Of a stretch of 40,452 nt of DNA, positions 1 through 40,452 are shown in pieces. Where the stretch lies: the IMG/VR virus record IMGVR_UViG_3300038701_001255, positions 1 through 40,452 of that record; one strand, written 5' to 3'. Every line of letters begins with the position of its first letter. Positions within the stretch are counted from its first letter, which is position 1. The DNA is from a virus. The translations under genes and the position numbers were made by a program. A model generated the notes under the pieces. It saw nothing but the letters and a program-made list of their open reading frames with translations, searched no databases and was not told where the DNA came from.

Positions 1-1696
1 GAGCCTGAATAATCTTGTCGATATTTCTAATACCAAAGGCTTTAGCTAGAGTTGGAGACTGTAGAAGAATCGGTAGTTGACCGTTCATAGCTACGTTTCT
101 CAAGTTCTCTGCAAGCTCTTCTGGTGGAGCATCAAACTCTGGTGTCTGTTCAACAACAACGTCAAATGTGAGTGACTGAATGTTGTTCACAGCTACAGTA
201 GTACCATCTAGTTCCGTACTACCATTTAAAATTACCTGTGTGCCATCTTCAAGAGCAATAAGCATTCGCTCTGTGTAATGGGCTTGGATGTATGAGAGGA
301 GGAATCGACCAAAGCGATCCTTGAACATACGGAATGCATCAATAGCAAACGCTTTAGTGCGGACAGCACTTTGTTGTCTACGTTGGATAGCTGCTCCAGA
401 CGTAGCATTAGTTTGCTGGCCTAGGAGCTCGTTATAAATACCTGTGACACTCTCAATGTCATTCATACTCTGTAGGAGTACGCGGTTCTGTGCTTCAGAC
501 AAACTCAAGTTGTCCTGAATATCAACAACACCTTCCCCGTCCTTCATTAGGAAGTAATCAGGGCGGCTAATCTCTTGGCGAACACGTTCTGGGTTCTCAA
601 ATACGTCAGGGTCTGCAATAACACCTTTAGTGTTAAGGAGGTGTAGGGCTTTTTGGCGACGTTTATTTACTTCTTTCTGAGGATCAACAGCAGCTTTAAC
701 TACACCGTAAGGGATGCGAGATCGACTCTCACGTTTATGTACTGTAGGAATGTACTCAAACTCACCGGTCTGTACCTCAAGAGGCTCACTACGCATGAGT
801 ACGTTCTCTACAAAGTAGGCACGATAAACAATCCAACCATCAACAACTTCAATATTGTTTTTGTCGGCAGCCATTTTCTTGGCTTCATCTTCTTCGTAAA
901 CCTCTACCCACTCATCAGCTTCGTTGAAGAAGCGATACTTCTTACCAAGCTTCTTGTACTGCCCTTCGACAATAAGTACCTTATCCATCTTACGGTCATA
1001 GAAACTGAAAGGTTCGCGGTCACGTGCTGTGCCTGTTTCGTAGTTAAGAGAGTTGTGAGCACCTGTAGAAGTGAGGGAGTGTTGTGCCCCTTCTTTCTGT
1101 CCGTCAGAGCGAAGTTGTTCCAACTCATCCTTGTAAGCAGGGAATTCACTAACAGCTAAGTCGAAGTCTACCCAACGCTGTCTGAACACATACTTCTGGT
1201 TCTTTAATTGTTTAGAAGTGTCGTCAGTGTCCCAAACCATCTCAAACTCGTCTACGTGACGTGTTACGATACGTTCTTCCTCTACTGTAGTCTCAACCCA
1301 ACCAATACCAGAAACAAGGCTGCTCATAAATACAGCTGACAACTCGCTAGGCGTGTCGTTCTGTTCCTGTACACGTAAAGCCACTCGTGTAAACGCAGCG
1401 GCTTTTAATTTATCAGCTTCATCGAATGTTCTTTCACGAGCTGTAATAACTGTTCTACCTTCAAGCTCTGTTCCGGCTAGAGCATCAATCTTAGGGGCAA
1501 TCATATTAATGATGAGGTCAGGTTGCTTGCGTTCACGAAGCTTCTTCCTATCCTCAGCACTTAATTGCTCACCATCATAAAAATCCCACCAATATGCAGC
1601 ACGTTCTCTCCACTCAGTGTACTGGTTAGAGTTCACTCTGTGTAGGAATGCGTTTTTAAGCTCTTTATGGAGTTTGTTGCTCTTTTTCTTAGCCAT
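1..1696 (-). CDS. Portal protein, P22-like (N-terminal part; gene continues at 40326-40232)
   Basis: The ATG at 1696 follows an AAGG ribosome site and the frame runs open to the window edge. Because bases 4-128 repeat 40327-40451, joining 1696-4 to 40326-40232 gives 1788 bp, exactly 595 codons plus stop in one frame. The N-terminus is basic (MAKKKSNKLHKEL). A stretch reading ELLGQQTNATSGAAI near residue 435 is typical of P22-type portals. Portals form the dodecameric ring through which DNA is packaged and ejected. It follows TerL and one small gene and precedes the scaffold, the usual order. Bases 1-3 do not match the other copy and are probably an end artefact. Confidence 0.9.
   Translation of the reverse strand, partial: MAKKKSNKLHKELKNAFLHRVNSNQYTEWRERAAYWWDFYDGEQLSAEDRKKLRERKQPDLIINMIAPKIDALAGTELEGRTVITARERTFDEADKLKAAAFTRVALRVQEQNDTPSELSAVFMSSLVSGIGWVETTVEEERIVTRHVDEFEMVWDTDDTSKQLKNQKYVFRQRWVDFDLAVSEFPAYKDELEQLRSDGQKEGAQHSLTSTGAHNSLNYETGTARDREPFSFYDRKMDKVLIVEGQYKKLGKKYRFFNEADEWVEVYEEDEAKKMAADKNNIEVVDGWIVYRAYFVENVLMRSEPLEVQTGEFEYIPTVHKRESRSRIPYGVVKAAVDPQKEVNKRRQKALHLLNTKGVIADPDVFENPERVRQEISRPDYFLMKDGEGVVDIQDNLSLSEAQNRVLLQSMNDIESVTGIYNELLGQQTNATSGAAIQRRQQSAVRTKAFAIDAFRMFKDRFGRFLLSYIQAHYTERMLIALEDGTQVILNGSTELDGTTVAVNNIQSLTFDVVVEQTPEFDAPPEELAENLRNVAMNGQLPILLQSPTLAKAFGIRNIDKIIQA
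4..128 (+). repeat. Terminal direct repeat, left copy
   Basis: The 125 bases 4-128 are identical to 40327-40451. Bases 1-3 and 40452 do not match. The repeat lies inside the portal gene, so it most likely reflects circular closure of the assembly rather than a physical terminal repeat. Confidence 0.9.
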
Positions 1697-1699
1697 TTA

Positions 1700-2053
1700 C
1701 TAACCTTCTACGTTTGCGTTCTCTACTAGAGTGATCGCTGAAGTCCAAGTACCTGAAGTAATCTTAATGCCAACCGCAGAGTAACCAGTTGAGAATGTAG
1801 ATACGATGAAGTCAGCTGTATAAGCATCACCGTCCTGTGTAAGGCTTGAAAAATCGCCTTCAGTCTCGATTTGGTTCTTGTCAATCAGGCTCACGAAAAC
1901 AGCAGCTTCTGCTGCTCCACCGCCAGTCTCAATACCCTGAATGTTGATTTGAGCATTACGTGGTACAAGGTAAATAACTTCATTACCTGTAGTAAGCGAT
2001 GTATCTGTACGACCTCTTCCGTTACGACTAAGGTCTACTACCGTTACTGCCAT
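1700..2053 (-). CDS. Hypothetical small virion-type protein between TerL and portal (117 aa)
   Basis: The ATG at 2053 overlaps the TerL stop (TAATG), implying translational coupling. The protein (MAVTVVDLSRNG...) is rich in Thr, Ser, Gly and Val with little charge, and reads like a single beta-sandwich domain without signal or membrane segment. Its stop is four bases before the portal ATG. A decoration or head-completion role is possible from position and composition only. I do not recognise a family. Confidence 0.75.
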   Translation of the reverse strand: MAVTVVDLSRNGRGRTDTSLTTGNEVIYLVPRNAQINIQGIETGGGAAEAAVFVSLIDKNQIETEGDFSSLTQDGDAYTADFIVSTFSTGYSAVGIKITSGTWTSAITLVENANVEG

Positions 2054-4560
2054 TATACTGTCTCCCAACTTCCTTTATCTGTTGTAAAATCGTCCCAAAA
2101 TCTTCGAGCAATACCCCTCTTAGATTTAGCAACCTTCATTCCACTCTCAACACCATATCTCATAGTATCCATAAAGTGGTCGTGTTTATCTTTAGGTTTC
2201 CCCTTATCATCATAAGCGTACATCCTAAACTCTGATAGCCAACCGGCTAAGTCATCAAATACTTTTAATCGACCTTCTCGCATCATCTCAAGAATCAAAA
2301 TGATTCCATTCTGCTTATAACTTCGGTCTGCTGCCCTTATACGTAGACCTGCTTCTTTATACCTCTGAACCATACTCTTACCGTCAGATTGCCCAGCTTG
2401 CGTACCGCCGTAAGGGTCAACTACGCCTTGCATCCAATCACCACCTAGTTGGTTGATGTATTCAGCATGTGATTTAGGGGTTCGTTCTTTCTGAGAGTAT
2501 TCTTTGGTGATGTAGAGAATGTCTTTCTCTGGGTCATAGGCAAAGAACAATGCCACGGTTGGGTCTGGGTTCCACCCGAAGTCCATAGCATAGAATTGCT
2601 TGAAATGGTCGGGGATAGGGAATCTTTCTACGAGAATCTGGCTTTCAGCGATTGGATATACCATACCTTCACCAATCGAAGGAATACCTTTAGCACGGGC
2701 TTCCTTCTGGTGGTCTGGGGTTTGATCTTCGAGTTGTTGCTTCTCTTTATCTGAGAGGTGGTCTGCATCCATCCAAGATGCCATAACCAACACTCTACCC
2801 TTCTCAACAACACCCTCGGCCTCACTATCCCAGAAGTATCTAACCATATCTGTCATACCGGAAAGAGGGGTCATGGTGAGGAGCATTATCCCCTCTTCAC
2901 TTCCAGCAGCAGCTGTCAAGCGAATCATACACTCGGAGTAGATGTCGAAAGGAGGTTCCTCATCGAGGTGGATGACTTGACGTTTTGTACCCTGAAACTT
3001 GTTACGACCCTGCTCATAAGATTTGAACGTGAGTTCGCTGTAGCCTCCGGAAACATGTTTAACTCTAACTGTGTCAAGGGCGTTAGCAATACCTTGACGA
3101 CGTGTAAACCCTTCAATACAATCCTTAGGGATTGTGCCTGTACCAAAGTCCTCATCTGAAATACCACCCATGTACGTAACTTGTAGAATGTCACGTGTGG
3201 CTTCTGTTGAGTCTGTGGCTGCCCAAGCGGCAACAGGCTTCTTAAATCTCTTCCCTTCCCACCAATCAGGATAGAGTCCTGTGAGGTGGTAGGTGGTTTC
3301 CATACAACCAGACCAAGTCTTACCTGTATTACTAGAGACATATCCGTTGGCAATGAAAAGGTGGTCTTTGTGAGCAACTGTAATACAGTAGATGTCGAAA
3401 GATTCTGCTTTTTCTACTTTAGTTTTTACAGTTTTATATTTTTCAACCTGCCTGTCGTTTCCTCTTAGTTTTAGAGGTTTTGTAGGAACATCACCTATTT
3501 TTAAGACGTTGCTATCACCACTAACAGAAATTACGATCTCATCCCGATGTTTTGGATTTTTTCGCTCTCTAGTGCTTTTTGTACTGTAAGCCCCTAAACG
3601 CAGACAAGCAAGACGGAAAGTGTGGGCTAGTTTAGGTGATGTTGTAGAAAAGCAAATACGACCTTCTCTCATATACCCATCAGAAGCAACCAAACCTTTA
3701 ACAACTTCTCCTACAACTGAACTCTTTAAGAGTTTCTCTGGTATGAATTTTTCGTTTGAACGGAGCCCATATACACCTAACTCTCTCAGGAGATTGGTGA
3801 ATGGATTCTGACCTTTCTTGGCATCTTTTTTAGAAAGGTGTAAGTCATAATACGTGCCGTAGTCTCTAATTTTAGGTGTACAACCTAAAGACTCTGCGGC
3901 TTCCTTACATAAGTTAATGATCTCTAAACTTTTGTTTGTAATCTTCGGCGAGCTGTTTATATCTGTAGAGCAACCATCTCCTAAGTACATTCCTAAAAGG
4001 AATCCGACTTCTTTAGAGAAATCTTCGTTTTGGTCTTCCAGGTTCCATTTCGAAGGAACTACTATCTGCGTCCAAGGTTTAAAATCTTCAGCTTTTTGTT
4101 TAGATACTACACCTCTTTGACTTTTTGTCAGGAAAGGGTGGTCGTGCGTAACACTAATCTCTTCAGTGGAACGACCTGCTTTTAGTGTGAGGTTGTTATC
4201 ACTAAATCCTTTGAATGTATCGATCACAGGAGTTTCAACTAAGCTGTCAGACTCAATATCATACCCTAGAACAATCTCACCTACTTTAATGTCTTCGATG
4301 TTCTTCTCTGCGCCATCAGCCATCCAAACTTTAGTCCCAGCAGCGTAACAGCGGTTTCCGGCTAAAAACAGCCTTTGTCTGGCTGAAGCACCTAGCTTAT
4401 GGAATAAAGCTTGCTTTTTGTGTGGCTTATATAGACTAAGTTGATTGTTCTTCTTCGCCGCTATCGCAGAGCTCAACGTCGATAACTTCTCCGGAGGCAG
4501 ATTCTTCAATGCCTCTGCCAAAGTCTGGATTTGCTTCGAGGAGATTTTTTGCGAGCTCAT
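2053..4560 (-). CDS. terL: Terminase large subunit (TerL) interrupted by an intein
   Basis: This is the packaging ATPase/nuclease. With the ATG at 4560 the precursor is 835 aa; removing the 341-aa intein leaves a 494-aa TerL, a normal length. The extein halves meet inside the Walker A loop: FLAGNR before the intein and TGKTWSG after, giving AGNRTGKT. Walker B is VIHLDEEP. The nuclease domain shows FYAMDFGWNPDP, a DPYGG stretch and a final HDHFMDTMRYG. The start is uncertain: an in-frame ATG lies at 4578, neither has a clear ribosome site, and the 4560 start lies 125 bp inside TerS, so translation is probably coupled. Confidence 0.95.
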   Translation of the reverse strand: MSSQKISSKQIQTLAEALKNLPPEKLSTLSSAIAAKKNNQLSLYKPHKKQALFHKLGASARQRLFLAGNRCYAAGTKVWMADGAEKNIEDIKVGEIVLGYDIESDSLVETPVIDTFKGFSDNNLTLKAGRSTEEISVTHDHPFLTKSQRGVVSKQKAEDFKPWTQIVVPSKWNLEDQNEDFSKEVGFLLGMYLGDGCSTDINSSPKITNKSLEIINLCKEAAESLGCTPKIRDYGTYYDLHLSKKDAKKGQNPFTNLLRELGVYGLRSNEKFIPEKLLKSSVVGEVVKGLVASDGYMREGRICFSTTSPKLAHTFRLACLRLGAYSTKSTRERKNPKHRDEIVISVSGDSNVLKIGDVPTKPLKLRGNDRQVEKYKTVKTKVEKAESFDIYCITVAHKDHLFIANGYVSSNTGKTWSGCMETTYHLTGLYPDWWEGKRFKKPVAAWAATDSTEATRDILQVTYMGGISDEDFGTGTIPKDCIEGFTRRQGIANALDTVRVKHVSGGYSELTFKSYEQGRNKFQGTKRQVIHLDEEPPFDIYSECMIRLTAAAGSEEGIMLLTMTPLSGMTDMVRYFWDSEAEGVVEKGRVLVMASWMDADHLSDKEKQQLEDQTPDHQKEARAKGIPSIGEGMVYPIAESQILVERFPIPDHFKQFYAMDFGWNPDPTVALFFAYDPEKDILYITKEYSQKERTPKSHAEYINQLGGDWMQGVVDPYGGTQAGQSDGKSMVQRYKEAGLRIRAADRSYKQNGIILILEMMREGRLKVFDDLAGWLSEFRMYAYDDKGKPKDKHDHFMDTMRYGVESGMKVAKSKRGIARRFWDDFTTDKGSWETV
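3328..4350 (-). mobile_element. Intein with LAGLIDADG homing endonuclease inside TerL
   Basis: The 341-residue in-frame insertion starts with Cys (CYAAGTKVWMADG, block A). Block B is ISVTHDHPFLT (TxxH). Two LAGLIDADG helices follow, LLGMYLGDG and VKGLVASDGYM, each with its acidic residue, so the endonuclease may be active. Block F is FDIYCITVAHKDHLFIANG. The C-terminus is YVSSN with Thr as first C-extein residue; the usual penultimate His is Ser. Excision rejoins AGNR to TGKT in the P-loop, a favoured intein site in ATPases. TerL cannot function unless splicing occurs. Confidence 0.95.
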
Positions 4561-4951
4561 TAAAATCAATGTCCACATTCGTGTTGGTCGTGTTGATATT
4601 CAGCTCTTTAGGGAGAATATTACCAACTCTACTCAATACACTGTCAGCCGCTGCTTTGCGCATTCTGATGTCGGCTTTTGGATTTGACATGATTTCCTGA
4701 AGAACTTCTATGGCGAGAGGAGCTAGACGAGCTTCCTGTAATACCGCCTCATGTGCAATTTGTAATGTCTTCTCTTTTAGAAGAGCTTGCACTTCGTCTG
4801 TTTTTTTAAGCTTGTGTGCTGCGGCTAGAGTGCCTTTATTACTGGCTCCGCCTGCGTCTACATAAGCTTGCGTTAGGGTTTTTCCCGTGACAATCGCCTC
4901 AGCGAATGCCTCACGGCTAATCTTCGATTTTCTTTTTTGCAACTCGTACAC
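4436..4951 (-). CDS. terS: Terminase small subunit (TerS)
   Basis: The 171-aa protein lies directly upstream of TerL. The N-terminal 60 residues look like a helix-turn-helix DNA-recognition domain (REAFAEAIVTGKTLTQAYVDAGG), followed by a helical oligomerisation region and a very acidic tail, the pattern of small terminases that recognise the packaging site. No ATG fits. GTG 4951 gives the longest frame, while TTG 4942 is better spaced from a TACAGG ribosome site and would give 168 aa. It overlaps the upstream gene by about 30 bp and TerL by about 125 bp. Confidence 0.8.
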   Translation of the reverse strand: MYELQKRKSKISREAFAEAIVTGKTLTQAYVDAGGASNKGTLAAAHKLKKTDEVQALLKEKTLQIAHEAVLQEARLAPLAIEVLQEIMSNPKADIRMRKAAADSVLSRVGNILPKELNINTTNTNVDIDFNELAKNLLEANPDFGRGIEESASGEVIDVELCDSGEEEQST

Positions 4952-5348
4952 CTGTAATGCACAGAGTCTGGCCCTCTGGGCACCCTTCTTCTGTTAAGCC
5001 TGTTACATGTTGATTCAACTCAACCTTCTTAGTTGGAACAAACGTAAAACCCTCTACTTGCTCACCTGAAAGGAGAAGCTCAAGCACTTTCGTCAATGTC
5101 GCTTCATCAATCACTTTCTTAGCTCTCAATTCGTTTAGTCTGTTCTGAACGGCTGACTGAATAGCAGCCTCTCGATGGTCGTAGAAAGCTTTTGTAAACT
5201 TTTCTACTGTAGCAGGTTTAACTTTCTTCCCTCGGATAGCTTTAAGGTAACGTAGAATATCCATTACTGTCTGTTCCTTGGGTTTTTTAGTTAATGCTCT
5301 TAATGCTCTGCGGTGGAGGACGTAATGTTTAGTCTTACGCCCGTCCAT
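4917..5348 (-). CDS. Hypothetical basic protein upstream of TerS (143 aa)
   Basis: The ATG at 5348 follows an AAGGTAAG ribosome site. The first 80 residues are Lys/Arg-rich and helical; the C-terminal third contains two Cys (EGCPEGQTLC) and ends in a charged KKKIED. It lies between a small membrane protein and TerS in the late operon. I do not recognise the family. A packaging or transcription role would be a guess. Confidence 0.75.
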   Translation of the reverse strand: MDGRKTKHYVLHRRALRALTKKPKEQTVMDILRYLKAIRGKKVKPATVEKFTKAFYDHREAAIQSAVQNRLNELRAKKVIDEATLTKVLELLLSGEQVEGFTFVPTKKVELNQHVTGLTEEGCPEGQTLCITGVRVAKKKIED

Positions 5349-5364
5349 CCGAGGCTTACCTTTT

Positions 5365-5514
5365 TTAGTCAGGGAGGTTGTCCTGCGCCAGCTTGGTAAT
5401 CACCATGCCGTCTTTGATTTCTTTATCATCAGGCGTGATTTCGTGTGCGCCTTTAATAGCAAGCGTACCGAATACAGCCAAGAAAACCAAGAATCCCAAA
5501 TCATAAAATTTCAT
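5365..5514 (-). CDS. Small membrane-anchored protein, first gene of the late operon (49 aa)
   Basis: The ATG at 5514 follows GAGG with suitable spacing. The protein begins MKFYDLGFLVFLAVFGTLAI, one N-terminal hydrophobic helix or signal anchor, then a short charged tail ending DNLPD. It lies about 50 bp from the leftward promoter at 5571-5599, so it is the first translated late gene. Function unknown. Confidence 0.7.
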   Translation of the reverse strand: MKFYDLGFLVFLAVFGTLAIKGAHEITPDDKEIKDGMVITKLAQDNLPD

Positions 5515-5541
5515 TATATTTTCCTCACTTATTTAATTAAA

Positions 5542-5563
5542 CACGAAACATTTCTATTTCGTG
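5542..5563 (-). promoter_or_regulatory. Inverted repeat at the late transcript start
   Basis: The 7-bp arms CACGAAA and TTTCGTG are separated by 8 bases. They lie just downstream of the predicted start of the late promoter, so this is either an operator or a 5'-terminal mRNA hairpin. Confidence 0.5.
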
Positions 5564-5570
5564 TACACAC

Positions 5571-5599
5571 ATTGTAACATAAAAAAATGATTTTGTCAA
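5571..5599 (-). promoter_or_regulatory. Leftward late promoter
   Basis: On the minus strand TTGACA (5599-5594), a 17-bp spacer and TACAAT (5576-5571), preceded by TGT as an extended -10. Transcription would begin near 5564 and run into the 49-aa gene and the structural operon. Confidence 0.8.
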
Positions 5600-5669
5600 T
5601 AGTAAAATAGAAAAAAATGACATTTTTATAAAAAAATTCACTTTATTTCATTTTTCTTTCCAAAACCCC

Positions 5670-5698
5670 TTGACAGACCTGAAAAAGTATGTTACCCT
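5670..5698 (+). promoter_or_regulatory. Promoter of the 5.7-6.0 kb non-coding RNA
   Basis: TTGACA (5670-5675), 17-bp spacer, TACCCT (5693-5698) with TGT before it. The -10 box is weak against TATAAT but identical to that of the leftward promoter at 17752-17779. No ORF begins in the following 390 bases. Confidence 0.6.
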
Positions 5699-6027
5699 GA
5701 GTCTCGACGAGGACGCCGAGCCTCGATGAGGGTGACTCACGTGAGTGATGTCATTTATTTCCCTCCCTCACTCGGGTGACCAGCGGCCAAGGAGAGACTC
5801 TAAGCAAGCTATGCTTGCGTCATGCCAGAGGCGTAGCCGAAAGCATGCCCCTGCTCCCCAAAGAGCATAGGGGCTTGATGCTTGAGGTGCTTACGCCCTT
5901 GTGTTAGAATAACACTAGGCATGTCCTACATCCCTAAAGATGTATAGGACTAATGCCTGTGTGTTTAATGTATATTATATTTAATAAATAGAGAATTATA
6001 TTCTTTAGGGAATATATTCTCTTTTTT
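5699..6027 (+). ncRNA. Candidate structured RNA of about 325 nt
   Basis: This is a string of hairpins between a promoter and a terminator with no credible ORF. Helices seen: 5699-5705 with 5794-5800 (7 bp), 5804-5809 with 5813-5818 (GCAAGC/GCTTGC), CATGC 5821-5825 with 5843-5847, CCCCT 5848-5852 with its partner near 5869-5873 enclosing GCTC/GAGC, GTGTTA/TAACAC 5901-5915, and AGGCAT 5917-5922 with ATGCCT 5953-5958 enclosing GTCCTA/TAGGAC. A pyrimidine stretch with CCCTCCC is at 5761-5767. It ends at the terminator at 5991-6027. The exact 5' end is uncertain. Confidence 0.6.
5991..6027 (+). terminator. Intrinsic terminator of the 5.7-6.0 kb RNA
   Basis: GAGAA and TATATTC on the left pair with GAATATA and TTCTC on the right, with one bulged base on the left arm, followed by six T (6022-6027). 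It separates the RNA from the 6095 operon. Confidence 0.75.
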
Positions 6028-6037
6028 ATTTGTATGT

Positions 6038-6079
6038 ATTGACAGAAGGAATACTTTATGTTAGTATTCCATTGTCAAT
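6038..6079 (+). promoter_or_regulatory. Promoter of the 6095-8509 operon inside a 42-bp inverted repeat
   Basis: TTGACA (6039-6044), 17-bp spacer, TAGTAT (6062-6067) with an upstream TGT. The promoter is embedded in a two-part inverted repeat: ATTGACA 6038-6044 with TGTCAAT 6073-6079, and GGAATAC 6048-6054 with GTATTCC 6064-6070. The symmetry spans -35, -10 and the start, as expected of an operator; it could also fold as a leader hairpin. Confidence 0.65.
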
Positions 6080-6094
6080 GAAAGGAGACATAAC

Positions 6095-6367
6095 ATGTCA
6101 GACATTAATTACAGAATTTACAGGCGAGACTCTTTGAATTATGCACTTCAGGTAAATGAGCCTATAGAGTATAACGATGTACGTACAGGAGAACGTAAAA
6201 CGTCCAAGAAAATGAGAGACGTCGGATATTATCCAAATCCTCTTGCTGCATACGAAGCTTACGTTAAGCGATATGCTTTACAACAAGCCTCTAATTACGA
6301 GGATTTAAAACAACTCCTCACAAAAGTTATGGAAAGAATTGAGAAGGAAGTGTTGAATGATGTCTAA
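6095..6367 (+). CDS. Hypothetical protein (90 aa), first gene of the 6-8.5 kb operon
   Basis: The ATG at 6095 follows AAAGGAGA. The protein is charged and soluble (MSDINYRIYRRDSLNYALQ...), with a helical C-terminal half. The last codons overlap the next gene by 11 bp. I do not recognise a family. Promoter proximity suggests early expression. Confidence 0.75.
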   Translation: MSDINYRIYRRDSLNYALQVNEPIEYNDVRTGERKTSKKMRDVGYYPNPLAAYEAYVKRYALQQASNYEDLKQLLTKVMERIEKEVLNDV

Positions 6368-6836
6368 AACAAAAGAATTAAAGCAAATCGCACAACTCGA
6401 AGAGGAGTTGGCTAAGCTACGAGCTATTGTAGAGAAAGAAAACAAAGTTATTGAAGGCTTGTTTGAGCCTGAAGAATCTGAGAACTATTACGTCTTGTCT
6501 TCAGAAGGCGAGATTCTAGAGTATGTAAACACGTTTCAGAGTACCACTGACAATAGTTTAGAGATTGGAAACTCTTTCAGCTCTAAAGAAGCTGCTGAGA
6601 TTGAAAAGAAAAAGCGTATTGTTACAGCCAAGCTTAAGAAGCTTGCCGGTGGGCATAAGTATAAAGTAGGTGAATCTAACTACCGTTTACACTATGACCG
6701 CGACATTAAGATGTGGGTGTGTTGGCACAACTATTGCTATCAACAACCTCACACAATTTACTTCGAGACAGAAGAAGAAGTCAATGCCGCCATAAAAGAA
6801 CTTGGTGATGAGCTCAATGTATTGTTGGAGAATTAA
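6357..6836 (+). CDS. Hypothetical protein with N-terminal coiled coil (159 aa)
   Basis: The start is ATG 6357 or the adjacent ATG 6360, both served by AAGGAAG. Residues 5-40 are heptad-like (LKQIAQLEEELAKLRAIVEKE). The C-terminal half is Tyr/Trp-rich (KMWVCWHNYCYQQPHTIYF) and ends in a helix with TEEEVNAAIKEL, a layout seen in many small phage proteins of unknown role. It overlaps the preceding gene. Confidence 0.75.
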   Translation: MMSKTKELKQIAQLEEELAKLRAIVEKENKVIEGLFEPEESENYYVLSSEGEILEYVNTFQSTTDNSLEIGNSFSSKEAAEIEKKKRIVTAKLKKLAGGHKYKVGESNYRLHYDRDIKMWVCWHNYCYQQPHTIYFETEEEVNAAIKELGDELNVLLEN

Positions 6837-6837
6837 T

Positions 6838-7014
6838 ATGGAAGCTTTTGGTGAATTCGTAACCGTTTTGGTTACTATGTTAGTGGTAATTGTTAGTCTT
6901 ACAAGTTGTGTTGCGATGGTAGCACAGAAACTTGAGAGAAACATCTGTGAGAAGAATCTATTAAGAACACAAACATGCCATATGGTGGCTGTTCCAAAAC
7001 CGGAGGGAGAATAG
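6838..7014 (+). CDS. Single-span membrane protein (58 aa)
   Basis: The ATG at 6838 is two bases after the previous stop, with GGAGA upstream. Residues 7-30 are a hydrophobic segment (VTVLVTMLVVIVSLTSCVAM). LTSC resembles a lipobox, but the N-terminus MEAFGEF is acidic rather than basic, so a plain transmembrane helix is more likely. The C-terminal 25 residues are soluble with two Cys. Function unknown. Confidence 0.65.
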   Translation: MEAFGEFVTVLVTMLVVIVSLTSCVAMVAQKLERNICEKNLLRTQTCHMVAVPKPEGE

Positions 7015-7017
7015 TCA

Positions 7018-7443
7018 GTGACTACTGTAGCATATAAAAACGGAGAATTAGCTGGAGATAACTTGATAAGTTGTGGTAGTTATCGACACAGTACTTTCAA
7101 TAAAGTATTGTACATTAAAGGTTATCATGTAGGTATGTGCGGTGAGCTACAGGACATGCACGCTTTTGTTAAATATGTATCAGAAGATTTCAAAGAGACT
7201 CCAAACCTCAATGAAGGGTTTGAAGCTATTTTAGTTCGAGACGGTGTGGTGAGTATGTGTGATTACAAAGGATTAATCTACCCTGTTACACTCATAGATG
7301 ACTGTGTAGCCATCGGTAGTGGTACGCCTTTTGCATTAGGTGCTATGGCAGCAGGGAAGGATGCCAAAGATGCTGTAGCAATAGCGGCTAAATTTGATTC
7401 AGGTACAGGCAAAGAAATAACAGTTGTAAATACAAGGAAATAA
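7018..7443 (+). CDS. HslV-like Ntn-hydrolase (proteasome-type peptidase family)
   Basis: The start is GTG 7018, eight bases after AGGGAG. The protein begins MTTVAYKNGELAGDN; removing Met would expose a Thr nucleophile, as in HslV and proteasome beta subunits. Residues 97-110 read AIGSGTPFALGAMA, close to the HslV GSGGPFALAAA segment, followed by the DAVAIAAKFD helix. At 141 aa it is shorter than cellular HslV (about 175). No HslU-type unfoldase is encoded, so it would use a host ATPase or act alone. Family assignment is from motifs; substrate unknown. Confidence 0.75.
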   Translation: MTTVAYKNGELAGDNLISCGSYRHSTFNKVLYIKGYHVGMCGELQDMHAFVKYVSEDFKETPNLNEGFEAILVRDGVVSMCDYKGLIYPVTLIDDCVAIGSGTPFALGAMAAGKDAKDAVAIAAKFDSGTGKEITVVNTRK

Positions 7444-7444
7444 C

Positions 7445-7726
7445 ATGCGAGTACTATCTATAGAAAGATTATCAGAATTCAATCCAGAGCTGGAAGAATT
7501 CCTGCGAGAAGAATACGGCCTTAAAAACATTGTAGCCGACTTCGAGAGCAACATGAGCCCCCTTGTGGACATCCGAGGGGAACAAGGGAATGGGAAGATG
7601 TTGTGGGCAGCAATTAACATCAACAGTCTTGATGACTTCAAGGACTCAGACAAGATTGATACAATTAAAACACGTTTCCAGATTGCTTCAGAGAAAAAAC
7701 GCCCTAAGAAAAAGAAGAAATATTAA
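7445..7726 (+). CDS. Hypothetical protein with poly-lysine tail (93 aa)
   Basis: The ATG at 7445 is one base after the previous stop. The N-terminal half is acidic and helical and the extreme C-terminus is very basic (KKRPKKKKKY), as in nucleic-acid-binding tails. Its stop abuts the ligase ATG. No family recognised; the tail suggests a DNA or RNA partner by inference only. Confidence 0.7.
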   Translation: MRVLSIERLSEFNPELEEFLREEYGLKNIVADFESNMSPLVDIRGEQGNGKMLWAAININSLDDFKDSDKIDTIKTRFQIASEKKRPKKKKKY

Positions 7727-8509
7727 ATGACTATTATGTTAGCCCGTGAAGGGAAAGATTTAATCGACAAGAATGCTATTTACCAAGTGAGTGAGAAGCT
7801 TGACGGTGTTCCTGTTTGTATTAGAGATGGGGTGGCCTTGTCAAGACAAGGAAAACCTATCCTATCAATCCAGCACATCATAAATGAGCTTCCTAATGAG
7901 GGTGAATTCGTAGGAGAGCTCTATATAAAAGACAAACCTTTTGAGTACATCTCAGGGAAAGTGAGGCAACACACTCCATGTGAGGAACTCACACTTTACT
8001 TATTCCCTGAATTCGACATGCCTCAAGGTGAGTACCTATATGTCGAACAGTTACCTTACCAACTGTTTACAGGTGGAGATTTAAGGTGTTTGCGTAAATA
8101 TAGTTTTATTTCAAAAACTATTCCTACAATCTGCTCAAAACCCGAAGGGTTTATTGCCAGACGTGTCAACACCCCTTGGGTGGTTGGTAAGCGTAGCAAA
8201 GACTATTTAAAACTCTTAGACCACCCTACCCTAGATTTAAAAGTAGTAGCTTTCCAAGAAGCAATTGACAAAGAAGGGAATCCAACAGGAAGAGTTGGGA
8301 AATTCGTCTGCCTTTGGCACACAGGCACGTGTAACGTATCAGCTGGAAAGCTTACACATGAAATGAGTAGGGAAATCTTCTCAAACCAAGAAGACTATGT
8401 CGGGAAGATTATTCAAGTTAAATACAAGCCTTCTACATACTCTGTTCCTAGACAACCTACCTTCCAGCACTTCAGAGAAGATAAGCTGGAATATCAAACT
8501 AACTTCTAA
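7727..8509 (+). CDS. ATP-dependent DNA ligase
   Basis: Motif I is SEKLDGVPV with candidate adenylated Lys24. Downstream come GEFVGELYI (motif III-like), EGFIARR (motif IV-like) and GKRSKDYLKL (motif V-like), then an OB-fold-like C-terminal half. At 260 aa it is a minimal phage ligase. It would seal nicks left by the phage polymerase and 5' exonuclease encoded in the 18-27 kb operon. The ATG at 7727 abuts the previous stop; a second ATG is at 7736. It is the last gene before tandem terminators. Confidence 0.85.
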   Translation: MTIMLAREGKDLIDKNAIYQVSEKLDGVPVCIRDGVALSRQGKPILSIQHIINELPNEGEFVGELYIKDKPFEYISGKVRQHTPCEELTLYLFPEFDMPQGEYLYVEQLPYQLFTGGDLRCLRKYSFISKTIPTICSKPEGFIARRVNTPWVVGKRSKDYLKLLDHPTLDLKVVAFQEAIDKEGNPTGRVGKFVCLWHTGTCNVSAGKLTHEMSREIFSNQEDYVGKIIQVKYKPSTYSVPRQPTFQHFREDKLEYQTNF

Positions 8510-8633
8510 ATCGTCGCCCTGACAATGGCTCCTCGCCGAAGGCGGGGGCTATGTCTAGGCGCCCCGAAGGCGCAAATCAATAATTACGCCCTAGCGTAAT
8601 ATCTTATCCTTTACGCTCCAGCGTAACATAAAG
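8510..8633 (+). other. Hairpin-rich 3' region after the ligase gene
   Basis: No ORF is seen. Successive small inverted repeats occur: ATGGCTCC...GGGGGCTAT around 8525-8553, GCGCC/GGCGC around 8560-8574, ATTACGC/GCGTAAT around 8583-8600, and TTACGCT/AGCGTAA around 8611-8626. None has a T tract, so they are probably mRNA 3' structures rather than terminators. Confidence 0.5.
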
Positions 8634-8675
8634 AGAGCCCGAGTTCCTCCCAAAAGGAACAGAGGCTCTTTTCTT
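8634..8675 (+). terminator. Intrinsic terminator 1 of the 6.1-8.5 kb operon
   Basis: AGAGCC (8634-8639) pairs with GGCTCT (8664-8669), with an inner GTTCC/GGAAC stem, followed by a T-rich stretch TTTTCTT. Confidence 0.8.
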
Positions 8676-8686
8676 ATATATACATA

Positions 8687-8714
8687 AGCTCCTCCCAGTG
8701 AGGGGCTCTTTTTT
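8687..8714 (+). terminator. Intrinsic terminator 2 (tandem)
   Basis: AGCTCCTC (8687-8694) pairs with GAGGGGCT (8700-8707) with one G-U pair and a 5-base loop, followed by C and six T. With the preceding terminator it closes the rightward operon tightly. Confidence 0.85.
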
Positions 8715-9290
8715 ATTTCCGCCCCTTTGTGAGTCGTCCCGTTAGGAAACGAATCACAAATAATTAGGGGGGGGTACTTCGTTTACACTCGTAGGCGAAT
8801 CGAAAATCGCTCCGCATTTGAGAGATAGTCCTCGTAGGACGAGTGAAAAATAAACTCCGTCTTATTTTGAGGGACAGACCACCAACCTTCCCACCACGTA
8901 CGGCGAAGATGCCGACGACCAAAGGTGGGGGGGGGGTTAGGTCGTTACACTCCTCCACTATGGCCTTATGGCCTCTCTATGGCATCATAGAATGATTTCT
9001 TGATGCTCTGAGCTACGTAGGTAGCTCTTACATACATAAAAGCCTTTAAATGGCTTTATATTAATGATAAATATAGTGTCCCACTTTGGTACACATATTA
9101 ATAAGATAAGGCACACATATTGTGTGTATTGTATACGGCGATGAAAGAGGCGCTACACCATCATAGATGATTATAGCCCCTTTATAATAGAACTTTATGA
9201 TTTGTTGTCCGTTCCGTTGGTACGGCAACGCTTACAATGCCTTAACAGCCTTTTACGGGCTGAAAGGCTTAAAGGATTAAACAAACAAAA
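8715..9290. other. Gene-free region dense in inverted repeats with two G tracts
   Basis: About 575 bp without a credible ORF. Inverted repeats include a 12-position arm around 8728-8762 (TTTGTGA...TCACAAA with inner TCGT/ACGA), GTCCT/AGGAC near 8828-8840, CGGC/GCCG near 8901-8914, GGCC/GGCC near 8963-8974, GAGCTAC/GTAGCTC around 9010-9027, AAAGCC/GGCTTT around 9040-9058 and CACACA/TGTGTG around 9112-9126. G tracts of 8 (8767-8774) and 10 (8927-8936) are present; the latter can pair with a nearby CCCACC stretch. No TTGACA box was found. It may be an RNA, a packaging or replication site, or a decayed region. Confidence 0.45.
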
Positions 9291-9309
9291 GAGGCACTTG
9301 GTGTGCCTC
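9291..9309 (-). terminator. Terminator of the leftward early cluster
   Basis: GAGGCAC (9291-9297) and GTGCCTC (9303-9309) form a perfect 7-bp stem. Read leftward it is followed by TTTTGTTTGTTT. It lies about 25 bp past the last leftward gene. Confidence 0.75.
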
Positions 9310-9335
9310 CTGTTTGTAATATATTTTATGATTAT

Positions 9336-9596
9336 TTAAACGGCGTATCTTGGGTAGATAACGCCGCCTTTAATGACTGGTGTGTAATCTTCGTTTTGTA
9401 AATCTTGTAATTCATAAAAACCCGTGTCCATCGCAACACCGTCATTCTCTGAAAGAGCAACCAACGGCAAGCCTTCAATATTGTAAGCAATGACCTCAAA
9501 GCCATTGACCTTTTCATCAAGTGGTTTGGCCTTGCTTTCGTTCATATCTCTTTTTACTTTAATAAAAAGTTCTTTTTGTGCTGTAAGTTTGGTCAT
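9336..9596 (-). CDS. Hypothetical protein (86 aa), last gene of the leftward early cluster
   Basis: The ATG at 9596 follows AAAGGA and lies about 25 bp from the predicted start of its own promoter (9628-9656). The protein is soluble (MTKLTAQKELFIKVKRDMNES...), helical at the N-terminus and beta-rich after, with no recognised motif. A dedicated promoter suggests separate regulation from the rest of the cluster. Confidence 0.75.
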   Translation of the reverse strand: MTKLTAQKELFIKVKRDMNESKAKPLDEKVNGFEVIAYNIEGLPLVALSENDGVAMDTGFYELQDLQNEDYTPVIKGGVIYPRYAV

Positions 9597-9627
9597 ATCT
9601 ATATCCTTTCGTTTTGTTGATGCTTAT

Positions 9628-9656
9628 AATATAGCAACACAATAAGCCCTTGTCAA
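9628..9656 (-). promoter_or_regulatory. Leftward promoter with palindromic -35 region
   Basis: TTGACA (9656-9651), 17-bp spacer, TATATT (9633-9628) preceded by TGC. The -35 box is the centre of the palindrome GCCCTTGACAAGGGC (7-bp arms), a candidate operator. Confidence 0.8.
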
Positions 9657-9690
9657 GGGCTATTGTGCATTTTATTTGTGTTTATTTTAT

Positions 9691-9729
9691 GGCTTTGTTT
9701 GTTTGCTTTTTGTTAAGCACAAACAAGCC
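9691..9729. repeat. Long imperfect inverted repeat between two leftward genes
   Basis: On the minus strand GGCTT, GTTTG and TGCTT pair with AAGCA, CAAAC and AAGCC with small bulges, 15 bp in total and a 6-base loop. It has no strong T tract. It may be a processing hairpin or a weak terminator after the 9733 gene. Confidence 0.55.
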
Positions 9730-9732
9730 CAT

Positions 9733-9930
9733 TTAAATACTATCTAATAGTTTAAATAGCAGCGTCCTCTTCCATTTTGGTGGGTTACGTTTTGATATGG
9801 CAATTTTACATACGTTTTTCATATTACCCCAAAAGGTGATTGATGTATACTCATAATCGGAGTTAAAATGCCAGTCTCTGATAGTAAAAAGTGCTTCTAG
9901 TGCATCAGCTGAGTGGATATCTTTTCTCAT
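9733..9930 (-). CDS. Hypothetical small protein (65 aa)
   Basis: The ATG at 9930 overlaps the stop of the preceding microprotein gene (TGATG) and has GGAGGGAG upstream, so this start is preferred over an upstream GTG. The protein (MRKDIHSADALEALFTIRDWHFN...) is mixed helix and strand with a basic C-terminus (KRNPPKWKRTLLFK). No family recognised. Confidence 0.65.
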   Translation of the reverse strand: MRKDIHSADALEALFTIRDWHFNSDYEYTSITFWGNMKNVCKIAISKRNPPKWKRTLLFKLLDSI

Positions 9931-10031
9931 CACTCTCCCTCCCACATCTCTTTTATACGTAAAGTTAAATACACAACGCCGCCTGTATATCCTAGCAATA
10001 GTAGTGTATTAATAATGTAAAGCTTTTCCAT
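9930..10031 (-). CDS. Membrane microprotein (33 aa)
   Basis: A short frame starts at ATG 10031: MEKLYIINTLLLLGYTGGVV continues through YLTLRIKEMWEGE. There is one hydrophobic helix of about 20 residues and a charged C-terminus. Its stop overlaps the next ATG, and its start lies just after the upstream stop at 10034. Tight coupling on both sides argues that it is a real gene. Confidence 0.6.
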   Translation of the reverse strand: MEKLYIINTLLLLGYTGGVVYLTLRIKEMWEGE

Positions 10032-10033
10032 GC

Positions 10034-10210
10034 TTATGCCCGTTCTTTCCAGTCATTTGTACAACGTTGCGATATATAATAAAAACTATAAGAATCACTT
10101 ATTCTATATTCTTTCAAGTCTGTTATGGCTTCTTTTCTGTTATTGTACTCTGCCACAGTTTCCACACCTTTAATGTAAGGATTTTTCATGTTTATATATA
10201 TCTTTTTCAT
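10034..10210 (-). CDS. Hypothetical small protein (58 aa)
   Basis: The ATG at 10210 follows AAGGGA with good spacing. The protein starts MKKIYINMKNPYIKGVETVA, is Tyr-rich in the middle (SDSYSFYYISQRC) and ends NDWKERA. It is soluble and slightly basic. It sits in tight series with neighbours; function unknown. Confidence 0.65.
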   Translation of the reverse strand: MKKIYINMKNPYIKGVETVAEYNNRKEAITDLKEYRISDSYSFYYISQRCTNDWKERA

Positions 10211-10235
10211 TTTCTTAAATCCCTTTTTTTATTGT

Positions 10236-10298
10236 TTAGTTAATTATGCCAGTTAATACGGCATAAAGCAAGCCCATTGTAATAATAAAAGTTAGCAT
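10236..10298 (-). CDS. Membrane microprotein (20 aa)
   Basis: ATG 10298 preceded by AAGGA nine bases upstream; the product MLTFIITMGLLYAVLTGIIN is a single hydrophobic helix. The upstream module (AAACAATAAAAA then an AAGG-type ribosome site) recurs before the 10210 gene, supporting translation. Very short, so confidence is limited. Confidence 0.45.
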   Translation of the reverse strand: MLTFIITMGLLYAVLTGIIN

Positions 10299-10323
10299 TG
10301 TTAAGATTCCTTGTTTTTATTGT

Positions 10324-10638
10324 TTAATAATCGATTATTGTGAAGCGTCTAAGTACTGTATCTGTCTCTCTGCCACCCCTACTAGCTATAGAAAAGAACT
10401 TGTCATAGCCTTTTGCAATATTATTAAAATGTGTATCAGCCCTATCCTGTTTTTTAGTGAGTTTTTGCTTTTCTTTAGCAAACATCACTTTAATTTTATT
10501 GTAGTTTTTTCTCTGAAATGTTGTATATTTAGAGCATAATTTTGTGTATTTTTTCTCTTCTTTGAGCGCCAGTGCGTCAAGCCTTATTTGTTCCTGACGT
10601 TGTGCGTCCGTCCAAAGCTCAGTCCCTAGCGGTTGCAT
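10324..10638 (-). CDS. Hypothetical basic helical protein (104 aa)
   Basis: The ATG at 10638 lies two bases after the upstream stop, with AGG sites in the preceding coding end. The product is Lys-rich and almost wholly helical (residues 10-85, with EKQKLTKKQDRADTHF), ending in RRFTIIDY. It could be a nucleic-acid-binding or coiled-coil protein; no family recognised. Confidence 0.7.
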   Translation of the reverse strand: MQPLGTELWTDAQRQEQIRLDALALKEEKKYTKLCSKYTTFQRKNYNKIKVMFAKEKQKLTKKQDRADTHFNNIAKGYDKFFSIASRGGRETDTVLRRFTIIDY

Positions 10639-10640
10639 GT

Positions 10641-10838
10641 CTACCCTTTCCTCACTTCCAATTGTTGGAATTGTTTATGTTCTTTTGAATTTATGTGTTG
10701 TGCCATAAATAGAATATAATTTTCAGCTTTTAAATGGCTGTCAAATTCTATTGACTTACCGTCAAACACTAATTGTTGCTTTTTCGTATCAGGTGTGAAG
10801 CCTGAAAGCTTCTTTCCGTCTAGTGTTATGTAATACAT
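10641..10838 (-). CDS. Hypothetical small protein (65 aa)
   Basis: The ATG at 10838 is chosen because GAGGTG lies five bases upstream and the longer frame would overlap the preceding gene. The N-terminal half is beta-rich (MYYITLDGKKLSGFTPDTKK), then a helix. No motif recognised. Confidence 0.7.
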   Translation of the reverse strand: MYYITLDGKKLSGFTPDTKKQQLVFDGKSIEFDSHLKAENYILFMAQHINSKEHKQFQQLEVRKG

Positions 10839-10848
10839 ATTTACACCT

Positions 10849-11058
10849 CTATAGATTTTCAATTGTGTTTTCAGAAAGGCCACAAGCTTTTAAGAACTTT
10901 ACCCTGTCAAACCTTGGATTAATTGTTTTAAATTTTGCACTTAATGCTTCACAGTTTAAAGCGTGGGCATCTCTGACTGTCTGCGAGCGTCTATAGTTAG
11001 CGTATTCTGTCACCTCTAACATAACGCTAGACACTACTTCAAAATCTTTTTTATTCAT
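10849..11058 (-). CDS. Hypothetical small protein (69 aa)
   Basis: The ATG at 11058 follows AAGGG, one base after the previous stop. The sequence is helical with two or three helices; FDRVKFLKACGLSENTIENL at the C-terminus resembles a helix-turn-helix-like pair, but no family is recognised. Confidence 0.7.
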   Translation of the reverse strand: MNKKDFEVVSSVMLEVTEYANYRRSQTVRDAHALNCEALSAKFKTINPRFDRVKFLKACGLSENTIENL

Positions 11059-11059
11059 T

Positions 11060-11551
11060 TTAAAGCCCTTTCACAATCTTTTGAATTGTACCATCTAGCA
11101 AGATGTGTTGCCCTGAGCATGTACGGCCCCAAAAATAGCCGTATTCCGTATCCAAAACAGGCTCGCCAATGTTACGAAGTTTTTCATAGAGGTACTGAGT
11201 AACTTGCCACCACTCTAAAGGCTCTTGTGTGTCGCAGTTGTTATCTTGTGCCCAATCTCTAAGCTTGTCCGTAGCTTCCATTTCCTGCGTATGGCTTGCT
11301 TCATCAAGTGTTTCTGATTCATCTAGAAGTTCTCTGAGGAAATCAGCGTACTCCACCGCATATTGTTCTTTTAAAGCTTCATCACTCAAATATAAGTTTG
11401 ATGTTTCTTCCAGCCAGCCCTTTTCGTGCATCAAGTCATTAATTAGGGCTGTATGGTTTACAATAATATCATTGCGAATAATGTGCTCTGCATGATTATT
11501 TGTTTCTTGCTTAAAACCGTATTGTGTTTTATGCTCTTTAAATTTTGTCAT
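11060..11551 (-). CDS. Hypothetical protein (163 aa)
   Basis: The start at 11551 follows AAGGTG; an upstream in-frame start at 11614 would lie at the promoter and is rejected. The protein is acidic and helical (residues 30-95 are rich in Glu, with LRELLDESETLDEASHTQE), followed by a Trp-rich part (EPLEWWQVTQYLYEKL) and a compact C-terminal beta region (GYFWGRTCSGQHILLDG). That pattern is common in small phage proteins of unknown role. It is first gene after the promoter at 11618-11645. Confidence 0.75.
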   Translation of the reverse strand: MTKFKEHKTQYGFKQETNNHAEHIIRNDIIVNHTALINDLMHEKGWLEETSNLYLSDEALKEQYAVEYADFLRELLDESETLDEASHTQEMEATDKLRDWAQDNNCDTQEPLEWWQVTQYLYEKLRNIGEPVLDTEYGYFWGRTCSGQHILLDGTIQKIVKGL

Positions 11552-11617
11552 GGTTTTCACCTTGTATATTGTTTTGTTGTGGTGTATAAGAAGTGTTTTC
11601 TTTTTCTTATACATATT

Positions 11618-11666
11618 ATTATGCCACAGGGTGAAAGCGTGTCAATAATTTTTCCTGACACTTTCA
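11618..11666 (-). promoter_or_regulatory. Leftward promoter overlapped by an inverted repeat
   Basis: TTGACA (11645-11640), 16-bp spacer, CATAAT (11623-11618). An 11-bp inverted repeat covers the -35 box: TGAAAG and GTGTCA at 11632-11644 against TGACACTTTCA at 11656-11666, with one bulged base. An operator is likely. Confidence 0.7.
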
Positions 11667-11834
11667 ATATTTAATGCATAAAAAATAGGCACCATTTAAA
11701 GTGCATTTTATTTATATAAGTAACACGCACGTAGCACAGATCCTCCCAGCTGTCAAATAAAAATTAAAATTCATATAAAATAATTATATTTCAGAATGTT
11801 ACATAAATAAGCTCCCAGACACGTTTAAGAATGT
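11667..11834. other. AT-rich gene-free stretch with hairpins
   Basis: No ORF is seen. The segment 11758-11808 is nearly all A and T, like a DNA-unwinding element. AAGCTCC and AGACA at 11809-11821 pair with TGTCT and GGAGCTT at 11832-11845, a 12-bp stem whose right arm enters the first direct repeat; read leftward it is followed by TTATTTAT and could end the 12.2 kb transcripts weakly. Confidence 0.5.
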
Positions 11835-11905
11835 CTTAGGAGCTTAAATAGAAAATCGCCTAGGAGACTAAATAGAATTTCCTTAGGAGGCTAAATAGAA
11901 ATTGA
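11835..11905. repeat. Three tandem direct repeats (iteron-like)
   Basis: Three copies of TAGGAGNYTAAATAGAA begin at 11837, 11861 and 11884 (spacing 24 and 23 bp). A degenerate TAGGAGG begins at 11956, 72 bp after the third. They lie next to an AT-rich stretch, as in iteron-type origins; a 7-bp palindrome (GAAATTG, A, CAATTTC) at 11898-11912 follows. On the minus strand each copy carries CTCCTA. Confidence 0.65.
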
Positions 11906-11910
11906 CAATT

Positions 11911-11985
11911 TCAGCCAAACAACCAAGTTGCTGTCAGGAGAATAATAACAATCCCTAGGAGGTAAGGTAGGAGATAAAATATCAT
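11911..11985 (-). CDS. Membrane microprotein coupled to the redoxin gene (24 aa)
   Basis: The ATG at 11985 overlaps the redoxin stop (ATGA). The product begins MIFYLLPYLLGIVIILLTAT and ends WLFG, entirely hydrophobic. Stop-start overlap and the absence of polar residues suggest a genuine membrane microprotein. Role unknown. Confidence 0.5.
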   Translation of the reverse strand: MIFYLLPYLLGIVIILLTATWLFG

Positions 11986-12224
11986 TTTACACTCTCTTTC
12001 AATACCTTTTCCATATCTGGAATGTTAAATCCTGAAGAAAACACTTCATCATTTAAATAAAACACCGGTGCTTGCCGCACTCCGAGATTCTTAACAAGCT
12101 CCATAGCTTCTTCGTCAAAGTCAATGTTAATTGTCTCATATTGAACATTATTCTTTTCCAAGTATTTCTTCACAGCAATACATTGTACGCAATTGTTTTT
12201 AGTGTATAGTTTAAAGTGGTTCAT
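11982..12224 (-). CDS. nrdH: Glutaredoxin-like NrdH-type redoxin
   Basis: With the ATG at 12224 the 80-aa protein has an N-terminal YTKNNCVQCIAVKKYL motif. The active-site pair is Cys12-Val-Gln-Cys15, and CVQC is the NrdH signature. A GVRQAPVFYLND strand gives the conserved cis-Pro, followed by SGFNIPDMEKVL in place of the usual WSGFRPDML. NrdH proteins reduce ribonucleotide reductase; no reductase gene is present here, so it would serve the host enzyme. It sits in the leftward cluster, overlapping a 24-aa microprotein gene. Confidence 0.8.
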   Translation of the reverse strand: MNHFKLYTKNNCVQCIAVKKYLEKNNVQYETINIDFDEEAMELVKNLGVRQAPVFYLNDEVFSSGFNIPDMEKVLKESVK

Positions 12225-12237
12225 TTTGTTTCTTTCT

Positions 12238-12498
12238 TTAGTAAGTTGAGTTTTTCTCATGTCGGTGAAATTCACACATATCAATTGAAGTGCTGTTAAT
12301 GTCTATTTCATACTTAGCCCATAGACTCCTTGCATCGTATGGACTTAAAAAGTATTGTTTAATACCACATCGTTTGCACCTTCTACCAAATAATATTGAT
12401 TCCCATACAAACAGGTATCTATAAACAGAAATTGATACAGACTTCAAAATAAGTAAGAGTGCAAAGACAACACAGAATATTAGTATGTAGTCAAACAT
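12238..12498 (-). CDS. Membrane protein with CxxC pair (86 aa)
   Basis: The ATG at 12498 has GGGGAAGAG upstream; a GTG immediately before is also possible. Residues 3-20 form a transmembrane helix (FDYILIFCVVFALLLILK), and CKRCG at about residue 41 may bind a metal with the later Cys and His residues (CEFHRHE). The C-terminus is soluble. No family recognised. Confidence 0.7.
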   Translation of the reverse strand: MFDYILIFCVVFALLLILKSVSISVYRYLFVWESILFGRRCKRCGIKQYFLSPYDARSLWAKYEIDINSTSIDMCEFHRHEKNSTY

Positions 12499-12724
12499 CA
12501 CTCTTCCCCCATCTTAAACTCGTGCTCTTTAAGATAAAAAACATATGTTCCAAGATGATAGCCATCTTCTTTAAAGCCCATTGCCCTTCATAACCTACAG
12601 CACAACAATGGTATTCATTGTATTCTTTATCATGGAAGTAGCAAAAGTAAACTGTATCAGCATCATTCCCACACTCTCCATTGTCTTTATAAAAAGAACC
12701 TACTTTCATTATTTTTTTATTCAT
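12491..12724 (-). CDS. Hypothetical small Cys-rich protein (77 aa)
   Basis: The start at ATG 12724 is favoured by AAGGAGA six bases upstream, inside the previous gene end; a longer frame exists but would lie antiparallel within it. Several Cys and Tyr (CGNDADTVYFCYFHDKEYNEYHCCAVGYEG) precede a helical basic end. Function unknown. Confidence 0.6.
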   Translation of the reverse strand: MNKKIMKVGSFYKDNGECGNDADTVYFCYFHDKEYNEYHCCAVGYEGQWALKKMAIILEHMFFILKSTSLRWGKSDV

Positions 12725-13097
12725 CTTCGTTCTCCTTAAAATTAAACTCGTGCGTCCATTCGCCGTTGATTTTGAATTGCAGGAAGTGGGTTGGGCAAAC
12801 CTCTCCAGCTTCATCAAACCAAACACCACCCCTTTCATCAATATACCACCATGTTTCTTGCTGAAAACCTCCATTATAAGGAATGTAGCACAAGATATGT
12901 GTCCCATCCTTTGGTGCAGTTTCAATAGGTTGCCATATGTTATCTTTTGCGAGCTGGAGGGCTTTACGCATTGTTGATGCACACTCCTCTGTTGTCATGA
13001 ATCTATAAAACTCATCACCTTCTCTCGTTGATGGTGGCAAAGGATTATCCAAATCCATCAAAGCCTCATCAATCTGCTGTGTTGGTTTAGTCGTCAT
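12717..13097 (-). CDS. DUF551-like phage protein (126 aa)
   Basis: ATG 13097. The middle of the protein reads WQPIETAPKDGTHILCYIP, the hallmark of the DUF551 family of small phage and prophage proteins, followed by WWYIDERGGVWFDEAGEVCPTHF. The C-terminus is acidic. The family has no known biochemical role. It overlaps both neighbours slightly, consistent with a coupled operon. Confidence 0.75.
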   Translation of the reverse strand: MTTKPTQQIDEALMDLDNPLPPSTREGDEFYRFMTTEECASTMRKALQLAKDNIWQPIETAPKDGTHILCYIPYNGGFQQETWWYIDERGGVWFDEAGEVCPTHFLQFKINGEWTHEFNFKENEDE

Positions 13098-13354
13098 TTT
13101 ACAGTATATCCTCTATTTTTTAATTCTGATTTCATATCTTCCGTTAAAGTTTTTACAGGCTCTACCTTAGAACGAGTATCATCAACTGCTGTGTACTTAT
13201 TAAGGCAATAAGAAATTAATTCATCTCTACCTAGAGATTGTACAGCTCTATAAGCAACAGGTTTTGTTGTGAAGTCCCACATGTTTATCACTTGTAATTG
13301 TAGCCATTCTTTATTGTCTTTGGGTGATACATATTGCGCACTTTCATGAATCAT
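13094..13354 (-). CDS. Hypothetical protein (86 aa)
   Basis: The ATG at 13354 follows GGAGGGG. The sequence is mixed, with a central helix (VAYRAVQSLGRDELISYCLN) and a charged C-terminus (DMKSELKNRGYTVK). Its stop overlaps the next ATG by four bases. No family recognised. Confidence 0.7.
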   Translation of the reverse strand: MIHESAQYVSPKDNKEWLQLQVINMWDFTTKPVAYRAVQSLGRDELISYCLNKYTAVDDTRSKVEPVKTLTEDMKSELKNRGYTVK

Positions 13355-13355
13355 C

Positions 13356-13679
13356 TCACTCCCCTCCTTTCAGGGCTTGTTTAATAGCACGCTCTTGAGC
13401 GGGTGGAAGATTTCCCATAAGTAGGGCACCATGCAAGTGCCCCTCCAACTCGCACACACGCCCCCTCAAAGCGGCGTTTTCTTTTTCTAGGTCTTCTTCA
13501 ATTGGACGGTTGTTCCAAACCTCTTTAGCTTTAATCATGCTTACACCGTTAGCGTGAGCAATGCCGCAGTTTTCACAAAGAACCTGAGCAGGATGTTCAA
13601 TCTCATAGTCTTCTGTAGAAGTAACCACTACACTTGTAATATCTTCCCATTCACAAAACGGGCAAGATTTTAATTCCAT
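13356..13679 (-). CDS. Lar-like zinc-finger protein (restriction-alleviation family, tentative)
   Basis: The ATG at 13679 (a GTG at 13685 is possible) gives 107 aa. The start MELKSCPFCEWED and the second pair CENCG, followed by AKEVWNNRP, match the pattern of Lar-like proteins (CPFC ... CxxCG ... A...WNxR). Lar of the Rac prophage moderates type I restriction; most relatives are uncharacterised. The C-terminal half is a coiled coil (ENAALRGRVCELEGHLHG). An anti-restriction role is an inference. Confidence 0.65.
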   Translation of the reverse strand: MELKSCPFCEWEDITSVVVTSTEDYEIEHPAQVLCENCGIAHANGVSMIKAKEVWNNRPIEEDLEKENAALRGRVCELEGHLHGALLMGNLPPAQERAIKQALKGGE

Positions 13680-13681
13680 CC

Positions 13682-14116
13682 TCACTTCTCCTCGTATGTT
13701 ATTTTTTCAATGTGCAGTATCTCACCGCCATTCATGGTCTGGGCTTTGTTAGGCTCTATTCTCGTTAATGAGCAAAATGTGCCACCGCTAAACTCAGCTT
13801 TATACCAAACTACCCAAGCTTCATGCACAACAGGAGCACGCTCCTTTACAAGGGCGTTACACGTTGGGCAACGTGTCTCAGCTTTGTATTCGGCTATGAG
13901 GTTGTAATCTATATCACCATCAGGGTAAATTGAGCTTACCCATTCTCCGTTTTTTCTAAAAAAGTCGCCTCGTTCATCCAAATAAAAACCATTTAACTTT
14001 CTTGAAATATTTGATATGCCGCCTTTACTATCAACATAAGTCTTCCCGACTTCGAGTTTTAGACGAGAATCACAAGATTGTTTACAATCGCCAGTATCTT
14101 CTAGCTTAAGCGTCAT
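13682..14116 (-). CDS. Hypothetical protein with CPTC motif (144 aa)
   Basis: ATG 14116. The N-terminal 75 residues are beta-rich (KTYVDSKGGISNISRKLNG), followed by CPTC near residue 83, a possible metal site, and a C-terminal beta domain ending ILHIEKITYEEK. It overlaps the start of the Lar-like gene. No family recognised. Confidence 0.7.
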   Translation of the reverse strand: MTLKLEDTGDCKQSCDSRLKLEVGKTYVDSKGGISNISRKLNGFYLDERGDFFRKNGEWVSSIYPDGDIDYNLIAEYKAETRCPTCNALVKERAPVVHEAWVVWYKAEFSGGTFCSLTRIEPNKAQTMNGGEILHIEKITYEEK

Positions 14117-14360
14117 TGGTTTGCTCCAATTCTCTCTTCAAATCAGTTATTGTTTTTCCTTTGGCTAATTCAAGAGCTAACATCACCCATTCTCTACGCT
14201 CTTGAAGTTTTGTCGCCTTATCTTTTCTTCTAAGTGGAGAAAAGTTCATCTCAATTAAAGGGGTTACAGAGTAGTTTTCATGTCTTTGGTGATGATGATC
14301 TTCGTGCCATACCTCTAAATATTTACTTCCGCATCCAATATCAAATACAAAGTTTTTCAT
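14106..14360 (-). CDS. Hypothetical His-rich small protein (84 aa)
   Basis: The ATG at 14360 is preferred; GTG 14366 is an alternative closer to an AGGGG site. A cluster reads HEDHHHQRHE near residue 23, possibly metal binding. The C-terminal half is helical (KATKLQERREWVMLALELAK). It overlaps both neighbours. Function unknown. Confidence 0.65.
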   Translation of the reverse strand: MKNFVFDIGCGSKYLEVWHEDHHHQRHENYSVTPLIEMNFSPLRRKDKATKLQERREWVMLALELAKGKTITDLKRELEQTNDA

Positions 14361-14362
14361 AA

Positions 14363-14644
14363 TCACTCTACCCCTATCTTAAACTCATGTGTAGGAAACT
14401 TGTGACTCACTGATTCTTCTCCTTTTTCAATAATAATGCATTTATTCGGCGAACATTTCCTTTCTCTAACGTAACGTCCTGTATAATCGCCGCCCTCAAA
14501 GAACACTGTCTTCTCAGTCAACTTTGTAACAATTCCTTTTGTTAAAGATGCACCAGAATTCCGTCCGTGTGCAACACAAGCTACAACAGTGTCTCCCTCC
14601 TTTATTAAATGCCCTGTAAAATCAAAAAGTTTAAACTTACTCAC
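14363..14644 (-). CDS. Hypothetical KOW-like small protein (93 aa)
   Basis: The start is GTG 14644, with GGAGG upstream inside the preceding gene. The protein looks like a small beta barrel (GDTVVACVAHGRNSG, GIVTKLTEKTVFFEGG), reminiscent of KOW or SH3-like domains. No certain family. Confidence 0.65.
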   Translation of the reverse strand: MSKFKLFDFTGHLIKEGDTVVACVAHGRNSGASLTKGIVTKLTEKTVFFEGGDYTGRYVRERKCSPNKCIIIEKGEESVSHKFPTHEFKIGVE

Positions 14645-14969
14645 CCTGCACCTCCTTCAAAGCTTGGGTTGTTGTGGCTTTTATCATTCCCTTAACAATA
14701 TCATGGTCATATCCTTCACCGTCTGGCAATCTACAACCTCCCATCATATCTTCGTATTTCCATATTGCCTCACGGCACATAATCTCACTAGGTTCCATCA
14801 TAAGCCTCATGAATTTGAGGGCTGTATAACTAAGATTATTTACCATTATGCGCTTCTTATCCCACTCAATATCCTCTGGAGTGTCATATTCACTAATGAG
14901 CGGTATTTCTTTCGAAAACGGCTCAAGGTATTCAATAGCCGCATCAAGCTCTTGTATTGTTGGTTTCAT
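14637..14969 (-). CDS. Hypothetical helical protein (110 aa)
   Basis: The ATG at 14969 overlaps the preceding stop (ATGA) and follows AAGGAG. Residues 1-20 (MKPTIQELDAAIEYLEPFSK) and the rest are mainly helical with many Met. The C-terminus (MIKATTTQALKEVQGE) is also helical. Not recognised. Confidence 0.7.
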   Translation of the reverse strand: MKPTIQELDAAIEYLEPFSKEIPLISEYDTPEDIEWDKKRIMVNNLSYTALKFMRLMMEPSEIMCREAIWKYEDMMGGCRLPDGEGYDHDIVKGMIKATTTQALKEVQGE

Positions 14970-15154
14970 GATTGCTCCTTCCATACACGGTATGTTGAAC
15001 CACCTTTAACTTTAACATCCTTATACTCACCTGAGACACCAACTTTAGTTTTTCCCCTGTAAATACTGTCAGGTGTGTCCACAAAGCCGTGCCCTACAAT
15101 TTTAATTTTCTTACCTTTGAACTTTTCACAGAAATCTTTGTCTGAAATATCCAT
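14966..15154 (-). CDS. Hypothetical small protein (62 aa)
   Basis: The ATG at 15154 follows a GGTGGGGG stretch just after the upstream stop. The protein is basic, with beta-type repeats (KKIKIVGHGFVDTPDSIYRG) and a C-terminal GGSTYRVWKEQS. Function unknown. Confidence 0.65.
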   Translation of the reverse strand: MDISDKDFCEKFKGKKIKIVGHGFVDTPDSIYRGKTKVGVSGEYKDVKVKGGSTYRVWKEQS

Positions 15155-15155
15155 C

Positions 15156-15413
15156 CTACACCCCCACCTGAAACATTTCATTTAAGTCCTTATTAATTCT
15201 TCTATCATATGTTCTTTTTGATAACATCATAATAAACTCTCCCTCACCCTCTGTCAAGGCGAATCCACATTTTGTGTATTTTTTAATATCTTCTAATGTG
15301 TTAGGGTATCCTATAAGAACATCAGCTCCGATAGAAAATGCTTGATCTGAAGCTATCTCTATTTCTCTGATAGATGGGTTTGTTACAGATATTTCACTTA
15401 CACTAACAGTCAT
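15156..15413 (-). CDS. Hypothetical protein (85 aa)
   Basis: ATG 15413 with GAGGGTAAG upstream, four bases from the previous stop. The sequence has a beta-rich N-terminus (MTVSVSEISVTNPS) and helices after. No motif is recognised. Confidence 0.65.
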   Translation of the reverse strand: MTVSVSEISVTNPSIREIEIASDQAFSIGADVLIGYPNTLEDIKKYTKCGFALTEGEGEFIMMLSKRTYDRRINKDLNEMFQVGV

Positions 15414-15416
15414 CAC

Positions 15417-15572
15417 TTACCCTCTCTCATACATAATAATATCACCAACCAAATCACGCAGCCTGCGATCATTAGTATCCCTTGCAATCTGGCACAACTG
15501 CGCCGTACTATATTTGCGAATGTCTATTACGCCCTCAATATGCTTTTCGTACATGTATTTTGTGTTAATCAT
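15417..15572 (-). CDS. Hypothetical small protein (51 aa)
   Basis: ATG 15572 overlaps the previous gene's end. The protein starts MINTKYMYEKHIEGVIDIRK and ends DIIMYERG; it is helical and charged. GAAGGAG precedes the start by about 8 bases, a good ribosome site. Confidence 0.65.
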   Translation of the reverse strand: MINTKYMYEKHIEGVIDIRKYSTAQLCQIARDTNDRRLRDLVGDIIMYERG

Positions 15573-15726
15573 CTTTTGACTCCTTCAAAGCTATCTTTTC
15601 AATAAGCTCATCAATCTTTTTAATCTCTTCATCCATCGCCCACTTACCACCTAAATCGCTATTTTCAGCAAACTTAGCTTTAATTACAACGCACGCACGT
15701 CTTTGGTCTAATAACTCTTTAATCAT
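15565..15726 (-). CDS. Hypothetical small helical protein (53 aa)
   Basis: ATG 15726, overlapping the end of the previous gene. The product (MIKELLDQRRACVVIKAKFA...) is almost wholly helical and ends EKIALKESKDD. The ribosome site is weak (GAAAG), so coupling to the upstream gene is likely. Confidence 0.6.
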   Translation of the reverse strand: MIKELLDQRRACVVIKAKFAENSDLGGKWAMDEEIKKIDELIEKIALKESKDD

Positions 15727-16039
15727 CTTTCAGGCTTTCTAGTGTTTGTTTTAATTCTTTCCTAGCTCGCTTAGCAATTAAAGGGCTTGCCTGTTGCTGT
15801 GGATCGTAACCCATCTCAAAAGGATTATTTCTTTCAATTGCGTATAGTGCTGCATCGGCTTTCTTCAATACAGCAACCAAACCATTATGGGCGTTGACGC
15901 ATTTAACGATGTGTTCTAAATCATTGTCATCACTTCTTGCAAAGCAGTATGTTCGCACTGCAATGGCATCTCCATCATGTGTAATCATTGGCATACCATC
16001 AACAACTTCAAACATCCAAGGCGTTGGTGTATGTTTCAT
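15719..16039 (-). CDS. Common small phage protein of unknown function (106 aa)
   Basis: ATG 16039 follows AGGAGG. The start MKHTPTPWMFEVVDG, the IAVRT strand, and IVKCVNAHNGLVAVLKKADA are features of a widespread phage/prophage family (HTPTPW ... VNAHdxLVAxL) with no known role. The C-terminus is helical. Confidence 0.75.
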   Translation of the reverse strand: MKHTPTPWMFEVVDGMPMITHDGDAIAVRTYCFARSDDNDLEHIVKCVNAHNGLVAVLKKADAALYAIERNNPFEMGYDPQQQASPLIAKRARKELKQTLESLKDD

Positions 16040-16040
16040 G

Positions 16041-16238
16041 TTATTTATCCTCCTTCAAACCTTCATACCCACCACCGCAAATCATCTCGTAGTCTTCAGG
16101 GCAAGGTAGTTCTTGGTCGAGACGATTACGTTCTAAACGTAGGAAATCAAATAGAAATGTAACATCTACCTTCCCATTAATTTCAGTGTTATCAATTACT
16201 TGCTCAAGTCTGTTTAACAGGTCGTATTGTTCAAGCAT
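16041..16238 (-). CDS. Hypothetical small protein (65 aa)
   Basis: ATG 16238 with AGAAAGGAAA upstream. The protein is helical and acidic (MLEQYDLLNRLEQVIDNTEI), with a CPEDYEMICGGGYEGL segment near the C-terminus. It lies between the primase and the 16039 gene. Not recognised. Confidence 0.65.
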   Translation of the reverse strand: MLEQYDLLNRLEQVIDNTEINGKVDVTFLFDFLRLERNRLDQELPCPEDYEMICGGGYEGLKEDK

Positions 16239-16239
16239 G

Positions 16240-17076
16240 TTATTTCCTTTCTCCTAGTAGAGGAATTAACTCCTCCTTTGGAATGTTGTGCGGTTTGTTG
16301 TTATTAATTAATAGTGTAGTAGGTACGCACCGGCTTGTCAATAGCTTCTGCAATTTTCTTCTTTTTTCTCTGGGAACATCTGGGTCAAGCCAAAGCTTGG
16401 CCTCAGTGATGCCCTCTTGTCTGACAAACTTCGTAATGTTATTTATCTTGCTTTCTGGCATTGCAGTGCCGAGAATAGCAATCGTAGGAACTCCTAGTAA
16501 GATGTTCAATCGTATTGCTGAGACAATACTCTCTACAATGTAGGCAGTATGTCCATCTCCACTATGTGAGGATATGCCTCCGACAGCTCCTTCCTTGAAC
16601 CACTTATACTTAGATGTTCCGTTAAAGTCTCGGCTGATAAAACCATAGGATTCCCCACAACTCGTGATAGGAAAGACAATCCTCTGTCTAGATTTGTCAT
16701 ATCGTACTCCTTCACACATCGCTCTATCAGTTTCAATATCTCTGGCCTGAAGCCAATCAGTTGCGATGGTAGGCAGAACTCTTCCAAAATCAGAAATGTC
16801 ACTAGACACTCGACTACAAGGTGTTTTACTCCGAATAATGTCGCCCACTTTGCGTTTTGTTCCGGCGACACCTCCCCCAATATCGCATCCAGCTGAGAGG
16901 CAATTGTACAATAGAGAATTTCCTTCTCTTCTGACGTTAAGACAGCATCTTCCGCTGCTAGGCATCGTTCCAGTTGTTTCATTGCGATAACATCCACATT
17001 GAATAGAGCCTTGTATGCTATCTCCATCAGCGACTCTGTGTCCATAATGCTCATTTATCCATCCTTTCTTATTCAT
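16240..17076 (-). CDS. DNA primase (zinc-binding plus TOPRIM domains)
   Basis: The 278-aa protein starts at ATG 17076, overlapping the preceding stop. The N-terminal 65 residues hold Cys27, Cys29, Cys44, Cys45, Cys59 and Cys64, a probable zinc-binding region as in DnaG/T7 gp4 primases. The TOPRIM part shows AYIVESIVSAIRL (catalytic Glu) and KLWLDPDVPREKR (DxD). It has no helicase domain; the helicase gene lies in the divergent operon at 18721. Unusually, primase and helicase are transcribed in opposite directions. Confidence 0.8.
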   Translation of the reverse strand: MNKKGWINEHYGHRVADGDSIQGSIQCGCYRNETTGTMPSSGRCCLNVRREGNSLLYNCLSAGCDIGGGVAGTKRKVGDIIRSKTPCSRVSSDISDFGRVLPTIATDWLQARDIETDRAMCEGVRYDKSRQRIVFPITSCGESYGFISRDFNGTSKYKWFKEGAVGGISSHSGDGHTAYIVESIVSAIRLNILLGVPTIAILGTAMPESKINNITKFVRQEGITEAKLWLDPDVPREKRRKLQKLLTSRCVPTTLLINNNKPHNIPKEELIPLLGERK

Positions 17077-17260
17077 CAAGAAACCCTATCACACCATGTC
17101 GATTTTTTAAATAAAATAGTCTACCTTCTGGAGTTAAGCAGACTATTTCATTAGCATGTTCTACATCAAACCTTTTTAGCTTTAAATCCATTATAGTAGG
17201 GATGTTTTTTGATTTAAAGCAAATTTCTCCATCAATTTTAGTTATGTAATTCTTTGACAT
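17069..17260 (-). CDS. Hypothetical small protein (63 aa)
   Basis: ATG 17260 with GAGGAAG upstream; a longer frame lacks a site and would overlap the upstream gene. The product (MSKNYITKIDGEICFKSKNI...) is beta-rich and slightly basic, ending RHGVIGFLDE. Function unknown. Confidence 0.65.
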   Translation of the reverse strand: MSKNYITKIDGEICFKSKNIPTIMDLKLKRFDVEHANEIVCLTPEGRLFYLKNRHGVIGFLDE

Positions 17261-17262
17261 AG

Positions 17263-17550
17263 TTACTTCCTCACTTTCTTCAGTGTCTGGTAGTATTGTA
17301 CCACCTTCTCTCGGTCTGTCAAGCACTTCAATGTCTTTTCAGCCCAACACTTCCTGACACCGAGCTCATTGCAGTCTAGCTCGAACAGTTCTTCGAAGTA
17401 TTCTGAGCAGTCCATTCCGTTAAACTGGTCTACAGCTGCCTTACAGATTATTGTTGTAAGCAGCTTCCCTAAATCCTTGTCACAACTGGAATGTGATAGC
17501 AGTATGTTTCTCAGTTGGTTGATAGGCTCACTATCCATGTTAAGTCTCAT
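17263..17550 (-). CDS. Hypothetical protein, first gene of the leftward early cluster (95 aa)
   Basis: The ATG at 17550 is preceded by AAGGA about 9 bases upstream. The protein (MRLNMDSEPINQLRNILLSH...) is helical, with four Cys among acidic residues (CSEYFEELFELDCNELGVRKCW) and a basic C-terminus. It would be transcribed from the promoters at 17593-17622 and 17752-17779. Function unknown; first position suggests an early host-takeover or regulatory gene. Confidence 0.7.
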   Translation of the reverse strand: MRLNMDSEPINQLRNILLSHSSCDKDLGKLLTTIICKAAVDQFNGMDCSEYFEELFELDCNELGVRKCWAEKTLKCLTDREKVVQYYQTLKKVRK

Positions 17551-17570
17551 AATATTGTTTCCTTGGTTTG

Positions 17571-17596
17571 TTGTTCTTGTTTTTATATAAGAACAA
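17571..17596 (-). promoter_or_regulatory. Inverted repeat in the leftward leader
   Basis: TTGTTCTT (17571-17578) and AAGAACAA (17589-17596), 8-bp perfect arms with a 10-base gap, overlap the -10 box of the proximal promoter. It could be an operator or a leader hairpin. Confidence 0.5.
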
Positions 17597-17622
17597 TAAC
17601 AAACCAATTCAACCTATGTCAA
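17593..17622 (-). promoter_or_regulatory. Possible proximal leftward promoter
   Basis: TTGACA (17622-17617), 18-bp spacer, TATTGT (17598-17593). The -10 box is weaker than those of other promoters here. Confidence 0.45.
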
Positions 17623-17683
17623 ATAAAAAAATAATAAAATTCTTTCAAAGAGAATTTTTATTTATTTTTGTTTATATTATATA

Positions 17684-17724
17684 AGAGATATATTATTTAT
17701 TTTATTATAAATAAATATATCTCT
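17684..17724. repeat. AT-only inverted repeat
   Basis: AGAGATATAT (17684-17693) and ATATATCTCT (17715-17724) form a perfect 10-bp arm pair that can extend through TTATTTA/TAAATAA with one bulge. The surrounding 130 bp is very AT-rich. It lies in the leader of the distal leftward promoter and could be a regulatory or unwinding site. Confidence 0.5.
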
Positions 17725-17725
17725 A

Positions 17726-17745
17726 TACAAACACTCCGTGTTTGT
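17726..17745 (-). promoter_or_regulatory. Inverted repeat at the distal leftward start
   Basis: ACAAACAC and GTGTTTGT form an 8-bp perfect arm pair with a 3-base loop, at the predicted start of the 17752-17779 promoter. Operator or 5' hairpin. Confidence 0.5.
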
Positions 17746-17751
17746 CTTTAA

Positions 17752-17779
17752 AGGGTAGCACATTTTTCCAGAATGTCAA
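17752..17779 (-). promoter_or_regulatory. Distal leftward promoter with TACCCT -10
   Basis: TTGACA (17779-17774), 16-bp spacer, TACCCT (17757-17752) with TGC before it. The spacer shares a CTGGAAAAA-like tract and the same -10 with the 5670-5698 promoter. Confidence 0.6.
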
Positions 17780-17823
17780 TACCTAAATTGTAAATAATTT
17801 CATAATTATTTTAACTAAAGGGG

Positions 17824-17852
17824 TTGACAGAGTGTAAGTGGTGGAGTATATT
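17824..17852 (+). promoter_or_regulatory. Promoter of the large non-coding RNA
   Basis: TTGACA (17824-17829), 17-bp spacer, TATATT (17847-17852). Predicted start near 17859. It is followed by the structured RNA and its terminator. Confidence 0.8.
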
Positions 17853-17858
17853 AACACT

Positions 17859-18410
17859 CAAGAGTTTAAGTCTTACGGCTCTTAATTATTTGGAAATGCC
17901 TGTTTAAAAGGATTTTTATGTACGATTCGAGATGTGTGAGTTCAAGCATTGTTCGAGGATTGTGTATGAGTATCTGGGATAGGCCAACGATATTGCTAAA
18001 GCAATAGGCAGGCATTCCTTAATTTTGTAAGACTAGAGCTTTTAGAGAGGGTGCGAGTGCTGAAAGGTGCAGAGTAATTAACTGTAATACCAGCGGAGAA
18101 GCCTCACACTACAGGTAGTAATGTTTCGAATCAACCTAGAGAAACATAAGACGCCTGTACTGTGGACACGTACTAGGTTGTATGTACTTCGAGTAGGGTT
18201 ACGTCCTGCCACCCTCTTTAAGAGTTTTTAATTGGGCTCATTGCGTGCAGTGAACCTAGTTAAGAGTTTCCAGCAGCATAGAGGAACCTATCCTTGTTGT
18301 TAGTAGTAGCGGAGCGAAATGATGTTGCTGTTCCGCAAGGCAATAACCTCCTACAAACATTGCCAGCCATGTAAGTCCAGCCCTCAGAATTGTCTGGGGG
18401 CTTTTTATTT
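17859..18410 (+). ncRNA. Large structured non-coding RNA (about 550 nt)
   Basis: No credible long ORF fills this stretch, yet helices are abundant: 17892-17901 with 18009-18018 (long range); TATTGC/GCAATA 17991-18006; a long-range helix of about 17 bp, 18036-18053 with 18210-18227, enclosing CAACCTAG/CTAGGTTG 18132-18139 with 18173-18180; a 16-position hairpin 18228-18243 with 18248-18263 (15 paired, loop CGTG); 18266-18271 with 18283-18287; GCGGA/TCCGC 18309-18336; GGCAAT/ATTGCC 18339-18364 whose 14-base loop holds ACCTCCT. It ends at the terminator at 18379-18410. Size and ornate fold recall ROOL or GOLLD phage RNAs; identity unproven. Confidence 0.75.
18379..18410 (+). terminator. Intrinsic terminator of the large RNA
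   Basis: AGCCCTCAGA (18379-18388) pairs with TCTGGGGGCT (18393-18402) with one U-G pair and loop ATTG, followed by TTTTT and further T-rich sequence. Confidence 0.9.
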
Positions 18411-18421
18411 GTGTTTAGGGG

Positions 18422-18450
18422 TTGACAAACCATTCTACATGTGCCACATT
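18422..18450 (+). promoter_or_regulatory. Promoter of the rightward replication operon
   Basis: TTGACA (18422-18427). At 17-bp spacing the -10 would be CACATT preceded by TGC; TATATT at 18450-18455 is a better box but at 22 bp. The -35 lies in a GGTT...AACC symmetry. The perfect -35 and position right after the terminator support a promoter; the -10 is uncertain. Confidence 0.6.
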
Positions 18451-18472
18451 ATATTCAACGAAAGGAATAATA

Positions 18473-18724
18473 ATGACAACAAAACAACATGAAACTGTTT
18501 ACCAAGCTGAAAATTATACAGCTTATGTTCGAGGTACAGCACAAATTCATCGAGACGAGGATATCAATCAATGTAATGTTGATTGTGATATTGAGGAGAT
18601 TGAAGTGGTGGATGATGAGCTCGGAGAGAGAAGCTACTATCCAGACGTATCTTCTTTTGTAGAAGATTTCTCTCAAGAAGACTTCGATATGATTTACACA
18701 CAATTCTGGGAGGAAGTGGTATGA
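18473..18724 (+). CDS. Hypothetical acidic protein (83 aa), first replication-operon gene
   Basis: The ATG at 18473 follows AAAGGA; an upstream in-frame TTG coincides with the -35 box and is rejected. The protein is strongly acidic (DIEEIEVVDDELGE, FVEDFSQEDFDMIY), which can indicate a DNA-mimic or regulatory protein, but no family is recognised. Its stop overlaps the helicase ATG. Confidence 0.7.
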   Translation: MTTKQHETVYQAENYTAYVRGTAQIHRDEDINQCNVDCDIEEIEVVDDELGERSYYPDVSSFVEDFSQEDFDMIYTQFWEEVV

Positions 18725-19938
18725 TTGAACAACAAATTATCAAGCACATGCTTGACAAATCCAACTTCGACGAATATGGGGAGTCGATTAAAGAGGAGCA
18801 CATCCCTACACAAGTGATGTGGAAAATCTTTACACGTCTACGAGATTACTACTTGAACAACACAGACCCTCTCAGCTTGGATGACCTCAAGGCAATCCAT
18901 CTTGCTGAGATGGCTGGTATTCACATTAACAAGAAGCAGGAGTTTGAAAAAGCCTATGAAGACATTGCTGAAACAGATGTATCGCAAGCATGTGAAGAGC
19001 TGGTTCGAACAGCTCGTCGGAACGCTTTGCTTTTCGATGCTCAAGACGCTATTGACAGTGGTCAGTTGGTACGAGCGACGGAACTGCTCCAGAAAGCTGA
19101 GGAAGTAGACCAAGATGAAATCACTGAGTTTGACCAATATAGATTGACAGAACTCCAAGATGATATTGATGGGAATAACAGATGGAAATGGGCTATTCCA
19201 GAACTAGAGGAATATCTAGACGGGTTCGGTGCTGAACGTAGTGTTTTAGTATATGCTAGGCCAAATAGTGGCAAAACTTCTTTCATTAGTTACAATGTTG
19301 TGAATATGATGCGCCAAGGTGCTAAACTCCTCCACTTCTCTATCTCAGAGGATACGAAAGTGGCATTAGTAAAACGCTACTACCAAGCAGCTTATCACAA
19401 GAAAGATGAAGTGATTGAAGCAAACATGGAAAAGGCTTCAGATGCTTTTGAGAGAGACTTCGGCGGTAAGTTCTTCCTAAAGAACGTAGCAACACTGACA
19501 TTGAAACAGGCACGAGAATACATTGAGGCTTGTCGTCCTGATATTGTTGTCTTTGACCAATACCAGAAGGTGAAGGTGTACCACGACCAAGAAGCACGCA
19601 GTGATGAAGTACTGACACTCGTAGTCCAGAAACTTAAAGAGCTTGCTAAGGAGTTTCAGTTCGGACTCATTCTAGCCACACAAGCAGACGCTAAAGCGGA
19701 GAATAAGAAGTGGCTTGGTATGGACAATGTAGCCGGAAGTAAGACTGGTGTAGCCGGCGAGCTCCAAGCTATGATCGGGATTGGTAAGGATAATGCTGAG
19801 GGAGAACGTACTGTCTATCGTGATGATGGCACCACTGTATCAGCCTCTCCTCGATATATCAATATTCCTAAGAACAAAGGGAGTATGGGACAGATGAAAA
19901 TCAACTTAGTAGGAGATGTATGCGAATGGGTATCCTGA
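18721..19938 (+). CDS. Replicative DNA helicase, DnaB/T7 gp4-helicase type
   Basis: 405 aa, RecA-fold ATPase. The N-terminal 130 residues are helical, as in DnaB. Walker A is ARPNSGKTSF at residues 179-188. Walker B is IVVFDQYQKV, and a later MDNVAGSKTGVAGELQAMIGIGK segment matches the DnaB-family sensor/arginine-finger region. No primase domain is fused; the primase is the separate leftward gene at 16240-17076. It begins ATGA, overlapping the preceding stop, and its end overlaps the exonuclease gene. Confidence 0.9.
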   Translation: MIEQQIIKHMLDKSNFDEYGESIKEEHIPTQVMWKIFTRLRDYYLNNTDPLSLDDLKAIHLAEMAGIHINKKQEFEKAYEDIAETDVSQACEELVRTARRNALLFDAQDAIDSGQLVRATELLQKAEEVDQDEITEFDQYRLTELQDDIDGNNRWKWAIPELEEYLDGFGAERSVLVYARPNSGKTSFISYNVVNMMRQGAKLLHFSISEDTKVALVKRYYQAAYHKKDEVIEANMEKASDAFERDFGGKFFLKNVATLTLKQAREYIEACRPDIVVFDQYQKVKVYHDQEARSDEVLTLVVQKLKELAKEFQFGLILATQADAKAENKKWLGMDNVAGSKTGVAGELQAMIGIGKDNAEGERTVYRDDGTTVSASPRYINIPKNKGSMGQMKINLVGDVCEWVS

Positions 19939-20486
19939 CGGATAAGAAAGAGCTTATCTTCGACTTAGAGTGTACATTCTCCTATAGAGATAAGATGGTG
20001 AAAGGGAAGCCAAAGCCTGTATCAGATTATGCCTCTCCTTTCAACGACAACAACAGAATCGTGTGTATGGGCATGTATGCTGAAGACCTTGGCTACAAAC
20101 TATTCGACTTTGACAGAGGAGATAAGATAGAAGATGCGTTCGCTATTTTTGATGATTATCCTTTATTGGTTGGTCATAATGTTAAGTATGATGTTCATTG
20201 GCTTCGTAGTGTGGGATACGACACAAGAAAGCACACCCTCATTGACACACTCATCACGGAGTATGTCATCAACGGAGGAAAGCTTACATATGGACAGCTT
20301 GGACTAGACAAGCTTGCTCCTCAGTATGGTGGAACGAATAAGATTGACATTATCAAGAAACAATGGAATGCTGGAATCAATACGGACGAAATAACAAAAT
20401 ATGTCTTACATGAGTATCTTTATTATGATGTACTGAATACGTGGAAGATTAGGCAAGGACAGAAGGAGAAACTTAATGTTCAATAA
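19920..20486 (+). CDS. DNA polymerase 3'-5' exonuclease (proofreading) subunit
   Basis: 188-aa DnaQ/RNase H-fold exonuclease. Exo I is LIFDLECTF (Asp15, Glu17), Exo II LLVGHNVKYDVHWLRS, Exo III YLYYDVLNTW. It corresponds to the exonuclease domain normally fused to phage family A polymerase, but here stands alone; the polymerase part starts at 21004. Two small genes lie between them. ATG 19920 follows AGGAG; a second in-frame ATG is at 19926. Confidence 0.9.
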   Translation: MRMGILTDKKELIFDLECTFSYRDKMVKGKPKPVSDYASPFNDNNRIVCMGMYAEDLGYKLFDFDRGDKIEDAFAIFDDYPLLVGHNVKYDVHWLRSVGYDTRKHTLIDTLITEYVINGGKLTYGQLGLDKLAPQYGGTNKIDIIKKQWNAGINTDEITKYVLHEYLYYDVLNTWKIRQGQKEKLNVQ

Positions 20487-20838
20487 AACAAAAAAACAGA
20501 CAACATCTCAATGGTTGAGGCATTTAATAACTCTACATGAAGATTTTCAGTATTATAAAGAAGCAAAAGGACATAGAATATTTACATACGAGGATATTCT
20601 TGTTGGAGAGATTTTAGGTGTTCCAGATTTATACTACTTGGAGATTCAAGGTGAGGATGTAACAAAAGGACTGTCCGTAAAGGAGTATAAATTACTGAGA
20701 AAGTTGTTTAATAAATGTTATAGGCATACAAGGAAACAATTGCAGTCTAAAAGAGAAATTAAATTTTTAAATAGCAGAAACATAGCAATGAACGTTATTC
20801 AAACATACCTGAACTCCAAGGAGGATAGTAATGGATAA
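20476..20838 (+). CDS. Hypothetical basic protein inserted between exonuclease and polymerase (120 aa)
   Basis: ATG 20476 overlaps the exonuclease end; GAAGGAGAAAC precedes it. The protein is Lys/Arg-rich and helical (KKQTTSQWLRHLITLHEDFQ, KCYRHTRKQLQSKREIKF). No endonuclease signature (HNH, GIY-YIG, LAGLIDADG) is visible, so it is not an obvious homing gene. Base composition is more AT-rich than the flanking polymerase genes, consistent with later insertion (impression, not measured). Confidence 0.75.
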   Translation: MFNKTKKQTTSQWLRHLITLHEDFQYYKEAKGHRIFTYEDILVGEILGVPDLYYLEIQGEDVTKGLSVKEYKLLRKLFNKCYRHTRKQLQSKREIKFLNSRNIAMNVIQTYLNSKEDSNG

Positions 20839-21007
20839 GGAAATACTGAAATCATATCTAAACAGTATGTTAATGGATATTATTGACGAATCTCAACAGT
20901 ACTTATCAGAGGATGAATATACAATGTATAGCCCTATAGATGTAGCAACAGATAGGTTTATTGATATGGTCATCCGTATCGTAGAAAACAAGGAGCTTTT
21001 GAAATGA
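20831..21007 (+). CDS. Hypothetical acidic small protein inserted before the polymerase (58 aa)
   Basis: ATG 20831 overlaps the previous stop and its TGA overlaps the polymerase ATG (ATGA). The product (MDKEILKSYLNSMLMDIIDE...) is helical and acidic. Seamless coupling on both sides shows a translated gene. With the 20476 gene it splits the polymerase operon. Function unknown. Confidence 0.7.
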   Translation: MDKEILKSYLNSMLMDIIDESQQYLSEDEYTMYSPIDVATDRFIDMVIRIVENKELLK

Positions 21008-22524
21008 AGTGGTCTCATAGAATGTTAGCATTCAATACACGTCTCAACTCCGTTACAGAGGAGATGGAGTTTAATGGTGTACAGGTTGACCAAGAAGTAG
21101 CGAAGGAAATATTCGCCGAACTACAGAAAATGAAAGAGGAAGCAGAAGCGACTCTCTACTCTCTAATTATTAAAAACACTCCAGATGATTTTGACGATAG
21201 TAAGCTTAATCTAGGCAGCCCTGTTCAGATGGCTGAGTTATTATACTCACACAAGTTCAAGGATAGTCTGAAGGACGATAAAGGGAAAGTGGTACATTCC
21301 TTCAAGAAGGAGTGGAGCAGCTTTATGTCTACATTCTCAAGTAGACGTAGAGGTGCTATAAGTGAATTCCAACAGATGGTGGAGAAGTGTTTCGACAAAC
21401 TCGACTATGGATTTAACATCAAACCCAACCCAGAGTTCTCAGGTAAAGGCGGTTTCGGAGCAGGGAAGGCTGTGATCGAAGCCCTACTTGGTGATGAAAA
21501 GCTATCTAAAAAAGCTAGAGCTTTTGCAGAAGCTTATACATCTCTGAGTAAGATTAACACATGGATTGACCTTTCATACTGGCAGATCATGTCTAATGTA
21601 TCTCCTGACGGGAAAGTTCATGGGAGCTTTGTTCAAGCCGGCACGGCTTCAGGACGTTACAGCTCTAGCTCCCCTAATATGCAGAACCTCCCAAGTAAGG
21701 ATAAGAATGAAGGTAAGAACCGAGTAAGAGAACTTATCTGTTCGAGATGGGGAGATCAAGGATGCATCCTAGCCCCTGACTTCTCTCAGCTTGAGATTCG
21801 TATTCTTATGGAACTGTGTAAATCTAAACAAGGTATTGAAGATTTCAATAACGGGATGGACATTCACACAGCTACAGCAACAGACTCTGCCAACTTTTAT
21901 TACGGAGCAGGTACGTGGGACAGTTGGGATGAAGCAAAGCAGAAGGCTTGGCGTTCAGGACAGAAGACAGTCAACTTTGGTCTCATCTACGGGGCTATGC
22001 CAAAGAACGAACTGGAGCAAGCACAGTATGACGGTTTCATGACACGCTATAAAGAAGTGTTGCCTTGGAATGAGCAAGTGTTTGCACAAGTAGAAAAGTT
22101 TGGATACTATGAATGTCCAATGACTGGATTCAGATATAATCTATCTGGAGCCACACACTCCAACTTCAAACGAGGCTATGACAGCCAAGGAAGAGGCTGG
22201 AGAAACAAAGCACTCAACTACCCTGTACAAGGTACAGCCGGTAGAGTGGTGCAAGCGTCTATGATTGGAATCTATGATGATATTGTCTTTGACGATAAGA
22301 TTAAGTTCGTAGGACAAGTACATGATGAAAATTTATTAGATGTTCACCTCTCAGCACTTGACAGAGCTATTGAGGTGTGTTATAAAAATATGGAAGGTGT
22401 CCAAGAGGTGTTTAAACGATACTTCGGATATTCAATAGAGGTTCCTCTAGCAGTTGATATGGAAGCAGGGTACAACTGGTTCGATGTCATGGAAGTGGAT
22501 AAATTTAAAGAGAAAGTGAGATAA
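21004..22524 (+). CDS. DNA polymerase, family A, polymerase subunit
   Basis: 506 aa. Motif A is LAPDFSQLEIRIL (Asp259), motif B RSGQKTVNFGLIYG (Arg317, Lys321), motif C GQVHDENLLDV (His440-Asp441-Glu442), with TASGRYSSSSPNMQNLPS before motif A as in other pol I enzymes. It lacks a fused exonuclease, which is the separate gene at 19920. The start ATGA overlaps the preceding stop. It replicates the phage genome; SSB, 5' nuclease and helicase are encoded alongside. Confidence 0.95.
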   Translation: MKWSHRMLAFNTRLNSVTEEMEFNGVQVDQEVAKEIFAELQKMKEEAEATLYSLIIKNTPDDFDDSKLNLGSPVQMAELLYSHKFKDSLKDDKGKVVHSFKKEWSSFMSTFSSRRRGAISEFQQMVEKCFDKLDYGFNIKPNPEFSGKGGFGAGKAVIEALLGDEKLSKKARAFAEAYTSLSKINTWIDLSYWQIMSNVSPDGKVHGSFVQAGTASGRYSSSSPNMQNLPSKDKNEGKNRVRELICSRWGDQGCILAPDFSQLEIRILMELCKSKQGIEDFNNGMDIHTATATDSANFYYGAGTWDSWDEAKQKAWRSGQKTVNFGLIYGAMPKNELEQAQYDGFMTRYKEVLPWNEQVFAQVEKFGYYECPMTGFRYNLSGATHSNFKRGYDSQGRGWRNKALNYPVQGTAGRVVQASMIGIYDDIVFDDKIKFVGQVHDENLLDVHLSALDRAIEVCYKNMEGVQEVFKRYFGYSIEVPLAVDMEAGYNWFDVMEVDKFKEKVR

Positions 22525-22525
22525 T

Positions 22526-23107
22526 ATGATTACAGGAACAGTAGAAAGCTTTAATGTAATTAAAGGGTTTGACCCTGACAGTAAGTGGAGTCACTACGGA
22601 GAAGCCACAGTAGTTGTAAATGGACAAACATTTACAGGAGGTATGAGAACTAAAAAAGGCGGTAAAATTACAGTGGGCATGCAAGCCACAGTAAACCCAA
22701 ATGCCAAAAAACAAAATGGTGATGACATCATCGAAGTGGTTCCAGCAGAGCAAGCTTCCTCAGGCGGGGGTTATCAGAAGAAAGCTGGTGCAGCTCCTAA
22801 GAAGGACTTCCCTACAGCTAACGAACGTGCTGCTACACAAGAGCGTATCACACGAGATGCTGCTGTAAACAAAGCACTTCAGGCAATTGAGATTGCTGTA
22901 CGTTCAGGTGCTGCCGCTAAGAAATACTCAGACCCAACTGTTGTAATTCAAGAAGCCCTAGTAATGGCTGACGGCATTGCGAAGCAGATTGCTGAAGACA
23001 AGCTATCGGAAGGTTTCCCTTCTAAAGGTGAAGACCGTACAGCCAAAGCTAACGAAGCTGTTATGGATGCTCAAGCCCCTACGTTTGATGATGAAATCCC
23101 ATTCTAA
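22526..23107 (+). CDS. ssb: Single-stranded DNA-binding protein
   Basis: 193 aa directly after the polymerase. The N-terminal 75 residues resemble an OB fold (GTVESFNVIKGF, GEATVVVNGQTF). A Gly/Ala-rich linker follows, then a helical segment, then the classic acidic tip DAQAPTFDDEIPF used to contact polymerase and other partners. ATG 22526 lies one base after the polymerase stop. Family assignment rests on the tip plus context. Confidence 0.8.
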   Translation: MITGTVESFNVIKGFDPDSKWSHYGEATVVVNGQTFTGGMRTKKGGKITVGMQATVNPNAKKQNGDDIIEVVPAEQASSGGGYQKKAGAAPKKDFPTANERAATQERITRDAAVNKALQAIEIAVRSGAAAKKYSDPTVVIQEALVMADGIAKQIAEDKLSEGFPSKGEDRTAKANEAVMDAQAPTFDDEIPF

Positions 23108-23109
23108 TA

Positions 23110-23823
23110 ATGACGGTCTTTGTAGACGCTGATACTATGTGTTATGCCTCCGGCTTTAGCGAGTCGGAGGACAACATGAAGATAAACATAGACAGCACCA
23201 TCGAACAAATTAAAACAGCTACACAATGCGACAACATCGAGCTGTGGGTGGAAAGCCCTTTCAGAAAAAACATATTTCGCAACCACGTAGCCGTCACCCG
23301 TCCTTATAAAGGGAACCGGAAGGATAAACAACCTCCAGAGTTTCTTAAAGAAGCAAAACTCTACCTCATCAATGAATATGGAGCACAGCAAACAAACTTC
23401 TTAGAGAGCGAAGATTGTGTAATGATTCGAGCTCACGAAGAAGGAAGAGATAATTGTATTATTGCCAGTGTGGATAAGGATATGCGTCAAGCTCCTTTCA
23501 AGTTCTACGACTATAAAGGAGACGCACTCTGGGACATCTCAGAACAACAGGCTGAGTACAATTTCTGGGAACAAGTTCTTATCGGAGACCTTACAGACAA
23601 TATCGTAGGACTCCCCAAGGTAGGAAAGAAAACAGCCGCTAAAATTCTCGAAGATAATTACGAGATTGAAGTAGCTACAGAGTATGTTAAACGAGGATTC
23701 AGTTATGAATATTTCGTAGAGCAATGTAGGCTCTTGTACATACTCAGATCGTGGAATGATGTATTCACCCCACAAATAACAAAGGAAGAATATAATGAGC
23801 TATATTTACCTGACAGCATCTAA
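23110..23823 (+). CDS. 5'-3' exonuclease / flap endonuclease (FEN family)
   Basis: 237 aa. The start MTVFVDADTM supplies the first acidic cluster of the PIN-like domain, RPYKGNRKDKQPPEF the arch, ASVDKDMRQ the second acidic cluster, and GDLTDNIVGLPKVGKKTAAKIL the H3TH DNA-binding motif. It corresponds to pol I 5'-nuclease domains and T5-like FENs and would remove primers or degrade host DNA. It starts three bases after SSB and its end overlaps the next gene. Confidence 0.9.
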   Translation: MTVFVDADTMCYASGFSESEDNMKINIDSTIEQIKTATQCDNIELWVESPFRKNIFRNHVAVTRPYKGNRKDKQPPEFLKEAKLYLINEYGAQQTNFLESEDCVMIRAHEEGRDNCIIASVDKDMRQAPFKFYDYKGDALWDISEQQAEYNFWEQVLIGDLTDNIVGLPKVGKKTAAKILEDNYEIEVATEYVKRGFSYEYFVEQCRLLYILRSWNDVFTPQITKEEYNELYLPDSI

Positions 23824-24091
23824 CGAAGATGTCTCCCTTAAAGAAGGGCAGGCAGACTTCGAAGCCATTGTAGACGGAGACCCTATCGATGCAGGAGTTC
23901 TTCTAGGCCAACTCACTGACGCATTCCCTCAAACACAATTAGTGAAAGTACTGGCTTCAGCTCTCGTACAAAGTATGTACTGCTGTAACTACTTCGGAGA
24001 TGTTGAGCGAAACATGTATTTAGACATGATTGAGGAGTCTGACATCGACGCTGCTTTCCAAGACATTATGAGTGTGTTTAATGGCTCGTAA
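23795..24091 (+). CDS. Hypothetical acidic protein (98 aa)
   Basis: ATG 23795 after AGGAAG, inside the end of the FEN gene. The product is acidic and helical (DFEAIVDGDPIDAGVLLGQL, DMIEESDIDAAFQDIM), without recognised motif. It precedes the HNH gene with a short overlap. Confidence 0.7.
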   Translation: MSYIYLTASNEDVSLKEGQADFEAIVDGDPIDAGVLLGQLTDAFPQTQLVKVLASALVQSMYCCNYFGDVERNMYLDMIEESDIDAAFQDIMSVFNGS

Positions 24092-24455
24092 AGTCAAGAA
24101 GACTCGTTGTGGAGGTACTTGGTCTGAGGCAAAGTACTGGGGGTTTGTGAGGAGCAACCTTCGCAGAGCTTGGAGTAAGTATCCTGTAAAATATGCAGCA
24201 AAGAAAGCTGTTGAAATGGAGAATGATGGTAGGTTTGACCAACGCACTAAGAAGATGTATCCTTGTGCTATATGCAAAGGAATCTTCAAGGGAAGTGAGG
24301 TTCAAGTAGATCACATTGACCCTGCCGGCAGCTTACGATGTTCTGGAGACTTAGAACAGTTTGTCGAGAACCTGTTCTGTGAAATCGATAACTTGAGAGT
24401 GTTATGTAAAGATTGTCATAACGAAGTTACTCAAGAAGAAAGGAAAAAGAAATGA
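24081..24455 (+). CDS. HNH endonuclease
   Basis: 124 aa with ATG 24081. The HNH core is CAICKGIF, VQVDHIDPAG and NLRVLCKDCHNEVT, two CxxC pairs bracketing the DH. The N-terminus is basic. HNH enzymes of this size serve as homing nucleases, packaging nicking enzymes or host-DNA nucleases. Position inside the replication operon, not beside TerL, does not decide between these. Confidence 0.85.
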   Translation: MARKVKKTRCGGTWSEAKYWGFVRSNLRRAWSKYPVKYAAKKAVEMENDGRFDQRTKKMYPCAICKGIFKGSEVQVDHIDPAGSLRCSGDLEQFVENLFCEIDNLRVLCKDCHNEVTQEERKKK

Positions 24456-24649
24456 TTGAGACATTTCTAAAACAATACCTTGACATGAAGAAGGAAGATA
24501 AGATTGCTACTATCTCTGAGCTCATGTTGTACTTCCTTAAAGAGGAAGAAGCTAACGGTGTTGAGATGAGCAGCGTGTTCATGGAAACAAACCGCATCAC
24601 CATCACAGCTAAAGTAGAACCAATCGAAAGCAGTGAAGATGAAGAATGA
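24452..24649 (+). CDS. Hypothetical small acidic protein (65 aa)
   Basis: ATG 24452 overlaps the HNH stop, with AAGAAAGGAAA upstream. Helical and acidic (MIETFLKQYLDMKKEDKIAT..., ending EPIESSEDEE). No family recognised. Confidence 0.7.
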   Translation: MIETFLKQYLDMKKEDKIATISELMLYFLKEEEANGVEMSSVFMETNRITITAKVEPIESSEDEE

Positions 24650-25379
24650 GAAAGTAGTGGCGTTTGACTTAGAGTGTACGCCGAAGTTAGCTTACGTCTG
24701 GAGGGGCGGTAAGCAATATGTAGCCCCATCCATGATGACTGACAGAACAACTCTACTCACTGTAGCATGGCAGTTTGAGGGGCATAAGCCTCAAGGATTG
24801 ACAGTAGACCCTGCTATGCCACGAGATGACTACGAGATTGTTAAAAAACTTAGAGATGTTCTCAAAGACGCTGACGTCATCGTCGGACACAACATGCGTA
24901 AATTTGACATGAGACTGTTCAACGCCCGTCTCCTAGAGCACGGCCTAGAACCTCTAGACCCCTACACTAAGATTATTGACACACTGCAAGTAGCACGTCG
25001 TCACTTCATGCTTGACAGCTACAAACTAGATGACATGTGTCAGGACTTGGGGTTAGGAGCAAAGCACGAGACAAACTTCCAACTCTGGCTCGACTGTATG
25101 GTAGGAGATAAGAAAGCATTAAAGCAGATGCTCGCCTATAACAAACAGGATGTTAAACTAACACTTGAGTTGTACAGAAAGCTTGAGCCATTTCATAAAG
25201 ACCACAAACATTATGCTGGAGGTAATGAGGCTGAAGGATATAAGTGCGGTCATTGTAAATCTGAGAAAGTTCAGAAGCGAGGATGGCAGATTCTAGCTCA
25301 AAACAAACGGAGACGGGTCCATTGCCAAGAATGTGGTCGATGGAGTGCCGGTAAAGAATTAATTAAAAGGGAAGTATAA
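24639..25379 (+). CDS. Second DnaQ-like exonuclease with C-terminal zinc ribbon
   Basis: With ATG 24639 the protein is 246 aa. VVAFDLECTP (Asp10, Glu12), VIVGHNMRKFDMRLFN and AYNKQDVKLTLELYRKL are the Exo I, II and III motifs of the DEDD RNase H-fold family (YprB-like). Residues 205-240 add a zinc ribbon, KCGHCKSEKVQKRGW and HCQECGRW. It is distinct from the polymerase proofreading gene at 19920. Likely role: recombination, end processing or host DNA breakdown. Confidence 0.8.
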   Translation: MKNEKVVAFDLECTPKLAYVWRGGKQYVAPSMMTDRTTLLTVAWQFEGHKPQGLTVDPAMPRDDYEIVKKLRDVLKDADVIVGHNMRKFDMRLFNARLLEHGLEPLDPYTKIIDTLQVARRHFMLDSYKLDDMCQDLGLGAKHETNFQLWLDCMVGDKKALKQMLAYNKQDVKLTLELYRKLEPFHKDHKHYAGGNEAEGYKCGHCKSEKVQKRGWQILAQNKRRRVHCQECGRWSAGKELIKREV

Positions 25380-25380
25380 T

Positions 25381-25878
25381 ATGGTTGATGTAAGGGAAAT
25401 TAAAGTAGGCAGTACAGTCCGTTTCAATAACGGAGAGTCGGTTACAGTTACTGAGGTTAATTATGAAAGTGGATGTAAATATCCACTACAATTATATTTC
25501 AATGACAACAACACTGAAGTGACTAGTGGGTGTTGGTGGACTGACGAAGGAGTTCTTTGTGTGAACAAAGATGTATATATTGTCAGTGTGTTTCCTCCAG
25601 AAGAGAGTAATACACCTAAAGAAGGTATTGAAAGTACATTAGAAGAACGTGGTAAGCGTTACGGCACTTTCGAGGATAACGGAGAAATTGCACAATCTCT
25701 AAAAGATGTCTTGACAAGAGGACGAGAATGGGATAATATGCCTCTACATCACAAAGAAGCACTGCACATGATTTGTTCTAAGATGAGCCGAATCGTAACA
25801 GCAGACTTCTCTTACGATGACAACTACCGAGACATTATCGGATATGCAACATTGATTTTAAATGAACTGGAGAAATAA
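25381..25878 (+). CDS. DUF6378-like phage protein with N-terminal beta domain (165 aa)
   Basis: ATG 25381, one base after the previous stop. Residues 90-165 carry ERGKRYGTFEDN, KEALHMICSKMSRIV and YRDIIGYATLILNELEK, the pattern of the DUF6378 family common in phages. The N-terminal 80 residues are a beta-type domain (GSTVRFNNGESVTVTEV). Biochemical role unknown. Confidence 0.7.
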   Translation: MVDVREIKVGSTVRFNNGESVTVTEVNYESGCKYPLQLYFNDNNTEVTSGCWWTDEGVLCVNKDVYIVSVFPPEESNTPKEGIESTLEERGKRYGTFEDNGEIAQSLKDVLTRGREWDNMPLHHKEALHMICSKMSRIVTADFSYDDNYRDIIGYATLILNELEK

Positions 25879-25879
25879 T

Positions 25880-26101
25880 ATGCACGATTTAACAACTCAA
25901 GACTTAAAAACTAGTTTAGAGAATGAAATACAGCACGTACTGGACAACATTTCAAAAGCAAAACTACGTCACGCTAAAGATGGGATTGAGCTCAAAGAAT
26001 ACATTAAGGATAGTAAAGCACGAATCTTAGAGTTAAAATCAGAACTGAAACAGGTAGTGGACAATCAAAACGAAATTAAAAAAGATTTAGGGATTGAGTA
26101 A
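25880..26101 (+). CDS. Hypothetical coiled-coil protein (73 aa)
   Basis: ATG 25880 follows GGAGAAA. Highly charged continuous helix (LKTSLENEIQHVLDNISKAK, ARILELKSELKQVVDNQNEI). It may oligomerise, perhaps with the membrane protein encoded next, but no family is recognised. Confidence 0.7.
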   Translation: MHDLTTQDLKTSLENEIQHVLDNISKAKLRHAKDGIELKEYIKDSKARILELKSELKQVVDNQNEIKKDLGIE

Positions 26102-26102
26102 T

Positions 26103-26309
26103 ATGAAAAAAGTATCACTAGTTACACAAATCTTAGGAACGGTGTTCTTAATTTTTGTTGGAGGATTTTTCGTCTACGTAATTAACAATTTAATGTTTGG
26201 CAAACTTATTGATTTAGGTTATCTTGAGATTGTAGGATACCTCGCCATGTTGAGGTTCACGTTTAAAACAATGTCAGCAGACTTAAGGGAGATTAAAGTA
26301 AATGAATAA
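26103..26309 (+). CDS. Two-span membrane protein (68 aa)
   Basis: ATG 26103 after AGGGATTGAG. Hydrophobic segments are residues 8-30 (TQILGTVFLIFVGGFFVYVI) and about 38-56 (LIDLGYLEIVGYLAMLRFTF). The C-terminus overlaps the next gene by 8 bp. Its position in the replication operon argues against a holin. Function unknown. Confidence 0.7.
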   Translation: MKKVSLVTQILGTVFLIFVGGFFVYVINNLMFGKLIDLGYLEIVGYLAMLRFTFKTMSADLREIKVNE

Positions 26310-26775
26310 ATTAGAAGCACTATCAGTATTTCACAACGCTTTTGGAATTAAGAAGCCTAATAAAATGGACACCCAAGAGTACAGTGACTTCCTAGCCCTT
26401 CGTACCTCCCTCCTTAAAGAGGAGTACGAAGAGGGTCGGGACGCAATGGTGAGTATTCAAGCAACTCTGTCAGAAGGGATGTCTCCTACCCTCGAACAGA
26501 AAGCAGAATTGCTTGATGCTTACACAGATATGTTGTACATCATCTACGGTACGGCAGACCTCCTAGATATTAACATTGATGCAGCATTTGCTGAAGTACA
26601 TGCTTCTAATATGTCAAAACTTGATGAGAATGGTAACCCCATCATCAACGGTGAGAACGGTGTATTGGATGAGACGCGCCCTCTAGGGAAAGTGTTGAAG
26701 TCTGATAAGTTTCGAGAACCAGAACTCAAACAATTCGTTATTGATAAGATCGAACAGACGGAACTTGACATTTAA
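26302..26775 (+). CDS. MazG-like nucleotide pyrophosphohydrolase
   Basis: 157 aa. LLKEEYEEGRDA supplies the EExxE metal motif and ELLDAYTDMLYIIYGTADLL the second (E/D)xxD motif of all-alpha NTP pyrophosphohydrolases. HASNMSKLDENGNPI and GKVLKSDKFREPEL resemble phage PRA-PH/MazG-like proteins. Such enzymes hydrolyse non-canonical or signalling nucleotides. It is the last rightward gene, and its final codons contain a consensus promoter. Confidence 0.8.
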   Translation: MNKLEALSVFHNAFGIKKPNKMDTQEYSDFLALRTSLLKEEYEEGRDAMVSIQATLSEGMSPTLEQKAELLDAYTDMLYIIYGTADLLDINIDAAFAEVHASNMSKLDENGNPIINGENGVLDETRPLGKVLKSDKFREPELKQFVIDKIEQTELDI

Positions 26776-26793
26776 GAATAAATGTGTTATAAT
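26765..26793 (+). promoter_or_regulatory. Perfect consensus sigma-70 promoter at the end of the MazG-like gene
   Basis: TTGACA (26765-26770), 17-bp spacer, TATAAT (26788-26793), with TGT before the -10: both boxes exact. The -35 overlaps the stop codon. The next rightward element is a terminator, not a gene. Confidence 0.85.
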
Positions 26794-26796
26794 ATT

Positions 26797-26850
26797 GCCT
26801 CCCATCTCTAGGTAAAAGAAAAGGACTCTATAAAGAGTCCTTTCTTCTGT
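26797..26850 (+). ncRNA. Candidate very short phage RNA (about 50 nt)
   Basis: Predicted from the consensus promoter at 26765-26793 and the terminator at 26820-26848. It would start in or near CCTCCC (26798-26803), followed by a short linker and the terminator hairpin. No ORF fits. The promoter may instead serve only to read through the terminator, or the two may be coincidental neighbours. Confidence 0.5.
26820..26848. terminator. Bidirectional terminator between convergent operons
   Basis: AAAGGACTCT (26820-26829) pairs with AGAGTCCTTT (26834-26843), 10 bp, loop ATAA. T-rich sequence follows on both strands (TTTCTT rightward; TTTTCTTTT leftward), so it can end both the replication and the late transcripts. 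Confidence 0.85.
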
Positions 26851-26876
26851 CATAACCCTGACAGAGGGAGACGCAA

Positions 26877-26922
26877 ATCACCTCCTCTCGTTAAATTAAT
26901 TGTTTAGATTAATTTACGAGAG
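26877..26922. repeat. 15-bp inverted repeat next to a 10-base copy of the 16S rRNA 3' end
   Basis: ATCACCTCCT at 26877-26886 equals the 16S anti-Shine-Dalgarno tail; on the leftward RNA it reads AGGAGGTGAT. It abuts a stem of 26885-26922 (CTCTCGT and AAATTAAT against ATTAATTT and ACGAGAG, one bulge, 7-base loop) that includes the stop codon of the 26909 gene. No start codon lies at ribosome-site spacing except a TTG giving 8 codons. Confidence 0.6.
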
Positions 26923-27166
26923 CTTGGCCTTCCTTAAAAGCCGGAGATTCAGCCTCATCTGCGATTGCGTCCTTGTGTCCACGAATGTTATCTAAAAGTC
27001 CTTGGCTTTCTAGGTCGTACATCGTAGGTACGCTTGAACTGATAGCAAAAGTACTTAGAATAACTACACGTCCTTTATCACCAGCGGCGTTGAGGCGAAT
27101 AAAAGCCTCTCCTGCGTGAGCTGAGATAGTAGACATTAGTAGAGCTAGAGTTAGAATGTATTTCAT
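26909..27166 (-). CDS. Secreted small protein with signal peptide (85 aa)
   Basis: ATG 27166. The N-terminus MKYILTLALLMSTISAHAGE is a typical signal peptide with AHA cleavage site. The mature 67 residues (EAFIRLNAAGDKGRVVILST...) are soluble, ending SPAFKEGQALVN. It is the last gene of the leftward late operon. A periplasmic or virion-exported role is inferred; no family recognised. Its 3' end lies in a strong hairpin. Confidence 0.75.
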   Translation of the reverse strand: MKYILTLALLMSTISAHAGEAFIRLNAAGDKGRVVILSTFAISSSVPTMYDLESQGLLDNIRGHKDAIADEAESPAFKEGQALVN

Positions 27167-27207
27167 GTTATTCTCCTTTAGTTTACTTGTTTTACTAGAC
27201 TTAAAGC

Positions 27208-27402
27208 CTAATCCTTTTTCATAGAGATTGAGGCCGTTTCACTGACGACAGTGTTTCCTTCACCTTCTTCGTCATTAATGACTCGCTTCTTCTTTCCAGT
27301 AGCGATTATCTGGTGGCCTACAGTTTCAAACGTAACTTCCGTACCTTTCCCCATTAAGCGTTTCAATCTCTTTTTCAATATTTGTTTAGATGTTTTAATC
27401 AT
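27208..27402 (-). CDS. Hypothetical basic small protein (64 aa)
   Basis: ATG 27402 overlaps the preceding stop (ATGA). N-terminal 20 residues are very basic (MIKTSKQILKKRLKRLMGKG), then beta-type (TEVTFETVGHQIIATGKKKR) and an acidic-neutral tail. No family recognised. Late operon context. Confidence 0.65.
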   Translation of the reverse strand: MIKTSKQILKKRLKRLMGKGTEVTFETVGHQIIATGKKKRVINDEEGEGNTVVSETASISMKKD

Positions 27403-28118
27403 GCTGGTTCTACCTCTATTAAGAATGAAATTGATTGTTCAGAAATCTGAGTTTTAAATGTAGCATCTACTTGAGATGTAGACCCTGTCACCAAACTAAA
27501 TCCTCTTGCTGAAACACCGCCTGTTGAAGAACCGGTACGCGATTTTACCGCAGTAACTTCAGTGAATCCATTTTCTGTTGCTGGTGTCTGGTCGAATCTG
27601 TCTGGAGTTGAGTCGTGTACACCAAAACTAACCATCAATGATCCCGCGTTTGTAGGTGTCACTGATGTAGAAAATGCTGTCAAGGCACTTGAAGTTGAAG
27701 CTCCGTCGAAGTTGGTGATTGAGGTGTTGGCACCACTAACCCTGTATAAAATACCTATACAATCCTCTGAAGTGCTGATAGACCAAGTGTAATCTGAAGG
27801 TTCACTAGAGGTTGCAGTTTTAGCGTAAATATGGGCTGTAACTCCGTTAGGTGTTACAGTATCTAGCTGAGTCCATCCAGTCGGAGGGGTGAAAGTCTCC
27901 ACGGCATCAGACGCAATAAATCCCAATAGGAGCTCGCCTTCTTGGATGTCGGAAGGGGCCGCAATTGCGAGAGACGTTGTAGCTGGAACACCTCGTGAAC
28001 TGAAACTCTCTATGACTGGTGCTGTACCAGAGGAGCCTCCAGAAGGAAATAGATTGAAAGGCTCAGAAGTTATGTTTGTTACAAAAGGATTTTTTGTCGG
28101 TGGTTTTAATATTGTCAT
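27399..28118 (-). CDS. Accessory virion protein, beta-sandwich type (239 aa)
   Basis: ATG 28118 overlaps the previous stop (ATGA). The protein is Ser/Thr/Gly-rich with beta pattern throughout (VIESFSSRGVPATTSLAIAA, EGELLLGFIASDAVETFTPP) and lacks Cys-rich, membrane or signal features. It resembles phage tail-associated or adhesion proteins of the jelly-roll type. It sits after the lysis genes, where accessory receptor-binding proteins can be found. Role inferred. Confidence 0.65.
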   Translation of the reverse strand: MTILKPPTKNPFVTNITSEPFNLFPSGGSSGTAPVIESFSSRGVPATTSLAIAAPSDIQEGELLLGFIASDAVETFTPPTGWTQLDTVTPNGVTAHIYAKTATSSEPSDYTWSISTSEDCIGILYRVSGANTSITNFDGASTSSALTAFSTSVTPTNAGSLMVSFGVHDSTPDRFDQTPATENGFTEVTAVKSRTGSSTGGVSARGFSLVTGSTSQVDATFKTQISEQSISFLIEVEPA

Positions 28119-28345
28119 CTAACTCTTCCTTTATCATTTAAAAACTCTTTAAACTCGTTATCTTCGAGTTCTTGTAGAAGCTCCTCAAACACTTCCCCAT
28201 GTTCGAAGTTTCTAGCTTTCATTGTCATAATATCTTGTGTCTTCAATCTAAACGTAGCGGACGTTTCAGAACGATCCACCTCCTCTAGGTACTCCCCTAC
28301 TTGAGCTAGAGTGAGATCATCTGCTTCTATCTCAATATATGACAT
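28115..28345 (-). CDS. Hypothetical acidic protein (76 aa)
   Basis: The ATG at 28345 overlaps the outer-spanin stop (TAATG). The protein (MSYIEIEADDLTLAQVGEYL...) is acidic and helical, ending EFKEFLNDKGRVR. Its stop overlaps the next ATG. No family recognised. Confidence 0.7.
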   Translation of the reverse strand: MSYIEIEADDLTLAQVGEYLEEVDRSETSATFRLKTQDIMTMKARNFEHGEVFEELLQELEDNEFKEFLNDKGRVR

Positions 28346-28542
28346 TACTCGCAATCTCCTCCGCATACACATTCATATTTACTGTTCTCATCAATGATAC
28401 GCTCAACTGTAGCTACAGAGTCGAGTGATTTAGAGAAGATTATTGGTTGGTATATTTTACAGAAATCATTTGCGGGAGTATTTTTCACGCACCCTGATAC
28501 GTAGAGACTTGCTGCTAACAGCACGTAATGCTTTGTTCTCAT
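28345..28542 (-). CDS. Rz1: Outer-membrane spanin subunit (Rz1-like lipoprotein)
   Basis: With ATG 28542 the protein is 65 aa. The signal MRTKHYVLLAASLYVSGC ends in a lipobox (SGC, Cys18). The mature part contains CKIYQPIIFSKSLDSVATVERIIDEN, close to the T7-type Rz1 pattern (PIYxSxxD...T...I..HN), ending CVCGGDCE. It overlaps the inner-spanin gene in another frame, the classical nested arrangement. It acts in the final step of lysis by fusing inner and outer membranes. Confidence 0.8.
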   Translation of the reverse strand: MRTKHYVLLAASLYVSGCVKNTPANDFCKIYQPIIFSKSLDSVATVERIIDENSKYECVCGGDCE

Positions 28543-28657
28543 TTTCCAATGCTTTCTTACGAGTTTCTTCCCTTCCTTGCTCAATAAGCTCTTGTCTCTT
28601 CCACCAAGAGAAGAGACCAAGAACTAGAGAGGCAACACTACTCAGAAACGATAACAT
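28466..28657 (-). CDS. Rz: Inner-membrane spanin subunit (Rz-like)
   Basis: 63 aa from ATG 28657. One N-terminal membrane segment (MLSFLSSVASLVLGLFSWWK), then a charged helix suited to a coiled coil (RQELIEQGREETRKKALENE, NKALRAVSSKSLRIRVRE). The last 77 bp overlap the outer-spanin gene in a different frame. It pairs with the outer-spanin lipoprotein across the periplasm. Length is short for Rz but normal for T7-like phages. Confidence 0.75.
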   Translation of the reverse strand: MLSFLSSVASLVLGLFSWWKRQELIEQGREETRKKALENENKALRAVSSKSLRIRVREKYSRK

Positions 28658-28805
28658 TCTCGTAAGCCTTTTTAGCTTTAGCGATTAGCTTGTCGTCTGC
28701 TTCTGTAGCTGTGATAGTAGCTAATGAAGCTAGAGCACCTAGAATTGCCAGAACAATCTTAGGACGCTTTTTAAGGGCTTCAATTACTTTCTTGACTTTA
28801 TCCAT
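28638..28805 (-). CDS. Small membrane protein of the lysis cassette (55 aa)
   Basis: ATG 28805 lies inside the end of the preceding holin-like gene in another frame, and its stop overlaps the inner-spanin start. The product (MDKVKKVIEALKKRPKIVLA, then ILGALASLATITATEADDK...) has a basic N-terminus, one hydrophobic helix and a helical C-terminus. Possible antiholin, holin or signal-bearing protein; not recognised. Missed if only longer frames are considered. Confidence 0.65.
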   Translation of the reverse strand: MDKVKKVIEALKKRPKIVLAILGALASLATITATEADDKLIAKAKKAYENVIVSE

Positions 28806-29098
28806 TTCTCTATTCCTTCTTTGATTATGATTGGAGCATTGTTCACGATGTAAATAATGAGATGCTCCGCTATCAGTGCTGACATAGCCGTCACTAATAA
28901 ACTTAAAAATAAACTACCGTGGTACTCAAACACAGTCAGTCCTATGAGTGCTGAAAGCGGCACACCGCCAAGAACACTTATTGCCAAACTCTTCCCACTA
29001 CGTGTCTTCGGAGATACGATACTCTTAACTACCACAAATAGACTTGATAGGCTTAAATACGGAACTGCTTGTTTTAATATCTCTGCCCATGTTGTCAT
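28784..29098 (-). CDS. Holin-like membrane protein (104 aa)
   Basis: ATG 29098 overlaps the previous stop (ATGA). About three hydrophobic segments: residues 10-30 (VPYLSLSSLFVVVKSIV), 37-57 (LAISVLGGVPLSALIGLTVF) and 63-87 (FLSLLVTAMSALIAEHLIIYIV), and a basic C-terminus (EKWIKSRK). Length, topology and position just after the lysozyme-domain gene and before the spanins fit a holin that would release the lysozyme. Family not certain. Confidence 0.7.
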   Translation of the reverse strand: MTTWAEILKQAVPYLSLSSLFVVVKSIVSPKTRSGKSLAISVLGGVPLSALIGLTVFEYHGSLFLSLLVTAMSALIAEHLIIYIVNNAPIIIKEGIEKWIKSRK

Positions 29099-29430
29099 TC
29101 TTTGTGTTCCTGTAATTTCTTATCAGCAAAGTGGTGATACATGATCACCGACAAAGCTGTCACTGTGTGATTTATATTGAACGTCAAGTTGTGGAAGAAA
29201 CTAAGTTCCTTGCCGGTAAATTGGAAACTCCAACCTAACAACAAAATACCTAACCCTAGACTCGATGCAGTAGACAGGCACACTGTGATATACCACCCTG
29301 CACTATCAGACAGCTTCTTGTTTAATTGGAAATCCCACATGTTTTTATATTTCTCAATAACTTGCAGTCCTGTATACGTAGCTACCAAACAAAGTATTGC
29401 AGGAACCAATGTTGTTATGAAAGTAATCAT
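29095..29430 (-). CDS. Membrane protein, possible second holin or antiholin (111 aa)
   Basis: ATG 29430 overlaps the preceding ejection-protein stop (ATGA). Hydrophobic segments at about 1-25 (FITTLVPAILCLVATYTGLQV), 47-70 (WYITVCLSTASSLGLGILLL) and 88-98. It is coupled to the next holin-like gene. Two adjacent small membrane proteins suggest a holin/antiholin pair; which is which cannot be told. Confidence 0.65.
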   Translation of the reverse strand: MITFITTLVPAILCLVATYTGLQVIEKYKNMWDFQLNKKLSDSAGWYITVCLSTASSLGLGILLLGWSFQFTGKELSFFHNLTFNINHTVTALSVIMYHHFADKKLQEHKE

Positions 29431-32285
29431 AAGCTCGCCAACCTACTTCCGGCTAAACCTACAGCATCAGCCACAGCTTCTGCTCTGTTTCTCAGTGGCT
29501 TTCTATTTCCTTCAGGCGTAGTAAATGTCGTCACCATCTCTTTTCTAACTGTCTCGTCATCACCAGCCATCATGGCTCTAAATAGACGAGGCCATTTCTT
29601 AGGAGATGCGCCTTTAACGCCTACGTTGAAAGCAATGTTTACGAGGACGTTCTGGTACTTCTCTGGAAGAAGGTCGAAGTTAGTCCACTCTTCTTTCAAA
29701 CCTTCACGAGCAACATCGATGTCTTGCTCTAGGAGTGTTTCAGCTTGAGCTTCTGTTAGACCTTTGGAAATAGCCACTTCCTCACCACCTACAAGGATTG
29801 TCCCTTTAGATAGTTCGGAATCAGTTAGTTTGTGTCCATATGCGATAGTGTCATTACCACCTTCTGGTGATGAGTGAGGCTTCCAAGTCTCCCCATCCCA
29901 TCCAGACTTAACACTGTTTTCTACTTCTGCAATAACTTGAGTGAAAGGATTCAATGCAAATTCTCCAATTAGATTTCCAATCTCATCCTCTCCTGAAGGA
30001 GGAGGAAGTAGATCGGGATTCATGTTCTCACCAATCAACTGTCCAAGAGGATCAGACTCTTGATTGGCAGAGTTAAAATTTACGGCTTCTGGAGCCTCCA
30101 TACCACCGGTAGCCTCAAATACTGAACCTTCGTTCTCGAAGAACTGCACAGCATTGTCATACCCTTCAACTTCTTTCTGACGAGACTCTTCAAGCTCTCT
30201 AACAATATCTTGGAACACACCAGCATTTACAGGTTTTGAACCTAATTGTCTAGCGAACATCTTATATACCTCGTAACCATCAGAAGTGAGGAGGTTTGTA
30301 TTAGCGAATTCCTTGCCAATCTTAGACATCATAGCTTTATTTAAAGCCTTGTCATCCTTAATACCTAAGTTACGCATGATGTTCCTACGGACGAAAGCAT
30401 CAACACCCGTAAGCTGTGTTCTAGGAGTGAAGCTCCCTACAGGTGATGCAGGACTAGCCATAGTGTTCTGGATAAGCTGCAACCCATTCTTCAAACCAAG
30501 CTTCTCACCAGTAGACATCTTATCAATGTTTGAAAGGTCTCCGGCAAACTTAGTGAGTTCAGAGTATGCTGCTAGGTTGTCCAGCACATCTACTGATTCC
30601 CTACCTAAAACTGTCTCAAGGTTTTCCTTACCCATAGTAGAGTAAAGAGAACGAACATCACTTGCGAAGTTCTTAGATGCCGCAAGCTTTCTTGATACAA
30701 TTCCTCTAGTAGCTTCTGGGATGAGACGCTGTGCGTCAAGCCCGTAAGCATCCATGTTGCGAACCAGATCATTATAGTGTTTAGGGTTCTTAACAATACG
30801 CTTAATCAAGTTCTCTTCGTTTAGAGTCTCTTTCTCAAGTTGGTCGAAGAGTTGTTTAGTTGAACTCTTTCTCCAGCTCACGAGGTCCCCACCTTTATCC
30901 AAAGTATCTACGAATGTTCTAATCACTTCGTCTGTCTTGCCATCTGTAGATCGGCCTACAGCCTCTCCCATAAGTCTTCTAAACTCCGGCATGAATTTCT
31001 GAAGGAATGCCGCCTCACGTTGATCGTCTCCTACAGCGCTATTCCACATTTTACGATAAACTTTTGTAAGTTGGATAGGTGTGAGGTCACTTTCAAACTT
31101 AGGGGTGCCTTCAGCTGTCTTTCCTTTGCGCATGTCAGCAATAAACTCAAGAAGCTCATTAGCTTTCTTCTCCCCACCCATAACTGTTTCCAGTTCTGCG
31201 ATGTTCTCCACTTCGAAAGCATCTTCAATATTTCTGTAGCTGATTACACGCTGTGTGTCGTCTACAGCTTGTCTTGCAAATATAGTAGATTTGTTTAGAG
31301 AAGTTTCGTATAAGTCTTTCAAGCTAGATGTTACAGCATCTGAGCTACCTAAGAAGTTAGCTCTTAGAGTATCTGTGGATACGTCAGTACCTTCTGTGAA
31401 GCTCTTCTTCAAAACCTTATCAACAGTGTCGTTCATCTTAATGACACGCTCGATAGCTTTACTCTGAGACGGGTCAAGTTGTTTTTGTGTCAAAGCAACC
31501 TTCTCGGCAGTTGCTAATTCTCCTGTTCCAACCAAACCTTGAGTACGTTCAGCAGCTGTGAAAGTCTCTTCTCCCTCGAAGAACTTTCTCTCTACGTCTG
31601 TGGCTGTCTTCCCTCCAAATAGGTCATCGACAGGACGGTCTTCAAGAACGTCTGTCTCTCTGTATTTCTTATGGTCGAATCCAAGTTTATTACCAAGGAA
31701 TTTCATAACACGACCAGCAGCAGCTGCGCCGGCCTGCTCAATAAGAGTGTTGTTGAAATTTTCAAGGAACTCGTTTTGCTCAGATTCAGGAGTCAGCCCA
31801 ATAACTTCTTCAAGTTCTTTCACGAGAGTGATGGGAACTGCTTGTAACGTACCAATGACAGCTTTAGAAGCAGGACTGAGCCTCTTAGCTCCTCCTGTAA
31901 CATCTGTCGCCACTTCCGCTACTGTAGATAGTGGTCTGTCGGCGATCCCTTGTGCTACGTTAGAGGCGTATGTTTTACCTGCATCTGCGGCAGAGCCTAA
32001 CAAACTACCGGTTCTTGCAAAACCTTCTTCGATGTCAAACGGCTTTGCCATCTGTTCTGCACTTCGTTGTGAGAACTCTTTAATATCAAGAACAGGAGAC
32101 CCGTCAGGCCTTTGTAGCCCCATCTGCTGCATGAAAGGATTAGGTCGTTGATCTGACACTTCTGGAGCAGCTCCTTCTGAGGCTGCAAAAATATCTTCTA
32201 AACTTCTCCCTGAATCAGGTGTAGTAGCTTCTTCAAGAGTCCCACCAGACTCTACGAACAACTCTTCGAGAGTTTTATTGCTCAT
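29427..32285 (-). CDS. Large ejection (internal virion) protein with C-terminal lysozyme domain
   Basis: 952 aa. Residues 1-760 are mostly helical and charged, as in T7 gp16-type or P22-type ejection proteins that enter the cell with the DNA. Residues about 779-952 form a T4-lysozyme-like muramidase domain: a candidate catalytic Glu in IAEVENSVKSGWDGETW, then GGNDTIAYGHKLTDSE and YQNVLVNIAFNVGVKG. It can cut peptidoglycan during entry. No separate endolysin gene is seen although holins and spanins follow at once; an internal ATG at 30023 preceded by GGTGAG could give a 198-aa free lysozyme. Confidence 0.85.
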   Translation of the reverse strand: MSNKTLEELFVESGGTLEEATTPDSGRSLEDIFAASEGAAPEVSDQRPNPFMQQMGLQRPDGSPVLDIKEFSQRSAEQMAKPFDIEEGFARTGSLLGSAADAGKTYASNVAQGIADRPLSTVAEVATDVTGGAKRLSPASKAVIGTLQAVPITLVKELEEVIGLTPESEQNEFLENFNNTLIEQAGAAAAGRVMKFLGNKLGFDHKKYRETDVLEDRPVDDLFGGKTATDVERKFFEGEETFTAAERTQGLVGTGELATAEKVALTQKQLDPSQSKAIERVIKMNDTVDKVLKKSFTEGTDVSTDTLRANFLGSSDAVTSSLKDLYETSLNKSTIFARQAVDDTQRVISYRNIEDAFEVENIAELETVMGGEKKANELLEFIADMRKGKTAEGTPKFESDLTPIQLTKVYRKMWNSAVGDDQREAAFLQKFMPEFRRLMGEAVGRSTDGKTDEVIRTFVDTLDKGGDLVSWRKSSTKQLFDQLEKETLNEENLIKRIVKNPKHYNDLVRNMDAYGLDAQRLIPEATRGIVSRKLAASKNFASDVRSLYSTMGKENLETVLGRESVDVLDNLAAYSELTKFAGDLSNIDKMSTGEKLGLKNGLQLIQNTMASPASPVGSFTPRTQLTGVDAFVRRNIMRNLGIKDDKALNKAMMSKIGKEFANTNLLTSDGYEVYKMFARQLGSKPVNAGVFQDIVRELEESRQKEVEGYDNAVQFFENEGSVFEATGGMEAPEAVNFNSANQESDPLGQLIGENMNPDLLPPPSGEDEIGNLIGEFALNPFTQVIAEVENSVKSGWDGETWKPHSSPEGGNDTIAYGHKLTDSELSKGTILVGGEEVAISKGLTEAQAETLLEQDIDVAREGLKEEWTNFDLLPEKYQNVLVNIAFNVGVKGASPKKWPRLFRAMMAGDDETVRKEMVTTFTTPEGNRKPLRNRAEAVADAVGLAGSRLASL

Positions 32286-33580
32286 TATTTCACTCCTTTT
32301 AGGAATTCCTCAATCTCTTCTTGCGTCTTACCTTCAGCAAGAGCTGCCTCAACAAACTTACTGTGTTTGTCGGCTTTACGCATGATTGACATATCTTGTA
32401 CAACCTGTCTAGCAAACAACCCACTCAACATAGCTTCCTGTTGTTCTAATGTAGTGTTTAAATCAACATTATTATCAAACATTGCACGCATAGAAGATAG
32501 TCGAGACTTCATCATACCAAGTTTAAATTTAGCTGTTCTTTTTGTGTCTGTTGCGTTAGGCATATACATAGCTAAGTAACGTGTAACTTCCGGCTCTGGT
32601 ACAGCGGCACCAGATTCCATACGGAAGATAGAGTTAAGGGTTTGCAGGAAGCCAGATTTAGCAATCCCTGCTTCTGTCCCTAAGAACTGGTCTGACAAAC
32701 CAACGAATGTATCTGGAAGAGCTGTAGCTGCAAGAGTACCTCTTTGTAGCTCTCCTGACTCGTCAAACACTACGTCTTCAAGGAAGTCTACAAGTGTATC
32801 AGCAACCACTACACCGCTCACCTTACCTTTAGCTTCTGCGCTTTTAACATCAAAAGCTTCTGAAGCACCTTTAGCAGTATCTTGAATCTTAACGCCGGCT
32901 GCCTCGGCAAGGCCAGCAGCTTGTGCTTGCTCGGCAGTACCCCCTAAGCCAGTGACAGCATTCTTAGTCATTTGAGCCTCTGTAAGTTTAGGGTTGAGGT
33001 TAAGTTGCTGTAGGATAGGATTAATGTCCTGCCCTGCTCCTTGCATGTCAGCAAGAAGACCAGTGATACTCTCAACTTGAGTTGAACCATTAGCCATAGT
33101 CATAATGAGGTTTTCCATATTACCTGTCATAAAACGAGCACCAACAACCTCACCACCAGTGATGTCTGAAAACATGTTTCCAAATCTCTGAGCAATTTCT
33201 GTTGTGTTAATCTCCTGTCCTTGGCGTTGAGCTGCAATAGCACCACTCCACTCAGAAGCAATAGCTGGTGCAGCAGCTTTAATTTCGTCAGAAGCAATCT
33301 TCTTAGCTTTCTGTTTCGCCTCTGCAATAGCTCGTCTCTCGGCAGCAACTTCTTGAGTACGTTTGAATTGTGCTTCAACTTCCGCAATGGCTTGCTCTTG
33401 CTCAGAAGCTTTCAGAGCTTTACCTCTCAAACCACCGCCGACAATGGCAGCAAGCACGTTAGTGTCTTGGCCTCGCACACCTTTAGCAACTTCTAACAGT
33501 CTCTGACTAGCTGCCATTCCAGTACCTCTAGTACCTTGAGTGGCAAGTCCTTGTAAGTTTTTCAATAGATCGTCTGCCAT
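32285..33580 (-). CDS. Internal virion / ejection protein (431 aa)
   Basis: ATG 33580 after AAAGGA; its stop overlaps the next ATG (TAATG). The protein is Ala/Gln/Glu-rich and almost wholly helical, with a long charged helix at residues 60-110 (EQEQAIAEVEAQFKRTQEVA, IAEAKQKAKKIASDEIKAAA). It lies between the 293-aa and 952-aa ejection proteins, the trio typical of podoviruses. Role by position and composition. Confidence 0.75.
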   Translation of the reverse strand: MADDLLKNLQGLATQGTRGTGMAASQRLLEVAKGVRGQDTNVLAAIVGGGLRGKALKASEQEQAIAEVEAQFKRTQEVAAERRAIAEAKQKAKKIASDEIKAAAPAIASEWSGAIAAQRQGQEINTTEIAQRFGNMFSDITGGEVVGARFMTGNMENLIMTMANGSTQVESITGLLADMQGAGQDINPILQQLNLNPKLTEAQMTKNAVTGLGGTAEQAQAAGLAEAAGVKIQDTAKGASEAFDVKSAEAKGKVSGVVVADTLVDFLEDVVFDESGELQRGTLAATALPDTFVGLSDQFLGTEAGIAKSGFLQTLNSIFRMESGAAVPEPEVTRYLAMYMPNATDTKRTAKFKLGMMKSRLSSMRAMFDNNVDLNTTLEQQEAMLSGLFARQVVQDMSIMRKADKHSKFVEAALAEGKTQEEIEEFLKGVK

Positions 33581-33590
33581 TTTATATCCT

Positions 33591-34472
33591 TTATTTAATG
33601 CCTAGTCGCTGCCAAGTAGCGTTAGAGCCGGCTTTAGATTGTCCGAACATGCCTCCACTGCCCATAAAGCTTCCGCCTCCACCAAATAGTCCACCAGACG
33701 CTCCAGTAGCTAACGCTCCCATCGTCTGAGAAAGAGCTGAACTCTGTGCTTGGTCAAGTGCTAATTTCTGTTGTGCAACACCTAGCTGGTTAGAGAATCG
33801 GTTCTGACGAAAAGCATCTGTAAGTCCTTGTTGTTGTACTTGTAGATTACGTTGGAACTGACTCTCATTTTGTTGGTTAGCTAGACTCTGTTGTAATTGA
33901 TTAGCAGCAAACTCTAGTCCAGCTCCTGTACGAGTCACTTGCTCGTTGCGTAGTTGTTCAGCAAGAAGAACTAGTTGATTCTCATCTGTAGCTGCTTGCT
34001 CAGCAATACTATCGCTAATCTGCCTTACATTCTCAATCGCTGTAGTAGAGTCTTGCAGTCCACGCTGTGTTAAAGCTTCGCCTGTAACACGAAGAGCCTC
34101 TTTAGCAGCTTCATTACGTGCTTTAGATTGTTGTGTTCTAACTGCCGTAACGACCGGCTCAAAAGCAGGGTCGTCAATAGCGGCCTCAATATCTGTCAGA
34201 GATTGTAAGTCCACTAAATACTCGTCGTATGCTGTGTTAAGAGCATCCATCCTAGCTTGTTGTTCAGGTGTGAGGTTTAGGTCTGTGACAATCTTCCTCA
34301 CTTTTTTCTTAGTACCGTCCTCAAGAGTAATCTCTTCTTCCACCTCACGGGATGTCACACCAAGAATTTCATTAATCATTTCCATAGGACGTGCTTGATT
34401 TGGAAGCGTAGGTGCGTCAAACTTAGGCTTAGTAAGTCCAATAGAGTTGGTAATTGCTCTAAATAATCCCAT
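33591..34472 (-). CDS. Internal virion / ejection protein (293 aa)
   Basis: ATG 34472 after AGGAAAA. The middle is a long Gln/Ala-rich helix (GLEFAANQLQQSLANQQNES, FQRNLQVQQQGLTDAF), and the C-terminus is Gly-rich (GGLFGGGGSFMGSGGMFGQS), which resembles small ejection proteins such as P22 gp7 or T7 gp14 in layout, not in clear sequence. First of three ejection genes. Confidence 0.7.
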   Translation of the reverse strand: MGLFRAITNSIGLTKPKFDAPTLPNQARPMEMINEILGVTSREVEEEITLEDGTKKKVRKIVTDLNLTPEQQARMDALNTAYDEYLVDLQSLTDIEAAIDDPAFEPVVTAVRTQQSKARNEAAKEALRVTGEALTQRGLQDSTTAIENVRQISDSIAEQAATDENQLVLLAEQLRNEQVTRTGAGLEFAANQLQQSLANQQNESQFQRNLQVQQQGLTDAFRQNRFSNQLGVAQQKLALDQAQSSALSQTMGALATGASGGLFGGGGSFMGSGGMFGQSKAGSNATWQRLGIK

Positions 34473-34481
34473 ATTATTTTC

Positions 34482-35468
34482 CTATGTTTTGATGATTTTG
34501 TTCATAAATAGAGTTGGCGGTAGATTTGTTTGAGAATCTCCCGTAAACGTAGAAGATGCGGTATGGTTGTGTCCATCTCCGCTACCAGTATTGGCGGTCG
34601 TTAAGTTTGCAGTACCTCCCATAACGTTCTGTGCGGCTGGAGTATAACCTAGGCTGTAATTACCTGACGGGTCTCCAGCTGGGTTCAGAGAACCTGTTTT
34701 GTAAGTGGCGTTACTCTGTGTTGGGCTTGTACCTACACCGCCTAATACTCTTTGGGTGTGACTGTGAGCAGGCAGTTCAGCTTCTATCAATACGTGGTCA
34801 TCCACTGTTGTTGAAACACTACCTGTAGCAGTACCATCTTCAGTACCTAACTCCCCGTTCAATGTGTCTGCTTGAGAATCTGTTACACGGTCAGCAGAAC
34901 TACCACCCATGTTGTCTAGACCAGCCGCTACACGACCTCTTAGGTCTGGTACGTTAAATGTTGTTGAGCCATCACCACTACCGTATGTCGTACCGATAGT
35001 AGAGAAAAGTGCTGAGTATGTAGCACGACTAACAGCACTACCATCACAAAGAAGCCACCCAGAAGGGGCTGTACTTCCTGCGAAGTCTGTTACGCTACCA
35101 GTTGGAGAAGCAGGGGCTCCTGTCCAAGCAGGGAGACCACTAGACACTGTCAAGAACTCTCCATCACTACCTACTGTCAATTCAGCAGGGTCTCCAGACC
35201 CGTCCATAATATAGATACTTCCGGCTGTAAGGCCAGATAGTTTAGCAAGAGTAATTGAGTCGTCTGGAACTACACCTGTTACAGCAGTGTCATATAACTC
35301 ATTAAGAGCATCAAACACTGTGTTCATATCTGCATCCAAGTGGAAGCCTTCTAGTGGCTCCCTTGGACGTGTAGCTTGTAGATCAGCGAATTTAGTGCGA
35401 TTAGGTAGACCAGCTTCACCGTCTACTGTAGTTGCTAACGCTACTCGTTGGTACTGTTGTGTTGTCAT
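34482..35468 (-). CDS. Tail protein with phage tail-collar domain (328 aa)
   Basis: ATG 35468 overlaps the nozzle stop (ATGA). Residues 133-185 contain STAPSGWLLCDGSAVSRATY, SALFSTIGTTYGSGDGSTTF and NVPDLRGRV, the tail-collar (PF07484) signature. The C-terminal 130 residues are Gly/Thr/Ser-rich with ELPAHSHTQRV, and end in LPPTLFMNKIIKT (microcystin-dependent-protein-like end). Likely a short tail fibre or tip that reaches the receptor. The absence of a tailspike enzyme elsewhere makes this the best receptor-binding candidate. Confidence 0.85.
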   Translation of the reverse strand: MTTQQYQRVALATTVDGEAGLPNRTKFADLQATRPREPLEGFHLDADMNTVFDALNELYDTAVTGVVPDDSITLAKLSGLTAGSIYIMDGSGDPAELTVGSDGEFLTVSSGLPAWTGAPASPTGSVTDFAGSTAPSGWLLCDGSAVSRATYSALFSTIGTTYGSGDGSTTFNVPDLRGRVAAGLDNMGGSSADRVTDSQADTLNGELGTEDGTATGSVSTTVDDHVLIEAELPAHSHTQRVLGGVGTSPTQSNATYKTGSLNPAGDPSGNYSLGYTPAAQNVMGGTANLTTANTGSGDGHNHTASSTFTGDSQTNLPPTLFMNKIIKT

Positions 35469-37285
35469 CTTTCAGCTTTCCCATACATGTTTAAACTTAC
35501 GATACGGAAGCCACCTTCCGATACTTCAGCCTGTACAGCGTAGCTAACAGACCTAGCAATATATTTATCATTCTGAACTGGATAGTTCCTAATATCACTA
35601 CCACTTCCTAGAGGATCAACCCCTAAGAAGAATTCGCCAAGATAGCTTGGAGATTCTGGTGTTACGATAGTGAGTGTAGATTTATTTACAGAAGAGAAAT
35701 CCTTATAACGCTTGAGCGTCACTGTTGTCTCTTTCTCTGGTACAATTTGTAGCTCCGTGTACCTATTAGCCCATCTATGACCTTTACGAGGCTCAATCTC
35801 TGGGGTCCACCAACTGATAGCTATAGACTCTCCGTCATCACTGAACACTTCATTGTCTTCGTCGTAAACAAACACTGCGTTATCTCTAGCGACGTAGAGC
35901 TTCCTGTTAGGAGCTTCATTTAAAGCTGTGGCGTTACTGAACAGTCCTGTGAATCTCACCCACCCGTTTGTATCAAACTTAGGTGTGTAAATGTGTGTTT
36001 CGTCAGGAACTTTAAAACCTACGAAACCACCACGAGAATATTTGAAAGACCTTGCGGCTTTATACCTATCATCTTCCTCAAACATGTATTCGAGTCTGTC
36101 GTTGATTCTATCGTAGAACGCAGCACCTCTACCTTGAGATACTTCAATATCATCTGTCTGAAATGTCTTCTCTAAGTTTTGAGCACCGTCGTTAGTGTAG
36201 AAGATTAGGTCGTTCTCTACTTCCTGAATAAGACTACCATGAGCACAACCAACTCCTACAGTCTTACCCCAAGAGAGGTCTCCGCCTGAAGTAGGGACTG
36301 TGCCTGTCCAAATTTGATACGCTCTGCGACCAAAGAACACTAAGTTGTTTCTATACAATTCAATACCTACAAACTCATCACCTACAAGGTGTTTATCTTC
36401 AGCATTTACAAAACCTACTGCTTGAGTAGTAGGGTTGAACCATGTGTTAGGGTTGTTTGTACCATTAAGGTAGAAATATTTCAAACCCTCGTCACCACGA
36501 CGTTGGTTTGCTTTAAGTTCTCCGCCACTTAATGCCCATAAACGGTCATGTGCTTGTCGAATCAAACTGAACGCTGGTGGTTTATCGTAATACTCAACAC
36601 TGTCGATTGTAGTCCCTGTAAGGACGTTCAAATCAAGGTTTACTGTTAATGTAGGAGCTGAGTAGCTTGTACTTAGTACATCAGCCTCAAAAGGCGTGTT
36701 ACTTCCATCCATGTACACTCGTACAGCTCTGCCGTCTGGGTAGTTGCCACCCTCTACTCCTGTAGCAGGCTCTAACGTAAACGTGTCTGTGTCAACTTTC
36801 GCAAAATTGTTAGAAAGCGCATCTTCAACATACTCACCCATGTCTGAAAAGGTGTCTGCGTCTGGATCGTAGAATAGGTTATCATCAATCCCATTGCAAA
36901 ATGTAAGTCCTCCAGCGAAGTACTCAAATCTAGGAGTGCCATTCGTATCTAGTCCTGTTTGCTTTGATGTAAATGTCGTTAAGCTTGTGTCCGACGTGTA
37001 AAGCTTACCTGCGTCTGTGTACGCAACAAAACGGAAGTCTCCGTTACTGTCTGTCACACTGTCAAGCTCTGTGATTTTCTCACCGGCTGGAATACCCGTG
37101 AGTTCAATATCAGTAAACCCATTACGAGCTTCAAGCTCACCCTTCTTTCTAGGAAGCATGTTCTGAATGTCTTGAGCATTCTGTGTAGTCATGTTCTGAG
37201 GCGTGATGTCTTGAGAGATGAGTTTAGAAGGTGCTTTCACCTGAATCTGGGAAAACCCACCTCTTCTAAATCTCTTCTTAGTCAT
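35465..37285 (-). CDS. Tail nozzle / DNA-stabilisation protein (P22 gp10-like)
   Basis: With ATG 37285 (overlapping the adaptor stop) the protein is 606 aa. The N-terminus MTKKRFRRGGFSQIQVKAPS and QNAQDIQNMLPRKKGELEAR begin a beta-propeller-rich protein with many short strands, as in P22 gp10 or T7 gp12-type nozzle proteins. The neighbours are the adaptor upstream and the collar-domain tail protein downstream. It would extend the portal-adaptor channel. Assigned by length, fold impression and order. Confidence 0.75.
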   Translation of the reverse strand: MTKKRFRRGGFSQIQVKAPSKLISQDITPQNMTTQNAQDIQNMLPRKKGELEARNGFTDIELTGIPAGEKITELDSVTDSNGDFRFVAYTDAGKLYTSDTSLTTFTSKQTGLDTNGTPRFEYFAGGLTFCNGIDDNLFYDPDADTFSDMGEYVEDALSNNFAKVDTDTFTLEPATGVEGGNYPDGRAVRVYMDGSNTPFEADVLSTSYSAPTLTVNLDLNVLTGTTIDSVEYYDKPPAFSLIRQAHDRLWALSGGELKANQRRGDEGLKYFYLNGTNNPNTWFNPTTQAVGFVNAEDKHLVGDEFVGIELYRNNLVFFGRRAYQIWTGTVPTSGGDLSWGKTVGVGCAHGSLIQEVENDLIFYTNDGAQNLEKTFQTDDIEVSQGRGAAFYDRINDRLEYMFEEDDRYKAARSFKYSRGGFVGFKVPDETHIYTPKFDTNGWVRFTGLFSNATALNEAPNRKLYVARDNAVFVYDEDNEVFSDDGESIAISWWTPEIEPRKGHRWANRYTELQIVPEKETTVTLKRYKDFSSVNKSTLTIVTPESPSYLGEFFLGVDPLGSGSDIRNYPVQNDKYIARSVSYAVQAEVSEGGFRIVSLNMYGKAER

Positions 37286-37910
37286 CGTAAGGAACTCTCT
37301 TAGGTTCGCCTGATTCATTTCTCACGTAAGAAATTAGCTTCTTGAGACGCTTCATATATGCATTCTCTTTCTCACGTCTGTCAAGTCTATCGTGGAAGCC
37401 TTGCTCTCTGATAGCCATAAGCCAGATACCGCCCAACTCAAGTACATCATGGTACTCTGTTGGAATCTTAATTGCAGACTCTACGTCATCAATTGCAAGG
37501 GTATTAACTTTAGGGAAATAACGAACACGTAGAGTTGTGTCGTTGATTGGATAAGTGTTAATGGTTGTATTACCATCTAAGTAATAATAACACGGATTTC
37601 CAGTTTTGTCAAGAGCCGGATACTCTTTTTCTAGGTCGAATACGTCAGTTTTTTCTAGGATGCGGTTATTATCGACATCGTAGACAGAAAGAACACGGAT
37701 ATTTGCCGTGTTTGTTCCTGTACCTGAAGTAATGGTCACAGACTCAGACTCTGTATATCTGCCAAAGTCATTTTTAGACATGACAGTAAACACCCTGTTG
37801 TAGATGTCGTTGACATCATTCAGGATGCGTTGCTCAAGATCGTTATCACTATCAACCTCATCTAAGGCGAAGTCTGCAATTCTATCTACAATCTGTTGTA
37901 CTGTTGACAT
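37278..37910 (-). CDS. Head-to-tail adaptor (gp4-like)
   Basis: 210 aa, ATG 37910 after GAGG. Helical N-terminus (VQQIVDRIADFALDEVDSDN), central beta part (ESVTITSGTGTNTANIRVLS), and IPTEYHDVLELGGIWLMAIR followed by a charged C-terminal helix, the layout of podovirus adaptors that bind the portal ring. It is followed at once by the nozzle gene with an overlap. Confidence 0.75.
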   Translation of the reverse strand: MSTVQQIVDRIADFALDEVDSDNDLEQRILNDVNDIYNRVFTVMSKNDFGRYTESESVTITSGTGTNTANIRVLSVYDVDNNRILEKTDVFDLEKEYPALDKTGNPCYYYLDGNTTINTYPINDTTLRVRYFPKVNTLAIDDVESAIKIPTEYHDVLELGGIWLMAIREQGFHDRLDRREKENAYMKRLKKLISYVRNESGEPKRVPYDD

Positions 37911-37932
37911 ATCATACCTCTTTTAAATTAAG

Positions 37933-37957
37933 GCAAGGTTTTTTAGAGGAACCTTGC
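37933..37957. promoter_or_regulatory. Hairpin between decoration-like and adaptor genes
   Basis: GCAAGGTT (37933-37940) and AACCTTGC (37950-37957) form a perfect 8-bp stem. Read leftward it is followed by TTAATTT, a weak T tract. It may act as a partial terminator or RNA-processing site that sets high capsid and lower tail expression. Confidence 0.6.
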
Positions 37958-37973
37958 TAAAACCTCATAACGA

Positions 37974-38267
37974 TTAAAGGTCGTTACCACCAACAGCGTG
38001 GATGTACACTTTGTCACCAGCTGTAAGGGCGTAAGTAGAAGCACCGTCAGCTACTGTTACAGTCTCACCAGAGAAGCTGATAACAGCATCTTCAGTTACA
38101 ACTACACCAGCACGAGCGATAGTTACTTGAACCCACTCGATGTTAGTAACATCGTCAACAGTGATGTCAACCGTACCGGCTGTATCATCAGCTGCCACTA
38201 CTGTGTAAGTGCTGTGTGACTGCGCTGCAATCTTCTTAGCACCATCTTCGTTTAGGTATACGTTCAT
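37974..38267 (-). CDS. Probable capsid decoration or head protein (97 aa)
   Basis: ATG 38267 after AAAGGA. Short beta-rich protein (TYTVVAADDTAGTVDITVDD, TNIEWVQVTIARAGVVVTED) with Val/Thr/Asp bias, ending GDKVYIHAVGGNDL; Ig-like folds of this type are common in decoration proteins. It directly follows the capsid gene. Role inferred. Confidence 0.65.
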   Translation of the reverse strand: MNVYLNEDGAKKIAAQSHSTYTVVAADDTAGTVDITVDDVTNIEWVQVTIARAGVVVTEDAVISFSGETVTVADGASTYALTAGDKVYIHAVGGNDL

Positions 38268-38284
38268 AGTATTAGTCCTTTATC

Positions 38285-39352
38285 TTATAGTTCGCCAGTA
38301 GCGAATACGTGTACTACACCGTTCTCGATACCGTCAAATTTAAGCATCTTAGTACCGTAGATTGCTGTGTGAGCAATACCCATGTGTAGTTCGTAGTCCA
38401 TGTCTTTACCAGAGAATTTACCGGCAAGGCCAATACCAACTGCGAATGCTTGAGCACCTAGAAGTAGGTTGTGTGCTACACGAGTAGATGAAGCACCACC
38501 GTCAGCAGACTCAATACGGTTCATGTCTGGAACCATGTAGAACATAATACCGTCAGCTTCACCAAGATAGCGAGAGCCATCAAAGAATGGAGCTGAGATT
38601 TCGTTCTTACGCATGTCATCACGTAGGTCTTTGAACTCTGTGTCCGCTTGTAGGTGGTCAGCAGAGATCGGATCAAGAAGCATTACAAATTTATCTTGAA
38701 TGTTCGGTTGACCTTCTTGTACGATACGCATTGGACGTACACGACGTGCAGTAACACCACCACTGTACTCAGCGATGTCAAGAGCTTTACGCTTCGCAGT
38801 ACGAGCCATAGCTAGAGACATTTTATCGTTAGTAGCATCTACGTTAGCTAGTGCAGTAGCTAGAGTAGCGTTGTAGTTACCAGCTTCGTCTGAACCAAAT
38901 AGTACACGAGTACGGTTTGGAGTAGCTGTAACAGCAGCAGCGTCGATAATATCGTTACGCATGATCTGTGCTTTAGCGTCAAGTAGTTGAGGCTTTAGAA
39001 GACCAACAACTTCAACTGGAGTACGCGCGTTTACAAGAGCTTTTTGCTCTACTTTAGCAGCATAACGTACGTAGTCGATAGTTACAGAGTCAGTGTGGAA
39101 TTTAAGATCAACTTCGTTACCTTCAAGTTGCTCATCACCACGCTTTGCTTTAGTAGGGTCAAAAGCGTCTACTAGGTTGAAGTAAATCGTGTCGCCACGG
39201 CCTTTTGATTCGTCTTGCTTCAGCTGAATTACCGCATCAGAAGTAGTACCCATAAGCCAACGTAGTGTGTTACCATCGATGTACTCACGGAAAGACTGTT
39301 TTAGAATGTCCTTCTGGTTGAGGTCTGAAGCATTTGTGATAGATACAGTCAT
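38285..39352 (-). CDS. Major capsid protein, N4 gp56-like family
   Basis: 355 aa, ATG 39352 after AAAAGGA. The protein has N4-gp56 (DUF4043) features: KQSFREYIDGNTLRWLMGTT at the N-terminus, RGDTIYFNLV, and LLLGAQAFAVGIGLAGK near residue 303. HK97-type fold expected. It follows the scaffold and precedes the decoration-like protein, as in other podoviruses. It forms the icosahedral shell. Confidence 0.9.
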   Translation of the reverse strand: MTVSITNASDLNQKDILKQSFREYIDGNTLRWLMGTTSDAVIQLKQDESKGRGDTIYFNLVDAFDPTKAKRGDEQLEGNEVDLKFHTDSVTIDYVRYAAKVEQKALVNARTPVEVVGLLKPQLLDAKAQIMRNDIIDAAAVTATPNRTRVLFGSDEAGNYNATLATALANVDATNDKMSLAMARTAKRKALDIAEYSGGVTARRVRPMRIVQEGQPNIQDKFVMLLDPISADHLQADTEFKDLRDDMRKNEISAPFFDGSRYLGEADGIMFYMVPDMNRIESADGGASSTRVAHNLLLGAQAFAVGIGLAGKFSGKDMDYELHMGIAHTAIYGTKMLKFDGIENGVVHVFATGEL

Positions 39353-39378
39353 TTGTATTATCCTTTTCTATTTTTTGC

Positions 39379-40209
39379 TTACATTAGTCCAATAGACTGG
39401 AGTGAGATAGACTCACTTTCGTCTGATTTAGTCGAAGTAGATGGAGCACTTCCACCAATCTTCGGCTTACCCTTTTTCATAGGAGAAACATAGTTTTTGT
39501 ACTTCTCCTCGTATTTCGCTTTGATTTCAGCTTCAATCTCAGAACGAATAGATTCTTCATCCATTGAAGACTTGTTAGTCAAGGCTGCAACCAAACTACC
39601 GTGCTCTTGAACAGCTTCATAGGCTGTTACAAGCTCTTTACCTCGCTTTAGAACGTAAGACGCTCTAGTGGCTGGGTCTTGAGCTATGAGCTCTTTTACA
39701 ATAGTTGGGTCTGAAGCGGCGAAAGTGTCGAACGCTGATACAGCAGCTTGCAGTTGCTCGTCTGTTGTATCTGTGTTGTCTTTAAGAATTTGCATAGCAA
39801 GCGGTAGTTGTTGTCCAACAGCGCTTACAATCTCTGCCATTTCATTAGCTTCAGGTTCTGGGTTCTTCATAGAACCTTTCAACTCCTGAATCTCTTCGGC
39901 AGACAAGTCTTCTCCGGCCTCGAACTTCTGGATGATGCTCTGGGCTTTTTGATTTACTTGTGTTGCGTATTCTCGTGTGTCTTTAAGCTGCTTCTCTAGC
40001 TGCGAATACTTGTCGTCTTCGGCCTTCTCTTCGACCTCTTCTGTTTCCGACTCTTCAGATTCTGTTTCTGTCTCACCGCCTTCGTCAGTTGCTTCCATCG
40101 TTTCCTCTGTAGCTTCTGATTCGGCTTCTGTTACTGTTTCTTCTGTAGTGTCGTCCATTTCAAATAGATCGCTGAGGGACGGCTCAACGTGTGTAGTTTC
40201 ATCAGTCAT
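39379..40209 (-). CDS. Scaffolding protein
   Basis: 276 aa, ATG 40209 after AAGGAAAGAG. Residues 15-65 are almost all Glu, Asp and Thr (EETMEATDEGGETETESEES). A long charged helical centre follows (DKYSQLEKQLKDTREYATQV), and the C-terminus is basic (KYEEKYKNYVSPMKKGKPKI) with a Ser-rich end. An acidic N-terminus, coiled coil and basic capsid-binding C-terminus between portal and capsid genes are the hallmark of podovirus scaffolds. Confidence 0.85.
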   Translation of the reverse strand: MTDETTHVEPSLSDLFEMDDTTEETVTEAESEATEETMEATDEGGETETESEESETEEVEEKAEDDKYSQLEKQLKDTREYATQVNQKAQSIIQKFEAGEDLSAEEIQELKGSMKNPEPEANEMAEIVSAVGQQLPLAMQILKDNTDTTDEQLQAAVSAFDTFAASDPTIVKELIAQDPATRASYVLKRGKELVTAYEAVQEHGSLVAALTNKSSMDEESIRSEIEAEIKAKYEEKYKNYVSPMKKGKPKIGGSAPSTSTKSDESESISLQSIGLM

Positions 40210-40231
40210 GTTTCTCTTTCCTTATTACCTT

Positions 40232-40452
40232 CTACTGAATTGTAGGGACGGTTTGGGCAGGATTGGCCTCCTCGCTTGCGGCATCACCTTCAGCTTGTGG
40301 CTGGGACGGCGAATTCTGTTTCATCTCCTGAATAATCTTGTCGATATTTCTAATACCAAAGGCTTTAGCTAGAGTTGGAGACTGTAGAAGAATCGGTAGT
40401 TGACCGTTCATAGCTACGTTTCTCAAGTTCTCTGCAAGCTCTTCTGGTGGAC
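40232..40452 (-). CDS. Portal protein C-terminal part (continues from 1-1696)
   Basis: Reads NLRNVAMNGQLPILLQSPTL and on through FGIRNIDKIIQEMKQNSPSQ to the stop at 40232, ending NPAQTVPTIQ. It is in frame with the portal at the left end when the 125-bp repeat is collapsed. It is not an independent gene. Confidence 0.9.
   Translation of the reverse strand, partial: PPEELAENLRNVAMNGQLPILLQSPTLAKAFGIRNIDKIIQEMKQNSPSQPQAEGDAASEEANPAQTVPTIQ
40327..40451 (+). repeat. Terminal direct repeat, right copy
   Basis: Identical to 4-128 over 125 bases. Collapsing the two copies gives a circle of 40323 bp and an intact portal gene. Confidence 0.9.

Follow-up and report, generated by a model that had tools for sequence, protein, structure and literature searches.

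What does the stretch between the two divergent operons of this virus encode? The window, i.e. the whole 40,452-base virus record that was analysed, is a podovirus-like genome (Table 1). Positions 17824-18410 lie between the leftward small-gene operon and the rightward replication operon, exactly as a preceding sequence-only reading had placed them. That reading had proposed a large structured non-coding RNA, pointing to ROOL and GOLLD as the known phage RNAs of this size. The large structured RNA itself is well supported by a promoter and terminator of its own and by the folding statistics, whereas kinship with ROOL or GOLLD was not borne out by any model match.

Table 1. Predicted elements of the RNA unit and its surroundings (positions refer to the window)
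Feature	Position	Strand	Remarks
Promoter of the RNA unit, sigma70-type	17824-17852	+	TTGACA-N17-TATATT; 11/12 consensus match
Predicted non-coding transcript, ~550 nt	17858-18408	+	start inferred from promoter, end from terminator
Domain 1	17868-18034	+	closing helix, further helix, 14-bp arm, hairpin; z -4.0 alone
Domain 1 closing helix	17869-17876/18027-18034	+	p about 0.5
Domain 1 helix	17892-17904/18007-18018	+	
Domain 1 arm, 14 bp	17915-17928/17957-17970	+	
Domain 1 hairpin	17991-18006	+	
Domain 2	18036-18227	+	closing helix around multibranch junction
Domain 2 closing helix, 16-18 bp	18036-18053/18210-18227	+	p 0.97
Near-perfect hairpin	18226-18265	+	17 pairs (11 + 6), one mismatch
3' region, three small hairpins	18266-18378	+	z -1.3 alone, not significant
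14-nt loop AACCUCCUACAAAC	18345-18358	+	unpaired probability 0.99
Intrinsic terminator	18379-18402	+	10-bp stem, 4-nt loop, U tail; stem -16.5 kcal/mol
Second promoter-like element	18422-18455	+	AGGGGTTGACA ... TG-C-CACATT (or TATATT, 22-nt spacing); before rightward operon
Rightward replication operon	from 18467	+	DnaB-like helicase, split family A DNA polymerase, 5'-3' exonuclease
DnaB-like helicase gene	18721-19938	+	gene 2 of rightward operon; phrog_19, E 5e-42
Leftward small-gene operon	from about 17600	-	
Promoter-like site of the divergent small-gene operon	17593-17622	-	TTGACA-18-TATTGT; further TTGACA at 17779
SU10-type adaptor, major head protein, tail and lysozyme-domain genes	right half	leftward	
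Terminase gene	left	leftward	
Second ncRNA-like unit	5670-6032	+	TTGACA-N17-TACCCT; structured part 5702-6032; strong terminator

The promoter and the strong terminator described in the sequence-only reading are both present at the ends of the unit. Sites matching the promoter consensus at 11/12 or better number only eight in the whole window, this one among them. The 11-mer AGGGGTTGACA is common to the RNA promoter and to the element at 18422, whose TTGACA, ahead of the rightward operon, has only weak -10 options. The reported absence of a long ORF also held: the longest ATG-started + strand ORF wholly inside the interval comprises 36 aa, and a 29-aa ORF at 17918-18007, preceded by AAAGGA, had a codon score of -0.32 (mean 0.34 and minimum 0.04 for 22 genes of the same genome). 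Codon statistics looked non-coding from about 17600 to 18450; in the reading frame of the following gene, codon scores are clearly above zero from 18451 onwards. Six-frame translations of the interval with stops masked matched no PHROG, and the idea of a pseudogene was rejected on this ground.

As a + strand RNA, 555 nt of the interval folded with -181 kcal/mol (z -4.48; 0 of 100 shuffles as stable). A repeat fold of 17858-18408 gave z -5.6, or -4.3 without the terminator, and none of 100-120 shuffles was as stable as the + strand RNA. The complement folded only weakly by comparison, scoring about -1.7 where the + strand reached -5.1 on the same scale; thus, the signal lies at the RNA level on the + strand. 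The mean for 80 other 555-nt segments of the genome was -1.6 (sd 1.7), and the few that were equally extreme overlap other non-coding stretches. Domain 2 plus the hairpin following it (18036-18265) gave z -4.9 alone, and the long-range 16-bp helix was equalled in 0 to 1 of 120 shuffles. The interval fits the kind of large structured phage ncRNAs in having its own promoter and terminator without an ORF, and in a fold of the predicted transcribed strand that is more stable than chance would give (z -4.5 to -5.6).

The helices named in the sequence-only reading had pairing probabilities of about 0.7 to 0.99. One of them, drawn as 17892-17901/18009-18018, is thermodynamically supported but does not consist of ten straight pairs: 17892-17895 pairs with 18015-18018 and 17897-17904 with 18007-18014, leaving A17896 bulged. 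The helix of about 17 bp closing domain 2 was recovered, with 16 to 18 pairs, and the hairpin placed at 18228-18263 is nearly perfect with its one mismatch, the extent now being 18226-18265. Pairing of 17872-17880 with 18365-18375 competes with the closing helix of domain 1; the strand 17869-17876 forms that helix and the one closing the entire molecule (with 18365-18375) with about equal probability.

Homologues in related phages, on which the sequence-only reading had counted for covariation, were found neither in phages and plasmids nor in about 400 alphaproteobacterial genomes and 292 viral or prophage loci. Blastn of the RNA gave no match in phage and plasmid records (collections that may omit close neighbours of the window), in 18 genomes from the order that hosts several related prophages, or in 385 genomes of the alphaproteobacterial class. 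Nor was the RNA found in TerL-related viral records or, by nhmmer, in the 292 loci (3.2 Mb). A single-sequence covariance model of domain 2 found only the window and had no hit in the 18 same-order genomes, and an exact 23-mer from the hairpin did not occur in IMG/VR. Related loci were likewise not found through the helicase or the polymerase as single proteins. Alignment of the helicase against IMG/VR yielded at least 80 loci, with at most 33% identity among the matches listed, and an exact search of the IMG/VR loci returned for the helicase motif YARPNSGKT[ST]F was negative. Because the helicase has no relative above 33% among the matches listed, the missing RNA homologues reflect an isolated replication module as much as the RNA.

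Searches with TerL gave 47% at best until the IMG/VR phage G059 (57-59%), the nearest relative found, whose virion genes are syntenic at about 30-57% identity. The early region of G059 is different, and its whole genome contains no such RNA. In the related IMG/VR record of 39,909 bases (L343/L344), the virion genes are syntenic but the early region is unrelated and carries DNA methylases and a ResIII/DEAD-type helicase, a pattern of modules exchanged among phages that share one virion lineage.

Rfam covariance models gave no credible match to the interval at gathering or at E = 10. Four weak matches to other families (E 3.3 and above) were far under the gathering scores, and no model matched for 6S, tmRNA, RNase P, group I/II introns, HEARO, OLE and so on. 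Neither the ROOL (RF03087) nor the GOLLD (RF02032) model matched even at E = 10, the conserved 3' region of GOLLD included. The absence of tRNAs remarked on in the sequence-only reading was confirmed with ARAGORN, which found none in the 40,452 bases; the tRNA context of ROOL and the tRNA island of GOLLD are thus missing as well, and both were rejected as families. ROOL is an octameric RNA-only nanocage. The RNA described here resembles it in being phage-encoded, several hundred nt long and rich in helices, with loops that might contact each other, but phage ROOL often lies near tRNA islands. With GOLLD it shares phage origin, large size and a function that is not known, although about 550 nt contrasts with over 800 nt in many GOLLD members (PMC12286853). 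The functions of ROOL and GOLLD are themselves not known (PMC12286853), and resemblance to them would therefore give no mechanism. Among published RNAs, the nearest in kind is the ~800-nt ncRNA between gp139 and gp140 of the Vibrio phage ICP1, which by RNA-seq is the most abundant ICP1 transcript (PMC7567579). It too is large, ORF-less, of a tRNA-free phage and without known function (PMC7567579), but it was demonstrated by RNA-seq, whereas the RNA here is predicted from sequence, and blastn against the phage collection revealed no sequence kinship.

For a unit that has its own promoter and terminator, is structured strand-specifically and does not code for protein, an RNA gene is the simplest reading. 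Thus, 17824-18408 is probably a functional stand-alone phage ncRNA gene of an orphan family, with a probability of about 0.65, a figure that does not extend to either partner considered below for its loops. Host RNA polymerase would start at the strong consensus promoter, probably at an early stage of infection, and would stop at the intrinsic terminator just before the replication operon. The RNA of ~550 nt is predicted to fold into two stable multibranched domains and a long hairpin, in agreement with the folding statistics, and would most likely accumulate stably and act in trans, alone or with a protein. The same layout of the unit at 5670-6032, in the other divergent gap, speaks for an RNA gene. 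Against it stand the lack of any homologue found, the absence of the RNA from G059, although the whole early region differs there, and the 3' part at 18266-18378, which is not unusually structured.

A trans-acting RNA is favoured over a leader or attenuator and over a replication primer. As a regulatory leader of the rightward replication operon, the transcript would end at 18402 except where a factor of the phage or its host permitted read-through. The leaders of lambda 6S and HK022 put have this layout of promoter, structured RNA and terminator directly before a same-direction operon. The terminator here occupies that very position, the -10 element of the promoter that follows is poor, and the unit at 5670-6032 shares the arrangement. 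However, the RNA is much longer than these leaders, and the rightward operon has a -35 element of its own (TTGACA at 18422). The best pairing to either terminator arm was equalled in 21 of 40 and 30 of 40 shuffles; terminator arms without antiterminator pairing beyond chance point to a finished transcript rather than an attenuator, leaving room for protein-mediated read-through. Moreover, 500 nt of domain structure exceeds what any cis antiterminator is known to require. A leader is unlikely on balance, while deserving to be kept in view. The transcript might instead be tied to replication, the RNA or an R-loop priming or opening an origin in the AT-rich divergent region in the manner of ColE1 RNA II. 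An AT-rich inverted-repeat region (17580-17820) adjoins the RNA promoter, the cumulative GC skew changes direction near 18 kb and the unit adjoins the replication genes; yet the skew turn follows gene orientation, a limited look identified no iterons or initiator gene, and the RNA ends at a terminator. We consider this role very improbable.

The stretch might also have no function, being a decayed gene or a spacer with fortuitous structure. The failure to find a homologue in phage, plasmid, genome and viral-locus searches would fit such a fate, but strand-specific z values of -4 to -5.6, promoter and terminator in register and six-frame translations matching no PHROG argue otherwise, and we regard it as improbable. 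That the RNA is a highly divergent ROOL or GOLLD would agree with a size near that of ROOL, the phage location, the complex fold and the complementary loops; against the missing match at E = 10 and the lack of tRNAs in the window, this carries next to no weight. Antisense action on phage genes was rejected, as matches reached 11 bases at most, plausibly no more than composition-driven background in an informal comparison.

For the RNA gene as the preferred reading, two loops offer leads to partners. Every base of the loop UAGGUU (18174-18179) could pair with AACCUA (18133-18138) inside the 13-nt loop 18128-18140; an equally good loop-loop complement was present in 18 of 160 shuffles, and a contact between the two is a long shot, to be taken as a lead only. 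The 14-nt loop at 18345-18358 has ACCUCCU in common with the 3' tail of 16S rRNA, and ribosome-binding sites of the form AGGA to AGGAGG precede many genes of this phage. Pairing of this anti-Shine-Dalgarno-like loop with such sites is an equally speculative lead, the likeness having been spotted after the fact.

The second unit (5670-6032) is hairpin-rich and ORF-less, with a fold z of -7.5. It occupies the other divergent intergenic gap, where the terminator is followed by a TTGACA and then by a gene at 6095. Neither Rfam nor a blastn search of phages gave a match to it, and it showed no significant sequence similarity to 17858-18408. It is doubtful whether 17858-18408 and 5702-6032 both belong to a class of structured RNAs not described before, placed between divergent operons with a promoter and terminator each, that would assemble or act as RNA machines during infection and possibly engage ribosome-binding sites via the anti-Shine-Dalgarno-like loop.

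Large structured phage RNAs are few, namely ROOL, GOLLD and the ICP1 RNA. If the RNA gene is real, a further unrelated RNA with no tRNA link beside a replication operon would suggest that RNAs of this sort have originated in phages more than once, and it would be a compact, clearly delimited object on which expression, removal and structure could be tested. A relative with the same virion genes and without the RNA would tie the RNA to the early or replication module and not to the particle.

The virion relatives comprise a Megaira polyxenophila phage, loci in alphaproteobacterial and other proteobacterial MAGs, and G059, which suggests an alphaproteobacterial host. Several of the MAGs with related virion loci belong to one order and have genomes of only about 0.9 to 2.0 Mb. 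Further features of the window were recorded. The family A DNA polymerase is split into a 3'-5' exonuclease part (19920-20486) and a polymerase part (21004-22524, + strand) with small genes between them. The terminase large subunit (2053-4578, - strand) contains an intein with a LAGLIDADG homing endonuclease at about residues 77-415, inserted at Walker A; at 512 aa, the G059 TerL has no room for such an intein. A hairpin-rich non-coding stretch with several terminator-like stems and G runs follows the ligase operon (8510-9340). At the end of the rightward operon (26765-26860, + strand), a perfect 12/12 promoter, TTGACA-17-TATAAT, faces a strong hairpin between convergent operons and possibly gives rise to a short RNA.
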